A stretch of DNA of 64,000 bases, taken from Candidatus Pelagibacter communis (lineage in GTDB: Bacteria; Pseudomonadota; Alphaproteobacteria; Pelagibacterales; Pelagibacteraceae). The stretch is taken from contig NZ_CVSS01000008.1 in assembly GCF_001180185.1 (NCBI RefSeq), positions 1 to 64,000 of the forward strand, read 5' to 3'. This document shows positions 1 to 64,000 of the stretch, piece after piece. A program made the translations under genes and the position numbers. Below the pieces are notes generated by a model that did not search any database, had not been told where the DNA came from, and saw only the letters and a program-made list of their open reading frames with translations. Numbering within the stretch: the first letter of the stretch is position 1; each line of letters starts with the position of its first letter.

Positions 1-544
1 TCAAATTTATTAAATCACCTTTTAAAATTCTTCCATCTTTTCCTGTGCCTTTTATAGAGTTAGTGTCTATGTTTTTTTCTATGACTATTTTCCTCACAGC
101 TGGTGATAAAGTTTGATTACTTTTAGTAATTTCGAAATCTTTCTCTTCTTTTATTTCATTAGTTAAGACTAATGGCTCTTCAATTCCTTTAGTTTCTTTA
201 TCAAAAATATTAGGATCTTTTTGTGGTACCTCTAAATTTATCACGTTATCTGTTTTAATTGTTGAATTTATTTTTTTAATCTCTTCTTTTTTATTCGACG
301 CAGAACCATTTTCTGACACAGATCCAAGTAGAGCACCTACCTCTACTACAGATCCATCTTTTGAAGTTATTTTTGACAATATACCAGTAACAGGCGAAGG
401 AACTTCTAAATTTACTTTATCGGTCTCTAATTCAACTATTGGCTCATCTGCTTCTACCTGATCACCTTCATGTTTTAACCACTTTGAGACTGTTGCTTCT
501 GTAATGCTTTCGCCCAAAACAGGGACCACAATTTTTTCACTCAT
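1..544 (-). CDS. sucB: Dihydrolipoamide succinyltransferase (E2 of 2-oxoglutarate dehydrogenase), 3' part missing
   Basis: E2 core subunit of the 2-oxoglutarate dehydrogenase complex; it carries the succinyl group on lipoyl-lysine to CoA. Only the first 181 residues are in the window; the gene runs off the left edge. An N-terminal lipoyl domain is clear, with the ETDK motif placing the lipoyl lysine at residue 43. It is followed by an acidic/basic linker (about 80-145) and the start of the peripheral E1/E3-binding domain (LSPAVRK, from about 146). The catalytic domain lies outside the window. The start ATG is four bases after the sucA stop, so the two are surely cotranscribed and probably translationally coupled. 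Confidence 0.95.
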   Translation of the reverse strand, partial: MSEKIVVPVLGESITEATVSKWLKHEGDQVEADEPIVELETDKVNLEVPSPVTGILSKITSKDGSVVEVGALLGSVSENGSASNKKEEIKKINSTIKTDNVINLEVPQKDPNIFDKETKGIEEPLVLTNEIKEEKDFEITKSNQTLSPAVRKIVIEKNIDTNSIKGTGKDGRILKGDLINL

Positions 545-548
545 TATT

Positions 549-3467
549 TTATTCAAATACTTTTTTAATAATTTCTTGTTGTTGAGAATTGTGCCTTTTT
601 GCATAACCTGTTGCAGGAGTTGCATCTGGGCTTCTTCCTATATAAGAAATTTTATTATTATTAGCCTTTAAAGTATCCAATGTCCATTGGATATAATCTC
701 TTACTGAAAACCAAGCACCCATGTTTTTTGGCTCCTCTTGACACCAGAAAAATTGAGCATTTTTTGCATAAGGTTTTAACTCATTAACTAAGGCTTTAGC
801 TGGAAAAGGGTATAATTGTTCAATCCTATACATAAGCACATCATCTATTTTTAGTTTTTCCCTAGCATCTAATAAATCAAAATAAATTTTTCCGGAACAT
901 AGAATTACTTTTCTAATCTTAGAACTTTCTTTTAGCTTAATAAAGCCTTGTATTTTTGGATCTATCGCATGATCCCATAACACCCTATGAAAAGTGTTAT
1001 CTTTATTAAAATCCTCTAAGTTCGAAACACAATACTTATTTCTCAACAAAGATTTGGGTGTCATTATAATTAATGGCTTTCTAAAACTTCTATGCATTTG
1101 TCTTCTTAAAGCATGAAAATAATTTGCAGGCGTTGTACAATTCATCACCTGCATGTTATCATTCGAACATAATTGTAAAAATCTCTCTAATCTTGCAGAT
1201 GAATGTTCAGGACCCTGTCCTTCATACCCATGGGGTAATAAAAGTACTATTCCTGAAGCTCTATTCCACTTTCTTTCTCCAGATGCAATAAATTGATCAA
1301 TCACTACTTGAGCACCATTTGCAAAATCTCCAAATTGAGCTTCCCAAATAGTTAGTGTATTAGGTTCAACTAAACTGTACCCATATTCAAATCCCAAAAC
1401 AGCTAGTTCGGATAAAAAACTATCAACCACTTCAAAATGTTTTTGACTGTCCGAAATATTGTTGAGAGGTACATACCTAGAATTGTCAACCTGATTTCGA
1501 AGCACAGAATGTCTCTGACTAAAAGTTCCTCTACCAGAATCCTGACCCACAAGTCTAATTGGATATCCTTCCTCTAACAAAGATCCAAACGCAAGAGCCT
1601 CAGCAGAGGACCAATCAATTTCTTTACCCTTCGCAATACTCTCTTTTCGTGCATTAAATATCTTAGAGATAGTTTTATGAATATTTTTATCCTCAGGAAT
1701 AAGATTTATTTTATTTGAAATTGTTTTTAAATTATCTTCATCAAAACCTGTTACACCCCTCTTATCTTTACCTCTCTCTGGTTTGTACCTTGACCAAGTA
1801 CCTTCAAACCATTCTATTTTGGGTTTATAATCTTTTGCACTTTTATACTGTTCATCAAGAAGATCTTTAAAAGAATTCACATTTCTATCTAATAATTGTT
1901 GAGTTATAGAATTTTCTTGTACAAGTTTATTTCCATAAATTTTATGTACACTTGGATGAGATCTTATTTTTTTGTACATCAAAGGCTGAGTGAATGAAGG
2001 CTCGTCTCCCTCATTGTGGCCAAATCTTCTATAACAAATCAAATCTACCACCACATCTCGATTAAATTTTAATCTAAATTCTGTTGCTATTCTGGTCGCA
2101 TATACAACTGCCTCAGGGTCGTCTCCGTTTACATGCAAAATTGGTGCCTCCACCATTTTTGCTACATCAGATGGATATGGTGAAGATCTTGCAAATCTTG
2201 GGCTAGTGGTAAATCCAATCTGGTTATTTACTATAATATGAATTGTTCCTCCAGTATTGTGTCCCGGTAATCCAGACATAGCAAAACATTCAGCCACAAC
2301 TCCTTGACCAGCAAATGCTGCATCTCCATGAATAAGAATAGGAATAACTTTATTTCTCTCTTTATCTTTGTGAAAAAATTGTTTGGCTCTTGTTTGTCCT
2401 AAAACTACTGGATTAACAGCTTCTAAGTGAGAAGGATTATCTGTTAAACTTACGTGAACTGAATTCCCATCGAATTCTCTATCAGAGGATGCACCTAAAT
2501 GATACTTTACATCTCCCGCACTTTCTTTAGTGTCGGAACTAAATTCACCTGCAAATTCGTTAAATATTCTTTTGTATGATTTTTGCAAAACATTCGCCAA
2601 AACATTAAGTCTTCCTCTATGAGACATGCCTATTTTGACTTCTTTGATATTATTTTGCCCACCAATTTTTATTATTTGCTCAAGAGCAGGTATCAAACTT
2701 TCACCTCCGTCTAAGCCAAATCTTTTTGTTCCTACATACTTAGTGGCTAAAAATTTTTCAAATCCTTCTGCCTGCACTAATTTATTTAAAATTGCCTCCT
2801 TACCATTTTTTGTAAACTTCAGGGCATTTTTGTCTTGCTCTATTCTGTCTCTAAACCACTTTCTCTCTACAGGATTAGAAATATGCATAAACTCATAGCC
2901 TATTTTGCCACAATAGGTCTTTTTCATAAATTTAAGTATTTCTCTGATATTTGCGTATTTACGATTAATTACTCCATTAAGAAAAATTTTCTTATCGTAA
3001 TTTTCTTTTTTAAAACCATAAAATTCTGGATGGAGTTCATCTAAATATTCAGACTCTCTCATTTCTAAGGGATCAAGTTCTGCTAATAAATGACCTCGTA
3101 ATCTATATGCTCTAATTAAAGCTACAGCGCTTATAGAGTCCTTATTTGAGTCAGCAAGTAATTGGAAATTAAATTTTTCTGATGTATCTAATTTGATATT
3201 GTCAGCATTACTTTTATCTTTTTCTTCTATCTTCTTTTGTAATTCATCGATATTTATCTTTTTTTTCTTTGGTCCCCAAGAGGGACCATTAATTTCTTTT
3301 GCTATTACATATAATTCCTCTCCAATGCCCTCAAAATAATTTGCCCAACTTTCTGGAAGATCAGCATCTTTATTAATAAATTTTAAATACATTTCTTCTA
3401 TAAATGCACTATTAGACTTATTTAAAAATGAATTTTTTTCGAAATTGAAATTTTTTGATGAAGACAT
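549..3467 (-). CDS. sucA: 2-oxoglutarate dehydrogenase E1 component
   Basis: Thiamine-diphosphate E1 subunit that decarboxylates 2-oxoglutarate and reductively succinylates the E2 lipoyl group in the TCA cycle. At 972 residues it has the usual E1o length (E. coli about 933). Visible landmarks are an N-terminal helical region with the E1o signature around FIEEMYLKF, the SHRGRLN motif with the substrate-binding histidine near residue 283, the ThDP/Mg motif HGDAAFAGQG near 380-389 with its NNQIGF partner near 415, and a C-terminal transketolase-like domain with the GYEGQGPEHSSAR segment. It sits between sucD and sucB in a mdh-sucCD-sucAB run. Confidence 0.97.
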   Translation of the reverse strand: MSSSKNFNFEKNSFLNKSNSAFIEEMYLKFINKDADLPESWANYFEGIGEELYVIAKEINGPSWGPKKKKINIDELQKKIEEKDKSNADNIKLDTSEKFNFQLLADSNKDSISAVALIRAYRLRGHLLAELDPLEMRESEYLDELHPEFYGFKKENYDKKIFLNGVINRKYANIREILKFMKKTYCGKIGYEFMHISNPVERKWFRDRIEQDKNALKFTKNGKEAILNKLVQAEGFEKFLATKYVGTKRFGLDGGESLIPALEQIIKIGGQNNIKEVKIGMSHRGRLNVLANVLQKSYKRIFNEFAGEFSSDTKESAGDVKYHLGASSDREFDGNSVHVSLTDNPSHLEAVNPVVLGQTRAKQFFHKDKERNKVIPILIHGDAAFAGQGVVAECFAMSGLPGHNTGGTIHIIVNNQIGFTTSPRFARSSPYPSDVAKMVEAPILHVNGDDPEAVVYATRIATEFRLKFNRDVVVDLICYRRFGHNEGDEPSFTQPLMYKKIRSHPSVHKIYGNKLVQENSITQQLLDRNVNSFKDLLDEQYKSAKDYKPKIEWFEGTWSRYKPERGKDKRGVTGFDEDNLKTISNKINLIPEDKNIHKTISKIFNARKESIAKGKEIDWSSAEALAFGSLLEEGYPIRLVGQDSGRGTFSQRHSVLRNQVDNSRYVPLNNISDSQKHFEVVDSFLSELAVLGFEYGYSLVEPNTLTIWEAQFGDFANGAQVVIDQFIASGERKWNRASGIVLLLPHGYEGQGPEHSSARLERFLQLCSNDNMQVMNCTTPANYFHALRRQMHRSFRKPLIIMTPKSLLRNKYCVSNLEDFNKDNTFHRVLWDHAIDPKIQGFIKLKESSKIRKVILCSGKIYFDLLDAREKLKIDDVLMYRIEQLYPFPAKALVNELKPYAKNAQFFWCQEEPKNMGAWFSVRDYIQWTLDTLKANNNKISYIGRSPDATPATGYAKRHNSQQQEIIKKVFE

Positions 3468-3502
3468 CTTTTGTATTTAATATATCCCTCTAGTTTTATT
3501 TT

Positions 3503-4378
3503 TCAATTAGACAGTTTATTAAATAAAGTTTTTCCAATAATTGAGGGCGATTTTGCTACAGTAATGCCACATTCTTCCATCTTTTTTATTTTATCTTTAG
3601 CTCCACCTTTTCCACCTGAAATTATAGCGCCTGCATGACCCATCCTTCTGCCTGGGGGAGCAGTAATTCCTGCAATAAATCCAACAATTGGTTTTTTAAT
3701 CTTATGATTTTTGATAAATTCAGCAGCTTCTTCTTCAGCGGTTCCTCCGATTTCACCTATCATTAAAATAGACTCTGTTTCATCATCATTTAAAAATAAA
3801 TCTAAACAATCTATAAAATTAGTTCCATTAATAGGATCTCCACCAATTCCTATACAAGTTGATTGACCTAGTCCATTTTCAGTTGTTTGAGCTACTGCCT
3901 CATATGTCAATGTACCTGACCTTGATACAATTCCAACACTTCCTCTTTTATGAATATTACCTGGCATGATTCCTATTTTACATTCATCTGGTGTAATTAT
4001 TCCTGGACAATTAGGTCCTATCAATCTGCTATTAGAGCCACTTAATTTTTGTCTTACCTTAAGCATATCTTGAATTGGAATTCCCTCTGTTATACAAACA
4101 ATAAGTTGAATTGATGCATCAATAGCTTCAATTATTGCCGCTGCAGCAAATTTTGCAGGTACATAAATCATAGTTGCGTCACCACCTACTTCATTTTTTG
4201 CTTCTAAAACACTGTTAAAAACTGGCCTGCCTAAATGTTTTTGTCCACCTTTCTTTGGCGTAACTCCACCAACAAGATTGGTGCCGTATTTTATAGCCTG
4301 TTCTGAATGAAAAGTTCCGTGCGCGCCTGTAAATCCCTGACAAATAACTTTTGTATTCTTATTTACTAAAACTGACAT
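3503..4378 (-). CDS. sucD: Succinyl-CoA synthetase alpha subunit
   Basis: Alpha subunit of succinyl-CoA ligase, which couples succinyl-CoA cleavage to nucleotide triphosphate formation in the TCA cycle. The 291 residues match the family length. The N-terminal CoA-binding Rossmann domain contains the [10 protein letters not shown] turn near residue 16, and the C-terminal half carries the phospho-histidine motif GHAGAII with His at about 248. The start lies one base after the sucC stop, the normal tightly coupled arrangement for the two subunits. Confidence 0.97.
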
Positions 4379-4379
4379 A

Positions 4380-5540
4380 TTATTTTATTGCCTCAACAAT
4401 TTTCTTAGCTGCATCATCTAAATTTTCTGCTGAAATTAATTCCAATCCAGAATTATCAAGAATTTTTTTTCCCTCTTTAAAATTTGTACCTGCTAACCGC
4501 ACAACTAGGGGAACACTAATATTTATTTCCTTAGCTGCATCAACTACTCCTTGAGCAAGGACATCACATCTCATTATTCCTCCAAAAATATTAATTAAAA
4601 TACCTTTAACATTTTTATCTGAGAGAATTATCTTTAATGCAGCAGATACTTTTTCTTTGGATGCACCACCGCCTACATCTAAAAAATTTGCTGGCTCTTT
4701 ACCATACAATTTAATTATATCCATTGTTGCCATCGCTAATCCCGCTCCATTCACCATACAGCCAATACTTCCATCTAGCTTGATATATGCAAGATCATGC
4801 TTGCTAGCTTCTATCTCGGTAGGATCTTCCTCGTTTAAATCTCTTAATTCAATAATTTCTGGATGCCTGAATAAAGCGTTAGAGTCAAAATTAACTTTTG
4901 CATCTAAACAAACAATTTTTTCCTCTTTTGTCAAAATTAATGGATTTACTTCAACCATGTTAGCATCAGTACTCACAAACATTTTATATATTGATTTAAT
5001 TAATTTAATTGCTTGTTTTTTTGCGTCTTGATTTAAATTAAAAATATTTATTATTTTTTCACAATCTGTCTCAGAAATTTCATCTCCTATATCAACTTTG
5101 GTGGTTATAATTTTTTCAGGTGAACTGCTTGCAACTTCTTCAATGTCCATCCCTCCTTGGTCGCTTGATATAAATGCGATTTTAGAACTTGCTCTATCAA
5201 CTAGACAAGATAAGTAAAATTCTTTATCTATATTTGATGACTCTTCTACGTATAATCTTTTTACTTCTCTACCTTCGGGGCCAGTTTGATGAGTAAATAG
5301 TGTTTTTCCTAGTAATTCTTTAGCTGCTACTGTTAGTTCCTCAATAGTGTTTAAAATTTTTACACCGCCTGCTTTTCCTCTGCCACCCGCGTGAATTTGT
5401 GCTTTAAGAACATATTTTTCAGTTTTTAGTGCTTTTGCTTTTTTAATAAGCTCATCAACATCAAGCGCAAATACACCCTCAGGAACTACAGCTCCATATT
5501 TTTTTAATATTTGTTTAGCTTGATGCTCGTGAATATTCAT
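4380..5540 (-). CDS. sucC: Succinyl-CoA synthetase beta subunit
   Basis: Beta subunit of succinyl-CoA ligase with an ATP-grasp nucleotide-binding domain and a C-terminal ligase-CoA domain. The start [16 protein letters not shown] is the family hallmark. [14 protein letters not shown] around residue 46-60 is the ATP-grasp nucleotide loop, and [18 protein letters not shown] around 255-272 together with [10 protein letters not shown] mark the C-terminal domain. 386 residues is the standard length. It is separated from mdh by two bases and from sucD by one. Confidence 0.97.
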
Positions 5541-5542
5541 TA

Positions 5543-6505
5543 TTATTTAGATAAATCAGGATCTATTTTAGATGCAGCTTCCCATAGAGCTTTTACAGCA
5601 TCTATTGAGTGCATAAATTCTTTTTTTTCTTTTTCATCTAAATCAATCTCCTTAATTTTTTCTACACCATCTTTTCCAATGATAACAGGAACTCCAGCGT
5701 AAACATTTTGTACACCGTATTCTCCATTTAATTGTACTGCACAAGGTAATAATTTTTTCTGATCATTCAAATAAGCTTCTGCCATTTGAACACCTGATGC
5801 TGCTGGTGCATAAAAGGCTGATCCTTTTTCTAAATATTTAACTATCTCAGCACCACCATCTCTTGTTCTTTGATTAATTTCCTCAACTCTTTCTGAAGAA
5901 ATCTTTCCATCCTTTACAAGATCTAACAATGGTTTACCTGAAATTTTTGTAAATCTTGGCATAGGAACCATAGTGTCACCATGACCACCCATAACCATTG
6001 CCTCAATTTCTCTTACTGGCACATTTAGTTCTAATGATAAAAATAATTTAAATCTAGAGCTATCTAAAATACCTGCCATACCAACAACTTTATTTGATGG
6101 TAAACCTGAAAATTGTTGAAATGCCATAACCATAACATCTAAAGGATTGGTGATACAAATCACAAAAGCGTTAGGAGCATTTTTCTTAACACCCTCAGCA
6201 ACTTGTTTAATAATTTTTAAGTTAATTCCAAGAAGATCATCTCGGCTCATTCCAGGTTTTCTTGGAACACCTGCTGTAATTATAATTACATCTGAATCTT
6301 TTATGTCTTCATAGTTATCAGTTCCTGAAAATCTAACATTAAATCCATCTACAGAAGAAGATTGAGCAATATCTAATGCCTTTCCTTTTGCAATACCACT
6401 AGCTACATCAAATAAAACCACTTCATTAACTAGTTCTTTTGTTCCTATTAAATGTGCAAGAGTTCCACCTATTTGGCCTGCACCAATTAAAGATATTTTT
6501 GTCAT
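5543..6505 (-). CDS. mdh: Malate dehydrogenase (LDH-like type)
   Basis: NAD-dependent malate dehydrogenase converting malate to oxaloacetate. The 320-residue protein is of the alphaproteobacterial LDH-like type. It begins with the dinucleotide-binding GAGQIGG loop at about residues 8-14, has the substrate-arginine loop [12 protein letters not shown] near 80-91, the ITNPLDVM segment, and the catalytic histidine in GGHGDTMVP near 174-182. It heads the mdh-sucC-sucD-sucA-sucB block. A purine-rich stretch just upstream (AAAGGAAAT) probably serves as the ribosome binding site. Confidence 0.97.
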
Positions 6506-6514
6506 TTATTTCCT

Positions 6515-8008
6515 TTATTTCATTGTTGGCATAATAAATTCCGCATTTGATCGGACACCTGAAGGCCATCTAGACGTTACTGTTTTAAGCTTAGTATAAA
6601 ATTTTATTCCTTCCAAACCATGCATTCCACTATCTCCAAATAATGATCTTTTCCAACCACCAAAACTATGAAATGCCATTGGCACTGGGATAGGCACGTT
6701 AATACCAACCATACCTACTTGAATTTTGCTTGCAAAAGTTCTCCCTACATCGCCATCTCTTGTATAAATACTAACTCCATTTCCGTACTCATGGTCGTTA
6801 ATTAATTTTGCAGCCTCCTCAAAAGTTTTTACTCGAACAACTGATAAAACTGGACCAAATATTTCTTCTTTATAAATTCTCATATCTTTATTTACATGAT
6901 CAAATAAGCATCCACCTATATAAAAACCGTTTTCATAACCTTGAAGTTTTAAACCTCTGCCATCAACAACTAACTTAGCACCTTCCTCAACACCTAGATC
7001 AACATAACTTGCAACTTTTTCTAAATGTTCTTTTGTAACTAAAGGGCCCATTTCTGATGTTTTATCCATTCCAGGACCAACTTTTAAAGCTTCAGCTTTT
7101 TTTGATAATCTTGATACAAGTTCATCGCCGATATCTCCAACCGCAACTGCAACTGATTGAGCCATACATCTTTCTCCAGCTGAACCATAAGCGGCACCCA
7201 TAAGACCATTTACTGCACCATCTAAATCGCAATCTGGCATAACAACTAAATGATTTTTTGCTCCACCTAAAGCTTGAACTCTTTTTTCATTTTTAGCTGA
7301 ATTTTCATAAATATATTTTGCAATTGGAGTAGAACCTACAAAACTGACAGCTTTAATATCTTTATTTTCTAAAATTGCATCAACGGCCTCTTTATCCCCA
7401 TTTATCACATTAAATACTCCATCTGGAAGACCAGCATCTTTTAATAATTCTGCTAATCTAATGGAGCATGATGGATCTTTCTCTGAGGGTTTTAGTATGA
7501 ATGTATTTCCACAAGCGATAGCTATTGGAAACATCCACATTGGTACCATTGCAGGAAAGTTAAAAGGTGTTATTCCAGCTACAACTCCTAAAGGTTGTCT
7601 CATCGACCAACTGTCGACATTAGTTCCAACATTTTCAGAAAACTCTCCTTTAAGTAAGTGTGGAATACCGCATGCAAATTCAACAACCTCTAAACCTCTT
7701 GTTAAAGATCCTCTCGCATCTTCATAAACTTTTCCATGCTCTTCTACAATTAATTGAGTGAGTTCATCTGAGTTTTTTTCAATTAACTCTTTAAATTTAA
7801 ACATTATTCTTGCTCTTTGAAGAGAAGGTTTCAATGACCATTCATCAAAAGCTTTTTTGGCAATTTCGACTGATTGATCTAAGTCAGCTTTGGAAGCTAA
7901 TCTTACTTCTTTTTCTTGATCTCCAGTTGCAGGATTAAATACTTTGCCTTTTTTTTCAGAAGAGCCTGGAATTATTTTTCCACCTACAAAATGTTCAATT
8001 AATTTCAT
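6515..8008 (-). CDS. mmsA: Methylmalonate-semialdehyde dehydrogenase (CoA-acylating)
   Basis: Aldehyde dehydrogenase superfamily member of the MmsA type. It oxidises (methyl)malonate semialdehyde to propionyl-CoA or acetyl-CoA with CoA and NAD, in valine and inositol breakdown and in 3-hydroxypropionate routes. The 497 residues match MmsA/IolA. Seen are the N-terminal GKIIPGSSEKKGKVFNPATG signature, the NAD-binding FVGSTPIAKYIY segment near 220-235, and the catalytic cysteine in GSAGERCMAQS near residue 280. The general-base glutamate common in hydrolytic aldehyde dehydrogenases is replaced by a Gly-Gly-Ala-Lys-Asn context, as expected for CoA-dependent MmsA. It lies between sdhB and mdh. A role in DMSP-derived carbon flow (DddC-like) is an inference from the neighbourhood. 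Confidence 0.92.
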   Translation of the reverse strand: MKLIEHFVGGKIIPGSSEKKGKVFNPATGDQEKEVRLASKADLDQSVEIAKKAFDEWSLKPSLQRARIMFKFKELIEKNSDELTQLIVEEHGKVYEDARGSLTRGLEVVEFACGIPHLLKGEFSENVGTNVDSWSMRQPLGVVAGITPFNFPAMVPMWMFPIAIACGNTFILKPSEKDPSCSIRLAELLKDAGLPDGVFNVINGDKEAVDAILENKDIKAVSFVGSTPIAKYIYENSAKNEKRVQALGGAKNHLVVMPDCDLDGAVNGLMGAAYGSAGERCMAQSVAVAVGDIGDELVSRLSKKAEALKVGPGMDKTSEMGPLVTKEHLEKVASYVDLGVEEGAKLVVDGRGLKLQGYENGFYIGGCLFDHVNKDMRIYKEEIFGPVLSVVRVKTFEEAAKLINDHEYGNGVSIYTRDGDVGRTFASKIQVGMVGINVPIPVPMAFHSFGGWKRSLFGDSGMHGLEGIKFYTKLKTVTSRWPSGVRSNAEFIMPTMK

Positions 8009-8050
8009 GAATAGGATCTTTTAGAGTAAAAATTCTTATTAGTCTATCGT

Positions 8051-8830
8051 TTAAATATTAGCGGTTGCTAACATCTTTTTTATTTCAGCTATAGCTTTTG
8101 CTGGATTTAATCCTTTAGGACATGCGCTCGTACAGTTCATAATTGTATGACATCTATATAACTTAAGTTCGTCTGCAACTTTTTTTAATCGCGCTTGTCT
8201 CTCTTCATCTCTACTATCTACAATCCATCTATATGCCTGTAAAAGTACAGCAGGACCTAAATATTTATCACCATTCCACCAGTAACTTGGACAAGACGTT
8301 GAGCAACATGCACACATAATACACTCATAAGCACCATCTAATTTTGCTCTATCTTCTTTAGATTGAAATATTTCTTTTGTCTCTGATTTAGATTTTGATT
8401 TTAACCAAGGTTCAATTGATTGATATTGTTTATACAATCCATCAAGATCACCGATTAAATCTTTTTTGACTTTTAAATGAGGTAAAGGATAAATATCAAT
8501 ATCACCATTTATTTCTGAGTGTGCTGTAGTGCATGCTAAACCATTTTTTCCTGCCATATTCATTGCGCAAGAACCACAAACTCCATGCGCACAAGATCTT
8601 CTGTAAGCTAAGGTTGGATCTATTTCATTTTTAATTTTATTTAAAATATCTAATACTTTTGAAGGACAATTGTCCATGTCAACTTCGTACGTATCTATCC
8701 TTGGTTTATCTCCCGAGGAAGGGTCCCATCTATAAATATTTACTTTTCTTAAATTTTTTGATCCAGTTTTATCTTTGAAATACTTACCTTTTTTAATCTC
8801 AGAATTTTCAGGTAAACCTATTTGAACCAT
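8051..8830 (-). CDS. sdhB: Succinate dehydrogenase iron-sulfur subunit
   Basis: Iron-sulfur subunit of respiratory complex II. The [2Fe-2S] ligands lie in [12 protein letters not shown] near residue 80-93, and the [4Fe-4S] and [3Fe-4S] ligands in [16 protein letters not shown] and [14 protein letters not shown] in the C-terminal half. About 259 residues is the usual length. I prefer the ATG at 8830, which overlaps the sdhA stop as TGATG, over a TTG three bases upstream. It is the last gene of sdhC-sdhD-sdhA-sdhB. Confidence 0.97.
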
Positions 8831-10605
8831 CAATAAACCCTTTCTTGGGGTGGAAAGTATTGAACATCATTTGTTAATGTAGATTTATGAACCTCTCTAT
8901 AACCTATCTTTGTTTCTTTTCCATTACACCAAGCAAGTGTATGTTGCATAAATTTCTCATCATCCCTTTTTGGATAATCTTCTCTTGCATGAGCGCCTCT
9001 ACTCTCTTTTCTGTTATAAGCAGAATTGACTGTAACAACTGCTTGTCTAATCAAATTATCAAATTCTAAAGTCTCAACTAAATCAGTATTAAAAATTAGC
9101 GATTTATCTTTCACAGATATAGACTCTAAACCATCGTAAGTTTTTCCTATTTCATCAAGACCTTCTTTAAGAGTTTTTTCTGTTCTGAAAACTGCACATT
9201 TTGACTGCATAGTTTTCTGCATCGATAATCTTAATTCAGCTGTTCCAATTTCACCTTTGGCATTTCTAATTTTATCAAAACGATCTAAACATTTCTGTGT
9301 TTCAGACTCACTAATCTCCTCGTGTGGAGTCCCAGGTTTAATTAATTCAGCTGCTCTTTTAGCTGCGGCTCTTCCGAAAACTACCAAATCTATTAATGAA
9401 TTTGAACCAAGTCTATTGGCTCCATGAACTGAGACACAAGCCGCTTCACCTATAGCCATCAAACCAGGTACAGTTTTTTCAGAACCATTGACAGTTAAAA
9501 CTTCTGCCTTGTAATTTGTTGGAATACCACCCATGTTATAATGAACAGTTGGAACAACAGGAATCGGTTCTTTTGTAACATCTACATTAGCAAATAGCCT
9601 AGCAGCTTCTGTTATACCTGGAAGTCTACTTTCAATAATATCTTTATCTAAATGATTTAAATTTAAATGGACATGATCATGTTCTTTTCCAACACCTCTA
9701 CCTTCATTAATTTCTATAGACATTGATCTACTTACTACATCTCTTGAAGCCAGATCTTTTGCTTTAGGTGCATATCTTTCCATAAATCTCTCACCTTTAG
9801 AATTTGTAAGATACCCACCTTCACCTCTTGCACCCTCTGTTATCAGGGTACCATGGCCATAAATTCCAGTAGGATGAAATTGAACGAATTCCATGTCTTG
9901 AAGTGGTAAACCTGCTCTTAAAACCATCGCATTTCCATCACCAGTGCAAGTGTGTGCAGATGTAGCGGAGTAATACACTTTTCCATAACCGCCTGTAGCT
10001 ATAATTACAGTATGTGCTCTAAATCTATGAATAGTTCCATCATTTAAATTCCATGCAATTAATCCTTTGCACTCTCCATCTTTCATCAATAAATCTAAAG
10101 CAAAGTATTCAATAAAAAATTCTGTTTTATGTTTTAAAGCTTGTCCATATAAAGTATGTAAAATTGCATGACCTGTTCTATCAGCAGCTGCACAAGTTCT
10201 TTGCACAATCCCATTTCCATAATTTTTGGTCATACCACCAAATGGTCTTTGATAAATTTTTCCATCTTCAGTTCTACTAAAAGGCACTCCATATTTTTCT
10301 AATTCAATAACTGCCTTAGGTGCTTCCTTACAAAGATATTCAATACTATCCTGGTCACCTAACCAATCTGCTCCTTTAACCGTATCATACATATGCCAAC
10401 GCCAGTCGTCCTCACCCATATTGCCAAGTGCAGCTGAAATACCACCTTGTGCAGCCGATGTATGGCTTCTTGTTGGGAAAACTTTTGAAATACAAGCAGT
10501 TTTAAGCCCAGCCTCACTTAAACCAACCGCTGCTCTCAAGCCAGAACCTCCAGCTCCTAAAACAACTACATCATATTCATGATCTATAATTTTGTAAGTA
10601 CTCAT
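8830..10605 (-). CDS. sdhA: Succinate dehydrogenase flavoprotein subunit
   Basis: Flavoprotein of complex II, oxidising succinate to fumarate with covalently bound FAD. The 591-residue protein has the FAD Rossmann loop [13 protein letters not shown] near residues 17-29, the FAD-attachment histidine region [15 protein letters not shown] near 46-60, the active-site [20 protein letters not shown] region near 243-262, and the C-terminal [14 protein letters not shown] signature. It overlaps sdhD and sdhB by a few bases each, so the operon is translationally coupled. Confidence 0.97.
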
Positions 10606-10925
10606 AAGATAGATATTAATATAATTGTAATTAAAGGAATTACCACTGCTGAAGCATATAAAACTCTGTTTGCGACATTTTTGATTTTATCATTTTTAAC
10701 ATAATCCTCAAAAACCTCACTAATACTTAAAGCTGAAAAGAAATATGCATTTATAATAAATACACTAAATAAGAACTTTAATATTGGATTTGAAAAAAAA
10801 TTTATAACATTTGCATAATTTTGATCATAAATTGATGTAAAATTTATTATAAACCAAATCATCAAAGGTACTGATACTGCTCCACTTACTTTTAAAAAAA
10901 TCCATTTTTTTGTCGCTTTAATCAT
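10602..10925 (-). CDS. sdhD: Succinate dehydrogenase membrane anchor subunit D
   Basis: Small membrane anchor of complex II. The protein has three hydrophobic segments (about residues 13-30, 45-62 and 80-105). Its position between sdhC and sdhA is the main identification, as SdhD sequences diverge strongly. I chose the ATG at 10925, one base after the sdhC stop, giving 107 residues. A TTG at 10946 would add seven residues and overlap sdhC. It ends with a four-base overlap into sdhA. Confidence 0.88.
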
Positions 10926-10926
10926 T

Positions 10927-11310
10927 CTAAATAAAATTTTTTCCAATTAAATAAAAAACAATAGTTAAAATTATTGAACCAAAAATTACAATTAGTCCTG
11001 TAATTCTACTTATCTTCAATTCAAATCCATATCCAAAATCCATTATTAAATGTCTAATCTCACTTAAAATTTGAAAAGAGAAAGACCAACAAATACCTAA
11101 AATTATAAACTTTCCTATTATTGAACTCATAAATAATTCTACAATTTCATAATTGTCTTCAGCTAAAAAAAGTAATGAGGCCCACAAGCAAATTAATGTA
11201 ATTGCAATAATATTTATTATGCCTGTAATTCTATGAGAAATAGAAACTAAGGATGAAATATGCCATTTATAAATTTGAATATGAGGAGATAACGGTCTTT
11301 TATTTTCCAT
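10927..11310 (-). CDS. sdhC: Succinate dehydrogenase cytochrome b556 subunit
   Basis: Membrane cytochrome b subunit of complex II that binds haem and ubiquinone. The 127-residue protein starts with the family signature RPLSPHIQIYKW and the SISHRITG motif (Ser/Arg at the quinone site, residues about 24-31). It has three membrane spans and the haem-ligand histidine in IRHLIMDFGYG near 86-96. It overlaps the end of asd by 11 bases and begins the sdhCDAB operon. Confidence 0.95.
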   Translation of the reverse strand: MENKRPLSPHIQIYKWHISSLVSISHRITGIINIIAITLICLWASLLFLAEDNYEIVELFMSSIIGKFIILGICWSFSFQILSEIRHLIMDFGYGFELKISRITGLIVIFGSIILTIVFYLIGKNFI

Positions 11311-12307
11311 AGAAATTATTTTTAAATAATGTTTCAGCTATTTCAACTGCATTCAAAGCTGCACCTCTTAAAAGATTATCTGAAACAATCCACAAATTTA
11401 ATCCGTTTTTAATTGTTTTATCCTCTCTTATTCTAGATATAAATGTTTCATTTTTGCCTTCTGCTTCTAGTGGAGTTATATATCCACCATCACTTCTATC
11501 ATCAATCACTTTGCAACCCTCGAACTTATTTAAAGCTTCAATAATATTTTTAATGGTAAATTTTTTTTCAAATTGAATGTTTACTGACTCTGCATGTGAA
11601 ATAGAAATAGGTAATCTTACACATGTTGCTGTTAAATCAATCTTACTATCGAGTATTTTTTTTGTTTCATTAGTCATTTTTAATTCTTCTTTTGTGTAAC
11701 CATCATCTGAAAATACATCAATATGTGGAATAGCATTAAATGCTATTTGTTTTGTAAAGTTTTTTGATTTTACATTTTGACCAGCTAATACTTGTTTTGT
11801 TTGCTCAATCAGCTCATCCATCGGTGCTTTTCCAGCACCAGAAACTGATTGATAAGTTGAAACAACTATTCTTTTAATAGTAAATAAATCGTGTAAAGGT
11901 TTTAAAGCTAAAACCAGTTGAGCAGTAGAACAGTTAGGATTAGCAATAATATTTTTTTTTATATTTTTTAATTCATTTGCATTAACTTGAGGCACTACAA
12001 GAGGTACTGTTGAGTCCATTCTATAAAAGCTTGAATTGTCGATCACTAAACAATACTTTGCAGCTTCTCCAGCATATTTTTCTGAAATTTTTCCTCCTGC
12101 TGCAAAAAATGCAATTTTTACTTTCGAAAAATCAAAACTTTCCAAATCTGAAACACTATAATCCGTTCCTTTAAAAGAAATTTTCTTTCCACTACTTCTG
12201 GATGAGGCTAGTAAATAGAGATTTTCAATAGGAAGTCCTTTTTTTTCAAGAACCTCTAAAGTTTTTCTACCAACGTTTCCAGTTGCTCCTACAATTGCAA
12301 TATTCAT
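11300..12307 (-). CDS. asd: Aspartate-semialdehyde dehydrogenase
   Basis: Reduces aspartyl phosphate to aspartate semialdehyde, the branch point to lysine/diaminopimelate, threonine and methionine. The 335-residue protein has the NADP loop GATGNVGRKTLEVL at residues 6-19, the catalytic cysteine in NPNCSTAQ near 131-135, and the RLPISISHAESVN segment with the acid/base histidine near 240. It sits between dmdA and sdhC with tiny gaps. Together with dapF, elsewhere in the window, it serves diaminopimelate synthesis. Confidence 0.96.
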   Translation of the reverse strand: MNIAIVGATGNVGRKTLEVLEKKGLPIENLYLLASSRSSGKKISFKGTDYSVSDLESFDFSKVKIAFFAAGGKISEKYAGEAAKYCLVIDNSSFYRMDSTVPLVVPQVNANELKNIKKNIIANPNCSTAQLVLALKPLHDLFTIKRIVVSTYQSVSGAGKAPMDELIEQTKQVLAGQNVKSKNFTKQIAFNAIPHIDVFSDDGYTKEELKMTNETKKILDSKIDLTATCVRLPISISHAESVNIQFEKKFTIKNIIEALNKFEGCKVIDDRSDGGYITPLEAEGKNETFISRIREDKTIKNGLNLWIVSDNLLRGAALNAVEIAETLFKNNFYGK

Positions 12308-12322
12308 GATGTAGCTTTTATA

Positions 12323-13432
12323 CTAGATGAAAGGTAAATCGCAAACTTTAACGCTTAAAGAATTACCATCTATTTCTATTATCCCCGACTCAGAAGCTTT
12401 ACAATATGGCTGATTAATCATAGCTATTCCAATAACTTTTTTGAAATGGGGTGAATAACATGCAGATCTTAGCTCTCCAATAAAATTGTTATTATCGTCT
12501 TTAATATTAACAGACTTGGTTAAGTTTATTTTATTTGTTTCGATAAATACGCCCATTAATTTTCTCTTAATTCCCTCTTTTTCAATCTTTATTAATTTAT
12601 CTTTACCTAAGAAATTTACATTTGCATCCAAATTTACATATTTTTCAAAACCACATTCAAATGGGTTATCATTATTATCAAAATCATTTCCATAAGAAAG
12701 TAACCCGCTTTCAATTCTTTCAATAAGATTTGGGCATCCAGGTTTTATATTAAATTCTTTGCCTAATTCAAAAAGTCGATCGTATAATTCTAAGCCTGAT
12801 TTAGTATTTTCTACATAAACCTCAAAGCCTCCTTGCTTTGACCAACCTGATCTAGCAATTAAATGTTTTGTTTCATTAAATTCAAAATAATCAAATCCAA
12901 AAAATTTTAAATCTTTAATTTTTTTCCCAAAAATCTTTTCCATTAAATCAAACGATTTTGGTCCTTGAACAGCAAAAATATCTACATTAGGTTCATAAAT
13001 TTTCACATCGAATTTATTCCCAGAGGCTAAACCTTTTGCAAAAAAAATTACATCTGAGTCCGCAATTGATACCCACCATCTATCTTCAGCTAATTTTAAT
13101 ATGACAGGATCATTTACTAAATTACCATTTTCATCAATTATAGGACAGTAGTAGCATCTTCCCACTTTGGATTTTGACAAGTCTCTACAAGTCATAAGCT
13201 GAATTAGTTTAGCAGCATCTTTTCCAAAAATTTCGACTTGTCTTTCAGCTGCTACATCCCAGACTTGAACATCTTTTTTTAAATGATCACAAGACTCTTC
13301 TAGCGATCCAAATGCTGCTGGTAAAAGCATATGATTATAAACAGTGTATGCAGTCACACCTTGATTTTCAATTCTTGAGGTGTAAGGAGTACTTCTCAGT
13401 CTTCTTGACCTTGCTATGGAATAATTTTTCAT
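12323..13432 (-). CDS. dmdA: Dimethylsulfoniopropionate (DMSP) demethylase
   Basis: Tetrahydrofolate-dependent enzyme moving a methyl group from DMSP to THF, giving methylmercaptopropionate (MMPA); it belongs to the GcvT fold family. I recognise the sequence as close to the P. ubique DmdA over its whole length. It has the same 369 residues, the N-terminal segment [20 protein letters not shown], the [20 protein letters not shown] region, the [17 protein letters not shown] region and the exact C-terminal VCDLPFI. Glycine-cleavage GcvT proteins do not share these. It is the last gene of a dmdC-dmdB-hydrolase-dmdA run and its start overlaps the hydrolase stop. Confidence 0.95.
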
Positions 13433-14205
13433 TTATTTAAAAATTCTAAAATCTTTTCTCTCATTTCGAATGCTTTTTCAATCATTATCATGTGACCACA
13501 TCCTTTTATTACATGAGTATTTGAATTTTTGATTAAATCAGAAAATTTGTTTCCAGACTCTAAGTTAACCATTTTATCAAGTTCACCGAAAATTAACATT
13601 GAAGGCACTTCTATTTTTTTTGCTGCATTAAGCCCATTTGAATAATTATTGCATGCATTCAAATCTACAGCCAGTATTTCGCTTATGTCTCTTGGTGATT
13701 GAATGATTTTTTCAACAGGATTACCTCCAATAAATTTTTTTGAACCCTCATATCCCCATTTCATCATTAATTTAACAGCATCTGAGTCACCATTTTCCGC
13801 AAGCTCTATTAAGTCAGGATGAACTGGCATTTTATTCGATCCTCCAACAAAAACTAATTTTTTTAATCTACTTTTGTATTTGTATGAGTATTCAAGGATT
13901 TCTAAACAACCTTGTGAATGACCAATTAAAATTAAATTCTTGAGGTTTAATTTGATAAAAACTTGTTCTAACCATTCTGAAATTTTTTCAATACTATCCA
14001 AGCAAGGTCCATCAGAGTTTCCGTGTCCAGGTAAATCAATTGAAAGGACATTAAAATTTTTATTTGAAAAAAATTGCTCAGTTAAGGACCAAACAATATG
14101 CGAAAGACCACTTCCATGTAAAAAAACAATTGTTTCTCTATTTACATCTAGGCCCTGACCTGCATCGGATGCATGAATATTTTTATTGTCTAATTGGAAT
14201 ATCAA
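13429..14205 (-). CDS. Alpha/beta hydrolase inside the dmd operon
   Basis: Soluble alpha/beta-fold hydrolase of 258 residues with no signal peptide. Seen are the oxyanion motif [12 protein letters not shown] near residues 29-40, the nucleophile elbow GHSQG near 96-101 (catalytic Ser), an Asp candidate in FGELDKM near 207-213, and the catalytic His in [11 protein letters not shown] near 236-246. It overlaps dmdA by four bases (ATGA) and follows dmdB after eight bases, so it belongs to the DMSP demethylation operon. The substrate is unknown. A thioesterase or hydrolase acting on a pathway CoA thioester is my inference from context; general esterase activity is equally possible. Confidence 0.85.
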
Positions 14206-14213
14206 TTATTTAC

Positions 14214-15830
14214 CTAAAATTTTTTTCTTAATTCAAATTTTTGAATTTTGCCTGTTGAAGTTTTTGGAAGCTCACAGAACACGACTTGTTTTGGCACTTT
14301 AAAACCTGCAAGAGTTTCTTTACAAAAACTTATTAATTCTTTTTCTGTGACAGGTTTATCTTTGACCATCTCAATAAATGCACATGGAACTTCACCCCAC
14401 TTTTCATCAGGTTTAGCTACGACTGCTGCAATAGAAACTGAAGGATGCTTTGCCAAAGTATTCTCAATTTCAATAGAAGATATATTTTCTCCACCAGAAA
14501 TAATTATATCTTTAGATCGATCTTGAATTTTTACGTATCCATCAGGATGCATGACTGCTAAATCACCAGAGTGAAACCATCCACCGTCCATAGCTTTATT
14601 CGTCGCCTCTTTGTCTTTAAAATAACCTTTCATAACCACATTTCCTCTAATCATAATTTCACCAATTGTTTTCCCATCTTTTGGTACTTCTTTCATTGTT
14701 TCTGGATTCATGACTGTGATGCCCTCAGTATTAGGATATCTTACACCTTGCCTTGCTTTAATCTCATTTTGTTTTTCTTCATCTAATCCATTCCAAACAT
14801 CATTCCAAGCGCATTGTGTAACATGCCCATAAGTTTCTGTTAATCCATAAACATGCATTACTTCGAATCCAAGTTCTTTCATTTTTTTGAATATAATACT
14901 TGGTGGAGGAGCTCCTGCTGTAAGAACGTGAACTTTTTGTTTTAATTTTTTCCTATCTGTGTCAGGTGCACCTGTAATCATATTTAACACTATTGGTGCT
15001 CCACCAAAATGAGTTATGTTATGCTTGTCAATTAAATCAAATATTTTTTTTACATCAATATTTCTTAAACAAATAGTTTTTCCATTCAACATAGGAATAG
15101 TCCAAGGATAACCCCAGCCATTACAATGAAACATCGGTACAATAGTTAAAAAATTTAGTCTGTTAGGCATATTCCATGCAACGGCACTTCCTGTAGACAT
15201 TAAATATGAACCCCTATGATGATAGACAACACCCTTAGGGTTGCCCGTTGTGCCAGATGTATAGCTTAGTGATATTGCCTGCCATTCGTCTTTTGGCATT
15301 TCCCAGTTATAATTTTCATCACCTGAATTCAGAAAACTTTCATATTCCAATTCACCAATTTTTTCACATTTCGATTGATCAGCAAATTTATCATCAATAT
15401 CAATGATGACTATTTTTCTTTTTAAAGTGCTCAATGCTTTCTTTACTTCAATATGAAGTTGTCTGTCTACAACTAATACTTTTGCCTCACTGTGATCTAA
15501 AATGTATGCAATGGTCTTAGCATCCAATCTTATATTAATTGTATTTAAAACTGCACCAGTCATTGGCACTGAATAATGACCCTCAAAAATTTCAGGAGTA
15601 TTAAAAGCTAAAAATGAAACAGTATCTCCTTTTTTAATACCTAATTTGTTTAATGCACTCGCAAATTTGACAGTTCGTTTATAGACCTGGTCCCATGTAT
15701 ATTTTAGGTCTTCATAAATAATCGCTTCATAATTTGGATAAATTTCTTTTGCTCTTTTTAAAAAAGTTAAAGGAGTTAATGGTACATAATTGGCACTATT
15801 TTTGTCCAGATTGGTATCGTAATGGGTCAT
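14214..15830 (-). CDS. dmdB: Methylmercaptopropionate-CoA ligase (AMP-binding acyl-CoA synthetase)
   Basis: ANL-superfamily acyl-CoA synthetase that activates MMPA to MMPA-CoA, the second step after DMSP demethylation. The 538 residues contain the P-loop SYTSGTTGNPKG near 178-190, the HVYGLTETYGH motif near 325-335, the GWFHSGDLAVMHPDGY hinge region near 415-430 and the C-terminal lysine in KTSTGKIQKFELR. Members of this family are otherwise hard to tell from medium-chain acyl-CoA ligases; the position between dmdC and dmdA is what makes DmdB the best call. Confidence 0.9.
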   Translation of the reverse strand: MTHYDTNLDKNSANYVPLTPLTFLKRAKEIYPNYEAIIYEDLKYTWDQVYKRTVKFASALNKLGIKKGDTVSFLAFNTPEIFEGHYSVPMTGAVLNTINIRLDAKTIAYILDHSEAKVLVVDRQLHIEVKKALSTLKRKIVIIDIDDKFADQSKCEKIGELEYESFLNSGDENYNWEMPKDEWQAISLSYTSGTTGNPKGVVYHHRGSYLMSTGSAVAWNMPNRLNFLTIVPMFHCNGWGYPWTIPMLNGKTICLRNIDVKKIFDLIDKHNITHFGGAPIVLNMITGAPDTDRKKLKQKVHVLTAGAPPPSIIFKKMKELGFEVMHVYGLTETYGHVTQCAWNDVWNGLDEEKQNEIKARQGVRYPNTEGITVMNPETMKEVPKDGKTIGEIMIRGNVVMKGYFKDKEATNKAMDGGWFHSGDLAVMHPDGYVKIQDRSKDIIISGGENISSIEIENTLAKHPSVSIAAVVAKPDEKWGEVPCAFIEMVKDKPVTEKELISFCKETLAGFKVPKQVVFCELPKTSTGKIQKFELRKKF

Positions 15831-15836
15831 TTTAAT

Positions 15837-17600
15837 TTAACTAAATTTGAAACTCATAATATTTGAGCTACCAGAAATGGCTGATTTATAATGCTGTTCA
15901 GCTCTTGGTAATACTTTATCAAAATAAAATCTTGCAGTATCTATTTTATCCTCATAGAAATTTTTATTCTCATTAAAATCTTTAAAACTTACCTCCAAAA
16001 CTTTAATCCATGCATATGCAATAGAGACATAGCCTAAAGTTTTTAGATAATCGTTTGCTGCTGCGCTGACATCATCTTTTTCTGTTTTTGCTTTATCTAT
16101 CATCCATTCACTAAATTTTTTCAAGATATTTAGATGATCATTAAATTCTGATACAAATGATTTAATTTTTTCATTATTTAAATTACATTCAGATTTCATC
16201 TGATCTAAAAATTTAAAAATTATATTTCCATTTTTATTTGATAGTTTTCTAAAAACTAAGTCAGCAGCTTGTACTGAATTAGTTCCCTCATAAATAGGTG
16301 TTATTCTATTATCTCTATATAACTGTTCTATACCCTGATCTTTTGTATATCCATAGCCACCGTGAATTTGCATTGCATCACTAGTAATTTCCATAGCTAA
16401 GTCAGTAAATAATGATTTTACGACAGGTGTCATCAAAGATACATAATCAGATGCTTCTTGACGAACTTTTTCATTTGTATGATTTAAGCTAACTTCTGTT
16501 TGTTGAGATAACCAAAAACATAAAGCTCTCTCACCTTCAATAATTGACTTCATATTTAACAATGTTCTTCTGATATCGGCATGTTCAATAATACAGTCAG
16601 CTCCGTTTTTCGATTTTGAATTATTAGTTTTTCCTTGTTTTCTCTCTTTTGCGTAAGAAAGAGAATTTTGGTAAGCAATTTCTGAAATACCTAAACCTTG
16701 AATACCAACAATTATTCTCTCAAGATTCATCATGGTAAACATGGCACTCAAACCTTTTTCTTTAGAGCCTATCATGTAACCAGTGGCATCATCAAAATTT
16801 AAAACACATGTAGCTGATCCTTTAATACCCATCTTGGTCTCAATTGACCCGGTTGATATCCCGTTTCTTGGACCCAATGATCCATCATCTTTTACAATAA
16901 ATTTTGGCACTAAAAATAGACTTATTCCTTTTGTGCCAGCTGGAGAGTCGTCTGCTCTCGCTAAAACTAAGTGAATAATATTTTCTGTTAAATCATGATC
17001 TCCAGATGTAATAAAGATTTTTTGACCAGTTATTTTAAAAGTTCCATCAGATTGTTGTTTTGCTTTCGTTTTTAGTAATCCTAAATCAGTACCACATACT
17101 GGTTCCGTTAAGCACATAGTACCACTCCATTTACCCTCAACTATTTTTGGTAAATATCTGTTCTTAATTTCATCAGTAGCATGATGATTTATACAATTAT
17201 ATGCACCAATACTTAGCTCGCTATAAAGTTTAAAAGATAAACTAGCTGATGACAACATCTCATCAAAAAATGCACTTACTGTTTTTGGCATACCTTGTCC
17301 TCCATATTTTGGATCACAAGATAGAGATGTCCATCCATCTTCGATATACTTTTTATACGCCTCTTTATAACCAGGCGGAGTCCGGACTACACCATTTTCT
17401 AAAACTGCTGGATTTTCATCTCCTACCTTTGCTAATGGCAAAATAAGATTTTGATTAATTTTTGCTGCTTCTTGTAAAATGTCTTTTACCAAATCAGATG
17501 TGACTTCTTTATACTTATCCAGCTCGTTATATTTTTGATTATTTCTTAATTTTTCAAAAAGAAACATCATATCTTCAACAGGTGCTGTATAGCTTGGCAT
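15837..17600 (-). CDS. dmdC: 3-methylmercaptopropionyl-CoA dehydrogenase (acyl-CoA dehydrogenase family)
   Basis: FAD-dependent acyl-CoA dehydrogenase converting MMPA-CoA to methylthioacryloyl-CoA. At 587 residues it belongs to the long acyl-CoA dehydrogenase subgroup with an extra C-terminal domain, as known for DmdC. Seen are MCLTEPVCGTDLG near 156-168, KITGQKIFITSGDHD near 188-202, the IHGGYGYTKDQGIEQLYRD segment near 412-430 and the IYEGTNSVQAADLV region. It is separated from dmdB by six bases. DmdD (the hydratase) is not in the window. Confidence 0.92.
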   Translation of the reverse strand: MPSYTAPVEDMMFLFEKLRNNQKYNELDKYKEVTSDLVKDILQEAAKINQNLILPLAKVGDENPAVLENGVVRTPPGYKEAYKKYIEDGWTSLSCDPKYGGQGMPKTVSAFFDEMLSSASLSFKLYSELSIGAYNCINHHATDEIKNRYLPKIVEGKWSGTMCLTEPVCGTDLGLLKTKAKQQSDGTFKITGQKIFITSGDHDLTENIIHLVLARADDSPAGTKGISLFLVPKFIVKDDGSLGPRNGISTGSIETKMGIKGSATCVLNFDDATGYMIGSKEKGLSAMFTMMNLERIIVGIQGLGISEIAYQNSLSYAKERKQGKTNNSKSKNGADCIIEHADIRRTLLNMKSIIEGERALCFWLSQQTEVSLNHTNEKVRQEASDYVSLMTPVVKSLFTDLAMEITSDAMQIHGGYGYTKDQGIEQLYRDNRITPIYEGTNSVQAADLVFRKLSNKNGNIIFKFLDQMKSECNLNNEKIKSFVSEFNDHLNILKKFSEWMIDKAKTEKDDVSAAANDYLKTLGYVSIAYAWIKVLEVSFKDFNENKNFYEDKIDTARFYFDKVLPRAEQHYKSAISGSSNIMSFKFS

Positions 17601-17626
17601 TTGATAAGTTTAAGATAATTAGTTAA

Positions 17627-18733
17627 TTATTGCAATTTTGAAATTATCGCATCACCCATTTCTGATGTGGATACTTCTTTCATTCCTTTAGATAAGATGT
17701 CTTTTGTTCTAAGGCCCTCATTTAATACACTTTGAACCGCTTTTTCTAAGGCCTCTGCCTCTTTATCAAGATCCAAAGAATATCTTAAGGCCATAGCAAA
17801 ACTTAAAATTGTAGCAATGGGATTTGCAACACCTTTGCCTGCTATATCTGGAGCAGATCCATGAATAGGCTCATACATTGCTCTCATCTCACCATCTTTA
17901 TTTTTTGCTCCTAAAGAAGCTGAAGGTAAGAGTCCTAGTGATCCTGTCAACATTGATGCTTGATCAGATAACATGTCTCCAAAAAGATTATCTGTTACAA
18001 TTACATCAAATTGTTTTGGATTCCGTAAAAGTTGCATTGCACAGTTATCCGCAAGCATATGATTTAGTTCTACATCTTTAAATTCTTTATCATGAAGTGC
18101 TTGCACTTCTTCCTTCCAAAGTTGTCCTGCTTCCATAACATTTGATTTCTCACAAGAGGTAACTCTGTTGGATCGTTTCTTTGCTAAATCAAAAGCGACT
18201 CTAGCTACTCTAACTATCTCACTGCTTGTGTAAGTATGAGTATTAATTCCTTTTCTTTCACCATTTTCAATTGGTTTAATTCCTCTTGGCTCACCGAAGT
18301 AAATTCCACCTGTTAACTCTCTCACTATCATTATATCTAAATCAGAAACAATTTCAGGTTTTAAAGTTGATGCATCAACTAACTGTTTAAAACATATCGC
18401 AGGTCTCAAATTTGCAAACAGCTTAAGTTCTTTTCTTAATTTTAAAAGTGCTCTTTCTGGTTTTTTAGAAAACTCTACTTTGTCCCACTTAGGTCCACCG
18501 ACAGCACCTAGCATAACCACTGCGCTCTCTAATGCTTTATAAAAAACTTCATCAGTTATCGGTGTACCATGTTTATCGTAAGAACATCCTCCTGCTAAAT
18601 CCTCGTCTATTTCAAAATCAAGAGACTTTTTTTCATTAAACCAATTTATAGTCTTTCTTACTTCTCCTATAACCTCTGGACCAATCCCATCCCCAGGAAG
18701 TAATAAAATTTTTCTTTTTTTAACTTTTATCAT
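17627..18733 (-). CDS. leuB: 3-isopropylmalate dehydrogenase
   Basis: NAD-dependent oxidative decarboxylation of 3-isopropylmalate in leucine synthesis. The 368-residue protein starts with [12 protein letters not shown] near residues 10-21. It has the [14 protein letters not shown] substrate motif near 136-150 and the metal-binding [14 protein letters not shown] region near 246-260, followed by [14 protein letters not shown]. It overlaps leuD by 14 bases. Confidence 0.97.
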
Positions 18734-19331
18734 TAATGATCCATGGTTTTTTATTTTTTAAATTTTTTTCAAAACTTTCAATTTTATCTGATTTTTTTAA
18801 TGATAAGGCTATATCGTCTAAACCCTCTAAGAGACACTTTTTCTTAAAAGAATCTACTTTAAATTTTACTTCATTATTTCCATAAACTATTTTCTCATCA
18901 TTCAAATCAACCGAAATTTCCTCTTTTCTATTTGCATACTCTGATAATTCTTTTATTTTCTCATCATCAAGAATAATTGGCAAAATTCCGTTTTTAAAAC
19001 AATTACTATAAAATATGTCTGCAAAACTAGAGCTAATAACGCATGTAATACCAAAATCTAATAATGCCCATGGAGCATGTTCTCTAGATGAACCACATCC
19101 AAAATTTTTTCCTGCAATTAAAATTTTTGACTCATTAAATGGTCTTTGATTAAGAATAAAATCATTAATTATTTTTCCTTTTACATCGTATCTCATCTCA
19201 TAAAAAAGATTTTTACCAAGTCCGGTTCTTTTAATTGTTTTAAGAAATTGCTTTGGAATAATCATATCTGTATCGATATTTACTATTGGTAAATATGCTG
19301 GAATACTTTTTAAAGTAGTAAATCTCTGCAT
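18720..19331 (-). CDS. leuD: 3-isopropylmalate dehydratase small subunit
   Basis: Small (swivel-domain) subunit of isopropylmalate isomerase, 203 residues. The [13 protein letters not shown] segment near 19-31 and [17 protein letters not shown] near 74-90 are diagnostic. The start ATG overlaps the final base of leuC and its end overlaps leuB, so leuC-leuD-leuB form one translationally coupled unit. Confidence 0.97.
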
Positions 19332-20734
19332 TAACTTTGATACTTTCTTACATCATCTAAATTTCCTGAAATAGCTGCTGCTGCTGCCATTCCTGGACTT
19401 ACAAGATGAGTTCTTCCACCTCTACCTTGCCTTCCCTCAAAATTTCTATTAGATGTTGATGCACATCTTTCTTCTGGTTTTAATTTATCTGCATTCATTG
19501 CTAAGCACATTGAACAACCCGGTTCTCTCCACTCAAATCCTGAGCTAACAAATATCTTGTCTAGACCCTCTTGTTCTGCTTGCTCTTTGACCAATCCAGA
19601 TCCTGGTACCACCATAGCATGGACATGAGAGGCTATTTTTTTATCTTTTAAAATTTTTGCTGCTTCTCTTAAATCTTCTATTCTTCCATTTGTACAGCTG
19701 CCAATAAAAACTTTATCTATTTTAATATCTTTAGCTGCCATGTTAGGTTTTAACCCCATATATTTTAATGATCTTTCTAATGAATTCTTTTTATCTTCAT
19801 CTTTCTCAGCATTAGGATTTGGAACTTTACCATCAATCGTTATTACATCTTGCGGAGATGTTCCCCATGTTATCATAGGTAAAATTTCATTGGCCTCTAA
19901 ACTTATTTCTTTTTCAAATGTCGCATTGTCATCTGAATTTAAACTCTTCCAATATTCTAATGCTTTATCCCATTTTTCACCTTTAGGAGACATGGGTTTT
20001 CCACTTAGATATTTAAATATCTTCTCATCTGGAGCAATCAATCCTGCTCTTGCCCCACCTTCAATAGTCATATTGCATATAGTCATTCTTTGTTCCACAC
20101 TTAGTGATCTAATTAAATCACCAGCATATTCAACAACGCACCCTGTACCACCTGCTGTTCCGATTTTTCCAATTATCTGTAGTATTACATCTTTTGATGT
20201 TACTCCTAGCGGAAGTTTTCCATTAATATTAATTCTAAAATTTTTTGCTTTTTTTTGCACTAAGGTTTGTGTTGCTAAAACATGTTCAACTTCTGATGTT
20301 CCGATTCCAAATGCTAAAGCTCCAAATGCACCATGTGTAGCAGTATGACTGTCCCCACAAACAATTACTGTACCTGGTTGGGTAAATCCTTGTTCAGGTC
20401 CAATAATATGTACAATTCCCTGTCTTTTATCATTCATGCCAAAAAGCTGTATACCAAATTCTTGACAGTTTTTTTCCAATGTATCCACCTGAATTTTAGA
20501 CTCTTGATCCGCTATACCATTTGTTCTGTCAGTCGTTGGAACGTTATGATCTGCAACAGCCAATGTTAAATTTGGATGCCTTACTTTTCGATTAGAATTT
20601 CTAAGACCTTCAAAAGCTTGGGGACTTGTTACTTCGTGAACAAGATGTCTATCGACAAATAATAAAGCTGTACCATCAGTCTGCTGATCAACTAAATGGT
20701 CATTCCAAATTTTATCGTAAAGTGTATTTGGCAT
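19331..20734 (-). CDS. leuC: 3-isopropylmalate dehydratase large subunit
   Basis: Aconitase-family large subunit holding the [4Fe-4S] cluster of isopropylmalate isomerase, 467 residues. It begins [12 protein letters not shown], has the [21 protein letters not shown] segment near 128-147, and cluster cysteines in [13 protein letters not shown] near 345 and in [11 protein letters not shown] near 405-415. It is encoded 11 bases downstream of rplS. Confidence 0.97.
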
Positions 20735-20745
20735 TGAAAAAAAAA

Positions 20746-21282
20746 TTATTTTTTTTCTGTTGAGCTTTCTATTTCCTTTTTAGCTTCTGCTTTAGGAGGT
20801 TCTTCCTTTTTAGCTTCTGCATTAGGAGCTTCTTCTTTTTTGTCCTCTTCTTTTAGATTAATAGGAGCAAGATTCTCCTCTGTTACTGTCTCTGGTTTAA
20901 CATCAATATCTATACCAATTTTTTTTCTAATCTTTTCTGCAATTCTTGCTGATTTACCTGTTCTATCTCTTAGATAATATAATTTTGCCCTTCGCACTTT
21001 TCCAGAACGAATAACTTTAATAGAGTCAATAACTGTTCCAAATAATGGAAACGTTCTCTCAACACCCTCTCCAAAAGATATTTTCCTTACAGTAAATGAG
21101 GAATTTAAATCTCTGCTTTTTTTAGCTATACAAACACCTTCAAAATATTGAATTCTTTCTTTTTTACCTTCAGTAATTCTCACACCGACTTTAACAACAT
21201 CACCTGGAAAAAACTCTGGGATCTTCTTTTCAGAAAGAATTTTTTTTACATTGTGTTGGTTTATTTCTTCTATTGTTTTCAT
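20746..21282 (-). CDS. rplS: Ribosomal protein L19 with a Lys/Glu/Ala-rich C-terminal extension
   Basis: Large-subunit ribosomal protein at the 30S/50S interface. Residues 1-115 are an ordinary L19, with [20 protein letters not shown] and a C-terminal core [18 protein letters not shown]. About 60 further residues form a low-complexity tail made of [12 protein letters not shown] units, where most bacterial L19 proteins end. I chose the ATG at 21282 (MKTIEEINQ), which is where L19 normally starts; a TTG at 21297 would add five residues. The tail resembles the one on S16, encoded two genes upstream. Confidence 0.94.
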
Positions 21283-21298
21283 TCCAGTATTTATCAAT

Positions 21299-21985
21299 TT
21301 AATTCTTCTTATATTTTTGCCACATATCTGGCCTTCGGACGCGTGTTATAGCCTCAGATTGAGATAAACGCCAGTCTTTAATTTTAGCGTGATCACCTGA
21401 TAATAACACATCTGGCACTGATTTTTGCTCCCAAATCTGTGGTTTTGTATATTGAGGATACTCTAAAAGACCATTTTCAAAAGTTTCCTCGGAAGCTGAT
21501 TTTTCGTTACCTAAAACTCCAGGCAAAAGTCTCAATACACTATCAAGAACTACAAGTGCAGCTGTTTCTCCACCAGATAGCACATAATCTCCTATACTTA
21601 TTTCCTCTATATTTCTTGTAGTTAAAACTCTCTCATCAACTCCTTCAAAATGTCCACAAATTAAAGAAAATGATTTTGCCTTAGATAATTCCATAGCAAG
21701 ATTTTGATCAAATTTTTTACCTTTAGGTGAAAGGTAAAAAATTCTCTCTCCTGCATTTATATTTTGGTCAATGGATTTTGCTAAAATGTCAGGTTTAAGC
21801 AACATACCTGTTCCACCACCATATGGTGTATCATCAACAGTTTTATGTTTATCTGTTGCTGCATCTCTAATATTAATCACATTTAAACTCCACAATTTCT
21901 CAGCCATTGCTTTACCATAAAGGCCTTTATCTAGTGGGCCAGGAAAAACTTCTGGATAAAGTGTAAAAACTTGAGCTTGCAACAT
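21299..21985 (-). CDS. trmD: tRNA (guanine-N1-)-methyltransferase
   Basis: SPOUT-class enzyme methylating G37 of tRNAs to keep reading frame. The 228-residue protein has the SAM-knot motif [19 protein letters not shown] near 126-144, the [11 protein letters not shown] segment near 50-60, and the C-terminal [11 protein letters not shown] region near 193-204 with the catalytic Asp. It lies directly between rpsP and rplS. The usual rimM gene is absent from the 12-base gap to rpsP. Confidence 0.97.
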
Positions 21986-21997
21986 AAATAAATTTTT

Positions 21998-22510
21998 TTA
22001 TTTCTTTTCTTCCTTTTTAGCTTCTGCTTTTGGAGCTTCCTCTTTTTTAGCTTCTGCTTTTGGAGCTTCTGCTTTTGGAGCTTCTGCTTTTGGAGCTTCC
22101 TCTTTTTTAGCTTCTGCTTTTGGAGCTTCCTCTTTTTTAGCTTCTCCAGCTGGAGCAGCATCTGATTTCGGAGATTCTTCCTTTTTAACCTCATCAGAAC
22201 CTTCTTTTTTTCTGTCTTTTTTTGGAATTGCTTTTTGTGGGTTATTTCCATTAGCAGGCATAGGCATCAATTCATTTTCACCTAAAATTCTAGCTACTCT
22301 TGTTGTAGGTTGTGCACCTTGACCCAGCCAGTATTTTATTCTCTCAGCCTCTAATCCAATTCTTTCCTTTTTTTCTTTTGGTAACAGTGGATTAAAAAAA
22401 CCTACCTTCTCTATGAATCTGCCATCTCTAGCAAATCGACTGTCGGCTACAACAACTTTATAGACAGGTCTCTTTTTTGTGCCACCCCTAGATAATCTTA
22501 ATTTTAACAT
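21998..22510 (-). CDS. rpsP: Ribosomal protein S16 with a long repetitive charged tail
   Basis: Small-subunit assembly protein. The first about 80 residues are a normal S16 ([20 protein letters not shown], then [13 protein letters not shown] near 60-72). The remaining about 90 residues are a tail built from Lys, Glu, Ala and Pro, with tandem [10 protein letters not shown] units in its last 45 residues. Typical S16 is 80-90 residues, so this one is about twice as long. The gene begins 13 bases after ffh and precedes trmD. The tail is encoded by near-perfect 15/30-base repeats. Confidence 0.95.
22012..22146 (-). repeat. Tandem 15/30-base repeats encoding the S16 tail
   Basis: On the coding (minus) strand the unit GAAGCTCCAAAAGCA (codes EAPKA) recurs about five times. 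It alternates with a GAAGCTAAAAAAGAG-type unit (EAKKE), giving 30-base composite repeats with an internal run of three 15-base copies. All periods are multiples of three, so copy-number change would lengthen or shorten the tail without a frameshift. A similar but degenerate pair of units occurs in rplS at about 20775-20830. Confidence 0.85.
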
Positions 22511-22523
22511 TTACTCTCCTTTT

Positions 22524-23882
22524 TTATTTTAATTGATTAAATAATTCTGGTGGTATTCCTTTATCAGACATACCTTTCAGATTTCCTTTTGACATCTTTT
22601 TCATCATTTCAGACATCATTTTAAATTGTTTCAACAATTTATTGATAGTGGCCGGATCAGTACCTGAACCATTAGCAATTCTTTTTTTTCTAGAACCGTC
22701 AATTATTTTTGGGTTCTCTCTTTCTTTTCTTGTCATTGATAAAATTATAGCTTCATTTTTTGTAATAACACTTTCATCAATACCAGCTGCATCCATTTGA
22801 GATTTCACTTTTGAAACTCCCGGCATAAAAGACATAATACCCTCAATCCCTCCCATTTTTTTCATTTGTCTCAGTTGAGTTAAATAATCTTGCAGTGAGA
22901 ATTGTCCTTTTTTTAAATTTTCCTCTGTTTTTTTTATATTTTCTTCACCAAGATCTTGAGCTGCTTTTTCAACAAGGGAAACAATATCTCCCATCCCAAG
23001 AATTCTGTTTGCAATTCTATCTGGATGAAAAACTTCAAGACTCTCAATCTTTTCACCAATACCTAAAAATTTAATTGGGACCTGTGAAACAAATTTCATA
23101 CTTACAGCAGCTCCACCTCTCGCATCACCGTCTACCCTTGTTAAAATAATTCCAGTTAAATTTACTGTATTATTAAATTCTTTTGCTACTGATGCAGCTA
23201 CTTGTCCAGTAAGCGAGTCTGCGACTAAAAAAGTCTCTGCTGGTTTGATGGTATTTTCAATTTGTTTAATTTCACTCATCATCTGTAAATCTATTTGTGT
23301 TCTACCTGCATTATCAAACAAGATAATATCTGCACCATTCAAGTTTGCTGCGCTAATTGCTCTTTGACAAATATCACTGGGTAGTTGACCTTCAACTATT
23401 GGAAGAGTTAATATATTATTTTGTTCACCTAAATATTTTAACTGCTCTTGAGCAGCTGGTCTGTAAATATCTAGACTAACCATCATTACTTTCTTTTTTT
23501 TTGTATTCTCTAAATATCTCGCAAGTTTAGCTGTTGTAGTTGTTTTACCAGAACCTTGTAGCCCGACTAGCATCATCGGCACTGGTGGCACTGCATTTAA
23601 ATTTACATCATTATTTTTTTCACCTAAAAGATTAACTAATTCATCATAGACAATCTTTACCACCATATCACCGGGTGATGTTGATCTAATAATTTCCTGA
23701 CCTAATGCTTTTGGTTTAACCTTTTCAATAAAATCTTTAGCAACTTCAAGAGACACATCAGCTTCCAATAAAGCTTGTCTTATTACTCTTAATCCTTCAT
23801 CTACCTGATTTTCATCAAGTGATGGAGCTTTTTTTAAAGAGGAAAAAACTTCCTCAAATTTATTTGTTAAATTTTCAAACAT
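22524..23882 (-). CDS. ffh: Signal recognition particle protein Ffh (SRP54)
   Basis: GTPase subunit of the signal recognition particle, binding SRP RNA and hydrophobic signal sequences. Seen are the N domain, then the G domain with the P-loop GLQGSGKTTTTAKLARYL near 105-122, DNAGRTQID near 190, TRVDGDARGGA near 245-256, and the methionine-rich M domain (MMSEMMKKMSKGN near 425-440). I place the start at the ATG at 23882 (MFENLTNKF), which fits Ffh homologues. Upstream in-frame codons to 23909 are probably not translated. A structured RNA ends only 13 bases before this start, and no Shine-Dalgarno is visible. Confidence 0.97.
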   Translation of the reverse strand: MFENLTNKFEEVFSSLKKAPSLDENQVDEGLRVIRQALLEADVSLEVAKDFIEKVKPKALGQEIIRSTSPGDMVVKIVYDELVNLLGEKNNDVNLNAVPPVPMMLVGLQGSGKTTTTAKLARYLENTKKKKVMMVSLDIYRPAAQEQLKYLGEQNNILTLPIVEGQLPSDICQRAISAANLNGADIILFDNAGRTQIDLQMMSEIKQIENTIKPAETFLVADSLTGQVAASVAKEFNNTVNLTGIILTRVDGDARGGAAVSMKFVSQVPIKFLGIGEKIESLEVFHPDRIANRILGMGDIVSLVEKAAQDLGEENIKKTEENLKKGQFSLQDYLTQLRQMKKMGGIEGIMSFMPGVSKVKSQMDAAGIDESVITKNEAIILSMTRKERENPKIIDGSRKKRIANGSGTDPATINKLLKQFKMMSEMMKKMSKGNLKGMSDKGIPPELFNQLK

Positions 23883-23895
23883 ATTTATTACACAC

Positions 23896-23991
23896 AGCAG
23901 TAATCCCACTAGTGGGCGAACCCTCGCTGACTAGTGTCGATCTCTTTGTTTCCAAAGACACCGCAAATTTAATGTTTTTGCGGAAACTGCC
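23896..23991 (-). ncRNA. Structured RNA / leader upstream of ffh
   Basis: Read on the minus strand, this 96-base stretch folds into a closed multi-helix element. P1 is GGCAGT (23991-23986) with ACTGCT (23901-23896). P2 is a seven-pair hairpin CCGCAAA/TTTGCGG (23983-23977 with 23967-23961). P3 is a GTGTC/GACAC stem (23961-23957 with 23938-23934) capped by CTTTG-GAAA-CAAAG (GNRA loop). P4 is CACTAGT/ACTAGTG (23936-23930 with 23913-23907) continuing into GCGA/TCGC. One P1 pair is G-U on this strand and would be A-C on the other, which supports minus-strand transcription. It lies 13 bases before the ffh ATG. It could be a cis-regulatory leader or a small RNA. I recall a computationally predicted ffh motif in Pelagibacter but cannot confirm identity. 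It has no 4.5S RNA consensus. Confidence 0.7.
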
Positions 23992-24043
23992 ACAAACTAT
24001 AATAGAGGTTCAAAAAGTCAATAAATAAGTTAAATAACTATAT

Positions 24044-24868
24044 ATGGACATCAAAGCTTTTAAAATGGACGGATTGGGTAATGATTTTGTGATAATTGAT
24101 AATAGAGAAAAAATTACCAATTTGACGAAGGATCAGATAGTTAAAATTTGTGACAGAAATTTTATTGGCTGTGATCAACTAATTTTTATTGAGCCAGATA
24201 GTTCTGCAGATGCAAGTTTAAGATTTTTTAATTCAGATGGAGGAGAGTCTGGGGCATGTGGAAATGGAACCAGATGTGTTGCAAATTTTATTTCAAATGA
24301 AGAAAATAACAAATTAATAATTTTAAATACGCTATCTGGAAAATTAAAATCTGAAATTTTAGAAAAAAAAATTGTTACAACAGAAATTGGTAAAGCAAAG
24401 TTAAAATGGAATGAAATACCTTTATCAAAAGAAATGGATACAAAAAATTTAAATATCAAAATTATTGATACAAATAATAATGAGTATTTAGGTGGAACTG
24501 CAATTAATGTGGGTAACCCTCATATTGTTTTTTTTGTTAAAAAGATTGAGGATTTTAATATAGAAAAAATCGGCCCTGAGATAGAAAATCATGAAATCTT
24601 CCCAGAGAAATGTAACGTAACAATTGCACAAATTTTAAATAAAAGTTTAATCAAAGTAAAAGTTTGGGAAAGGGGAGCTGGTCTAACTAAAGCATGCGGG
24701 ACAGCAGCATGTGCTACAGCATATGCTGGTAAATTAAATAATCTTACAGAAAATAAGACTGATATAGAGTTTGCAAATGGAAAATTATCAATTTCAATAG
24801 ATGAAAATAATTCTATTCACATGAAAGGACCTGTTTCAGATATTAAAGAAATAAAGATAAAATTGTAA
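24044..24868 (+). CDS. dapF: Diaminopimelate epimerase
   Basis: Epimerises LL- to meso-diaminopimelate for lysine and peptidoglycan. The 274-residue protein shows the KMDGLGNDFVIID N-terminal signature and the two catalytic cysteines in GESGACGNGTRC near residues 70-77 and GLTKACGTAAC near 215-222. It is divergent from ffh, and its stop overlaps the ftsY ATG by one base. Confidence 0.97.
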   Translation: MDIKAFKMDGLGNDFVIIDNREKITNLTKDQIVKICDRNFIGCDQLIFIEPDSSADASLRFFNSDGGESGACGNGTRCVANFISNEENNKLIILNTLSGKLKSEILEKKIVTTEIGKAKLKWNEIPLSKEMDTKNLNIKIIDTNNNEYLGGTAINVGNPHIVFFVKKIEDFNIEKIGPEIENHEIFPEKCNVTIAQILNKSLIKVKVWERGAGLTKACGTAACATAYAGKLNNLTENKTDIEFANGKLSISIDENNSIHMKGPVSDIKEIKIKL

Positions 24869-25785
24869 TGGGAATATTTGATAAATTTAAAATCGGATTT
24901 AAGAAAAGTGCATCAGCATTTACATCTGGACTTAAAGAAATAATTGTCAAAAAAGAAATTAATGATGAAAATTTAAATAAAATTGAGGAATTTTTAATTC
25001 GATCAGATGTGGGAGTTGAGGCTGCATCTGAAATAAAAAAAATAATTTCTAAAAAAAAAATTGATCCAAATGAAGATCTATCTGTTGAGATAAACTCAAT
25101 TTTAAAAGAGTATATAATTTCTTTAATGAAACCCTTGGAAAATAAATCTTTTTTTGAGAAAAAAGAAAAGCTTAATGCAACATTAATTTCTGGCGTGAAC
25201 GGTGTTGGGAAAACAACAACTATTGGTAAAATAGGAAAAATATTAAAGACTAACGGCAATAAAGTCATATTTGCAGCTTCAGATACATTTCGTGCAGCTG
25301 CAATTGAACAACTAGAAAATTGGGCAACTAAAGTAGATGTTCAAATAGTAAAATCATCTCAAGGAGCCGATCCAGCTTCAGTTGCTTTTAAAGCTGTGGA
25401 TGAAGCTATTAAAAATAATTTTGATCAAGTTTTGATAGATACTGCAGGAAGACTCCAAAATAAAAAAAATTTAATGGAAGAATATAAAAAAATAGCGAAT
25501 GTTACAAAAAAAATAGACCCCAACGCACCTCATAATGTTATTTTAGTTTTAGATGCAACTTCAGGACAAAATGTATTAAATCAAGTCGAAGAATTTAATA
25601 AAATCATCCCAATAACAGGTATCGTGATGACAAAACTAGATGGTACAGCTAAGGGAGGAATTTTGTTAGCGCTAGCAAAAAAATATGAAATTCCAATTAT
25701 TGCACTTGGTTTGGGTGAAAAAGTAGACGACTTACAATTGTTCGAAGCAGAAAAATTTGCTGAGGCTTTTACTCAAATTAATTGA
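24868..25785 (+). CDS. ftsY: Signal recognition particle receptor FtsY
   Basis: SRP receptor GTPase at the inner membrane, the partner of Ffh encoded just across the divergent promoter region. The 305-residue protein is a minimal NG-domain version lacking the acidic A domain of E. coli FtsY. The P-loop GVNGVGKTTTIGKIG is near 109-123, FAASDTFRAAAIEQL near 135-150, DTAGRLQNKKNL near 190 and TKLDGTAKGG near 252-261. Its 3' end overlaps the convergent downstream gene by eight bases. Confidence 0.97.
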   Translation: MGIFDKFKIGFKKSASAFTSGLKEIIVKKEINDENLNKIEEFLIRSDVGVEAASEIKKIISKKKIDPNEDLSVEINSILKEYIISLMKPLENKSFFEKKEKLNATLISGVNGVGKTTTIGKIGKILKTNGNKVIFAASDTFRAAAIEQLENWATKVDVQIVKSSQGADPASVAFKAVDEAIKNNFDQVLIDTAGRLQNKKNLMEEYKKIANVTKKIDPNAPHNVILVLDATSGQNVLNQVEEFNKIIPITGIVMTKLDGTAKGGILLALAKKYEIPIIALGLGEKVDDLQLFEAEKFAEAFTQIN

Positions 25786-26341
25786 TTAAATTGCTAGAGA
25801 TTAATGGTTTGTAGATATTACATTTATAACTATCATCAAATTTATAATGACTACAATCTTTAGAAAATGAAGAGATTATAAAGTCAAATTTACCAGTGGT
25901 AGGGTAAAGCTCTAGTTTTTTACTGGCGATGTCATATTTAAAATTAGCATTTAAACTTTTCACAGCGCTAATCATTACTAATGTTTTGTCATCTTTTAAT
26001 AAATAATATGCAAAATCATCTGGAAACACTGGAAAATCATATTCTTGTAAAAAATATTTAGCTTGTGAAGGAAACCACTCATAAGAAATTAGAGGTGAAG
26101 AGGACTTTGTTAAATGATTATAAATATAAAGATCTTTTGGATAATCATTTATATAATTTTCATTTTCGCCTCTTGCTAAAATAGATTTTTCTCTACCTTT
26201 AAAATATAAGCTAAATTCTTTGTTGTGTGAATCCATATGATCTATGTGAAATAAATCATCCGGTTGAAAAAAATCATCTTGTGAATAAACGTTGGTAATA
26301 AAAATAAAGAGTGTAATAAATAAAAAAGATAATCTTTTCAT
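25778..26341 (-). CDS. Secreted protein of unknown function
   Basis: I do not recognise this 187-residue protein. A clear Sec signal peptide (MKRLSFLFITLFIFITNVYS, about residues 1-20) predicts export. The mature part is rich in aromatic and charged residues (FYFKGREKS, SYEWFPSQAKYFLQEYDF). Near the C-terminus are two cysteines (DCSHYKFDDSYKCNIY) that could form a disulfide. It reads like a small periplasmic or surface protein. It is convergent with ftsY, with which it shares its last eight bases, and 49 bases separate it from the upstream hydrolase. Confidence 0.7.
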   Translation of the reverse strand: MKRLSFLFITLFIFITNVYSQDDFFQPDDLFHIDHMDSHNKEFSLYFKGREKSILARGENENYINDYPKDLYIYNHLTKSSSPLISYEWFPSQAKYFLQEYDFPVFPDDFAYYLLKDDKTLVMISAVKSLNANFKYDIASKKLELYPTTGKFDFIISSFSKDCSHYKFDDSYKCNIYKPLISSNLIN

Positions 26342-26390
26342 TATCTTTTAATAAAATCAAATTCTGAAGTATATTTGTTGATATTGTGGC

Positions 26391-27209
26391 TTAATTTAAA
26401 CTTTTTAAAAATGATTTAAGGGCTTTAACAAGGTTTTCGTCATACTCCATCATATGATTGTCATGTTTTGTAAAAAAAGAATATTTCGGTTCATTGGCTT
26501 TTTCATACATTTTTTTTCCCATAAAAAATGGAACTATTTGATCAGCCTCACCATGCATTATCAAAATTGGAACTTTTATATTCTTAATTTTGCTTTTATT
26601 ATCAAATTTGTCTTTCAATAATAAACTAACAGGAATATATGGATAAAACGTTTTGGCTGCATCAATCATAGAAGTAAAAGGAGTTTCCAGTATAACACCA
26701 GCAAAATTTTTATTTTGTGACAAATGAGTTGCGACACCAGTTCCTAATGACTCGCCATAAATAACAATATTTTCTTCTTTAACACCTTTTCTAAATAACC
26801 AATTTATTCCACTTCTTCCATCTTTATAAAGGCCTTCCTCAGATGGTTTACCTTTATTACCACTAAACCCTCTCCAGGCAATTATTAAAAAATTAACATC
26901 CATTTTATGGAAATGGTTTAATTTATGAATTCTATTTTCAAGGGTACCAGCATTTCCATGAAAAAATAAAACCGTTTTATATTTTTCTAAGTCTTTTTCA
27001 TGAAACCAGCCCAATAAATCAATATTATCCTCCGTCTTAATTTTTACTTTTTCAATAGGGACTGATATTTGATCACCAGAATAATTATTTTCGTTTGGAT
27101 GATATAATAAATTTCTCTGATAAAAATATAAAAAAACTAAGATTAAAAAATAAACAAAAAAAATTATTTGAAATAATAACAACAAAATATTCCTAGACTT
27201 TTTTAACAT
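26391..27209 (-). CDS. Membrane-anchored alpha/beta hydrolase (BEM46/ABHD13-like)
   Basis: A single N-terminal transmembrane helix (about residues 8-30) followed by an alpha/beta-hydrolase domain. Motifs are FFHGNAGTLENR near 85, the nucleophile elbow GESLGTG near 150-156 and the catalytic Asp/His pair in HGEADQIVP near 218 and KHDNHMM near 250. The NPNENNY-type beginning and arrangement match the BEM46/ABHD13-like family, whose substrates are mostly unknown. It overlaps the EamA gene by 17 bases. Confidence 0.85.
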   Translation of the reverse strand: MLKKSRNILLLLFQIIFFVYFLILVFLYFYQRNLLYHPNENNYSGDQISVPIEKVKIKTEDNIDLLGWFHEKDLEKYKTVLFFHGNAGTLENRIHKLNHFHKMDVNFLIIAWRGFSGNKGKPSEEGLYKDGRSGINWLFRKGVKEENIVIYGESLGTGVATHLSQNKNFAGVILETPFTSMIDAAKTFYPYIPVSLLLKDKFDNKSKIKNIKVPILIMHGEADQIVPFFMGKKMYEKANEPKYSFFTKHDNHMMEYDENLVKALKSFLKSLN

Positions 27210-28098
27210 TTTTTTTCTTTGCTAAGTATATGCCAAAAAACACAAGGATTGTTCCAATGAAATGATAATTTTCAAATTTTTCATCAAATAAAAAATAACC
27301 ATAAATTGCTCCATATACTGTAAAAACATAAAGAGTGAAGCCCGTCAAGGACGCGCCTAATTTTTTTTGAGCGACAGTGTAAAGTGTAAAAGCAATTATT
27401 CCTGGCGAGATAGCAGCAAAAATTACCCAAAAATAAAATTCTGGTATGAAAACTGTCTGTTTATAAAATATTTCCTCACCTATATAGAATGGTAATAAAC
27501 TTAAGGCTCCAAAAAATGATATTAAAGTAAATCTTTCAAAAATTTTCAGTTCTGAATTCCAGTAAAACAAATAAATTGAATATAATGCCCATCCAATAGC
27601 GGCAGCCAACATCCATAAATCACCAATTGTAAATTGTAAATTAATAAATAAATCTAAATCTCCTTTTATAATGATTGTGAAGACACCTATTAAACAAACG
27701 ATTAATCCAATTATTTTTGTGAAATTTATTTTTTCATGAAAAAAAAAGTATGAAATCAAAATTATGAACACTGGCGAAGAAGTATAAATAATTCCCATAT
27801 TCGTTACAGTTGTAGTCTCACCTGCTAAAAATGGAAAGGCTCCACATACTCCACATCCCATTGAGCCTAAAAAAAATAATTTTTTATATTCTTTTTTAAT
27901 AATCTTAAAATTTTTTTTTAATGTTATGTATGTAAAAGGCAATAATATCAAAAAAACTAGTGTCCATCTCCAAAAAGCTAATGATATTGGGGGTACAAAC
28001 TCGACACCACCTCTAGCTACAACAAGATTACTAGCCATAAAAATTGGCTGGATAAATAATAAGGAAAATGAAAAAAAATTTTTTTTCGAATTATTCAA
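27193..28098 (-). CDS. EamA-family drug/metabolite transporter
   Basis: Ten-helix inner-membrane permease of the DMT superfamily, 301 residues, with two EamA repeats (about 10-145 and 160-295). The N-terminal repeat ends in an MGIIYTSSPVFIILISYFFF-like segment typical of the family. The substrate cannot be read from sequence. It is encoded just downstream of a small membrane protein and an amidase, with overlap into the hydrolase. Confidence 0.88.
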   Translation of the reverse strand: MNNSKKNFFSFSLLFIQPIFMASNLVVARGGVEFVPPISLAFWRWTLVFLILLPFTYITLKKNFKIIKKEYKKLFFLGSMGCGVCGAFPFLAGETTTVTNMGIIYTSSPVFIILISYFFFHEKINFTKIIGLIVCLIGVFTIIIKGDLDLFINLQFTIGDLWMLAAAIGWALYSIYLFYWNSELKIFERFTLISFFGALSLLPFYIGEEIFYKQTVFIPEFYFWVIFAAISPGIIAFTLYTVAQKKLGASLTGFTLYVFTVYGAIYGYFLFDEKFENYHFIGTILVFFGIYLAKKKNVKKV

Positions 28099-28109
28099 TT
28101 TACGGTAAA

Positions 28110-28286
28110 TTAACTTTTATCGAAGAAGGCTTCGTAAATCATCATTATGATGGCAGCACCCATTAACAAATAAACCGGTATTACATCTAAAAAACCAATC
28201 ATCATTGATCTAGTAAGGGTAGTCGCTAGACCAATTAAAAAGAAAACAGCAAATGACAAACCTATTATTGTTGTTATTTTATTCAT
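28110..28286 (-). CDS. Small membrane protein, unknown function
   Basis: A 58-residue protein starting at the ATG at 28286 (MNKITTIIG), five bases before the amidase stop codon ends. It has two predicted membrane segments (about 4-20 and 30-50) and an acidic/aromatic end (YEAFFDKS). I do not recognise a family. An in-frame TTG at 28328 would overlap the amidase gene and add 14 hydrophilic residues, which I consider unlikely. Confidence 0.6.
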   Translation of the reverse strand: MNKITTIIGLSFAVFFLIGLATTLTRSMMIGFLDVIPVYLLMGAAIIMMIYEAFFDKS

Positions 28287-28290
28287 ACAA

Positions 28291-29619
28291 TTAATCCTGA
28301 CACTCCTTTTCAAGCCAATTGGCAACACCTAAAAATCTATGATCATCATATTTGTTGCCAATTAATTGAACTCCTAATGGTAGATTATTTTCGCCCTCAA
28401 GTAAAGGCAGTGATATACAAGGGGTACCTAGATAAGACCAGACTTTGTTAAATTCTGCTGTTCCAGTACTCTTTAATCCTTTAGGTGCAACACCAGGACT
28501 AGATGGGGATAGTACTCCATGATAATCTTCAAATACTTCTTCATAAGACTCATAACTTCTTTTCATAAAATCGATTGCCTCAGCATATTCTTTTGCGGTG
28601 TATTTATTTCCATTTGAAATAGCATCCTGCATATACTTTGAAAGTTTCTTTTTAAATTTTTGATAATAAACAGAAAAATTATTGGCTAAGTCTGTTTCAT
28701 GAATAATTTGATGATATCTGTGGATATCCTTAAAATATGACGGAGTATCAAATATCTCAATATTTTTTTTAAAAGATTTAATAAAATATTCAAAAGACTC
28801 TCTTGATTTTTTATCAATTATTTTCCAATGGTCAGTTTTATAAAAAATAAACTTAGGCTCAAAAATTGGGCCTTTCTTCGTTTCAGATAGAATATTTTCT
28901 GTAGAGTAATGGATTGTAGCTGGATCATATTTATCTTTCTTTATTAATACCTTAGCTAACATTGCTACATCTTCAACTTTACGACCAAACATACCAATTT
29001 GATCTAAGCTGTATGAGGTTCTTAGAACTCCGTTTCTTGAAATTAATCCATAGCTTGGTTTATAACCAACTACACCGCAATAAGACGCTGGTCTTATTAC
29101 AGATCCTCCTGTTTGAGAACCAATAGAAGCTGGTGCCATAAAGGAAGCAACCGAAGCTGCTGATCCACTAGATGAACCACCTGGTGTTCTATCTTTATCG
29201 TGTGGATTAGTTGTAACTGGCGGTCCTAGGTAGGCAAGCTCTGAGGTTGCTGTTTTGCCCATAACAATTGCTCCTGATGCATGAAGCAAATCAATTATTT
29301 CAGCATTTTGAGAATACGATTTTCCTTTCCTGATTACAGTTCCACACTCAGTGGGCATATCAACAGTTCCTATAATATCTTTCACTGCTATCGGTACTCC
29401 ATGCAGTGGTCCTACTGGTTTTCCTGATCTTCTATGATCATCAGCCTCAGTTGCTTTTTCTAATAAAACTTTTTTATCAAAATGTGCCCAAGCTTTTACA
29501 TCTTTTTCAAACTTATTTATTCTTTCAATATATTTTTCACAAACTTCGACTGATGTTAGTTGAGCATCTTTTATTTTTTTTGCTAATTCCTCAAGACTTA
29601 AAGAAAATATATCTGTCAT
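28291..29619 (-). CDS. Amidase (amidase-signature family)
   Basis: Amidase-signature hydrolase of 442 residues. The Ser-cisSer-Lys triad is visible: Lys in GVPIAVKD near 80, serines in GGSSSGSAASVASF near 145-158 and TGGSVIRPASYCG near 168-180. It is not GatA: no gatB or gatC neighbours, and the C-terminal half differs. It lies next to a TRAP transporter, suggesting hydrolysis of an imported or excreted amide, but the substrate is unknown. An alternative is an allophanate- or aryl-amidase-like enzyme. Confidence 0.88.
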   Translation of the reverse strand: MTDIFSLSLEELAKKIKDAQLTSVEVCEKYIERINKFEKDVKAWAHFDKKVLLEKATEADDHRRSGKPVGPLHGVPIAVKDIIGTVDMPTECGTVIRKGKSYSQNAEIIDLLHASGAIVMGKTATSELAYLGPPVTTNPHDKDRTPGGSSSGSAASVASFMAPASIGSQTGGSVIRPASYCGVVGYKPSYGLISRNGVLRTSYSLDQIGMFGRKVEDVAMLAKVLIKKDKYDPATIHYSTENILSETKKGPIFEPKFIFYKTDHWKIIDKKSRESFEYFIKSFKKNIEIFDTPSYFKDIHRYHQIIHETDLANNFSVYYQKFKKKLSKYMQDAISNGNKYTAKEYAEAIDFMKRSYESYEEVFEDYHGVLSPSSPGVAPKGLKSTGTAEFNKVWSYLGTPCISLPLLEGENNLPLGVQLIGNKYDDHRFLGVANWLEKECQD

Positions 29620-29626
29620 TCAAAAA

Positions 29627-30988
29627 TTAATTTGCAAATAATGTCTCTGGTAACCAAAGTGCTATTCCTGGGAATAAATACATTAGAACCATCGCTAAAA
29701 TTACAATTCCTAAGAAAGGCATTATTCCTCCAAAAATTTCCATAAGTTCAACATTCTTTGATTGAACTCCTTTCAAATAATATGCTGACATTGCCATGGG
29801 GGGTGTCAAAAATGAAGTTTGTAAATTTAAAGCAATTAGCATTGCAAAGAAATATGGATTAACACCAAAAAATTCAACTAATGGTAAAAAGATTGGCACA
29901 AATATAATTAATATCTCGGTCCATTCTAGAGGCCAGCCTAATAAAAATATAATCAATTGGGTAATAACTAAAAACTGCCAAGGTTGTAAATTTAAAGATT
30001 TAAAAAAATGCTCAAAAACTTCATGGCCACCTAAGTATGAAAATACTGAGGCAAAAGTCCAAGATCCAATAAATAACCACATAATCATAGCTGTTGTTTT
30101 TGCTGTAAGAAAAACTGACTCTTTAAAATTTTTCCATTTAAGGGTTTTGTAAAAATATGACAGCACTAATGAACCAAATGCACCAACAGCGGCTGCCTCT
30201 GCTGGGGTTGCTATACCTGCAAGTATTGTTCCCAAAACTAGGATTATTAATGAGAATAAAGGTAAGAAAGAAACTAAAACTTCTTTCATAATTACTGCAG
30301 TAGGAGGTATTTCCTCTGCTGCAGGTTTTGGAGCTATTGAAGGATTCATCCAAGCCCTAAATACTGCATAACCGATATAAAGTCCTGCTAGCATCAATCC
30401 TGGAAAGATTGCAGCTGCAAACAATCTTAAAGGAGATAATTGCGCAATTACAGAATAGACGATTAACATAATGCTAGGTGGAATTAAAATTCCTAAGCAA
30501 CCACCTGAACAGATAATTCCAGATGCAAATTTTTTATCATAACCAGCTTTAATCATTGCTGGCCAAGCAAGAAGACCCATTAACGTTACTACTGCTCCTA
30601 TGATACCCGTAGCAGTAGAGAATAATGCACAGGTAATTAATGCAGCAACTGCCATTGAAGCTGGAAGTTTGTGAGATGCTAGTCTTATTGCAAAAAATAA
30701 TTTTGCTACAATACCAGCTCTTTCAACTAAATATCCCATAAACAAAAAGAGGGGAACTGCGGTCAATACGTTGTTATCCATTACAGTATAAGTATTTTGA
30801 ACAAAAAGTTGGAATATCCTATTATCAAAGAGATGCTCCATCTTGGTTGGATCAAAATAAGCGTAGTATCCAAAACCTAAACCCATTGCCATTAAAGTAA
30901 ACGCAATAGGAAAGCCTAATAGAACGGCAAATAGAAATATCCCCATCATCATAATTGCTACTTCTGGATTTGTTAAACTAAATAACAT
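29627..30988 (-). CDS. dctM: TRAP transporter large permease subunit
   Basis: Twelve-helix DctM permease of a tripartite ATP-independent periplasmic transporter, 453 residues. Seen are the FLFMGYLVERAG segment near 90, ATGIIGAVVTLMGLLAWPAM near 125-145, GGCLGILIPPSIMLIVYS near 160-178 and TAMIMWLFIGSWTF. It uses the ion gradient to import the ligand delivered by DctP. It overlaps dctQ by 11 bases. Confidence 0.95.
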   Translation of the reverse strand: MLFSLTNPEVAIMMMGIFLFAVLLGFPIAFTLMAMGLGFGYYAYFDPTKMEHLFDNRIFQLFVQNTYTVMDNNVLTAVPLFLFMGYLVERAGIVAKLFFAIRLASHKLPASMAVAALITCALFSTATGIIGAVVTLMGLLAWPAMIKAGYDKKFASGIICSGGCLGILIPPSIMLIVYSVIAQLSPLRLFAAAIFPGLMLAGLYIGYAVFRAWMNPSIAPKPAAEEIPPTAVIMKEVLVSFLPLFSLIILVLGTILAGIATPAEAAAVGAFGSLVLSYFYKTLKWKNFKESVFLTAKTTAMIMWLFIGSWTFASVFSYLGGHEVFEHFFKSLNLQPWQFLVITQLIIFLLGWPLEWTEILIIFVPIFLPLVEFFGVNPYFFAMLIALNLQTSFLTPPMAMSAYYLKGVQSKNVELMEIFGGIMPFLGIVILAMVLMYLFPGIALWLPETLFAN

Positions 30989-31571
30989 CTTCTTTGTTTC
31001 CTTCTTGTGAAGTTCTCATTAATACTTTTTCAGTTTCCTCAGCGTCGCGCTCTGTACCTCTTTCAGGCCAACTACCTGTTTGAATACAAATGATACATCT
31101 AAATACCTCACCAATTCCTTGGAGTGTTAAAAGCGTTCCAGATAAAGGTATTAAAGATTTTGCCATATAAATTTGAATTTGTGCAGGACTATTCCAACTT
31201 GTTTCTTTAATCTTCCACGCAAGTGCTGCATATTCATAACCATAAAAAGCTAATGCAATGACACCAGGAAAAAAGAAAATAAAATATAAAACTACATCTA
31301 TCCAAGCTTGCGTTCTTTGAGAAAATAACCTGTATATAACATCTCCTCTTACATGAGCTTCAGTGCATAAAGTATAAGCTCCTGCCATCATAAAAATTGC
31401 ACCATACATCTGAAGACTAAAATCGAAATTCCATAAGGTTGGGGCATTTAAAGCATATGCCATAAAAACTTCATAACATGTTCCACCCATCAAAATTACT
31501 ATACACCATGAGAATGCTTTACCCATTGAGACACTCAATCGATCAGCGAATTTTATATAAGATCTCATCAT
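30978..31571 (-). CDS. dctQ: TRAP transporter small permease subunit
   Basis: Four-helix DctQ membrane subunit, 197 residues, with a long charged C-terminal tail (RGTERDAEETEKVL region). The segments AYTLCTEAHVRGDVIY near 85 and the LIPLSGTLLTLQGIGE helix fit the larger DctQ type found with 2-oxo/2-hydroxy acid and mannitol-type TRAP systems. It lies between dctP, from which it is separated by a strong terminator hairpin, and dctM. Confidence 0.92.
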   Translation of the reverse strand: MMRSYIKFADRLSVSMGKAFSWCIVILMGGTCYEVFMAYALNAPTLWNFDFSLQMYGAIFMMAGAYTLCTEAHVRGDVIYRLFSQRTQAWIDVVLYFIFFFPGVIALAFYGYEYAALAWKIKETSWNSPAQIQIYMAKSLIPLSGTLLTLQGIGEVFRCIICIQTGSWPERGTERDAEETEKVLMRTSQEGNKEDVI

Positions 31572-31610
31572 AGATATAAACTTTTATTGAATTGTTATGG
31601 ATTAATCAAA

Positions 31611-31632
31611 TAAAAAGGGGGCCGAAGCCCCC
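31611..31632 (-). terminator. Rho-independent terminator after dctP
   Basis: On the minus strand GGGGGC-TTCG-GCCCCC is followed by TTTTTA. That is six G-C pairs closed by a UUCG tetraloop and a U tract, strikingly GC-rich for this genome. It follows the dctP stop by 24 bases and precedes dctQ by 40, so it probably works as a partial terminator or 3' end stabiliser that makes binding protein far more abundant than permease. Confidence 0.9.
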
Positions 31633-31655
31633 TCATTAAAATTTGTAAAAGTTAA

Positions 31656-32813
31656 TTATATCTTAACTTTTCCAATTGGACCAAACTCATTTTCATATGC
31701 AAGTTTGTAATTAGGCTGATTCATCAGCAAGTACTTCATTACTCTCTTCGCATAAGCTTTTTGAGAATCAACAATCTTCTTAAAGAAAGGATCTTTCTTA
31801 TTGAAGTCGCCAATTACTTTGTCCCAACCTTTTAATTGTTGAGCTAAAATCTCATCTGAAGTTTGGTAAACATTTACTTTATGCTCATTCATTAACTTAG
31901 CTAAGTCAGCTGAGTATCTTACTAAAGCTTTAAAGTAGTTATCACTGTTTGCAGCATAAGCAGCATTTTTCAATATTGCTTGGTGTGCAGGTGATAAACT
32001 ATTATATGTTTTTTTGTTAACTGGTATTTCAAACATCTCTTGAGATTGGTGGAAGCTTCCTAAGTGATAGTGCTTAGAAACGTCTTGCATACCAAATTGA
32101 GAGTCTGAAGTTGGGTTGTTAAACTCAGCAGCTTCAATCAAACCAGTTTTCATAGCTGGCTGAATTTCACCACCTGGCAATTGTCTAACTACCATTCCCA
32201 TTGCAGTTAAAACGTTAGTCGCTAGACCAACTGTTCTGTACTTCATACCTTTAACATCAGATACTTTAGTTACGTTCTTTTTGAACCAACCAAAAGGCTG
32301 TGCTGGCATAGGCATATGGAAAAAACCAATGTAGTCGAAACCTACTTTTGCAAGAGTTTCGTCATATAGTTTTCTTCCTCCACCATACTCCATCCATCCC
32401 ATAACTTCTTGAGATGACATACCGTATGAAGGACCAGTTCCAAATAATGATGCAGCTGGATTTTTACCATACCAATATGCAGTCACCCAGTGACCCATAT
32501 CTACTACACCAGAACTTACTGCTTGTCCGATTTCTGAAGTCTTTACGACTGCTCCAACTGGTTGAAGATCAATCTTAAGTGTACCTCCAGACATCTCATC
32601 TACCATTTTGCAGTAGTCTCCAGCCATTTCAAAAAAGATGTTTGCTCCACTTGGCCATGCAGCCTGCATCTTTAAAGTTTTATGACCGCCAGCAGTTGCT
32701 ATGTTTGGCATTGCAACCGCAGCTGCAGCTACAGCACCAGCTTTAGCAGCAGTTTTAAAGAACTTACGTCTTGAAGATGTTTTAATCTTCAATGATTTAT
32801 TTTCTTTTGTCAT
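31656..32813 (-). CDS. dctP: TRAP transporter solute-binding protein, 2-oxoacid-type (TakP-like)
   Basis: Periplasmic ligand-binding subunit, 385 residues. The N-terminus carries a twin-arginine-like signal (SSRRKFFKTAAKAGAVAAAA). The mature part shows the WVTAYWYGKNPAASLFGTGPS region near 112-130, the KYRTVGLATNVLTAMGM segment near 198 with the ligand Arg, and LPGGEIQPAMKTGLIEAAEF near 217-236 with the metal/ligand Glu-Phe-Asn. These resemble the Rhodobacter TakP (alpha-keto acid binding) family. The exact ligand is unproven; the 2-hydroxyacid enzymes upstream agree with an oxo- or hydroxy-acid. Confidence 0.9.
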   Translation of the reverse strand: MTKENKSLKIKTSSRRKFFKTAAKAGAVAAAAVAMPNIATAGGHKTLKMQAAWPSGANIFFEMAGDYCKMVDEMSGGTLKIDLQPVGAVVKTSEIGQAVSSGVVDMGHWVTAYWYGKNPAASLFGTGPSYGMSSQEVMGWMEYGGGRKLYDETLAKVGFDYIGFFHMPMPAQPFGWFKKNVTKVSDVKGMKYRTVGLATNVLTAMGMVVRQLPGGEIQPAMKTGLIEAAEFNNPTSDSQFGMQDVSKHYHLGSFHQSQEMFEIPVNKKTYNSLSPAHQAILKNAAYAANSDNYFKALVRYSADLAKLMNEHKVNVYQTSDEILAQQLKGWDKVIGDFNKKDPFFKKIVDSQKAYAKRVMKYLLMNQPNYKLAYENEFGPIGKVKI

Positions 32814-32931
32814 TATTACTCCTATTAAAGTTAATTAACTCTCTTAATTAAAGCATAGATTCAGATTAGAGTCTTTCTAAAAAAAAACTCTTATGTCGCA
32901 GAATTATTATATAATACAATCTAGAGTAGAA
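32814..32931 (-). promoter_or_regulatory. dctP leader with strong Shine-Dalgarno and repeated TTAATTAA
   Basis: This is one of the few gaps above 100 bases in the window. On the minus strand it holds a TATAAT-like box within TTATATAATAA (about 32901-32911), a hairpin AGAGT...ACTCT around an A/T run, then two TTAATTAA palindromes 13 bases apart (about 32832-32855), and finally an AGGAG ribosome site at 32823-32819, six bases before the ATG. Such a clear Shine-Dalgarno is rare in this window and fits high-level synthesis of the binding protein. The palindrome pair could be an operator; no regulator is visible nearby. Confidence 0.5.
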
Positions 32932-33885
32932 TTAATTTACCTTGTTTTTACAATTTCCAGTCTTAAAAAATTCATCAACATTATCAATTGCAAGATTTGC
33001 CATCGCAATTCTAGTATCCTTCGTAGCACTTCCTAAATGAGGTAGAATAAAAACTGACTTTATTTTTAAATAACCTGGATTTAAATTGGGCTCATTTTTG
33101 TAAACATCAAGACCAGCAGCATAAATTTTTCTTCTATTTAAAGCATCTATTAAAGCATCATCATCAACTATATCACCTCTAGCAACATTAGTTATAACTG
33201 CCCCTTTAGGGAAGTATTCCACTGTTTCTTTATTGATCATGTTTTCTGTTTCTTTAGTTGCTGGACAACAAATAGATAAAACATCAGAAACTGAAAAAAG
33301 ACTTTTTATGTCTTTATGATAAATCGCCCCAAGCTCTTTATCATCACTTAGTTTTGACCGATTATGATAGTGAATTATCATTCCAAGCGATCTTGCTATT
33401 TTTGCTATTTTTTGACCTATCCTTCCCATACCTAAAATTCCTAGTCTTGTTCCGGTCAATTGTTTTCCAATTAAATAGTCTGCAGACCATTTCCAACCAC
33501 CTTCTCTGGCAGATGAAATTCCCTCTGACGCTCTTCTACAAGCACCTAAAATTAATAATATTCCAATTTCAGCTGTTGCATCTGACAAAACTTCAGGTGT
33601 ATTTGTTACTATAATTCCTCTTTTTTTGGCGGCTTCTAAATTAATATTTCCAAAACCCACCGCAAAATTTGAAATTATTTTGACAGAATCTGGGAGTTTA
33701 TCAATAGTTTCTTTATCCATTTTGTCAGTAAGTGATGTTAAAATCCCATCACAACCTTTAGACATTTCAACTACTTTTGACTGAGAATATAATTCATCAT
33801 TTGTATTAAAAATCGGATCAAAAGTTTTTGTAGCTTTATCCTCGCTTTCTTTAATCAATTTTCTAGTAATCAAAATTTTTTTCAT
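32932..33885 (-). CDS. D-2-hydroxyacid dehydrogenase (glyoxylate/hydroxypyruvate reductase type)
   Basis: NAD(P)-dependent 2-hydroxyacid dehydrogenase, 317 residues. The Rossmann loop GILGMGRIGQKIAKIA is near 148-163, the catalytic Arg in NVARGDIVDD near 233, Glu in LDVYKNEP near 262 and His in LPHLGSAT near 282, a complete catalytic set. It interconverts a 2-oxo acid and a D-2-hydroxy acid. It lies 11 bases downstream of an FAD 2-hydroxyacid oxidase and upstream of dctP, which suggests a shared substrate. Confidence 0.92.
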   Translation of the reverse strand: MKKILITRKLIKESEDKATKTFDPIFNTNDELYSQSKVVEMSKGCDGILTSLTDKMDKETIDKLPDSVKIISNFAVGFGNINLEAAKKRGIIVTNTPEVLSDATAEIGILLILGACRRASEGISSAREGGWKWSADYLIGKQLTGTRLGILGMGRIGQKIAKIARSLGMIIHYHNRSKLSDDKELGAIYHKDIKSLFSVSDVLSICCPATKETENMINKETVEYFPKGAVITNVARGDIVDDDALIDALNRRKIYAAGLDVYKNEPNLNPGYLKIKSVFILPHLGSATKDTRIAMANLAIDNVDEFFKTGNCKNKVN

Positions 33886-33896
33886 TTAATTTTTAA

Positions 33897-35270
33897 TTAG
33901 TTAAGATCAAAAATCTTGCCAGGGTTCATGATGTTATTTGGATCTAGAGTTCTTTTAATCGATTTCATAACCGGGATATTATCTGGATGTTGTTCTAGTA
34001 GGTACTCTTTTTTGTGAAGTCCTACACCATGTTCGCCTGTAATAGTCCCATTGAGTTCTAATGCTTTTCTTATCAAAGTATCATTAAAGGCTCTTATTTG
34101 TTTATACATTTCTTTTTTTGCTGGATCGTAAGGTAGAACCACATGAAAATTACCATCACCCATATGACCTACCATTGGAGCTCTTACTCCAAATTTTTTT
34201 GCTTGTTCCTCTGCAAATTTTACACACTCTGTAATCTTCGAAATTGGAACACATACATCAGTAGAATAAACTCGTCCATTATCATGTATAGCTTTAACTG
34301 AATAATATACATCCCATCTTGCTTTCCATAGTTTATTTCTCTCATCTAAATCTTTGGCCCATTTAAAAGAGCTACCATTATTATCTTTGGATAATTCTTC
34401 TACAATTTTAATATTTTCGTTATTTGACACCTCTGATCCATGAAATTCAAAAAATAAAGTTGGAACTGCTTCAATATCTTTTAAATTTGAATAATTAATG
34501 CTAATTCCCATTTGATCAGCGTTAAGCATTTCTATCCTAGCAATTGGAACTCCATACTGAATAACCTGTTGAGCTGTCATAACAGCATCTTCTAATGAAG
34601 AAAAATGACATACAGCACTCATTATGCTTTCTGGAATAGGGGATAGTCTTAAATGGACTTCAGTTATAATTCCTAAAGTCCCCTCTGAACCTATAAATAA
34701 ATTTGTTAAATTATATCCAGCAGATGTTTTTTTAGTCCTACCACCAGTTTTTATAATATCACCATTAGGTAAAACTACGGTAAGACCCGATATAACTGTT
34801 TTCATTGTGCCATACTTTACGGCCATTGTACCTGACGCTGAAGTCGAAGCCATTCCACCTAAAGCAGCATTTGCCCCTGGGTCAATTGGAAAAAAAACAC
34901 CATCCTCTCTTAAGTATTCATTTAATTGTTCTCTTGTTACACAAGCTTGAACTCTACAATCAAAATCCTCAACATTTACACTTAAAATTTTATTCATCTT
35001 CTCCAAACAAATAGTTATTCCATTCTCATTTCCTACAACATTTCCCTCTAACGAGGTTCCTGTTCCAAAAGGAACAACAGGTATTTTATGCTCATTACAT
35101 ATTTTTAATATTTTCGAAACCTCTTCATTGGTTTCTGGAAAAACTACTGCTTGGGATAATATTGGATCATAAGTATCTTCTCCTCTAGCATAATTAGCTC
35201 TGGCGGACACTGAAGTTGAAAATCTACCGTTAAGCATTTTCTTCAACTCTGCTTGGACTTGTTCATTCAT
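33897..35270 (-). CDS. FAD-linked D-2-hydroxyacid oxidase/dehydrogenase (GlcD / D-lactate dehydrogenase-like)
   Basis: Flavoprotein of the VAO/PCMH family, 457 residues. The FAD-binding segment VPFGTGTSLEGNVVG near 70-84, FIGSEGTLGIITEVHLR near 192-208 and the C-terminal GHMGDGNFHVVLPYD near 368-383 and GTITGEHGVGLHKKEYL near 408-424 are typical. It oxidises D-lactate, glycolate or a related acid and passes electrons to the respiratory chain. The glcE and glcF subunits are not adjacent, so a single-subunit D-lactate dehydrogenase-like enzyme is more likely than glycolate oxidase. Confidence 0.9.
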   Translation of the reverse strand: MNEQVQAELKKMLNGRFSTSVSARANYARGEDTYDPILSQAVVFPETNEEVSKILKICNEHKIPVVPFGTGTSLEGNVVGNENGITICLEKMNKILSVNVEDFDCRVQACVTREQLNEYLREDGVFFPIDPGANAALGGMASTSASGTMAVKYGTMKTVISGLTVVLPNGDIIKTGGRTKKTSAGYNLTNLFIGSEGTLGIITEVHLRLSPIPESIMSAVCHFSSLEDAVMTAQQVIQYGVPIARIEMLNADQMGISINYSNLKDIEAVPTLFFEFHGSEVSNNENIKIVEELSKDNNGSSFKWAKDLDERNKLWKARWDVYYSVKAIHDNGRVYSTDVCVPISKITECVKFAEEQAKKFGVRAPMVGHMGDGNFHVVLPYDPAKKEMYKQIRAFNDTLIRKALELNGTITGEHGVGLHKKEYLLEQHPDNIPVMKSIKRTLDPNNIMNPGKIFDLN

Positions 35271-35309
35271 ACCAAAAGATATTAATAAATATTAAGAGAA
35301 AAATACATC

Positions 35310-36476
35310 TTATTTAGTTAGCATTTTCTTAATATTTTCTAATGCTTGAGAAATATTATCCCTAGAAGCGGCAAAACTAAATCTTACATAATTTTGGCAA
35401 GTTTCACCAAATGCTGATCCAGGTACAATTGCTACCCCAGCCTCATGCATTGCTTTTCTTGCAAATTCAGCACCATTCATTCCAGTACCAATTACTTTTG
35501 GGAAAGCATAAAAAGCTCCTCCGGGTAAACTACATTCAACACCCGGTAAGTCATTAAGACCTTTGTAAATTAATTCTCTTCGTTGAGTAAATTTTTCCAT
35601 CATTTCATTAATTGAGTCATCTGGTCCATCTAGTGCTGCAATTCCGGCAAATTGAGCGGCGGCGTTTACACAAGATACACTATTTATTAATAATTTATTA
35701 ACATGCTCAATTAAATGTTGTGGCCAAAAGCTCCAACCGAGTCTCCAACCTGTCATCGAATAGGCTTTACTCCAACCTTCTAAAACTATCAATCTTTCTC
35801 TTAACTCTGGGTAGTTGAAAAATGAAGGCATTTCTTTATCGTCAAAAATTTGTCTGCTATAAATCTCATCGCTTAATATTGTTACATGTGGATATTTCTT
35901 TAAGCCATCGGCTAAAAAATCTATATCTCTTTTTTCAACGAAACTTCCTGTTGGGTTATTAGGATTAATTAAAATTAACAATCGTGTTTTATCTGTAATT
36001 AAAGATAATATTTTGTCTGGATTGAATTTTAAATCTTTATCTTCTGTAAGATCATATGGAACAGATGTCGAGCCTGTATAATGTATCATAGACTCATAAA
36101 TTGGAAAAGCGGGAGTAGGGTGTATAATTTCTGCACCTGGCTCTCCGAAACATTGAATAGCATAATGCATTGTGGGTTTTCCACCTGGCATAATTAAAAT
36201 TCTTTCAAAATCTATCTCAACGTTGTAACGTTTTTTTATCCACCTTGTCACAGCTTGTCGACATTCGGCAATACCATTGGACATTACATATCCATGATGT
36301 CCGTCGTCTAAAGCTTTCTTTGCTGCGTCAACTACATGTTGAGGGGTTTTAAAATCTGGTTGTCCCAACCCTAAGTGGATCATTGGCTTACCTTGAGCTT
36401 CTAGTTTTTTCGCTTCCGCGAGAACAGTAAAAGCTGATTCAGTTCCTAATCTCTCTAAACTTTTTGCTAATTTCAT
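35310..36476 (-). CDS. Class I pyridoxal-phosphate aminotransferase
   Basis: Fold-type I aminotransferase, 388 residues, of the aspartate/aromatic AspC-like subgroup I-gamma. The PLP lysine lies in EGWSKAYSMTGWRLGW near 235-250, the NPNNPTGSF motif near 172-180, and the substrate-carboxylate arginine in NYVRFSFA near 364. It converts a 2-oxo acid to an amino acid or the reverse. Substrate specificity cannot be assigned. It sits between hydroxyacid oxidases, giving a hydroxy acid to oxo acid to amino acid chain. Confidence 0.9.
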   Translation of the reverse strand: MKLAKSLERLGTESAFTVLAEAKKLEAQGKPMIHLGLGQPDFKTPQHVVDAAKKALDDGHHGYVMSNGIAECRQAVTRWIKKRYNVEIDFERILIMPGGKPTMHYAIQCFGEPGAEIIHPTPAFPIYESMIHYTGSTSVPYDLTEDKDLKFNPDKILSLITDKTRLLILINPNNPTGSFVEKRDIDFLADGLKKYPHVTILSDEIYSRQIFDDKEMPSFFNYPELRERLIVLEGWSKAYSMTGWRLGWSFWPQHLIEHVNKLLINSVSCVNAAAQFAGIAALDGPDDSINEMMEKFTQRRELIYKGLNDLPGVECSLPGGAFYAFPKVIGTGMNGAEFARKAMHEAGVAIVPGSAFGETCQNYVRFSFAASRDNISQALENIKKMLTK

Positions 36477-36485
36477 AATTTTTCT

Positions 36486-37637
36486 CTAATTTCTATAGAT
36501 TAATTTTGAACTATTCAACTCTTTTAAACTTTTACAGCCCATTAAAATCATATTTCTGTTTATTTCATCATGCATATTTTTAAGTAAATGCTCAACGCCT
36601 TGCTGACCTCCTGCGGCTAAAGAGAACAAAAACATTTTACCAAAGCTACATGCTTTTGCACCTGCAGCTATAGCTTTAAGTACATGTGTGCCTCTTCTTA
36701 CACCTCCGTCAAGAATGATCTCAAGCTTATCTCCTACAGCATCTGAAATAGCTTTTACTTGATCGAAAGGAGATCTAGATCCATCAAGTTGCCTTCCACC
36801 ATGGTTCGAAATCATTATAGCAGAACACCCAATATCAATTGCTCTTTTTGCATCTTCAACTGACATGACTCCTTTTAATGCAAAAGGTCCATTCCATTTT
36901 TTTACACAATACTCAGCATCTTTCCAATTCATTGCCGGATCGTATTGCTCATTAATGTATTCAATAACAGATTTTGCAATATTAGTTCCCTTATCAGTTT
37001 TGTTAGCTACATTTGCTAATTTAAACTTACCATGAGTCAAGTAATTAAATACCCATCCAGGATGAAGTGCGAAACTCATTAAGCTTTTCAAAGTTAATTT
37101 AGGAGGAGTTGTAAAACCTGTTCGATGATCTCTTTCTCTGTTACCAGCAACTAAAGTATCAACTGTCAGACACATACCATCAAATCCTGATCTTCTACAG
37201 CGGTCGATCAAATCATCAGTGATAGATTGATCTTTATGAACATAAAGTTGAAATAGTTTTGGACCTCCAGATACATTTGAAATTTCTTCTATCGTATTAT
37301 TTGCCATAGTTGACATACTATAAAATATTCCATATTTATCAGCCGCCCTCGCTGAAGCTTTATCTCCATCGTGATGGTATAGTCTCTGCATTGCACATGG
37401 TGATAAAAAAATTGGCATATCAATTTTTTTTCCAAAAATTGTTGTAGATAAATCTGGTTTTCCAACACTAGCTAAAATATTAGGAACTAAATCACAATCA
37501 TCAAAAGACTTTGTATTTCTTTTTAGGGTCGTTTCGTCGTCTGAACCACCATCAATATAGTGAAAAATTGGTGAGGGTAATTTTTTTTTTGCAAGCTTTC
37601 TAAAATCGTTAAAGTTATAACAATTTTTTAAACTCAC
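36486..37637 (-). CDS. FMN-dependent L-2-hydroxyacid dehydrogenase, copy 1 (LldD-like)
   Basis: FMN alpha-hydroxyacid dehydrogenase, 383 residues. Family landmarks are SPCAMQRLYHHDGDKASARAAD near 98-118, TVDTLVAGNRERDHRTGF near 158-176, the Lys in FALKGVMSVEDAKRA near 251 and the catalytic-His motif SNHGGRQLDGSRSPFDQ near 276-292, then the phosphate-binding DGGVRRGTHVLKA. It likely oxidises L-lactate or another L-2-hydroxy acid to the 2-oxo acid using the quinone pool. It shares end and start with the next paralogue, which is clearly similar along the full length. Confidence 0.92.
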   Translation of the reverse strand: MSLKNCYNFNDFRKLAKKKLPSPIFHYIDGGSDDETTLKRNTKSFDDCDLVPNILASVGKPDLSTTIFGKKIDMPIFLSPCAMQRLYHHDGDKASARAADKYGIFYSMSTMANNTIEEISNVSGGPKLFQLYVHKDQSITDDLIDRCRRSGFDGMCLTVDTLVAGNRERDHRTGFTTPPKLTLKSLMSFALHPGWVFNYLTHGKFKLANVANKTDKGTNIAKSVIEYINEQYDPAMNWKDAEYCVKKWNGPFALKGVMSVEDAKRAIDIGCSAIMISNHGGRQLDGSRSPFDQVKAISDAVGDKLEIILDGGVRRGTHVLKAIAAGAKACSFGKMFLFSLAAGGQQGVEHLLKNMHDEINRNMILMGCKSLKELNSSKLIYRN

Positions 37638-38788
37638 TATTTTCTAAATCTTAAATTGTTTCTATTTAAATCACTTATTTTGGTGCAGCCCATTAATTTC
37701 ATATCCCTTACTAATTCTGACTTATATTTCTCTATGGCCCTTTCAACACCTGCTTGACCACCAGCAGCTAACGCATAAAGATATAATCTTCCTCCTGAAC
37801 ATGCTTTTGCACCTAGTGACAATGCTTTCAACATATGAGTTCCTCTATGAATTCCACCTTCGCAGATCACATCTAATTTATCACCAACGGCATCAACAAT
37901 TTCTGCCAATTGATCAAAAGGAGCTCTAGAACCGTCTAATTGTCTTCCACCATGATTTGAAACCATAATACCAGTACATCCGATGTCGACTGCTCTTTTA
38001 GCATCCTCTACACTCATTACCCCTTTTAAAGCAAAATGACCCCCCCATTGAGCACATAGTTTTTCTGCATCTTTCCAATTCATCGACTGATCTAACATTG
38101 TGGAAAAATAATTTCCTATTGAAGTATTAGTATCAGTCCCTTCTTTAACAAAATCTTGCAAGTGAGGTAATTCAAATTTACCTTTTGTTAAATAATTTAT
38201 ACCCCACATTGGTTTAACAGCAAAACTCAATAAACTAGACAAAGTTAATTTTGGAGGTGATGTAAATCCTGTTCTCAAATCTCTTTCTCGATTACCTCCA
38301 GTAATAGTATCAACTGTTAATGCCATAACATCGAATTTTGCAGCTTTAGCTCTTTCTAAACAAGAGTCATTCAAACCTCGATCTTTATGAAAATAAAATT
38401 GAAACATTTTTGGAGTATCAATCATTGAGGATATTTCTTCTACGCTAACTGTCGCTAATGCTGAAACTCCAAACATTGTATTAAATTTTTTTGCTGCTTT
38501 TCCAACAGCTCTTTCACCATCGTAATGAAATAATCTTTGAAGAGCTGTAGGCGAAAGATAAAAAGGTAAATCTAATTTTTTTCCAAATATTGTTGTGGAT
38601 AAATCAACATTTTCTACACCTCTTAAAACATTTGGTACTAAATCAACATCATCAAAAGAACTTGTATTTCTAGCATATGTTATTTCATCATCTGCTGCAC
38701 CATCAATATAGTGAAAAATTGGTGAAGGTAATTTTTTTTGAGCTAATTTTCTAAAATCACTAAAATTATGACAATCATTTAAATTCAT
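37637..38788 (-). CDS. FMN-dependent L-2-hydroxyacid dehydrogenase, copy 2 (LldD-like)
   Basis: Tandem paralogue of the neighbouring gene, also exactly 383 residues. It has the same FMN and active-site motifs: SPTALQRLFHYDGERAVGKAAK, DTITGGNRERDLRTGF, LKGVMSVEDAKRAVD, SNHGGRQLDGSRAPFDQ. The pair evidently arose by duplication. Differences cluster in the loop at about residues 185-235 (PHLQDFVKEGTDTNTSIG against ANVANKTDKGTNIAKSVI), the flexible loop 4 / membrane segment of the family, which points to divergence of substrate or electron acceptor. Confidence 0.92.
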   Translation of the reverse strand: MNLNDCHNFSDFRKLAQKKLPSPIFHYIDGAADDEITYARNTSSFDDVDLVPNVLRGVENVDLSTTIFGKKLDLPFYLSPTALQRLFHYDGERAVGKAAKKFNTMFGVSALATVSVEEISSMIDTPKMFQFYFHKDRGLNDSCLERAKAAKFDVMALTVDTITGGNRERDLRTGFTSPPKLTLSSLLSFAVKPMWGINYLTKGKFELPHLQDFVKEGTDTNTSIGNYFSTMLDQSMNWKDAEKLCAQWGGHFALKGVMSVEDAKRAVDIGCTGIMVSNHGGRQLDGSRAPFDQLAEIVDAVGDKLDVICEGGIHRGTHMLKALSLGAKACSGGRLYLYALAAGGQAGVERAIEKYKSELVRDMKLMGCTKISDLNRNNLRFRK

Positions 38789-38797
38789 AAGACTATT

Positions 38798-39316
38798 TTA
38801 GAAATTTTTAATGAAATTGAACATGTAACTATTTGCTCCAGGGTTTTTATCCCCTAAACTAGCATTAGATACATGATTATAAGACAAACCAAAACTTGAC
38901 TTATCTGAGGTAGCATATGATAGTTGAACCTCAGACTTAAATTCTAGAACGTGACCAAGATCTTTACCATCTCCCTCATGGTATAATCCTGGAGCAAAAC
39001 TTGGTGTAAATAATAGTCCGCCTCCCATATCAACATTCCATTCAACACCAGTATAAACATATGCTGCAGAATTTTCTGTTATAAAACCACCCGTAATTGG
39101 AGAGATGTTGCCAAGGAAAGTATTCCTATTAAGGTTTTCATTTTGATGTTGAATGCCGAATAAAATAGCTTTTTGTTTATGATCGCTAAAATCAAAATTA
39201 CCTGTGTAAAAATTTATTTGATGCTCGTTATTTTTATTCTTTAATTCTTCTCCGGCAAATAAATTTGTTACAGTAAATATTATAATTAAAATTAAAGCTA
39301 ATTTTTTTAAAATCAT
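38798..39316 (-). CDS. PagL-like lipid A 3-O-deacylase (acyloxyacyl hydrolase family)
   Basis: Outer-membrane beta-barrel enzyme family that removes the 3-O acyl chain of lipid A. The 172-residue protein has a signal peptide (about 1-21), amphipathic beta-strand pattern and the C-terminal signature YNHVSNASLGDKNPGANSY near 147-165, containing the His-x-Ser pair and the NPG of PagL, and it ends in aromatic Phe as outer-membrane proteins do. It lies 10 bases downstream of the LldD pair and just upstream of a 22-base gap to ccmH. Confidence 0.85.
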   Translation of the reverse strand: MILKKLALILIIIFTVTNLFAGEELKNKNNEHQINFYTGNFDFSDHKQKAILFGIQHQNENLNRNTFLGNISPITGGFITENSAAYVYTGVEWNVDMGGGLLFTPSFAPGLYHEGDGKDLGHVLEFKSEVQLSYATSDKSSFGLSYNHVSNASLGDKNPGANSYMFNFIKNF

Positions 39317-39337
39317 AAATATTTTTTACATTGTATG

Positions 39338-39697
39338 TTAACTTTTATTAATCTTTTTAAATATTATTGCACCACCAAATAAGAAGATCAATAGAGGTAA
39401 AAACCACAAGAAATATGTATTTTTATTGAAATTTGGATCATATAAAATCCACTCACCGTATTTATCCGTCAAAAAGCTGTAAATTTGGCTCTCTGATAAA
39501 CCTTCATCTATTTTCTTTTTTACTACAACTTTTAAACTGATAGCAAATTCAGAGTCAGAGTCATAAACGGATTGACCTTGACAAATTAAACATCTCAAAT
39601 TTTTCGTTATTTTGTTTTGTAGTTTATCTTCAATAGCTAGGGCCTTATTAAAATTTAATAGTACTAAAATAAATATAAAGAGTTTAATAATTTTCAT
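39338..39697 (-). CDS. ccmH: Cytochrome c maturation protein CcmH (CycL)
   Basis: Membrane-anchored thiol-disulfide protein that reduces apocytochrome c before haem ligation. The 119 residues show a signal sequence, the redox motif LRCLICQGQSVYDSD near 34-48 and the YGEWILYDPNF segment near 90-100, then a C-terminal membrane helix. This is the short CcmH form without the CcmI/TPR part. It overlaps ccmG by 14 bases. Confidence 0.94.
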   Translation of the reverse strand: MKIIKLFIFILVLLNFNKALAIEDKLQNKITKNLRCLICQGQSVYDSDSEFAISLKVVVKKKIDEGLSESQIYSFLTDKYGEWILYDPNFNKNTYFLWFLPLLIFLFGGAIIFKKINKS

Positions 39698-40208
39698 TTA
39701 TAATTTTTTTAATTTCATCTACAGTTATACCATCAAGTGGTCCAATAAATCTTTTCACAATTTTATTTTCATAAATTAAAAAATTTTCAGGAACACCGTA
39801 AGCTCCCCATTCAATGGCTTTCGTTCCATCTCTATCAATTAAAATCTTTTTAAATGGATTCCCCAATTCGTCTAAGAATTTTTTTGCATTTTCAAAATTA
39901 TCCTTATAATTTAAACCAATTATTTCCAGCTGAGAATTTTTACTTAATTCTATCAGAAATGGATGTTCATCTACACATGGAAGACACCAAGATGCCCAGA
40001 TATTAAATAAATAAAATTTATTTTCATAAAAAATTTTTTCAGAATTCAATTCCTCTTTAGAAAAAAAAGTGATTGCTGAAAATGAAGGGATAAATTTGAT
40101 GTTGCTTTTTGGTTGATATAAATTTGATTTATTTAAACTTTTATAAAAAATAATAAATAACAAAATTAACGAGAAAATAATTAATAATTTAGCAATATTG
40201 TTTTTCAT
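39684..40208 (-). CDS. ccmG: Thiol:disulfide interchange protein CcmG (DsbE)
   Basis: Membrane-tethered periplasmic thioredoxin-like protein that keeps CcmH or apocytochrome thiols reduced. The 174 residues have one N-terminal transmembrane helix, the active site WASWCLPCVDEHP near 69-81, and the cis-proline loop WGAYGVPENFL near 132-142. It overlaps ccmF by four bases and ccmH by 14. Confidence 0.95.
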   Translation of the reverse strand: MKNNIAKLLIIFSLILLFIIFYKSLNKSNLYQPKSNIKFIPSFSAITFFSKEELNSEKIFYENKFYLFNIWASWCLPCVDEHPFLIELSKNSQLEIIGLNYKDNFENAKKFLDELGNPFKKILIDRDGTKAIEWGAYGVPENFLIYENKIVKRFIGPLDGITVDEIKKIINENY

Positions 40209-42079
40209 TTTGGCTTTCTATTGAAAAAACTCAAAGCACCACCCATAGAGATTAACAATACTGAAATCCATATCCAAATCATAAAAGGTTTCACTTGATA
40301 ACGTATGTTAAAAAATTCTTCATTTTGAACTGTATTCATTGTAATAAATTTATCTTCTAAAAATGAAGTTTTGATATCAGCCTCACTAGTTATAATGTTT
40401 GGCTGGTTATATACTCTTAATTCAGGATTTAACTTGATCTCATTATCCTTTTCTTTGATTAAAAAAAAACCAGTAAAAGAAATATAATTTTTTTCATCAG
40501 TCTTTTTAAGATCTGAAAAAGTAATTTGGAACTTATCAGAAATAAATTTTTCTCCAACTTTTAAATTAGTGATTACCTCGCTTGAAAAAAAATTGTTAAA
40601 TAAAATACTTAATATTAAAAGACTAAATCCGAAATGAGACAAATTTTGAGACACATTTTTTATCTTTTTAAAAAGGAAGTCTTTAACAGTTACAAAGAAT
40701 AAATAAAAAGCACTACCAATTAAAATTGTATTTACTAATAGTTTTACACTTAAACTCTTTAAGATAAAAAAAGACAACAAAATTGATAACAAAAAAAGAA
40801 TTAAAAAATTGATTTTTCCCTCTAATTTAGATTTTATCCATTTAAGTTGTGGACCTATAGCCATAAAAATTAGAAACGGTATTAAAAAAGGAATCATCAA
40901 TTTATGATAAAAAGGTGGTCCAACAGAAATTTGCTGAGATGAAATAACATCTAATAGAATTGGATAAATAGTTCCTATCAAAACTACAGATAAAAAATAC
41001 ATCATAAACCAATTATTAATAAGTATTGATGTCTCTTTGCTAATTAAAGCGAATAAAGATGAGCTATTTTTTTCAATTTTATGAAAAACAAAAAAAATAA
41101 ATAAAGAAATAAAAATTAATATAAACAAGAAAGTTAAAATGAACACCCCTCTTTCAGGATCATTAGCAAATGTATGAACAGAATTTAAAATTCCAGAACG
41201 AACTAAAAAAGTTCCACACATACTTAGACTGAAAGTTGTGATAGATAGTATTATAACCCAAGAACTAAGTGTTGATCTTTTTTCTAGAACCAAAATACAG
41301 TGCAACAGAGTAGTTAATGCCAACCAAGGCATTAAAGAAACATTCTCAACAGGATCCCAAAACCAAAAACCACCCCAGCCTAGTTCGTAGTAAGCCCAAA
41401 TTGATCCTAATAGAATTCCTAAAGTTAAAAATATCCACGATACTAAAATCCAATTTTTGATATGAGTGGCCCAAATTTTTGAAATATATTTAGTTACAGT
41501 TGCTGCAAGCACACTAGAGAAAATTATCGATGATCCTACATAACCTAAATATAAAATTGGAGGATGAATTGCTAAAGCTGGATCTTGCAAAATTGGATTC
41601 AATCCTAGCCCCTCATTTGGAGTTGGGAATACATAATTGAATGGATTAGAGGTAGTTATTAAAAACACAAAAAAACCAATAATTATTATTTGTTGAAAAA
41701 GTACAGTTAAAACTCTGTATTTTTTTAATAAACTCTTTGTCTTAATCAAAAATATGAAAATAAATAAAGTTAAAACTAATAACCATAATAATAAACTTCC
41801 CTCATGGTTTCCCCAGGTACCTGTAATTTTATAAAATATAGGTTTTGTAGTGTGCGAATTATTGAAAACTGTCTCATTACTAAAATCAGAAAATAAAAAT
41901 GATAATATCAAACCTAAAAAACTTAAAATAACTAAAATTAATTGTATAAAGGAAAAATTTATTATTTTATTATCTAATACTTCATCATTTTTATAATTTT
42001 TTATTGAGAAGAAAAATATTGGAAATGAAATCATCAATCCAAAAATTAATGCATAATATCCAATTGAACTGTACAACAT
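40205..42079 (-). CDS. ccmF: Haem lyase subunit CcmF
   Basis: Large polytopic component of the cytochrome c haem lyase, 624 residues with more than a dozen membrane helices. The tryptophan-rich WGGFWFWDPVENVSLMPW motif is near 233-250, preceded by HPPILYLGYVG near 172-182. Conserved haem-ligand histidines fall in these segments and in TTLLHCIL near 254. It lies one base from ccmE and overlaps ccmG. Confidence 0.96.
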   Translation of the reverse strand: MLYSSIGYYALIFGLMISFPIFFFSIKNYKNDEVLDNKIINFSFIQLILVILSFLGLILSFLFSDFSNETVFNNSHTTKPIFYKITGTWGNHEGSLLLWLLVLTLFIFIFLIKTKSLLKKYRVLTVLFQQIIIIGFFVFLITTSNPFNYVFPTPNEGLGLNPILQDPALAIHPPILYLGYVGSSIIFSSVLAATVTKYISKIWATHIKNWILVSWIFLTLGILLGSIWAYYELGWGGFWFWDPVENVSLMPWLALTTLLHCILVLEKRSTLSSWVIILSITTFSLSMCGTFLVRSGILNSVHTFANDPERGVFILTFLFILIFISLFIFFVFHKIEKNSSSLFALISKETSILINNWFMMYFLSVVLIGTIYPILLDVISSQQISVGPPFYHKLMIPFLIPFLIFMAIGPQLKWIKSKLEGKINFLILFLLSILLSFFILKSLSVKLLVNTILIGSAFYLFFVTVKDFLFKKIKNVSQNLSHFGFSLLILSILFNNFFSSEVITNLKVGEKFISDKFQITFSDLKKTDEKNYISFTGFFLIKEKDNEIKLNPELRVYNQPNIITSEADIKTSFLEDKFITMNTVQNEEFFNIRYQVKPFMIWIWISVLLISMGGALSFFNRKPK

Positions 42080-42499
42080 TTATTTTTCCTCTAAAGCCTT
42101 TTTAACCTCTGGAGGCATATAATTTTCATCATGCTTTGCTAAAATCTTTGAAGCTTCAAAATAACTTCTATCTTTTAAATAACCTTCTGCAACTACACCT
42201 TTTCCTTCAGAAAAAAGATTTGGAACTGCTCCTGAATAAATTACATTAATTTCATTTTTAAAGTCTGTAATTATAAAATTAATATCATTACTTGATATTT
42301 TAATTGAATTTTTTTTTACCATGCCACCAATTCTAATTTTTTTATTTTCTAGCTTCCCGATCAATTTTACATCTGAAGGAGATTTAAAATAAACTACATT
42401 TTCCTCTAAAGATTTTAAAATCAAAAATACAGATAAAATTAAAGATAATAATATTAATACTATAAAGAAGAATCTTAGCTTAACTTTTCGGCCATACAT
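42080..42499 (-). CDS. ccmE: Cytochrome c haem chaperone CcmE
   Basis: Periplasmic haem chaperone that binds haem covalently through a histidine. The 139-residue protein has an N-terminal signal anchor, the OB-fold core ([13 protein letters not shown] near 55-67, [10 protein letters not shown] near 107) and the haem-attachment motif [11 protein letters not shown] near 123-133. It is placed between ccmD and ccmF. Confidence 0.96.
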
Positions 42500-42508
42500 G
42501 GTTTAAAG

Positions 42509-42736
42509 TTAAATAATCTGGGCACTAGACAAAATTTCTTTATTGATACTATGAGATCTTGCAATTTCTGCTTTCTTCGAGTCTAAAGCTCCATACTTAG
42601 AAATAAATTTATTTTTCTCTTTGATATATTGAATTTTTATAACTGTATATAAGGCGATAAAACTTATTAAAGTGAAACAAAATGCAGACCAAACAAATAA
42701 ACCATATCCGTTCATATAAAAAAATTCATTAATCAT
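42509..42736 (-). CDS. ccmD: Haem exporter protein CcmD
   Basis: Small single-span protein that helps release holo-CcmE from CcmABC. The 75 residues show the typical NGYGLFVWSAFCFTLI start of the membrane helix (about 9-30) followed by a charged cytoplasmic tail. It overlaps ccmC by four bases. Family identification rests on this motif and on the ccmC-ccmE position. Confidence 0.9.
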   Translation of the reverse strand: MINEFFYMNGYGLFVWSAFCFTLISFIALYTVIKIQYIKEKNKFISKYGALDSKKAEIARSHSINKEILSSAQII

Positions 42737-43440
42737 AATCTATCTAAGCCTTTATTTTTAATTTTTATCAACTCTGTATTATATTTCATTAAAAAAATCA
42801 GCAAAGAAAAAAGAGCAAATGCCGCAGTCATTATCAATAATGGAAATAACATAGAAGAGTGTATTGTTGATTTTGACAATATATTAATTGAGGCTGGTTG
42901 ATGCAAAGTGTTCCACCAATCTACAGAGTATTTTATAATAGGAACATTAATAATCCCGAGTAGGGTTATTAGAGTAGTTACTTTAATGATTTTATCTCTA
43001 TCATCATAAATTCTCCACGCAACTAAGTACATTAAATAAAATATAGCCAAAATAAGCATTGAGGTAATTCTTGCATCCCAAGCCCACCATGTACCCCAGG
43101 TTGGTTTTCCCCAGATTGAACCTGTGACCAAAGCAATTATATTGAAAACTAATCCCGAAGGAGCCAAACTTTTAGCAACAAGGAAAAAATTATTATTCTT
43201 AAAAATATACCCGCTTAAAGACAAAATAGTAATTGATGAAAAAATACCAAGTGAAATCCATGCTGCAGGAACATGAACATACATAATTCTAACTGAATGA
43301 CTTTGTTTGTAATCTTGCGGCGATATGATTAAAGCTTCAACTAAACCGATCGAGAGAACCAATACAAATAAAATTAAAACATATTTTGGAGCTCTTGAAG
43401 TAATTGAAAAGATTTTATTTGGTTCAAATATTTTAAACAT
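42733..43440 (-). CDS. ccmC: Haem exporter protein CcmC
   Basis: Six-helix membrane protein that presents haem to CcmE. The 235 residues include MYVHVPAAWISLG near 54-66 (haem-ligand His) and the tryptophan motif TWGTWWAWDARITSM near 114-128. It is the first gene of ccmC-D-E-F-G-H on this strand. ccmA and ccmB are not in the window. A long hairpin lies 36 bases before its start. Confidence 0.95.
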   Translation of the reverse strand: MFKIFEPNKIFSITSRAPKYVLILFVLVLSIGLVEALIISPQDYKQSHSVRIMYVHVPAAWISLGIFSSITILSLSGYIFKNNNFFLVAKSLAPSGLVFNIIALVTGSIWGKPTWGTWWAWDARITSMLILAIFYLMYLVAWRIYDDRDKIIKVTTLITLLGIINVPIIKYSVDWWNTLHQPASINILSKSTIHSSMLFPLLIMTAAFALFSLLIFLMKYNTELIKIKNKGLDRL

Positions 43441-43476
43441 AAATAATTAAAGTTAATTTTAATATGAAAGATTTAT

Positions 43477-43533
43477 CTGATCAAGAATGTAGAGGGAGAT
43501 AATAATGGAATGATATTTTACACTCTTGACCAG
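43477..43533 (-). other. Fifteen-pair hairpin between hspQ and ccmC
   Basis: On the minus strand CTGGTCAAGAGTGTA (43533-43519) pairs without interruption with TACATTCTTGATCAG (43491-43477) around a 27-base loop. Two of the 15 pairs are G-U on this strand and would be A-C mismatches on the other, so the fold belongs to minus-strand RNA. No U tract follows, so it does not look like a rho-independent terminator. It lies about 65 bases after the hspQ stop and 36 before the ccmC start. The rest of the 159-base gap shows nothing I can name. Confidence 0.6.
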
Positions 43534-43599
43534 ATATGTGTAAAAATAACTAAATACTATGACTAAGTTTTGTATTAAATGTGTTAAAATGATGAATAT

Positions 43600-43920
43600 T
43601 TAGTTTGAAAGCTTAAAATAGCTCGATCCCTTTTTACCCGAAAAAATCTCCTCAATTAATGGGTGTTTGATAGGTTCGTCAGAGTCATCAAATAAAAGGT
43701 TTTGCTCTGAAACATACGCTTCATAGGTAATTTCATCATTTTCAGCAAGTAAATGATAAAATGGTTGATCTTTTCTCGGTCTAACATTTTTTGGGATAGA
43801 TTGGTACCATTCTTCAGAATTATTAAATTCGAAGTCAACATCATAAATTACACCTCTAAATTCAAAGTGCTTGTGTTTAACAATATCTCCGATTGAAAAT
43901 TTTGCTTTTTGTATTCCCAT
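43600..43920 (-). CDS. hspQ: Heat shock protein HspQ (YccV-like hemimethylated-DNA-binding family)
   Basis: Small protein of the HspQ/YccV-like domain family, 106 residues. E. coli HspQ is a heat-shock protein that modulates Lon. The signature runs from KFSIGDIVKHKHFEFRGVIY near 6-25 through NVRPRKDQPFYHLL near 45-58 to YVSEQNLLFDD. It stands alone between the divergent yciB and the ccm operon. Confidence 0.9.
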   Translation of the reverse strand: MGIQKAKFSIGDIVKHKHFEFRGVIYDVDFEFNNSEEWYQSIPKNVRPRKDQPFYHLLAENDEITYEAYVSEQNLLFDDSDEPIKHPLIEEIFSGKKGSSYFKLSN

Positions 43921-44007
43921 ATATTTAATATGGAGATTTAAAAATAAAAATCAATAAGAAAAATTAAAAGTTTCTGAGAAAATGTAAATTATGTTAATAT
44001 CTTTTTA

Positions 44008-44562
44008 GTGAATAAGTCTATTTTAAAATTTATCACAGATTTTGGGCCTTTAGCTATATTTTTTTTTTATTATTATAGTAATGACAAAAATTTGGCAGTA
44101 GCAATACCTCCCTTAATAATTGCAACATTAGTTTCATTAATACTTGTTTGGTTTTTTGAAAAAAAAATTCCTCCAATGCCATTAGTAAGCGGTGTTTTAA
44201 TAACATTCTTTGGTGGATTGACTATATATTTTAATGATCCGATATTTATTTACATAAAACCAACAATTATAAATATCATGTTTGCTTTAGCATTATTTTT
44301 TGGAAAATTTTTTACGAAAGAACCAATTTTAAAAAAAATTATAGGTAAATCTATTCTATTAACAGATTTAGGTTGGGAAATATTAAACAAAAGATGGATG
44401 TTTTTTTTCTTAGGACTTGCCTTATTAAATGAATTTATATGGAGAACACAATCTGAAGAATTTTGGGTAAATTTTAAAGTTTGGGGTATGTTGCCTATTA
44501 CAATAATATTTACAGCCTTTCAAATTGGACTGATTAACAAATATAAAATTAATGACGAATAA
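44008..44562 (+). CDS. yciB: Intracellular septation protein A family (YciB)
   Basis: Five-helix inner-membrane protein of the YciB/IspZ family linked to cell envelope integrity and septation. The 184 residues begin with FITDFGPLAIFFFYYY near 8-23, the family hallmark, and include LTDLGWEILNKRWMFFFLGLA near 119-139 and NEFIWRTQSEEFWVNFK. The start is GTG at 44008; no in-frame ATG upstream is open. Its stop overlaps the DUF2794 gene by 11 bases. Confidence 0.92.
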   Translation: MNKSILKFITDFGPLAIFFFYYYSNDKNLAVAIPPLIIATLVSLILVWFFEKKIPPMPLVSGVLITFFGGLTIYFNDPIFIYIKPTIINIMFALALFFGKFFTKEPILKKIIGKSILLTDLGWEILNKRWMFFFLGLALLNEFIWRTQSEEFWVNFKVWGMLPITIIFTAFQIGLINKYKINDE

Positions 44563-44890
44563 TTTAAAGCTAGTAATAAATAACTCTTATAAAAAAATTG
44601 AAGATAAATATTTTTTTGAAAAGGATGAGTTGAAAATAATTTTAGACTTGTATGCTAAAATGGTTTCAGAAGGCTCATGGAAAGATTATGGACTGAATAT
44701 CTCTAGTAAACAAGTAAGCTTTAGTGTCTTTAAAAATGCAACTGAGAATGCACTTTACAAAATTTGTAAAAACTTTAGACCAAAAAATAAAAATTTAAAA
44801 TACTTAATTACTGATACAAATGGTAAAATATTAAAAAATTCTTTTGAGTTAAAAAGCTTATTAAAAAATATAAGTTGGAAAAAACTTTAG
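44552..44890 (+). CDS. DUF2794 family protein
   Basis: 112-residue protein matching my recollection of DUF2794, an alphaproteobacterial family without a known function. The conserved core is visible: FFEKDELKIILDLYAKMVSEG near 22-42, WKDYGLN near 44-50, VSFSVFKNATENALYKICK near 56-74. It is likely cytoplasmic. It overlaps yciB by 11 bases and ends two bases from the convergent BI-1 gene. Confidence 0.8.
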   Translation: MTNNLKLVINNSYKKIEDKYFFEKDELKIILDLYAKMVSEGSWKDYGLNISSKQVSFSVFKNATENALYKICKNFRPKNKNLKYLITDTNGKILKNSFELKSLLKNISWKKL

Positions 44891-44892
44891 AA

Positions 44893-45654
44893 TTATCTTC
44901 TTTGACCAAACAATCTTAAGAGCATAATAAATAAGTTGATAAAATCAAGATAAAGAGTTAAAGCACCCATCACTGCTTTTTTACCAACTAGTTCACCAGT
45001 ATCACTAGCAACATACATGTTTTTAATTTTTTGAGTGTCATATGCTGTCAATCCTACAAAAATCAAAACACCAATTATAGATATTACAAAGTACATCATT
45101 GATGACTTTAAAAATATATTAACTAATGAAGCAATAATTATTCCAATTAATCCCATCATTAAGAATGATCCAAATTTAGTCAAATCTCTCTTAGTTGTGT
45201 AGCCGTAAATACTCATCGCACCAAAAGTTGCTGATGATATAAAAAACACTCTTGTTACACTTAAACCGGTATATACAAGCAAGATTGATGATAAAGACAG
45301 TCCCATTAAAGCTGCAAATATCCAAAATGTTGTTTGAGCTTTTGATGCACTCATTTTATTTATTCCAAAACTCATGTAAAAAACAATTCCAAGTGGTGCC
45401 AACATTACAATCCACTTCAAACCTGACATATAAATAGCATTTCCAAACTGAGTTAAAGATACTATCGTTCCATTAGGATCTGTTATTACAGACATTTTAA
45501 ATGATATCAGTGCAATAATACCAGTTAAGAGGACACCTGTAGCCATATAATTATAAACTTTTAACATGTAGGCTCTTAAGCCTTCATCCATCACCGCTGT
45601 GGATTGCTGAGCTACTTTTTCTCTGTTTAAAATTCCGTGTTTATCGAATTCCAT
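44893..45654 (-). CDS. Bax inhibitor-1 / YccA family membrane protein
   Basis: Seven-helix membrane protein of the BI-1/YccA/YbhL family, 253 residues, associated with FtsH regulation or calcium leak in other bacteria. Seen are the N-terminal LRAYMLKVYNYMATGVLLTG near 27-46, the FGAMSIYGYTTKRDL segment near 140-154 and GLTAYDTQKIKNMY near 201-214 with the conserved Asp, ending in FINLFIMLLRLFGQRR. It is monocistronic between two convergent/divergent neighbours. Confidence 0.93.
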   Translation of the reverse strand: MEFDKHGILNREKVAQQSTAVMDEGLRAYMLKVYNYMATGVLLTGIIALISFKMSVITDPNGTIVSLTQFGNAIYMSGLKWIVMLAPLGIVFYMSFGINKMSASKAQTTFWIFAALMGLSLSSILLVYTGLSVTRVFFISSATFGAMSIYGYTTKRDLTKFGSFLMMGLIGIIIASLVNIFLKSSMMYFVISIIGVLIFVGLTAYDTQKIKNMYVASDTGELVGKKAVMGALTLYLDFINLFIMLLRLFGQRR

Positions 45655-45716
45655 AATTAGTTAGATATAATAGTCTTTTACTAATTATTCAAGATACCTT
45701 AAAAGGTTTAACTTCT

Positions 45717-46754
45717 ATGAATTACAAAACATTAGGTAATACTGACATAAAAGTAAGTACAATTTGTCTCGGAACTATGACTTGGGGTGAGCAAAATACT
45801 GAAAAAGAGGGTTTTCAGCAGATGGATTATGCCCTAGATCAAGGTGTAAATTTTTGGGACACTGCTGAATTATACTCAATACCTCCTAAAGAAGAAACAT
45901 TTGGTCATACTGAAATAATTATTGGAAACTGGTTTGAGAAAACAAAAAAAAGAGACAAAGTAATCTTAGCTACTAAAGTTGCAGGGCCAGCTAGAGAATA
46001 TATTAGAGGTGGCGGAAATAACTACACTTTAAAAAGAATGACAGAAGCTCTTCATAACAGTCTAAAAAGATTAAAAACTGATTATATAGATCTATATCAA
46101 TTACATTGGCCAGAAAGAAATACAAATACCTTTGGTAGACTAGGTTATGAGCATAATGAAAGTAAAGAGTGGAATAGATTCGAAGATGTTTTGAATTATT
46201 TAAGTAAGTTCATAAAAGAAGGAAAAATAAGAAATATTGGATTGTCAAATGAGACCCCTTGGGGTGTTTCTAAATGCCTTAGTTTGGCAAAAGGAAATGA
46301 TTTGCCAAGAATGTTGAGTATTCAAAACCCCTACAGTTTATTGAATAGAACATATGAGGTAGGATTAGCAGAAATTTCTATCAGAGAGGAAATAGGATTA
46401 TTAGGATATTCACCTCTTGCAAGTGGTTATTTAACTGGAAAATATCGTGATAATCAATTGCCAAAAAATTCAAGGCTTGAGAGAGACGGGGACTTTTGGA
46501 CACGTTACAACAAGCCAAATACATCTAAAGCTGTCGATGCTTATTATGAAATTGCTCAAAAGTATAATATAGATTTTACTCAAATGTCATTGAAATTTTG
46601 TGAGATTCAACCTTTCATGACAAGCGTAATTATTGGAGCTACTACAATGGACCAGTTGAAAACTAACATAGAAAGTGTAAATATTAATTTAACTAATGAA
46701 ATTGTTGATGAAATAAATGAAATTCAAAAAATTTACCCAAATCCATGTCCTTAA
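45717..46754 (+). CDS. Aldo/keto reductase (Tas-like)
   Basis: TIM-barrel NADPH-dependent oxidoreductase, 345 residues, similar to E. coli Tas. The catalytic tetrad can be placed: Asp in FWDTAELYSIPP near 47, Tyr just after it, Lys in ILATKVAG near 84 and His in LYQLHWPERN near 123. The C-terminal NADP region IIGATTMDQLKTNI is near 310-323. The physiological substrate is unknown. Its stop overlaps the IalB-like gene by ten bases. Confidence 0.92.
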   Translation: MNYKTLGNTDIKVSTICLGTMTWGEQNTEKEGFQQMDYALDQGVNFWDTAELYSIPPKEETFGHTEIIIGNWFEKTKKRDKVILATKVAGPAREYIRGGGNNYTLKRMTEALHNSLKRLKTDYIDLYQLHWPERNTNTFGRLGYEHNESKEWNRFEDVLNYLSKFIKEGKIRNIGLSNETPWGVSKCLSLAKGNDLPRMLSIQNPYSLLNRTYEVGLAEISIREEIGLLGYSPLASGYLTGKYRDNQLPKNSRLERDGDFWTRYNKPNTSKAVDAYYEIAQKYNIDFTQMSLKFCEIQPFMTSVIIGATTMDQLKTNIESVNINLTNEIVDEINEIQKIYPNPCP

Positions 46755-47257
46755 TTAAAAAATATTACATATACTTTTTGTTAGTTGTTTCCCTATCCAT
46801 AACACCACTAAAAGCAGAAGAGTTAAAAGAAATTGGAAAATTTAAAGATTGGAAAACAATGATTTTAATTGAACAAACTGGAACCGTATGTTTTGCACAA
46901 TCAACTCCAGTTTTACAGGCACCAAAATCAAATAAAAGAGATGCAAGATTATTTGTAACTTTTAGACCAAGTGAAAAAATTAAAGATGAAGTAAGCGCTA
47001 GTCCTGGTTATGAATTTAATAAAAATAATTCTGTTACTGCAATATCTGGAAAAAATAAAATTAAATTTGATATTGTACAACAAGGTTTTGCTTGGATCGC
47101 TGATAACAAAATTGAAAAAAAAATGATTAAAGTTATGAAAAAAGGTTCCAGAATTATGATTACAGGGTATAATCAAAAAGGTTCTCAAACAATAGATCAT
47201 TATTCACTTCTAGGTTTTACTAAAGCTTATAATGCTGCAAAATCAGCTTGTAGCTAA
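46745..47257 (+). CDS. Invasion-associated locus B (IalB)-family periplasmic protein
   Basis: Exported protein of 170 residues with a signal peptide (about 1-24, ending near PLKAEEL). The mature region has the family layout FKDWKTMILIEQTGTVCFAQS near 33-53 and the closing LLGFTKAYNAAKSACS, with one Cys near each end likely to form a disulfide. The name is historical; in free-living alphaproteobacteria the role is unknown. It overlaps the aldo/keto reductase gene by ten bases. Confidence 0.8.
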   Translation: MSLIKKYYIYFLLVVSLSITPLKAEELKEIGKFKDWKTMILIEQTGTVCFAQSTPVLQAPKSNKRDARLFVTFRPSEKIKDEVSASPGYEFNKNNSVTAISGKNKIKFDIVQQGFAWIADNKIEKKMIKVMKKGSRIMITGYNQKGSQTIDHYSLLGFTKAYNAAKSACS

Positions 47258-47260
47258 TTG

Positions 47261-48448
47261 ATGAAACCAAAGAAAAAAATTGTTCTGGCTTATTCTGGAG
47301 GCCTCGATACTTCTATAATTTTAAAATGGCTACAAGAAAATTATAATGCAGAAGTTATTTGTTACACTGCAGATATAGGTCAAAAAATTGATAGAAAAAA
47401 AATAACTTCTAATGCAAAAAAATTTGGTGTTAAAAAAATTATAATTCAAGATTTAAAAGATAAATTTGTTAAAGATTATGTTTACCCTATGATAAGAGGG
47501 CATGCAATTTATGAGGGATTTTATTTACTAGGAACTTCAATTGCTCGGCCGCTCATTGCTAAAAATCAAATTAAAATAGCAAAAAAATTTAAAGCGTATG
47601 CTGTTTCACATGGAGCGACAGGAAAAGGGAACGATCAGATAAGATTTGAGCTTGGTTATCATTATTTTGGGCCTAAAATAAAAGTTATAGCACCTTGGAG
47701 AATTTGGAATTTAAAATCTAGAACTGATTTAATAAATTATGCAAAAAAACATAAAATAGAAATTCCTAAAGACAAAAAAGGTGCTCCACCTTTCTCAGTA
47801 GATGATAATTTATTTCATACTTCAACAGAAGGAAAAGTCTTAGAGAACCCAAGAAATTCAGCTCCAGAGTTTATTTTTCAAAGAACTAATTCTCCTGAAA
47901 AAGCTCCAAGTAAACCATCCTTTGTTACAATTAATTTTAAAAAAGGAGACCCTTTTGCAATCAACGGAAAAAAAATGTCTCCTTCAAAACTATTAGAGAA
48001 ACTTAATAATATTGCTGGAAAAAATGGGATAGGAAGAGTCGATTTAGTTGAAAATAGATTTATAGGAATAAAATCTAGAGGTGTATATGAAACACCAGGA
48101 GGAACTTTATTAATCCATGCACAGAGAGCAATTGAATCTGTAACTTTAGATAAAGAAACTATGCATAAAAAAGATCAGATAATGCCTAGATATGCTGAGC
48201 TTATTTATAATGGATATTGGTATTCTAAAGAAAGATCTAATCTTCAAAAAGTTGTGGACCTCAAAAAAAGCAAAGTTAACGGATCAGTGAAACTTAAACT
48301 TTATAAAGGAAACATAATAACAGAGTCTAGACGGACAAATAGCTTGGCATATTCAATGAAAAAAGTTTCGTTTGAAGAAAATAAATCTTTCAAAAAATCT
48401 AGTGTTGAAAGATTTATTAATTATCACAAAAAAAGATTACGATCATAA
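47261..48448 (+). CDS. argG: Argininosuccinate synthase
   Basis: ATP-dependent joining of citrulline and aspartate in arginine synthesis. The 395-residue protein starts KKKIVLAYSGGLDTSIILKW, with the PP-loop near 8-17, and continues with the citrulline/aspartate segment SHGATGKGNDQIRFELG near 120-136. I use the ATG at 47261, three bases after the IalB-like stop; an in-frame TTG precedes it directly. Confidence 0.97.
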   Translation: MKPKKKIVLAYSGGLDTSIILKWLQENYNAEVICYTADIGQKIDRKKITSNAKKFGVKKIIIQDLKDKFVKDYVYPMIRGHAIYEGFYLLGTSIARPLIAKNQIKIAKKFKAYAVSHGATGKGNDQIRFELGYHYFGPKIKVIAPWRIWNLKSRTDLINYAKKHKIEIPKDKKGAPPFSVDDNLFHTSTEGKVLENPRNSAPEFIFQRTNSPEKAPSKPSFVTINFKKGDPFAINGKKMSPSKLLEKLNNIAGKNGIGRVDLVENRFIGIKSRGVYETPGGTLLIHAQRAIESVTLDKETMHKKDQIMPRYAELIYNGYWYSKERSNLQKVVDLKKSKVNGSVKLKLYKGNIITESRRTNSLAYSMKKVSFEENKSFKKSSVERFINYHKKRLRS

Positions 48449-48454
48449 ATCACT

Positions 48455-49594
48455 ATGAAATTTGAAAATTCAAGGGCAAAGGCTATTGAGAAATTAAATG
48501 AGTTTGTAGAAAAAAATTTATCTGAATATTCAAAGTTAAGAAATTTTGATTTTGGACCAGAAAAGAGATCAAATGTTTCTTGTTTGTCTCCTTACATCAC
48601 CCATGGGATAATTAATGAACAAGAAATAATTCAAAAATCACTAAACAAATTTTCTTTTTCAAAAAACGAAAAGTTTATTCAAGAAGTTTTATGGCGAACT
48701 TATTGGAAAGGTTGGTTAGAGTTGAGACCAAATGTTTGGACAGATTATCTTGTTGAATTAAACAAAATAAAAAATGAATTTAAAAATAATCAAAATTATT
48801 TTTCTGCGATAGAAGGAAAAACTAAGATAGAGTGTTTTAATGAGTGGGTAAAAGAACTAAAAGAGAATAATTATTTACATAATCACACCAGAATGTGGTT
48901 TGCCAGTATTTGGATTTTTACTTTAGAATTACCTTGGCAATTGGGTGCAGAATTTTTTCTGCAACATCTTTATGATGGGGATGCTGCATCAAATACTCTT
49001 GGTTGGCGATGGGTTGCTGGAGTTCAAACTCAAGGGAAACATTACCTTGCAAGTGAATGGAATATTAAAAAATTCACTAACAATAGATTTCAAAATATAA
49101 AATTAAATGAAAATGCTCCTCCAAAAGTATCTGAAAAATCTTATCAAATAATTAAACAGAATTTCAATAACCCGCAAAAAATTGAGAATAAGAATCTTTT
49201 AATTTTTGAAAATAATCTCTCGTTTGAAATCACTGACTTTAAAGATAACAACTTTAAAAAAATTTATCTAGTTTCTAATAAAAATGAAAATAGAGTAATA
49301 AAACTCAGTGAAAAGTTAGTGAAATTTAAATCTCATTTAATAGAAGACCAAGAACAAAGATTAAAAAATCAATCTATTGATTGTCAAATTATAGATATAA
49401 GTGAATTAACAAATATTGAAAATTGTTATGGTTTATATCCAACGGTAGGTGAAAATTTAGATTTTTTAAATTCGAATAATTTAAAGATAGATTTTTTATA
49501 TAGAAATCTTGATCAATTGGCTTGGCAATACTGCAATAAAGGATTTTTTAATTTTAAAAATTATATTCCCAAAATAGTCTCGACTTTTAACTAA
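48455..49594 (+). CDS. Photolyase/cryptochrome-like flavoprotein with FAD domain at the N-terminus
   Basis: 379 residues. Residues about 1-205 match the helical FAD-binding domain of photolyases: CLSPYITHGIINEQEII near 44-60, FIQEVLWRTYWKGWLELR near 77-94, NYLHNHTRMWFASIW near 140-154, and DGDAASNTLGWRWVAGVQTQGK near 173-194. The normal N-terminal antenna-binding alpha/beta domain is absent. Instead, about 150 residues follow that look like an alternating beta/alpha domain (KKIYLVSNKNENRV, IDCQIIDIS, YGLYPTVGENLDFL). This is the reverse of the usual domain order. Whether it repairs DNA or senses light is unknown. It follows argG by six bases. Confidence 0.8.
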   Translation: MKFENSRAKAIEKLNEFVEKNLSEYSKLRNFDFGPEKRSNVSCLSPYITHGIINEQEIIQKSLNKFSFSKNEKFIQEVLWRTYWKGWLELRPNVWTDYLVELNKIKNEFKNNQNYFSAIEGKTKIECFNEWVKELKENNYLHNHTRMWFASIWIFTLELPWQLGAEFFLQHLYDGDAASNTLGWRWVAGVQTQGKHYLASEWNIKKFTNNRFQNIKLNENAPPKVSEKSYQIIKQNFNNPQKIENKNLLIFENNLSFEITDFKDNNFKKIYLVSNKNENRVIKLSEKLVKFKSHLIEDQEQRLKNQSIDCQIIDISELTNIENCYGLYPTVGENLDFLNSNNLKIDFLYRNLDQLAWQYCNKGFFNFKNYIPKIVSTFN

Positions 49595-49812
49595 AACCAA
49601 CGAACCATCCCAATAATTCCAGCTGTTGCATAAAAAAATTGTAATAACAAAATTCCTTTATGACCACCCCTATAAGCCCAAATTCCAATTAAAATAGCTG
49701 ACAAAAGCAATAGACAAAAACCAAAAAATTCTATTCCTATATTTAAAGCAACAAACAAGGAATATAATATTGCAGTTATAACCCCTGCCCATTCAAAGAT
49801 CTTATTATTCAT
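49591..49812 (-). CDS. Small membrane protein with three hydrophobic segments
   Basis: 73 residues, almost entirely hydrophobic, with segments at about 6-24, 27-45 and 52-71 and a short AYRGGHKG loop. I do not recognise a family with certainty; the pattern is reminiscent of small PnuC-like or CBU_0592-like membrane proteins. It is encoded immediately after, and overlapping by four bases, the glutamine amidotransferase gene, and it is convergent with the photolyase-like gene (four-base overlap of ends). Confidence 0.65.
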   Translation of the reverse strand: MNNKIFEWAGVITAILYSLFVALNIGIEFFGFCLLLLSAILIGIWAYRGGHKGILLLQFFYATAGIIGMVRWF

Positions 49813-50528
49813 AAAAGTTTTTTAAAATTATCATAAAGGATTGTAGAATAGTTATTCATATCTTTCATGTTATCTTTTGCAGATTGGTCAAACTTTTCTA
49901 ATGCACCATTACCAAGCTGATCCTCTAAAGCTTTTTTGTATTCCGGTACACATCCCCACTCATTGACTGTGGTGTCTTTAATTTCTATATGAAATTGAAT
50001 TCCATAAGCATGGTTTTGATATTTAAAGATTTGATACTTGGTAATTGGAGAAGAGGCTAATAAAGTTACATCTTTATTATTTTCAATACCTTGAACCTCA
50101 TAAGAGTGCCATTGTAAACTTTTAATCGTATTAGGAAATTTTGAAAATAATTTATCTTCGTCTTTTTCATTAGAGAAATTAATATCCATAATTCCTATTT
50201 CTGCTGGTTTAGATTTAACTACTTTTCCACCAATCACTTCTCCTAAAAGCTGACAACCTAAACAAAAACCTAAATAGGGTTTTTTTAAATTAACAACAAA
50301 TTCTTTAATTGCTTTCTTTTCTTCTATTAACCAAGGATATTCTTGTTCCATATAGGTATCCATTGGACCCCCCATGCAAAACATTCCATCAAATTTACTT
50401 AAATCATCTGGTATTTTTTTACCTTCATCTAACTGAATGGTAGTTAAATTTAATCCATCAGTTAGCATAAGGTCTTTTATATAACCAGGATCTTCAATTT
50501 TTATGTGTTGTAAAATAATAATGTTCAA
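49809..50528 (-). CDS. Class I glutamine amidotransferase
   Basis: Stand-alone GATase1 domain, 239 residues. The oxyanion MGGPMDTYMEQEYPWL segment is near 52-67, the nucleophile cysteine in GFCLGCQLLGE near 91-101 and the catalytic His-x-Glu in YGIQFHIEI near 178-186. Similar proteins hydrolyse glutamine or gamma-glutamyl compounds; no synthetase partner is adjacent, so the acceptor is unknown. The start is a TTG at 50528 (MNIIILQHI); no better in-frame ATG exists near the family start. Confidence 0.88.
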   Translation of the reverse strand: MNIIILQHIKIEDPGYIKDLMLTDGLNLTTIQLDEGKKIPDDLSKFDGMFCMGGPMDTYMEQEYPWLIEEKKAIKEFVVNLKKPYLGFCLGCQLLGEVIGGKVVKSKPAEIGIMDINFSNEKDEDKLFSKFPNTIKSLQWHSYEVQGIENNKDVTLLASSPITKYQIFKYQNHAYGIQFHIEIKDTTVNEWGCVPEYKKALEDQLGNGALEKFDQSAKDNMKDMNNYSTILYDNFKKLL

Positions 50529-50608
50529 TACTTTTTATTTTAACTTATATAAATTTTTTAAACAATAATTTACTGGTCTAATTAAAAGTTGAAAGTTTTT
50601 TTTAAAAT

Positions 50609-51298
50609 CTATCTTGCTAGTTTTATAAAAATATCACCCATACCAGCATCTAAATTTTCTAAAGGTGTATTATTTCTTAGTTCACAATATCTACCAGTAA
50701 CTTGGTGACTTTTGACCAAGTCTATTTCATTTTTTTCACAATTTTTCCCATTGTGCAATAAACCTATTACAATTCGACCATTTAGACTATAAACCTCTGA
50801 TTTATTTATTTTTTCACCATCACAAAAATAATCTTTGTTTACTCTATTAGGAAAATCTTTTTTAGCACAAGGATTCTTTATTGTTAAAACATAAAATTCT
50901 TTGAAACCATCTTCAAATTTATATTCTATTTTTTGAGCCTCAGAATACTTCATAAGATCACATGAACATGGAACACAGCATCTATAATAGTTTCCACAGA
51001 TTTTTTTGTTTGTTTTACTTTCTTTAATAAATAAAAATTCTGATTCACTGTTTGGATCGATCAGGGATCCAGAAACTGCACAATATAATTTATTAAATTC
51101 AATAAAGTCTTTATAGGTAATTTTTTTATCTATAATATATTTAAAAAATTTTGGTCCTGCGGCATTTCTATTTTTATCTGGGAATATTCTCGACCAATCG
51201 GTAATTAGCTCTTTGTGATAGTTTTTTTCCTCAGCAAACGATTTAAGTTGAAATAATATTACGAACACAATCAAAGATATATTAAATGTTTTTTTCAA
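50609..51298 (-). CDS. Cysteine-rich secreted protein of unknown function
   Basis: 229 residues with a signal peptide (about 1-22, ending near LKSFA). The mature protein has about 11 cysteines, concentrated in KICGNYYRCCVPCSCDLMKY near 93-112 and later in NPCAKKDF, DYFCDGEK, KNCEKNE and GRYCELRN, suggesting multiple disulfides or metal binding in the periplasm. No family is recognised. The start is a TTG (MKKTFNISL) that overlaps the stop of the FG-GAP gene as TTGA, so it is translationally coupled to that gene. Confidence 0.7.
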   Translation of the reverse strand: MKKTFNISLIVFVILFQLKSFAEEKNYHKELITDWSRIFPDKNRNAAGPKFFKYIIDKKITYKDFIEFNKLYCAVSGSLIDPNSESEFLFIKESKTNKKICGNYYRCCVPCSCDLMKYSEAQKIEYKFEDGFKEFYVLTIKNPCAKKDFPNRVNKDYFCDGEKINKSEVYSLNGRIVIGLLHNGKNCEKNEIDLVKSHQVTGRYCELRNNTPLENLDAGMGDIFIKLAR

Positions 51299-52740
51299 TT
51301 TTGTTTTACAGTAATTGTTTGGTTTAACTTGCTAATATCAATTAATTTTATACTTCCATTTGTCCATCTAACCTCCACTTTAAAATTTTTTTCATTTTTT
51401 CTAATTCCATAATGTGCCACAGGCTCCATTTGACATAGGTAACCAGATCCTGCGTCAATAGTTTTTGAGTGTTTTCTCTGATCGGTTATTAATGTTACTG
51501 TAGCTCCTCTTGCTGGAGCACCATGTTTGTTAAGTGGTTTAATTCTTAAATATTTATTTTCTTTTTTAACTATCGCCTTGTACAAAGTTAATGTTTGTTC
51601 TTTACTTTCACCTCTAGAAACTAATAATTCTAAAATTCCATCATTATCTATATCTGCAACAGCTGCTCCAGTTCCGTAACCATCAGCTTCGAGTCCTACC
51701 TGGAAATCTATTTGTTCAAATTTACCATTATCTTTTATTCGAAATAATTTATTTGGTTCTGCAATATTGTTCATGAAAACTTCATCAAATCCATCGTTAT
51801 CAAAATCTGCAGAAATAATTGTTCTTATCCTAGAGGGTTGGTCAAAATCTTTATTGCCAATATCTTTAAATTCATTATTTTCTAATACATAGGCTCTATG
51901 GTAACCACGCCAATTTCCACTCAAGATATCTAATCTACCACGATAATATATGTCAGATAAAGCTGTGCCTCTACCATTTTGGATAACATCATCTACTCTA
52001 TAATTAAAAGCTACGTCTTCAAAATTTCCATTATTATTCTTAAAAAGAAAATTTGCTCCTCTTTCATTTGCTGCAAAAATATCTGCTTTTGTTGTTAGAA
52101 TATGTCCCGACACTACTGCTCTTCCACCAGTAATGTTATCAATATTTAAATTCTTAGCTTGATCTTTTATTGTCTCGTTTTCAATCTCATAAAATCTTGT
52201 TGGTCCACCGTAGTTAGCAACATAAATACCATATTCACCGTTTCCCTTTCTATCTACACAAACTACAGATCTTCCTGCTGTTAAATTTAGATTTTCCATA
52301 TTTTTCTCTAATTCAAATAAATCAAAATAATTATTGTTTTTAAAATCTAGCAATCTATCCGAATATTTTTTAACACCACTATATGTATCAGTGTTTAAAA
52401 AATAAATTTCTTCAAAACCATCTTTATCAATATCGCAAGAAGCAACTCCTATGGTTTTCTTTGAAGTATCTGAAAAAATTTTTTGTTGGTTTAAATCCTT
52501 TAATTTTCCATCCTGAAAAGCTAGAGCTAAATTTGGAAAGCCAAAACCTGTAACCAAAAACTCATAATTACCATCCATATTAAAATCTGTTACAGAAATA
52601 CCGTAGCTAAGTCTTTTCTTATTATTCTCAATAATTTTTGATAAATCCTCAAAAAATTCTGCACGAACATTATTTGAGAGAATTACAAATAAAAATAAAA
52701 TTAAATATTTATAAAAATTTTTTACTTTTTTGATGAACAT
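51295..52740 (-). CDS. Secreted FG-GAP/VCBS-repeat protein with C-terminal ASPIC/UnbV domain
   Basis: Exported beta-propeller-like protein. Calcium-type repeats are visible as D-x-N/D-x-D-G blocks: DFNMDGNYEFLV, DIDKDGFEEIYF, DFDNDGFDEVFM, DIDNDGILELLV. The last about 90 residues form an ASPIC/UnbV domain (HGAPARGATVTLI, SGYLCQMEPVAHYGI, VEVRWTNGS). I chose the ATG at 52740 (MFIKKVKNFYKYL), which gives a standard signal peptide cleaved near NNVRA. An ATG 54 bases upstream would put a hydrophilic stretch before it. The start lies inside the 3' end of the DUF2256 gene. Confidence 0.85.
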   Translation of the reverse strand: MFIKKVKNFYKYLILFLFVILSNNVRAEFFEDLSKIIENNKKRLSYGISVTDFNMDGNYEFLVTGFGFPNLALAFQDGKLKDLNQQKIFSDTSKKTIGVASCDIDKDGFEEIYFLNTDTYSGVKKYSDRLLDFKNNNYFDLFELEKNMENLNLTAGRSVVCVDRKGNGEYGIYVANYGGPTRFYEIENETIKDQAKNLNIDNITGGRAVVSGHILTTKADIFAANERGANFLFKNNNGNFEDVAFNYRVDDVIQNGRGTALSDIYYRGRLDILSGNWRGYHRAYVLENNEFKDIGNKDFDQPSRIRTIISADFDNDGFDEVFMNNIAEPNKLFRIKDNGKFEQIDFQVGLEADGYGTGAAVADIDNDGILELLVSRGESKEQTLTLYKAIVKKENKYLRIKPLNKHGAPARGATVTLITDQRKHSKTIDAGSGYLCQMEPVAHYGIRKNEKNFKVEVRWTNGSIKLIDISKLNQTITVKQN

Positions 52741-52850
52741 TTTTTTGAACAATATTTGACTTTTTCCCAATTTAATCTCCATTTTTTTCGCCAAACAAAA
52801 GGTCTTTTACAAACAAAACAAATTTTTGAAGGAAGATTTTCTTTTTTCAC
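52722..52850 (-). CDS. DUF2256 family small zinc-finger-like protein
   Basis: A 42-codon gene easily missed by length filters. The translation from GTG at 52850 is MKKENLPSKICFVCKRPFVW, then RKKWRLNWEKVKYCSKKCSS and two lysines. The CxxC-RPF-WRKKW-W-VKYCSxxC pattern is the DUF2256 signature: four cysteines in two CxxC / CxxxC pairs probably bind zinc. The GTG overlaps the stop of the upstream photolyase-like gene (TAGTG) and its 3' end overlaps the next gene by 19 bases in another frame. The function of the family is unknown. Confidence 0.85.
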   Translation of the reverse strand: MKKENLPSKICFVCKRPFVWRKKWRLNWEKVKYCSKKCSSKK

Positions 52851-54340
52851 TAGATTGTATTTTGTTTAATAAATTTATCTGCAGCTGACAAAATCATTTT
52901 TTTTCTTTCAGTTTTCATTTTATCGAAAATTCTGACCATCATTGAAAGTCTAGGATTTTTTAAAAAAAAATTTCTATTTCGATCAATAAATCTCCAATAA
53001 AGACCATCCATAGTGTTACACCACTCACCTTTTTTAAAATCCATCATTTTCATAAAGTAACTTGATCCACAAATATAAGGTTTGGTTGCAAATATTCCTC
53101 CATCACTAAATAATCCCATACCATAAACATTGGGCACCATTACCCAATCTGAGGAGTCTACAAACATTTCCATGAACCATTTGTAGACTATGGTAGGTTT
53201 TATTTCACAAAGATTCATTATGTTAGATAAAATCATTAATCTTTCAATGTGATGAGACCATCCATGGTTTAAAGCATTTTTAATTGCATAATCAAGCGGA
53301 GGTAAACCGGTTGTGCCTTCATACCAAGATTTTTTCATTTTTCTATTTTGTTTGAAGAAGTTTCTGGTTTCCATTTCATTTGAATAACCTTGATAAATTC
53401 CTCTCATGAACTCTCTCCAACCAATTACCTGACGTATGTAACCTTCTAATGAATTTAATCTTATCTTTTTACTTTTATGGAATTCTAAAACTTTTTTAAT
53501 AATAAATTCTGGAGTAATTAAACCTAAATTAATATATGGACTTAATGCACTATGAAATAAAACATTATCTTTTTGATCAACAGCATCTTCATAATCACCA
53601 AATAAATTTGATTTTTCTTTAATGAAAAAATTTAAAAGCTTTACAACATCATTATATTCAGTAGCGAACCAAAAATTTTCAGTTTTACCTGGATGATCTT
53701 TGAATAATTTTTCAATAATTGGTTTTAACTTTTTTGTATGATTAGTTTCATTTATTTTTGGAAACTTTGGAACAGAAATATTTTTTGGTAATTTATTTCT
53801 ATTATCTTCATCAAAGCTCCATTTACCTCCAATTGGGTTTCCGTCTGAACCCATCAATATTCCTGATTTTTTTCTAACATCCTTGTAAAAAGTTGCCATG
53901 AAAGGTTTTTTTGATTTGGAGAGATATTGTTTAAATTCCTCTCTTGAGTTTAAAAACATTGGAGTTTGAATAATATTCCATTTTATTTTTTCCTTTTTAA
54001 AAAATTGATTAATTTTTTTTTCAAAAAATTTATCTTCAACTTCAAAGCTTGAAATCTCTTTTATTTTCTTGGAATTAATTATTTTTTGCAATTTTTTTAA
54101 ATAATCATACTTAAATTCTTTATCCTCAATTTTTATATATTCTAATTTAAATTTATCTTTTTTAAGAGTATCTGCATGTGAGCGCATTGAGGATAAAAAA
54201 AGAAGTATTTTTTGTTTATGGTGTTTTTCATAAGTGCATAACTTGTAATCTTCGGCCATAAAAAATAGGTGGTCTTTTTTGAAGCGGTCCAAGTATTTTG
54301 ATGGAAATAATTGATTACCCAGTATAAAAAATAACTTCAT
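52850..54340 (-). CDS. Cryptochrome/photolyase-family protein (PhrB/FeS-BCP-related)
   Basis: 496 residues. The N-terminal DPRP-type alpha/beta domain (LFFILGNQLFPSKYL at 3-17, then MAEDYKLCTYEKHHKQK near 28-44) is followed by a FAD-binding helical domain: HSALSPYINLGLITPEFII near 264-282, VIGWREFMRGIYQGY near 303-317, NHGWSHHIERLMILSN near 364-379, PNVYGMGLFSDGG near 408-420. This is the architecture of prokaryotic (6-4) photolyases. The Cys set that holds their 4Fe-4S cluster appears missing: only isolated cysteines remain (NLCEIKP, YICGSS, GEWCNT) and the YCxxC...DACPF segment is shortened. The next gene is the DUF2256 micro-gene. Confidence 0.87.
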   Translation of the reverse strand: MKLFFILGNQLFPSKYLDRFKKDHLFFMAEDYKLCTYEKHHKQKILLFLSSMRSHADTLKKDKFKLEYIKIEDKEFKYDYLKKLQKIINSKKIKEISSFEVEDKFFEKKINQFFKKEKIKWNIIQTPMFLNSREEFKQYLSKSKKPFMATFYKDVRKKSGILMGSDGNPIGGKWSFDEDNRNKLPKNISVPKFPKINETNHTKKLKPIIEKLFKDHPGKTENFWFATEYNDVVKLLNFFIKEKSNLFGDYEDAVDQKDNVLFHSALSPYINLGLITPEFIIKKVLEFHKSKKIRLNSLEGYIRQVIGWREFMRGIYQGYSNEMETRNFFKQNRKMKKSWYEGTTGLPPLDYAIKNALNHGWSHHIERLMILSNIMNLCEIKPTIVYKWFMEMFVDSSDWVMVPNVYGMGLFSDGGIFATKPYICGSSYFMKMMDFKKGEWCNTMDGLYWRFIDRNRNFFLKNPRLSMMVRIFDKMKTERKKMILSAADKFIKQNTI

Positions 54341-54367
54341 AGTTAAATATAACGAATAAAATTTTTT

Positions 54368-55078
54368 ATGTCAGAAAAATATCTTATTTTTGGTGCGACA
54401 GGTTCAATCGGATCTAGCTTAGCTGAACAATTAGTAAACCTAGGAAATTCTGTTCATTTAGTTGGAAGAAATGAAAATGAAACAAAAAGCATTTCTGAAA
54501 AACTTGGTTGTGCTTTTACCATTGCTGATGTTTTAGAAGATGGATTTATAGAAAAAGTTAAAAATGACATTTCAGATATAAAAGGGGTTGCTTATTGTGT
54601 TGGTTCAATAGATTTAAAACCTCTGAGAATGGTTAATGAAAATGATTTTAATAAATGCATGAAATTAAATCTCTATTCGGCAGTTGAAGTTATTAAAGGT
54701 TATCAAGAAAGTTTAAAAAAAAATAAGGGTTCAGTAGTTTTATTCTCTACAGTAGCAGCACAAAGAGGATTTACTAATCATGCGATAATTGCTTCAGCTA
54801 AAGCTGCTGTTGAGGGATTAACTGTTTCATTGGCAGCTGAATTTGCTCCAAATATTAGAGTTAATTGTATTGCACCAAGTTTAACTAATTCAAAGATTGC
54901 GGAACCAATGTTGAAAAACAAAGCATTAGCGGATGGAATAGCAAAAGCTCATCCTTTAAAAAGATTGGGCGAAGGAAAAGACTCAGCTTCTCTTGCAAAA
55001 TTTCTCATTACTGATGATAGTTCATGGGTTACTGGCCAGATTATTGCCGTCGATGGTGGTAGATCAAAACTTTCTTAA
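54368..55078 (+). CDS. Short-chain dehydrogenase/reductase, catalytic Tyr not conserved
   Basis: Rossmann-fold SDR, 236 residues. The cofactor loop GATGSIGSSLAEQL is at 8-21, the catalytic-Ser region VVLFSTVAAQRGF near 127-139, and the lysine region NHAIIASAKAAVEGL near 141-155, with VDGGRSKLS at the end. The normal YxxxK pair reads IxxxK, so the catalytic tyrosine is replaced by isoleucine. That leaves either an atypical SDR with another proton donor or a non-reductase role. It is divergent from the PhrB-like gene. Confidence 0.88.
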   Translation: MSEKYLIFGATGSIGSSLAEQLVNLGNSVHLVGRNENETKSISEKLGCAFTIADVLEDGFIEKVKNDISDIKGVAYCVGSIDLKPLRMVNENDFNKCMKLNLYSAVEVIKGYQESLKKNKGSVVLFSTVAAQRGFTNHAIIASAKAAVEGLTVSLAAEFAPNIRVNCIAPSLTNSKIAEPMLKNKALADGIAKAHPLKRLGEGKDSASLAKFLITDDSSWVTGQIIAVDGGRSKLS

Positions 55079-55079
55079 A

Positions 55080-56147
55080 GTGAGTAAATTTTTTATTTCC
55101 ATATTCTTATTTTTAGTTTCTATAAATGTTTCATTTGCAGAAAATCTTATTTTTAAAAAAATTATAGATTTAAATGACCCATGGGGCTCTACATTCATCA
55201 ATAATAATGAATTATTAATTTCAGAAAAAAGTGGGAAAATTAAGTTAATTAATCTTAATTCTAAAAAAATCTCTGAAGTTAATCATAATCTAAATTATCT
55301 AGAACATGGTCAAGGAGGTTTGTTAGATATTCTGTTTAAAGATAGTTTTGTTTATATTTCTTATTCAGAAAATAGAGGAAGTGGAAAAACCAGTACTTCA
55401 ATAGCTAAAGCAGAATTTGATAAAAAAAGTTTAATTTTTAATAATATTTTTCAAGCTAACCCACCAATAGACTCTGGATATCATTTTGGTTCAAGACTTT
55501 TAATAAAAAATAATTACATTTTTGCTACTGCTGGTGAAAGAGGTCAGGGAATGATTGCACAAGATCCAACAAAACATCCGGGGAGCATTATTAGAATTAA
55601 TACTGATGGAAGCATACCAAAAGATAACCCTAAATTTAAAAATAAATCAAATTGGTTACCTGAAATTTATCAAATTGGGGTGAGAAATCCTCAAGGGATA
55701 GCTTTATGCCCATTTGATGGAAAAATTTATATAAGTAATCATGGTGCAAAAGGAGGTGACTGGTTTGGAGAAGTTAAGATTGGTGAAAACTATGGTTGGA
55801 AAATTCTAGGATGGGGAGGAACTAACTATTCAGGTACGAAGATTGGTCCAAAATGGAAACCTGGTTTTACAAAAGCAATTCAATATTGGGTGCCCTCCAT
55901 AGCTGTGAGCGCAATAACTATTTATAAAGGTGAAGAATTTAAAGAGTGGAATGGCCAAGCATTAATAACATCTCTCAAAGACAAGTCATTAAGGAAATTA
56001 AATTTTAAAAATTTATTAAATATACAAGAAGAAATTATTTTTAAAAATGAAATAGGGAGAATTAGAGACATACAAATACACCCTAATAATGGAAAAATTT
56101 ATTTTTTAGCTGGAGATAATTTATGGTTAATGGAAAAAAAAAAATAA
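55080..56147 (+). CDS. PQQ-dependent aldose sugar dehydrogenase-like protein (YliI/GSDH family)
   Basis: Periplasmic six-bladed beta-propeller of the soluble glucose/sorbosone dehydrogenase family, 355 residues. A signal peptide (about 1-20, cleaved near NVSFA) precedes HGQGGLLDILF near 76, YHFGSRLL near 135 (catalytic-His region), GVRNPQGIALCPFDGKIYIS near 196-215, GENYGWKILGWGG near 232-244 and IQYWVPSIAVSAI. The frame is open further upstream, but the GTG at 55080, one base after the SDR stop, gives the correct signal peptide. Confidence 0.88.
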   Translation: MSKFFISIFLFLVSINVSFAENLIFKKIIDLNDPWGSTFINNNELLISEKSGKIKLINLNSKKISEVNHNLNYLEHGQGGLLDILFKDSFVYISYSENRGSGKTSTSIAKAEFDKKSLIFNNIFQANPPIDSGYHFGSRLLIKNNYIFATAGERGQGMIAQDPTKHPGSIIRINTDGSIPKDNPKFKNKSNWLPEIYQIGVRNPQGIALCPFDGKIYISNHGAKGGDWFGEVKIGENYGWKILGWGGTNYSGTKIGPKWKPGFTKAIQYWVPSIAVSAITIYKGEEFKEWNGQALITSLKDKSLRKLNFKNLLNIQEEIIFKNEIGRIRDIQIHPNNGKIYFLAGDNLWLMEKKK

Positions 56148-56152
56148 TGATA

Positions 56153-56425
56153 TTAATTATTCAGTAATTTATTTTTTGCTTTATCAAATTCTTCCTGAGT
56201 TATTACACCTTTTTCATGCAAATCGCTTAATTTTGAGAGTTCGTCACTTAGATTGTTTTTTTCATTAGCAAAATTAAAATCATCTGAGTTTGAATCTTTC
56301 TCATCAGCTTTATCTAATTTGTTGGCTTCCTTTGCACTAAAACCTTTCATTATAGCTGTGCCGCCAAGATATAAAACAAATGCCATTATTGGTATAACTA
56401 AACCAAAAAAAATCATCTTTTCCAT
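56153..56425 (-). CDS. Small membrane protein with C-terminal SHOCT domain
   Basis: 90 residues: one transmembrane helix (about 4-24), an acidic/basic linker, and a C-terminal SHOCT motif (LSKLSDLHEKGVITQEEFDK, near 63-82, then AKNKLLNN). SHOCT is a short oligomerisation motif found on many unrelated membrane and secreted proteins. Function unknown. Three bases separate it from the next small membrane gene and it is convergent with the sugar dehydrogenase gene. Confidence 0.78.
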   Translation of the reverse strand: MEKMIFFGLVIPIMAFVLYLGGTAIMKGFSAKEANKLDKADEKDSNSDDFNFANEKNNLSDELSKLSDLHEKGVITQEEFDKAKNKLLNN

Positions 56426-56428
56426 TTT

Positions 56429-56632
56429 TTAATCCTCGTCTTCTTCTCTCCATTTTTTTTCATACATGAGGTAAGCAGCATATATTACTGATACTGTCCC
56501 CACTATCATACCATAATCAAATCCTGTTTGCATATCATGTAAATACCAACCTAGCTGAGTCGCGCCAATAGTTGGGACGGTTAGCAACAGAAATATTAAA
56601 CCAATCCTGTATGGATATTTTGGTTTTTTCAT
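56429..56632 (-). CDS. Small two-helix membrane protein, unknown
   Basis: 67 residues with two hydrophobic segments (about 10-27 and 38-55) and a strongly charged C-terminus (EKKWREEDED). I do not recognise a family. It is encoded just before the SHOCT gene in the same direction, 37 bases after folD, and may form a complex with the SHOCT protein (inference from position and size only). Confidence 0.6.
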   Translation of the reverse strand: MKKPKYPYRIGLIFLLLTVPTIGATQLGWYLHDMQTGFDYGMIVGTVSVIYAAYLMYEKKWREEDED

Positions 56633-56669
56633 ACTTTAAATTACCAAATTAAATTATAAGATTTAATTA

Positions 56670-57515
56670 TTAAATTTGCGATCTTTTGAAACACTCTATT
56701 GTATTTTTCAGTAAACAAGCAATAGTCATTGGTCCCACGCCTCCAGGAACTGGTGTCAAAGCTTTAGCTTTTTTTGAAACTTCATTAAAATTAACGTCTC
56801 CTACAATCCCTTTCTCAGTTTTATTTATCCCCACATCAATAACAATTGCATCTTTTTTAACCCAATCACCTTTAACTAGCTCTGGAATGCCTACTGCTGC
56901 TACAATAATATCTGCTTGCAAACACTCAGATTTTAAATCTTTAGTCTTAGAATGTGTAATAGTGACAGTGCAGTTCTCTTTTAAAAGTAGTTGTGTCATC
57001 GGCTTTCCATTTAAATTTGATCGTCCTACTATCACTGCTTTTTTTCCACTGATATTAGGTTCAATTTTTTTAATCAACAAATAACATCCAAGAGGTGTGC
57101 AAGGAATTGAACTCTCATAACCAGATGAAAGATTACCAACATTCATTGGATGAAAACCATCAACATCTTTTGAAGGATCAATAGTTTCAATTACTTTTTG
57201 TTTATCAATATGTTTTGGTAACGGCAACTGGACTAAAATACCAGAAACTGTGGCATCGACATTCAGTTCTTTTATTTTTTCTAATACAGTTTTTTCTTCA
57301 ACTGAATCTGGATACTTTATTACTTCTGAATTTAATCCAACTTCCTTAGCGGATCTTTCTTTATTTCTTACATAGATTTGGCTTGGTGTAAGATCTCCAA
57401 TAAGTATAACTGTTAAACCAGGTATTTTGTTATGTTGTTTTTTTAACTGAGATACTTCTCCCTTTAACTCTTCTCTTAATTCTGCAGCTACTTTTTTACC
57501 ATCAATTAAAATCAT
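56670..57515 (-). CDS. folD: Methylenetetrahydrofolate dehydrogenase / cyclohydrolase
   Basis: Bifunctional one-carbon enzyme interconverting 5,10-methylene-THF and 10-formyl-THF, 281 residues. Seen are the IYVRNKERSAKEVGL segment near 47-61 with the catalytic-Lys region, ILVQLPLPKHI near 92-102, the NADP loop VGRSNLNGKPMTQLLL near 159-174 and PVPGGVGPMTIACLL near 255-269. In a DMSP-demethylating cell it helps process methyl-THF-derived one-carbon units, though it is far from dmdA in the window. Confidence 0.97.
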   Translation of the reverse strand: MILIDGKKVAAELREELKGEVSQLKKQHNKIPGLTVILIGDLTPSQIYVRNKERSAKEVGLNSEVIKYPDSVEEKTVLEKIKELNVDATVSGILVQLPLPKHIDKQKVIETIDPSKDVDGFHPMNVGNLSSGYESSIPCTPLGCYLLIKKIEPNISGKKAVIVGRSNLNGKPMTQLLLKENCTVTITHSKTKDLKSECLQADIIVAAVGIPELVKGDWVKKDAIVIDVGINKTEKGIVGDVNFNEVSKKAKALTPVPGGVGPMTIACLLKNTIECFKRSQI

Positions 57516-57522
57516 ATTTTTT

Positions 57523-57813
57523 TTAAAAAATTATTGGTGCGATGTAAAGCTTCATACACATTTCAATAAACCAAATCAATAAAAGAAGAATGATTGGTGA
57601 AATATCTAATGAACCTAAATTTGGCAAAAAACGTCTTATTTTATTTAGAAATGGATCTGTAAGTCTGTAACTAAATTCTAAAATTGCATAAACAAACCGG
57701 TTTTGAGTATTAAGAACATTGAAAGCTATTAACCAACTTATTACCACATTGGCAATAACTACGTATGAATAAAGTTTTAAAATTTGCAAAACTAAATAAA
57801 AAATTGCTATCAT
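57523..57813 (-). CDS. YggT family membrane protein
   Basis: 96 residues with two YggT segments. The characteristic VIANVVISWLIAFNVLN near 19-35 and LTDPFLNKIRRFLPNLGSLD near 51-70 (Pro-rich loop) are followed by a second membrane helix. The family is linked to osmotic tolerance or divisome/thylakoid organisation elsewhere. It overlaps mscS by four bases and lies seven bases from folD. Confidence 0.9.
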   Translation of the reverse strand: MIAIFYLVLQILKLYSYVVIANVVISWLIAFNVLNTQNRFVYAILEFSYRLTDPFLNKIRRFLPNLGSLDISPIILLLLIWFIEMCMKLYIAPIIF

Positions 57814-58895
57814 TTTTTTTCAACATAAATAGACTGACTGGGAAAAGCAAAAGAGGCATTATTTTTTTCTACTATTTGTTTAATTGCAATTGCTAATCTC
57901 TCTTTAACATCAAGCCAATTATTCCAACTGCCTGTCTTAGTAAAACATCTAACATACATATCAATTGAGCTATCTGAAAATTTATCAACTCTCACTGCGA
58001 TTCCAATTTCTGTATTATAATCCTCACTGTTATTTATGTGTTCCTCAATTTCATTTCTAATTTTTTTTAATTGATCAACTGTAGTGTCATATTGAAGTGT
58101 TATTATCCAACTTATTAACCAGTTTGAGGTTTCACTTACATTAATAACTGCATTTTCTGCAAATTGAAAATTTGGAATAATAGCTAATGATTTATCAAAT
58201 TTTCTTATTGTGGTCGACCTAAAACCTATTTTTTCAACTATACCCTCAATGATACCATCAACAGAAATCCAATCTCCAATTTTAAATCTTTTTTCTACTA
58301 AAACTAAAATTCCTGAAATTAAATTTTTAAATAAATCTTGTGCGCCTAAAGCAACAGCAACTCCAAATAACCCAAGTCCAGCGATGATCGGGCCTATTTT
58401 AATACCCCACAACTCTAGCACAGCTGCTAAACCTAAAATAAAAATCAAAATTTTTAATGATTTGATAATCCAACCTATTAATTCTCTCGTAAGAAGTTTG
58501 TCTAAACCACTTAAAATATAAGATATAGGCTCTATAATTTGATGAATTACCCAAAAAATTAAAATTGTTATTAATGTTCTATTAATTGTATCTACAACCT
58601 CTCGACCCTCTAAAGAAAAAGTCATGTAATAACTTGCTATAAAAAAACCAAGAACTATTGGCAAAAATCTTGCTGGACCTGTAAGTGATTGAACAAATGT
58701 ATCATCTAATTTATTTGTTGTTTTTTTAGAAATAACCTCTAATTTTTTTATAATCAATTTACTAATTAATCCTCTGAAAACTAAAAAAAGTAAAAATATT
58801 CCAATACCTATGAGTATTTGAAAAATATCAACCCCAAGTATTCCTTTATTCCAAACTGACAAAAATATTTCAGAAAAATTATTTATTAATTCCAT
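57810..58895 (-). CDS. Small-conductance mechanosensitive channel family protein (MscS)
   Basis: 361 residues: four to five N-terminal membrane helices, then the pore-lining helix region GPIIAGLGLFGVAVALGAQDL near 166-186, the cytosolic beta domain (GDWISVDGIIEGIVEKIGFRST near 207-228 and IIPNFQFAENAVINVS) and a C-terminal alpha/beta domain. It probably relieves turgor on hypo-osmotic shock. It is encoded directly after hemD with a two-base gap. Confidence 0.93.
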   Translation of the reverse strand: MELINNFSEIFLSVWNKGILGVDIFQILIGIGIFLLFLVFRGLISKLIIKKLEVISKKTTNKLDDTFVQSLTGPARFLPIVLGFFIASYYMTFSLEGREVVDTINRTLITILIFWVIHQIIEPISYILSGLDKLLTRELIGWIIKSLKILIFILGLAAVLELWGIKIGPIIAGLGLFGVAVALGAQDLFKNLISGILVLVEKRFKIGDWISVDGIIEGIVEKIGFRSTTIRKFDKSLAIIPNFQFAENAVINVSETSNWLISWIITLQYDTTVDQLKKIRNEIEEHINNSEDYNTEIGIAVRVDKFSDSSIDMYVRCFTKTGSWNNWLDVKERLAIAIKQIVEKNNASFAFPSQSIYVEKK

Positions 58896-58897
58896 AT

Positions 58898-59596
58898 TTA
58901 AATTTTATATAACAAAAACTCTTCTTCTCCAGGATTAAAAAGAAATATCTTTTTCCACTTGATTTCATTCAATATTGACGAGGTTTTTTCACCTATGCAC
59001 ATCAAATTAGTATCCATCCATTGAGTTTCTGAATGATTAAACTTAATAAATTTTAAAAAACTCAGAGCACTATTTTGGGAATAAATAAAGACTATATCTG
59101 GAATATTTTTTTTTAATTCGTTAACAAATTTTTCCTGAAAATTATTATTATGTTTTGTCTGATAATTCACAACTCTTTTAATAGAATATCCTTCATTAAT
59201 TAATTGTAAATCTAAATCCATAGATATGATCTCACCACTTACATAAACTAGATTTCCCTCATGAGTTTCAAAATTTTGCATGATTAATTCTTTTAAATTT
59301 CTTACATTGCCCTCAGCACAAATTATATTTTGAAAACCAATACTCTTTGCTTTTTTTTCAGTTTGCAAACCTACACAAAAACATTTGATATTTTTATCAA
59401 TATTTTTTATATCTAAAAACTTAATTGCATTCGCACTAGTAAAAATAATGCCTCTACTATTATTCAAAAAACTATCGTCATAATTTTTTTTTTCAATTTT
59501 TAACAAAGGCATATGAGAAACAATATGGCCCAACTTTTTAAATCTAATAATCAATTCAGAACAGTCTTCTAAAGGTCTTGTTAATAATATATGCAT
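58898..59596 (-). CDS. hemD: Uroporphyrinogen-III synthase
   Basis: Cyclises hydroxymethylbilane with inversion of ring D to uroporphyrinogen III. The 232-residue protein starts ILLTRPLEDCSELIIRFKKLGH, has GIIFTSANAIKFL near 50-62 and VYVSGEIISMDL near 118-129, ending with the CIGEKTSSIL region near 206. HemD is poorly conserved, but the one-base gap after hemC supports the call. Confidence 0.92.
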   Translation of the reverse strand: MHILLTRPLEDCSELIIRFKKLGHIVSHMPLLKIEKKNYDDSFLNNSRGIIFTSANAIKFLDIKNIDKNIKCFCVGLQTEKKAKSIGFQNIICAEGNVRNLKELIMQNFETHEGNLVYVSGEIISMDLDLQLINEGYSIKRVVNYQTKHNNNFQEKFVNELKKNIPDIVFIYSQNSALSFLKFIKFNHSETQWMDTNLMCIGEKTSSILNEIKWKKIFLFNPGEEEFLLYKI

Positions 59597-59597
59597 A

Positions 59598-60518
59598 TCA
59601 ATGTTTATAATTTCCTTTGGATTTTTGTTTTAAAATTTTCCCAATTTCTAATCCTATATTTTCAAATTCATTTTTATTACTAATTTTTTTTTCATAAAAT
59701 CTTTGAGAACCATCTAAAGAAAATAATTCAGCTGTAAGAATAATTTTATCGTCTTTTAGTGTTGCGTTTGCACCAACTGCAGTATCGCAATCTCCCTCTA
59801 AAATTTTAAGAACATTTCTTTCTGCTACAGCACATTGAAATGTTCCAGGATCATTTATTTTTTTTAGTAAATCTATAACCTCTATATCTTTTTCTCTACA
59901 TTGCATTGCAATAACTCCTTGGCCAACACTTGGAATAATTTCCTCAAGGGAAAACACTTGGGATATTTCTTTTTCAAGATTCAATGATTTTAAACCTGCA
60001 TATGAAAGAATTATTGCATCATAAAAACCCTCTTGAAGTTTTTTTAATCTTGTATCAACATTTCCTCTTATAAGCTTACAAGAAATATCGTCTCTAAATT
60101 TTTTTATTTGAAACTCTCTTCTTAAGGACGATGTTCCTATTATAGAATTCATTCTTAAATCTTTAAGTTTTTTATTATCTTTGCTTACTAAAATTTCTCT
60201 AGCGTCATTTCTTTTAAGAAAAAAATTTGTAATTAAACCACTTGTCTCAATAACAGGCATATCCTTAAGTGCATGGACTGCAATATCTATTTTGTTCTCA
60301 ATTAATTCTGTTTCAATATTTTTAGAAAATAATCCTTTTCCACCTAACTCTGACAATCTCTTATTATGAACTTGATCTCCTTTAGTCACAATTTCTTTTA
60401 TTATTATTTGAAAGTTATGAAATTTTGATGTTTTTAATATCTTATTCTTTACTTTTTGAGCATATATTAATGCTAATTTACTACCTCTCGATCCTATTAC
60501 TAATTTTTCTTTTTTCAT
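59598..60518 (-). CDS. hemC: Porphobilinogen deaminase (hydroxymethylbilane synthase)
   Basis: Polymerises four porphobilinogens using a dipyrromethane cofactor. The 306 residues show VIGSRGSKLALIYA near 7-20, IDIAVHALKDMPV near 76-88, GTSSLRREFQIK near 130 and the cofactor-binding cysteine in LEGDCDTAVGANA near 242. It is divergent from tsaD with a 39-base gap that must hold both promoters. Confidence 0.97.
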   Translation of the reverse strand: MKKEKLVIGSRGSKLALIYAQKVKNKILKTSKFHNFQIIIKEIVTKGDQVHNKRLSELGGKGLFSKNIETELIENKIDIAVHALKDMPVIETSGLITNFFLKRNDAREILVSKDNKKLKDLRMNSIIGTSSLRREFQIKKFRDDISCKLIRGNVDTRLKKLQEGFYDAIILSYAGLKSLNLEKEISQVFSLEEIIPSVGQGVIAMQCREKDIEVIDLLKKINDPGTFQCAVAERNVLKILEGDCDTAVGANATLKDDKIILTAELFSLDGSQRFYEKKISNKNEFENIGLEIGKILKQKSKGNYKH

Positions 60519-60557
60519 TCTTGTAAAGAGATTGTACTATTATTAAAAACTATTTGA

Positions 60558-61631
60558 ATGAGCAAAAAGCCTATAATTTTAGGAATTGAATCGAGTTGTG
60601 ATGAAACAGCTGCCTCTATAATAACTGAAAATCAACAAGGAATACCTATTGTTTTATCAAACATCGTCTCAAGTCAAATAGATATTCATAAAAAATTCGG
60701 TGGTGTAGTACCTGAATTAGCAGCCAGATCCCACATAGAAAAAATAGATTGGATTGTTCAAAAAGCTATAGATGATAGTAATATCAATATAGAGGAAATA
60801 AGTGCTGTAGCGTCTACAGCAGGACCAGGATTGATAGTGTGTTTATCTGTTGGTTTAAGTTTTGGAAAATCATTTGCCTCAACAATGGAAATTCCATTTA
60901 TTTCTGTTAATCATTTAGAGGGTCACGCCTTAAGTCCTAAACTTAATTCAAATTTAGATTATCCATATCTATTGTTATTGATTTCAGGAGGACATTCGCA
61001 ATATTTATATGTTAAAAATATAAATTCTTATAAAAGATTGGGCACAACAATCGATGATGCTCTAGGTGAGGCTTTTGACAAAACAGCAAAATTACTAGGT
61101 ATAGAATTTCCTGGTGGTCCTCAAATAGAGTTGCTAGCCGAAAAAGGCGACCCAAACAAATTTAAATTACCAAAGCCCATATTTAATAGAGGTGGATGTA
61201 ACTTATCTTTTGCTGGATTAAAAACAGCAATACTGAAATTAAGTAAATCTATCAAAACTGAGCAAGATAAGTTTGATATCGCAGCATCTTTTCAAAAAAC
61301 TATTGAAGAAATTTTAAAGAAAAAAACTCAAATTGCTTTTAAAGAATTTGAAAAAATGAGTAAATCTAAGAAAAGAATATTTGTTGTTGCCGGTGGCGTT
61401 GCTGCTAATAAAAAAATTAGATCAATGCTAATAAAACTCTGTGAGGAAAACAATTATCAAAATATATTTCCACCAATTAACTTATGTGGCGATAATGCAG
61501 CAATGATTGCTTTGGTTGGTTTGGAAAAATTTAAACTAGGTCAATTTAATAAACTTGATTTCCCCGCAAAACCAAGATGGCCTCTAGATGAAAAAGCTAA
61601 ATTTTTAAAAGGATCAGGAGTTAAAATTTAA
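60558..61631 (+). CDS. tsaD: tRNA N6-threonylcarbamoyladenosine transferase
   Basis: Transfers the threonylcarbamoyl group to A37 of ANN-decoding tRNAs. The 357 residues contain GIESSCDETAASI near 9-21, the metal-binding histidines in FISVNHLEGHALSP near 111-124, LLLISGGHSQYLYV near 138-151 and VVAGGVAANKKIR near 276-288. These are all standard features of the Kae1/TsaD family. Confidence 0.97.
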   Translation: MSKKPIILGIESSCDETAASIITENQQGIPIVLSNIVSSQIDIHKKFGGVVPELAARSHIEKIDWIVQKAIDDSNINIEEISAVASTAGPGLIVCLSVGLSFGKSFASTMEIPFISVNHLEGHALSPKLNSNLDYPYLLLLISGGHSQYLYVKNINSYKRLGTTIDDALGEAFDKTAKLLGIEFPGGPQIELLAEKGDPNKFKLPKPIFNRGGCNLSFAGLKTAILKLSKSIKTEQDKFDIAASFQKTIEEILKKKTQIAFKEFEKMSKSKKRIFVVAGGVAANKKIRSMLIKLCEENNYQNIFPPINLCGDNAAMIALVGLEKFKLGQFNKLDFPAKPRWPLDEKAKFLKGSGVKI

Positions 61632-61636
61632 AAAAG

Positions 61637-62326
61637 ATGATCTATCTACATATAGGTGGAGGTGTTGGAGATATGGATCCCAGTAATAATTTTCGAGATG
61701 GATTTTCAGAGTTTGTAAAAGGAAATTCTGATAACAGAAAAAAAATTTACATTATAGAGGCGAATCCAATAAATATTAAGAAACTTAAAAAATCTTGGAG
61801 AAAATTTAATAAAGTATTTATATTTAATGTTGCAATAACTCATAAAGATATGGGCTATATGAAATTTTTTTTTTCTGAAAAGGATGCTCCACATTATCAA
61901 CTTTTTTCTAATAAGATTAATCATGTAAAAAATCATTTTCCAGGTTCAAAGATTAAAACCAAAAAAATTAAAACAATTGGAATAAATACCTTTCTAAAGA
62001 AAAATTTTAATAATAAAATAATTAATTATTTTTCGATAGATATTGAAGGTTCAGATTATGAAGTCATGATGAACTTAGACTTTAAAAAGTTCAAAATAGA
62101 AAACATTTCAATCGAATACTTACATCTAAATAAGCTACAAAAAAAAAAGTTAATAAAAAGGCTTATGAATTATGGGTATTCATATTATGGGTTTGGTCTT
62201 GATCATAATAAGATAGATTGGTTTTTTAAAAAAAAAGTTTCTAAATGGAACAATTTTGTTACCAAATTTTTTCCGTATATACATAGAAAGCACTACAAAA
62301 GGTTAAATAGATTACTAATTAAATGA
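61637..62326 (+). CDS. FkbM-family methyltransferase
   Basis: Class I SAM-dependent methyltransferase of the FkbM type, 229 residues. The SAM region is IYLHIGGGVGDMDP near 2-15 and KKIYIIEANPINIKKL near 34-49, with FNVAITHKDMGYMKFF near 63-78 and the FkbM hallmark YFSIDIEGSDYEVMMNLDF near 133-151. The substrate is unknown; family members methylate small molecules or glycans. The basic, aromatic C-terminus is longer than usual. It overlaps the EVE gene by four bases (ATGA). Confidence 0.85.
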   Translation: MIYLHIGGGVGDMDPSNNFRDGFSEFVKGNSDNRKKIYIIEANPINIKKLKKSWRKFNKVFIFNVAITHKDMGYMKFFFSEKDAPHYQLFSNKINHVKNHFPGSKIKTKKIKTIGINTFLKKNFNNKIINYFSIDIEGSDYEVMMNLDFKKFKIENISIEYLHLNKLQKKKLIKRLMNYGYSYYGFGLDHNKIDWFFKKKVSKWNNFVTKFFPYIHRKHYKRLNRLLIK

Positions 62327-62736
62327 ATTATTGGTTGTTAAAATCAGAACCAAATGTTTGGTCCATATATCAGCAGGAAGACGCAGGAGCTAGTGGTGCC
62401 CCTTGGGATGGAGTTAGAAATCACCAGGCGGCAAAAAATTTAAAATTAATGAAAAAAGGAGATCAATGTTTTTTTTACCATTCAAATATAGGTAAAGAAA
62501 TCGTAGGTATTGTTAAAGTGACTAAGGAAGCCTATCAAGATAAAACAGATGCTTCTGGTAAGTTTGTAGCCGTAAATGTGAGATTTCTCAAAAAACTAAA
62601 GAGACCTGTTAGCTTAGAGAAAATTAAAAAAAACAAGCAATTAAGCCACTTATTATTAATTAAACAAAGTAGGCTATCTGTTATGCCAATAGATTCTAAA
62701 AGCTGGAAAATTATAAATAACATGGGTAAGATTTAG
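62323..62736 (+). CDS. EVE domain protein (thymocyte nuclear protein 1-like)
   Basis: 137-residue PUA-like EVE domain. NYWLLKSEPNVWSIYQ near 2-17 and the AGASGAPWDGVRNHQAAKNL segment near 22-41, with KKGDQCFFYHSNIGKEIVGI near 44-63, fit the family well. Related EVE domains bind modified cytosine or adenine bases in nucleic acids; the ligand here is unknown. Confidence 0.92.
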   Translation: MNYWLLKSEPNVWSIYQQEDAGASGAPWDGVRNHQAAKNLKLMKKGDQCFFYHSNIGKEIVGIVKVTKEAYQDKTDASGKFVAVNVRFLKKLKRPVSLEKIKKNKQLSHLLLIKQSRLSVMPIDSKSWKIINNMGKI

Positions 62737-62754
62737 TAATTTAAATTTATTTTT

Positions 62755-64000
62755 ATGCCTAAGAAAAAAAAGAAAAAAACAAAGTATAAAAAAAAAAGAA
62801 AATCTTCAAAAAAAAATAAAAGATCCTTCAGAGGGAAAAAGTCAGTTAAAATTCTCAAAAGAAAGAAAAAAAAAAGAAGTAAAAAGAAAAAAATTGAAAA
62901 AAAAGAAACTGCTTCAGAATTAATAATTAAGACTAGACCAGAGTGGATTAAAGCAAGTTTATCAAACAAAGCTCAGTATCAAAAAAATTATAACGAATCT
63001 ATAAAAAACAATGACAGTTTTTGGAAAAAACAAGGAAAAAGAATAACTTGGATAAAACCATATAAGAAAATAAAGGATGTTAAGTATAGTTCTAAAGAGG
63101 TAAAAATTAAATGGTTCCAAGATGGAACTTTAAACGCTGCTGCAAATTGTATTGATAGACATTTAAAGGATAAAAAAGATAAAACCGCTATAATTTGGGT
63201 AGGAGATGATCCAAAAGACCATCAAAAAATTTCATACAAGCAACTCCATCAAAAAGTATCTAGGGCGGCTAATGGTTTAAAAAAATTAGGAATTCAAAAA
63301 GGAGATCGAGTTACAATTTATTTAACAATGATACCTGAGTTGGCTATTTTAATGTTAGCTTGTGCTAGAATTGGTGCTATTCACTCAATTATTTTTGGAG
63401 GATTTTCAGCAGAATCGATATCTGGTAGAGTGAATGATTGTGAGTCTGAATATATTATTACTGCAGATGAAGGTATTAGAGGTGGAAAAACAATTCCTTT
63501 AAAAGCTACAACTGATGAGGCGCTTCTAAGCTGTCCTAATGTTAAGAAATGTATAGTGGTTAAAAGAACTGGAAATGTAGTTAGCTGGAATGATCATAGA
63601 GATGTTTGGTACCACGATTTAATTAAAGACGTTTCATCTCAATGTGAACCAGAAGAAATGAATGCTGAAGATCCATTGTTTATTCTTTATACATCAGGAT
63701 CTACAGGAAAACCAAAAGGGGTATTGCATACAACAGGTGGTTACATGGTCTATGCATCGATGACACATCAATATATTTTCAATTATAAACCTAAAGATGT
63801 TTATTGGTGTACAGCTGATATTGGGTGGGTAACAGGTCATAGCTATATTATTTATGGACCTCTTGCTAATGGCGCGACTACCATAATGTTTGAAGGAATT
63901 CCCAATTATCCTGACAGCTCACGTTGGTGGCAAATAGTTGATAAATATAAAGTTAATACTTTTTATACAGCGCCTACGGCTATAAGGGCTTTGATGAGAG
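62755..64000 (+). CDS. acs: Acetyl-CoA synthetase with a basic N-terminal extension, 3' part missing
   Basis: AMP-forming acetate activation to acetyl-CoA; 415 residues are visible before the window ends. The first about 55 residues are extremely Lys/Arg-rich ([20 protein letters not shown] and onward). The normal Acs then begins near [19 protein letters not shown], which aligns with residues about 20-40 of E. coli Acs, and continues through [36 protein letters not shown] and [13 protein letters not shown]. No in-frame ATG, GTG or TTG stands between the extension and the core, so the extension should be translated. It starts 18 bases after the EVE gene. Confidence 0.93.

Follow-up and report, generated by a model that had tools for sequence, protein, structure and literature searches.

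The window analysed here is a 64,000-nucleotide stretch of the genome of Candidatus Pelagibacter communis (contig NZ_CVSS01000008.1, positions 1 to 64,000), a member of the Pelagibacterales, the order of Alphaproteobacteria known as SAR11. SAR11-type bacteria are very abundant in the ocean, and DMSP is an algal sulfur compound. On the minus strand of the window, a gene for an alpha/beta hydrolase (hereafter HYD) lies between a dmdB-type ligase gene and dmdA. The minus-strand order is leuB-like gene, dmdC-type gene, dmdB-type gene, HYD, dmdA, asd and succinate dehydrogenase genes, with transcription running from dmdC through dmdB and HYD to dmdA. The features referred to below are as follows.

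6515..8008, minus strand: dehydrogenase of the CoA-acylating methylmalonate-semialdehyde type (TIGR01722, 701.5 bits, cut-off 448.5), 4.3 kb further on
11300-12307, minus strand: asd, semialdehyde dehydrogenase
12323..13432, minus strand: DmdA, DMSP demethylase, 369 aa (NF009133, 569 bits, cut-off 410; solved chain 3tfh, E 1.6e-196)
13429..13432 (13432-13429 on the minus strand): ATGA stop/start overlap of 4 nt, the TGA of HYD over the ATG of dmdA
13429..14205, minus strand: HYD, alpha/beta hydrolase, 258 aa, TTG start, open reading frame intact
13492..13494, minus strand: codon of catalytic His238, motif GHM, invariant in 92/92
13576..13578, minus strand: codon of catalytic Asp210, motif DKM, invariant in 92/92
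13915..13917, minus strand: codon of Ser97, the catalytic nucleophile, motif GHSQG, invariant in 92/92
14206..14213, minus strand: 8-nt gap between the stop of the dmdB-type ligase gene and HYD
14214..15830, minus strand: DmdB-type acyl-CoA ligase, 538 aa, PRK08162 family, by profile and position
15837..17600, minus strand: DmdC-type acyl-CoA dehydrogenase, 587 aa (solved chain 6ijc, E 1.4e-149; co-inherited with HYD)
17627-18733, minus strand: leuB-like gene

An earlier note on this DNA had placed an intact Ser-Asp-His hydrolase between dmdB and dmdA with an 8-base gap and a 4-base overlap, and the coordinates bear this out. The assignment of DmdA is secure; its closest solved chain, 3tfh, is presumably Pelagibacter DmdA, and 6ijc, matched by the acyl-CoA dehydrogenase, is a structure we take to be DmdC. 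Against the acyl-CoA synthetase model PRK08162 the ligase scores above the threshold (862 bits, cut-off 677), and it falls far under that of the equivalog for ‘3-(methylthio)propionyl-CoA ligase’ (NF005426, 348 bits versus 822), and therefore the name dmdB rests on position. None of the 12 genes scanned between 8051 and 20734 encodes a crotonase, in agreement with the note’s remark that DmdD is not here. The window’s genome (1.0 Mb, 77% complete, 62 contigs) holds one stand-alone crotonase with both catalytic Glu positions changed and one FadB, the latter encoded away from the operon (G000:C4:4275-6494) and 81% identical to the FadB of genome G014. Neither MetX nor MetY was found in this genome in family-wide searches, probably because it is 77% complete. 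No SAM riboswitch was detected at Rfam gathering thresholds in the window and eight loci, and shared regulation is therefore without support.

The TTG start of HYD is supported by its homologues, whose first residues coincide with that of HYD or lie beside it, and all 92 aligned members of the HYD family keep the Ser97/Asp210/His238 triad in canonical order. Comparison with genome G003 gave dN 0.082 and dS 1.00 (DmdA: 0.075 and 1.00), and the gene is under purifying selection. Matches to PF00561 (88.5 bits, cut-off 25.8) and PF12697 (61.4, cut-off 26.3) place it in the alpha/beta hydrolase superfamily. The structure model (pLDDT 92.5) superposes on the solved chains 2xua, 1va4 and 1a8q with Z scores of 31.7–32.4 and an rmsd of 2.2 over 249–252 of 258 residues at 18–22% identity. 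The closest solved folds are carboxylesterases or arylesterases, haloperoxidases and an enol-lactonase, none of them described as a CoA thioesterase. They include a Pseudomonas fluorescens esterase, with one entry titled as a hydrolysis-to-perhydrolysis switch, and Est816, titled as an N-acyl-homoserine-lactone-degrading enzyme. HYD reached no equivalog cut-off among 25 of the 26 NCBIfam families listed (PcaD, MenH, BioH, RutD and others; best score 74.3 bits), and no crotonase match was found in Pfam or among those 25. At least 80 loci hold named relatives of HYD; among the matches listed, all belong to the Pelagibacteraceae or Pelagibacterales.

We searched 147 genomes of the window’s family for HYD, DmdA and DmdC. 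DmdA over its cut-off was present in 75, DmdC in 82 and HYD in 80, the last being drawn from 89 genomes with any match after leaving out nine that hold only 24–30% identical relatives, and including four fragments at contig ends. Across the 53 near-complete genomes (≥90% complete, ≤5% contaminated), HYD and DmdC were both present in 31, both absent from 22 and never found apart, and HYD and DmdA differed in a single genome, G001; related genomes are not independent of one another, and with 26 of these 53 in the window’s genus the tallies exaggerate how many separate events took place. Over all 147 genomes, HYD disagreed with DmdC in 12 (5 with HYD only, 7 with DmdC only) and with DmdA in nine (7 with HYD only, 2 with DmdA only). 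The genomes with HYD and no DmdC match (G049, G068, G082, G141 and G142) are all less than 90% complete. We read the seven with DmdC only as assembly gaps: in G025 (also dmdA-positive), G050, G062, G116 and G006 the dmd cluster is cut by a contig end or lies right next to one, in G133 the match begins at base 1 of its contig, and in G087 the contig begins 200 bases before a gene that in other genomes sits between dmdC and dmdB. A lack of co-occurrence with the dmd genes had been named in the earlier note as a result that would refute its proposal, and co-occurrence across the family is clearly present.

HYD stands directly 5’ of dmdA in 54 of the 80 HYD-positive genomes and one gene away in a further eight, an arrangement that is not due to chance. 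In ten of the other 18 genomes HYD accompanies metY; the remaining eight are G054, G049, G121, G086, G010, G130, G046 and G122. Several relatives carry leuB, FadB, dmdC, (a gene resembling methylenetetrahydrofolate reductase), dmdB, HYD, dmdA and asd in that order; FadB is a fusion protein in which a 3-hydroxyacyl-CoA dehydrogenase is joined to an enoyl-CoA hydratase domain. HYD tracks dmdB, dmdC and fadB rather than dmdA, because four genomes (G054, G046, G130 and G121) keep the HYD-DmdB-DmdC-FadB set with no dmdA in the operon and G001 (95% complete) shows the converse, dmdA being present and DmdC, FadB and HYD all absent. G054 (76% complete) has no DmdA over the cut-off, and its HYD is a long-branched relative, 36% identical. 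G121, G130 and G046 carry distant DmdA-like genes elsewhere (364, 351 and 246 bits, cut-off 410), which might act on DMSP. The earlier note’s picture of a hydrolase locked into the DMSP demethylation operon thus needs to be redrawn around dmdB, dmdC and fadB rather than dmdA. A swap of dmdA was considered as the cause of HYD absence and was ruled out on its own, as G051 keeps HYD; the DmdA of G105 and G113 is 86% identical to that of G051, and their DmdB is 91–92% identical to that of the window.

Linkage of HYD to DmdB-DmdC-FadB where the operon lacks dmdA is also what a housekeeping thioesterase might show, one that frees CoA trapped in MMPA-CoA, acryloyl-CoA or comparable dead-end esters whenever DmdB-DmdC-FadB, as a short beta-oxidation set, stalls. 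The broad substrate ranges of dmdB and dmdC enzymes, as given in the available part of PMC5395565, fit such a role. Recycling of MMPA-CoA was one of the roles put forward at the outset. However, this explanation leaves unaccounted for the pairing of HYD with metY in 71 genomes and the ten family genomes with metY-HYD described below, and we consider it unlikely.

MetY is a methanethiol-fixing enzyme. In ten genomes of the window’s genus dmdA has no adjacent HYD, and dmdB directly precedes dmdA in all ten. The sole close homologue of HYD in these genomes, 37–40% identical, overlaps the end of metY by 4 nt. A PRK08134-type MetY over its cut-off was found in ten of the 147 family genomes, exactly those with the metY-overlapping HYD. 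In a class-level sample of 289 genomes of Alphaproteobacteria, HYD was present in 75 (two of the window’s family) and PRK08134-type MetY over its cut-off in 73. Outside the family, 73 genomes have HYD, 73 have this MetY and 71 have both. In each of these 71 the two genes share a contig and a strand, and HYD is the downstream one; the gap between match ends has a median of 16 nt and a maximum of 427 nt. The four mismatches (G210, G217, G257 and G368) lie at contig ends. HYD is therefore a near-obligate partner of PRK08134-type metY in the sampled Alphaproteobacteria. Plasmid records yielded no match for the metY-linked hydrolase, and a 369-aa protein that follows metY-HYD matched no family; small genes also recur behind metY-HYD.

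Gene-by-gene inspection of 40 metY-HYD loci outside SAR11 placed MetY on the same strand in 40/40 and directly upstream by a strict distance rule in 37/40; in the other three (L241, L254 and L259, with over-long ORF calls) metY is directly upstream by match coordinates. Within the stretches examined, 7 to 18 kb, a homologue of DmdA, DmdB, DmdC or FadB was found at 12 of the 40 loci (FadB at 5, DmdB at 7, DmdC at 4, DmdA at 2) versus 0 of 40 control windows whose summed length was comparable (Fisher p 1.9e-4), the controls being 23 stretches around metX homologues and 17 arbitrary stretches from 29 HYD-positive genomes and not a random draw. The other 28 loci hold no DMSP-pathway homologue within the stretch, so the ancestral role of HYD may be wider, perhaps another reaction beside MetY. 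Taken with its partners, HYD is probably linked to the release and use of methanethiol and not to DMSP demethylation itself.

These 28 loci also speak for an explanation centred on MetY, in which HYD clears a by-product arising around that enzyme (for example, a lactone or an ester derived from O-acylhomoserine or SAM) and entered the dmd operon only because the latter raises methanethiol flux; the closeness of the fold to Est816 points the same way. Against this, near-complete family genomes without dmdC are always without HYD, and many of them keep a metY. As metY is kept in many family genomes that lack HYD, metY alone does not require HYD there. We regard clearance of a MetY by-product as improbable.

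MetX also has an alpha/beta hydrolase fold and works next to MetY. HYD might accordingly be a short MetX analogue, a homoserine O-acyltransferase supplying O-acetylhomoserine when methanethiol is produced. Such an activity would suit a near-obligate neighbour of metY, and the P. fluorescens esterase with its switch from hydrolysis to perhydrolysis is among the close folds. MetX homologues over the acetyl-type cut-off occur in 0/147 family genomes and 0/36 metY-HYD genomes, and one metY-HYD genome that is 99% complete, G254, gave neither a MetX match at E 1e-40 nor a MetA match at E 1e-20. However, a strong MetX homologue (at least 415 bits) is present in 123/147 family genomes and 24/36 metY-HYD genomes; we used the 123 because some of the 133 genomes with any MetX match owe it to HYD itself or to weaker relatives. 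Twelve metY-HYD genomes lack a strong MetX; a search for MetA in ten of them was positive in nine, the other two of the 12 being G197 and G276, each with a weaker MetX-like match. G254 alone lacks both enzymes among the 34 metY-HYD genomes settled. The idea that HYD fills in for a missing MetX, prompted by the metY neighbour, is weakened by the presence of MetX or MetA in most genomes. Seven HYD genes scored 18.0–22.8 bits against TIGR01392 (MetX, cut-off 500), HYD-less family genomes still keep a metY, and the agreement of HYD with dmdC in 53/53 near-complete genomes is left unexplained. A MetX-like role therefore seems quite improbable to us.

The history of the two linkages was examined in a tree of 92 rows, rooted at the midpoint, in which direction and the placement of long-branched rows are unsure. 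All dmd-linked hydrolases group together (98/98), the G054 sequence on its long branch being their neighbour, and this clade lies within a 54-row group that also holds metY-linked rows (99/97). The window’s HYD thus shares a clade with metY-linked hydrolases. Those of the ten family genomes with metY-HYD make up a separate clade (97/88) beside the hydrolase of G306, a genome of a different family (100/100). The metY genes of G306 and G043 are 88% identical, which suggests that the metY-HYD pair was transferred between lineages.

In the scheme proposed below, hydration of MTA-CoA (methylthioacryloyl-CoA) would fall to another enzyme, and FadB is the candidate. It adjoins dmdC in G014, G072, G056 and G054, and the same holds at 13 of another 14 loci, counting a partial one. 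FadB was found in 14 of the 15 genomes tested and is missing only from the HYD-less G001; the crotonase search also returned no FadB-type match in the HYD-less G009. All nine aligned FadB sequences keep both hydratase Glu residues (a GGGxE motif and a second Glu in GLVE) and the His and Glu motifs of the dehydrogenase. A search for crotonases (PF00378) in six family genomes returned eight stand-alone proteins, each of which, by motif, lacks one or both catalytic Glu. In the HYD-positive G026 (99% complete) only FadB and one stand-alone crotonase were found, the latter with Gln and Gly at the Glu positions, which makes FadB the only protein of the PF00378 fold there with both Glu. A second stand-alone type, in G003, G043 and G009, is without the second Glu. 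The catalytic Glu pair of ECH and DmdD is described in the accessible text of PMC3660561.

According to that same portion of PMC3660561, DmdD hydrates MTA-CoA, after which methanethiol is lost without further catalysis, that is, spontaneously; hydrolysis of the CoA ester is a second activity of DmdD. In the sections of PMC5069961 that were available, degradation to methanethiol is demonstrated for Pelagibacter, the responsible gene is not identified and DmdD orthologues are absent; Pelagibacter HTCC1062 is described there as unable to use sulfate and dependent on reduced sulfur such as DMSP. SAR116 has the same gap, with dmdB and dmdC homologues and no dmdD (PMC8547437, in excerpt). AcuH, an acryloyl-CoA hydratase, acts on MTA-CoA and stands in where DmdD is missing, as stated in the part of PMC5395565 available.

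Putting these lines together, we favour the reading that HYD is a dedicated hydrolase of the segment from MMPA-CoA to methanethiol, with FadB and HYD splitting the two activities of DmdD between them, and give it slightly less than an even chance. We infer its place between MMPA-CoA and methanethiol from linkage, co-inheritance and intact motifs. In the proposed pathway, DmdA would convert DMSP to MMPA, DmdB would convert MMPA to MMPA-CoA, and DmdC would convert MMPA-CoA to MTA-CoA. FadB would then add water to MTA-CoA, freeing methanethiol, and HYD would hydrolyse the remaining CoA thioester, for which malonate-semialdehyde-CoA is the candidate substrate, giving malonate semialdehyde. The latter might pass to an MmsA-type dehydrogenase, for which the gene at 6515..8008 is a possible sink, or be decarboxylated or lost as acetaldehyde, and MetY would fix the methanethiol into methionine. 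The best-supported reading is thus the earlier note’s suggestion of a hydrolase for a pathway thioester, one that may take over the thioesterase half of DmdD; what needs changing are the tie to dmdA and the link to DMSP demethylation itself. Some considerations temper this proposal. Because methanethiol departs spontaneously once hydration has taken place, cleavage of the CoA ester has no strict tie to MetY, which counts against the reading. In addition, dmdB and dmdC homologues can act on other short acyl groups (PMC5395565, the portion available), so linkage does not fix the substrate of HYD. In labelling experiments with two Ruegeria species, only 33% and 50% of methionine arose by direct methanethiol capture (PMC7157515, from the part seen), which counts against direct use of methanethiol in general.

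The intact dehydrogenase motifs in 9/9 FadB sequences would also suit an oxidative route. FadB would hydrate MTA-CoA and oxidise the resulting hemithioacetal before methanethiol leaves, giving 3-methylthio-3-oxopropionyl-CoA, and HYD would cleave the S-methyl thioester, sending methanethiol straight to MetY and malonyl-CoA to lipid synthesis. If true, HYD would hydrolyse S-methyl thioesters and so represent a type of methanethiol-releasing enzyme that is new, and this would explain both its dmd and metY partners and the fusion of the hydratase to a dehydrogenase. The loss of methanethiol after hydration is, however, reported as spontaneous in the accessible text of PMC3660561, and we judge the oxidative route decidedly improbable.

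Under the favoured reading, with FadB as hydratase and HYD as CoA-ester hydrolase, the methanethiol gap would have two candidate genes, and HYD is a good candidate for the SAR11 step of methanethiol production that lacks an assigned gene. A full-text literature search, with most subscription papers outside its scope, found none on HYD or the metY-hydrolase pair among the papers listed, and neither is named in the available portions of PMC5069961, PMC4239095, PMC5395565, PMC8547437, PMC4958253, PMC3660561, PMC7157515 and PMC7487153. Both the fold and the pathway are known; what appears to be new is that the HYD family is assigned to this pathway and is paired with MetY. If the proposal is confirmed, a major route of marine sulfur would be complete, and surveys of methanethiol production in metagenomes could gain a marker superior to dmdD.

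Compared with known systems, the operon in the window has a true DmdA, by both NF009133 and 3tfh, and a DmdB-type ligase that scores below the MMPA-CoA ligase equivalog. PRK08134-type MetY has an HYD-family gene directly 3’ in 71 of 73 class genomes and in all ten family genomes having this MetY; unlike those metY-linked hydrolases, the window’s HYD sits in a dmd operon, between dmdB and dmdA. PcaD-type enol-lactonases and the arylesterase and haloperoxidase hydrolases share the fold of HYD at 18–22% identity and have other genomic partners. MetX resembles HYD in fold, but HYD has 258 aa, the seven HYD genes listed score far under the TIGR01392 cut-off, and most genomes have a MetX or MetA besides. 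AcuH is a crotonase, whereas the family’s eight stand-alone crotonases, from six genomes, are without the full Glu pair. HYD itself does not show the crotonase fold with two catalytic Glu that marks DmdD and AcuH. The likeness to DmdD would lie in its place in the pathway and in a hydrolysis linked to hydration of MTA-CoA. DmdD, however, is a Glu/Glu crotonase performing both steps, whereas HYD is a Ser-Asp-His alpha/beta hydrolase that would leave the hydration to FadB.

Among relatives of the window's genome fadB, encoding a 3-hydroxyacyl-CoA dehydrogenase fused to an enoyl-CoA hydratase and the proposed hydratase of the segment from MMPA-CoA to methanethiol, is part of the dmd operon, but in the window's genome it is encoded elsewhere. 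Loss of the hydratase gene from the operon, or its relocation, thus seems to have taken place in the window's genus. Two genes of this genome are relevant here:

G000:C4:4275-6494 (stretch L123), FadB gene, outside the dmd operon
L299:1495-2268, stand-alone crotonase matching PRK08139, an 'enoyl-CoA hydratase' model

The crotonase exceeds the PRK08139 cut-off (343.7 against 313 bits). Despite this score, both catalytic Glu positions carry substitutions, and its hydratase annotation is doubtful.

In ten members of the genus that have dmdA without an adjacent hydrolase, a hydrolase homologue lies directly downstream of a PRK08134-type metY. This pair is followed in eight of the ten (exceptions G113 and G127) by the gene of a 369-aa protein, for which Pfam and NCBIfam searches returned zero matches:

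L063:7687-8796 (protein P0002); L066:10325-11434; ends of L085-L090, L092 and L094, 369-aa protein

Rfam matches were as follows, the second ~5 kb from a metY-hydrolase-fadB cluster:

Window 23898-23951, minus strand, ffh sRNA family
L255:14172-14271, PYLIS_3, mttB (pyrrolysine insertion sequence)

The dmdA gene itself varies. Its usual place lacks it in G130, G046 and G121 (L288, L289, L290), where the remaining MMPA pathway cluster is kept; their DmdA-like genes are more distant, sited elsewhere and under the family cut-off (410 bits, NF009133). A further genome, G043, has a second locus:

L062:8703-15015, additional DmdA (45% identical) that exceeds the family cut-off

This locus also encodes a DmdA/GcvT-like protein (32% identical), amid unassigned genes. 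In G105 and G113 (L065, L067) dmdA is 86% identical to that of G051, a different lineage, within operons otherwise like the window's, which points to allele replacement at this gene.

Two relatives carry additional genes:

L071:9377-10303, GFO/IDH/MocA family oxidoreductase between hydrolase and dmdA (G072, genus g2)
L071:6072-8261, genes after dmdA (G072)
L291:7837-9099, OsmC-like gene and ECHDC3-like crotonase between dmdB and hydrolase (G086)

Those after dmdA are NDUS4-like, SbmA-like and auxin-efflux-like. In Pelagibacter, osmC is strongly induced under sulfur limitation, according to PMC5069961.
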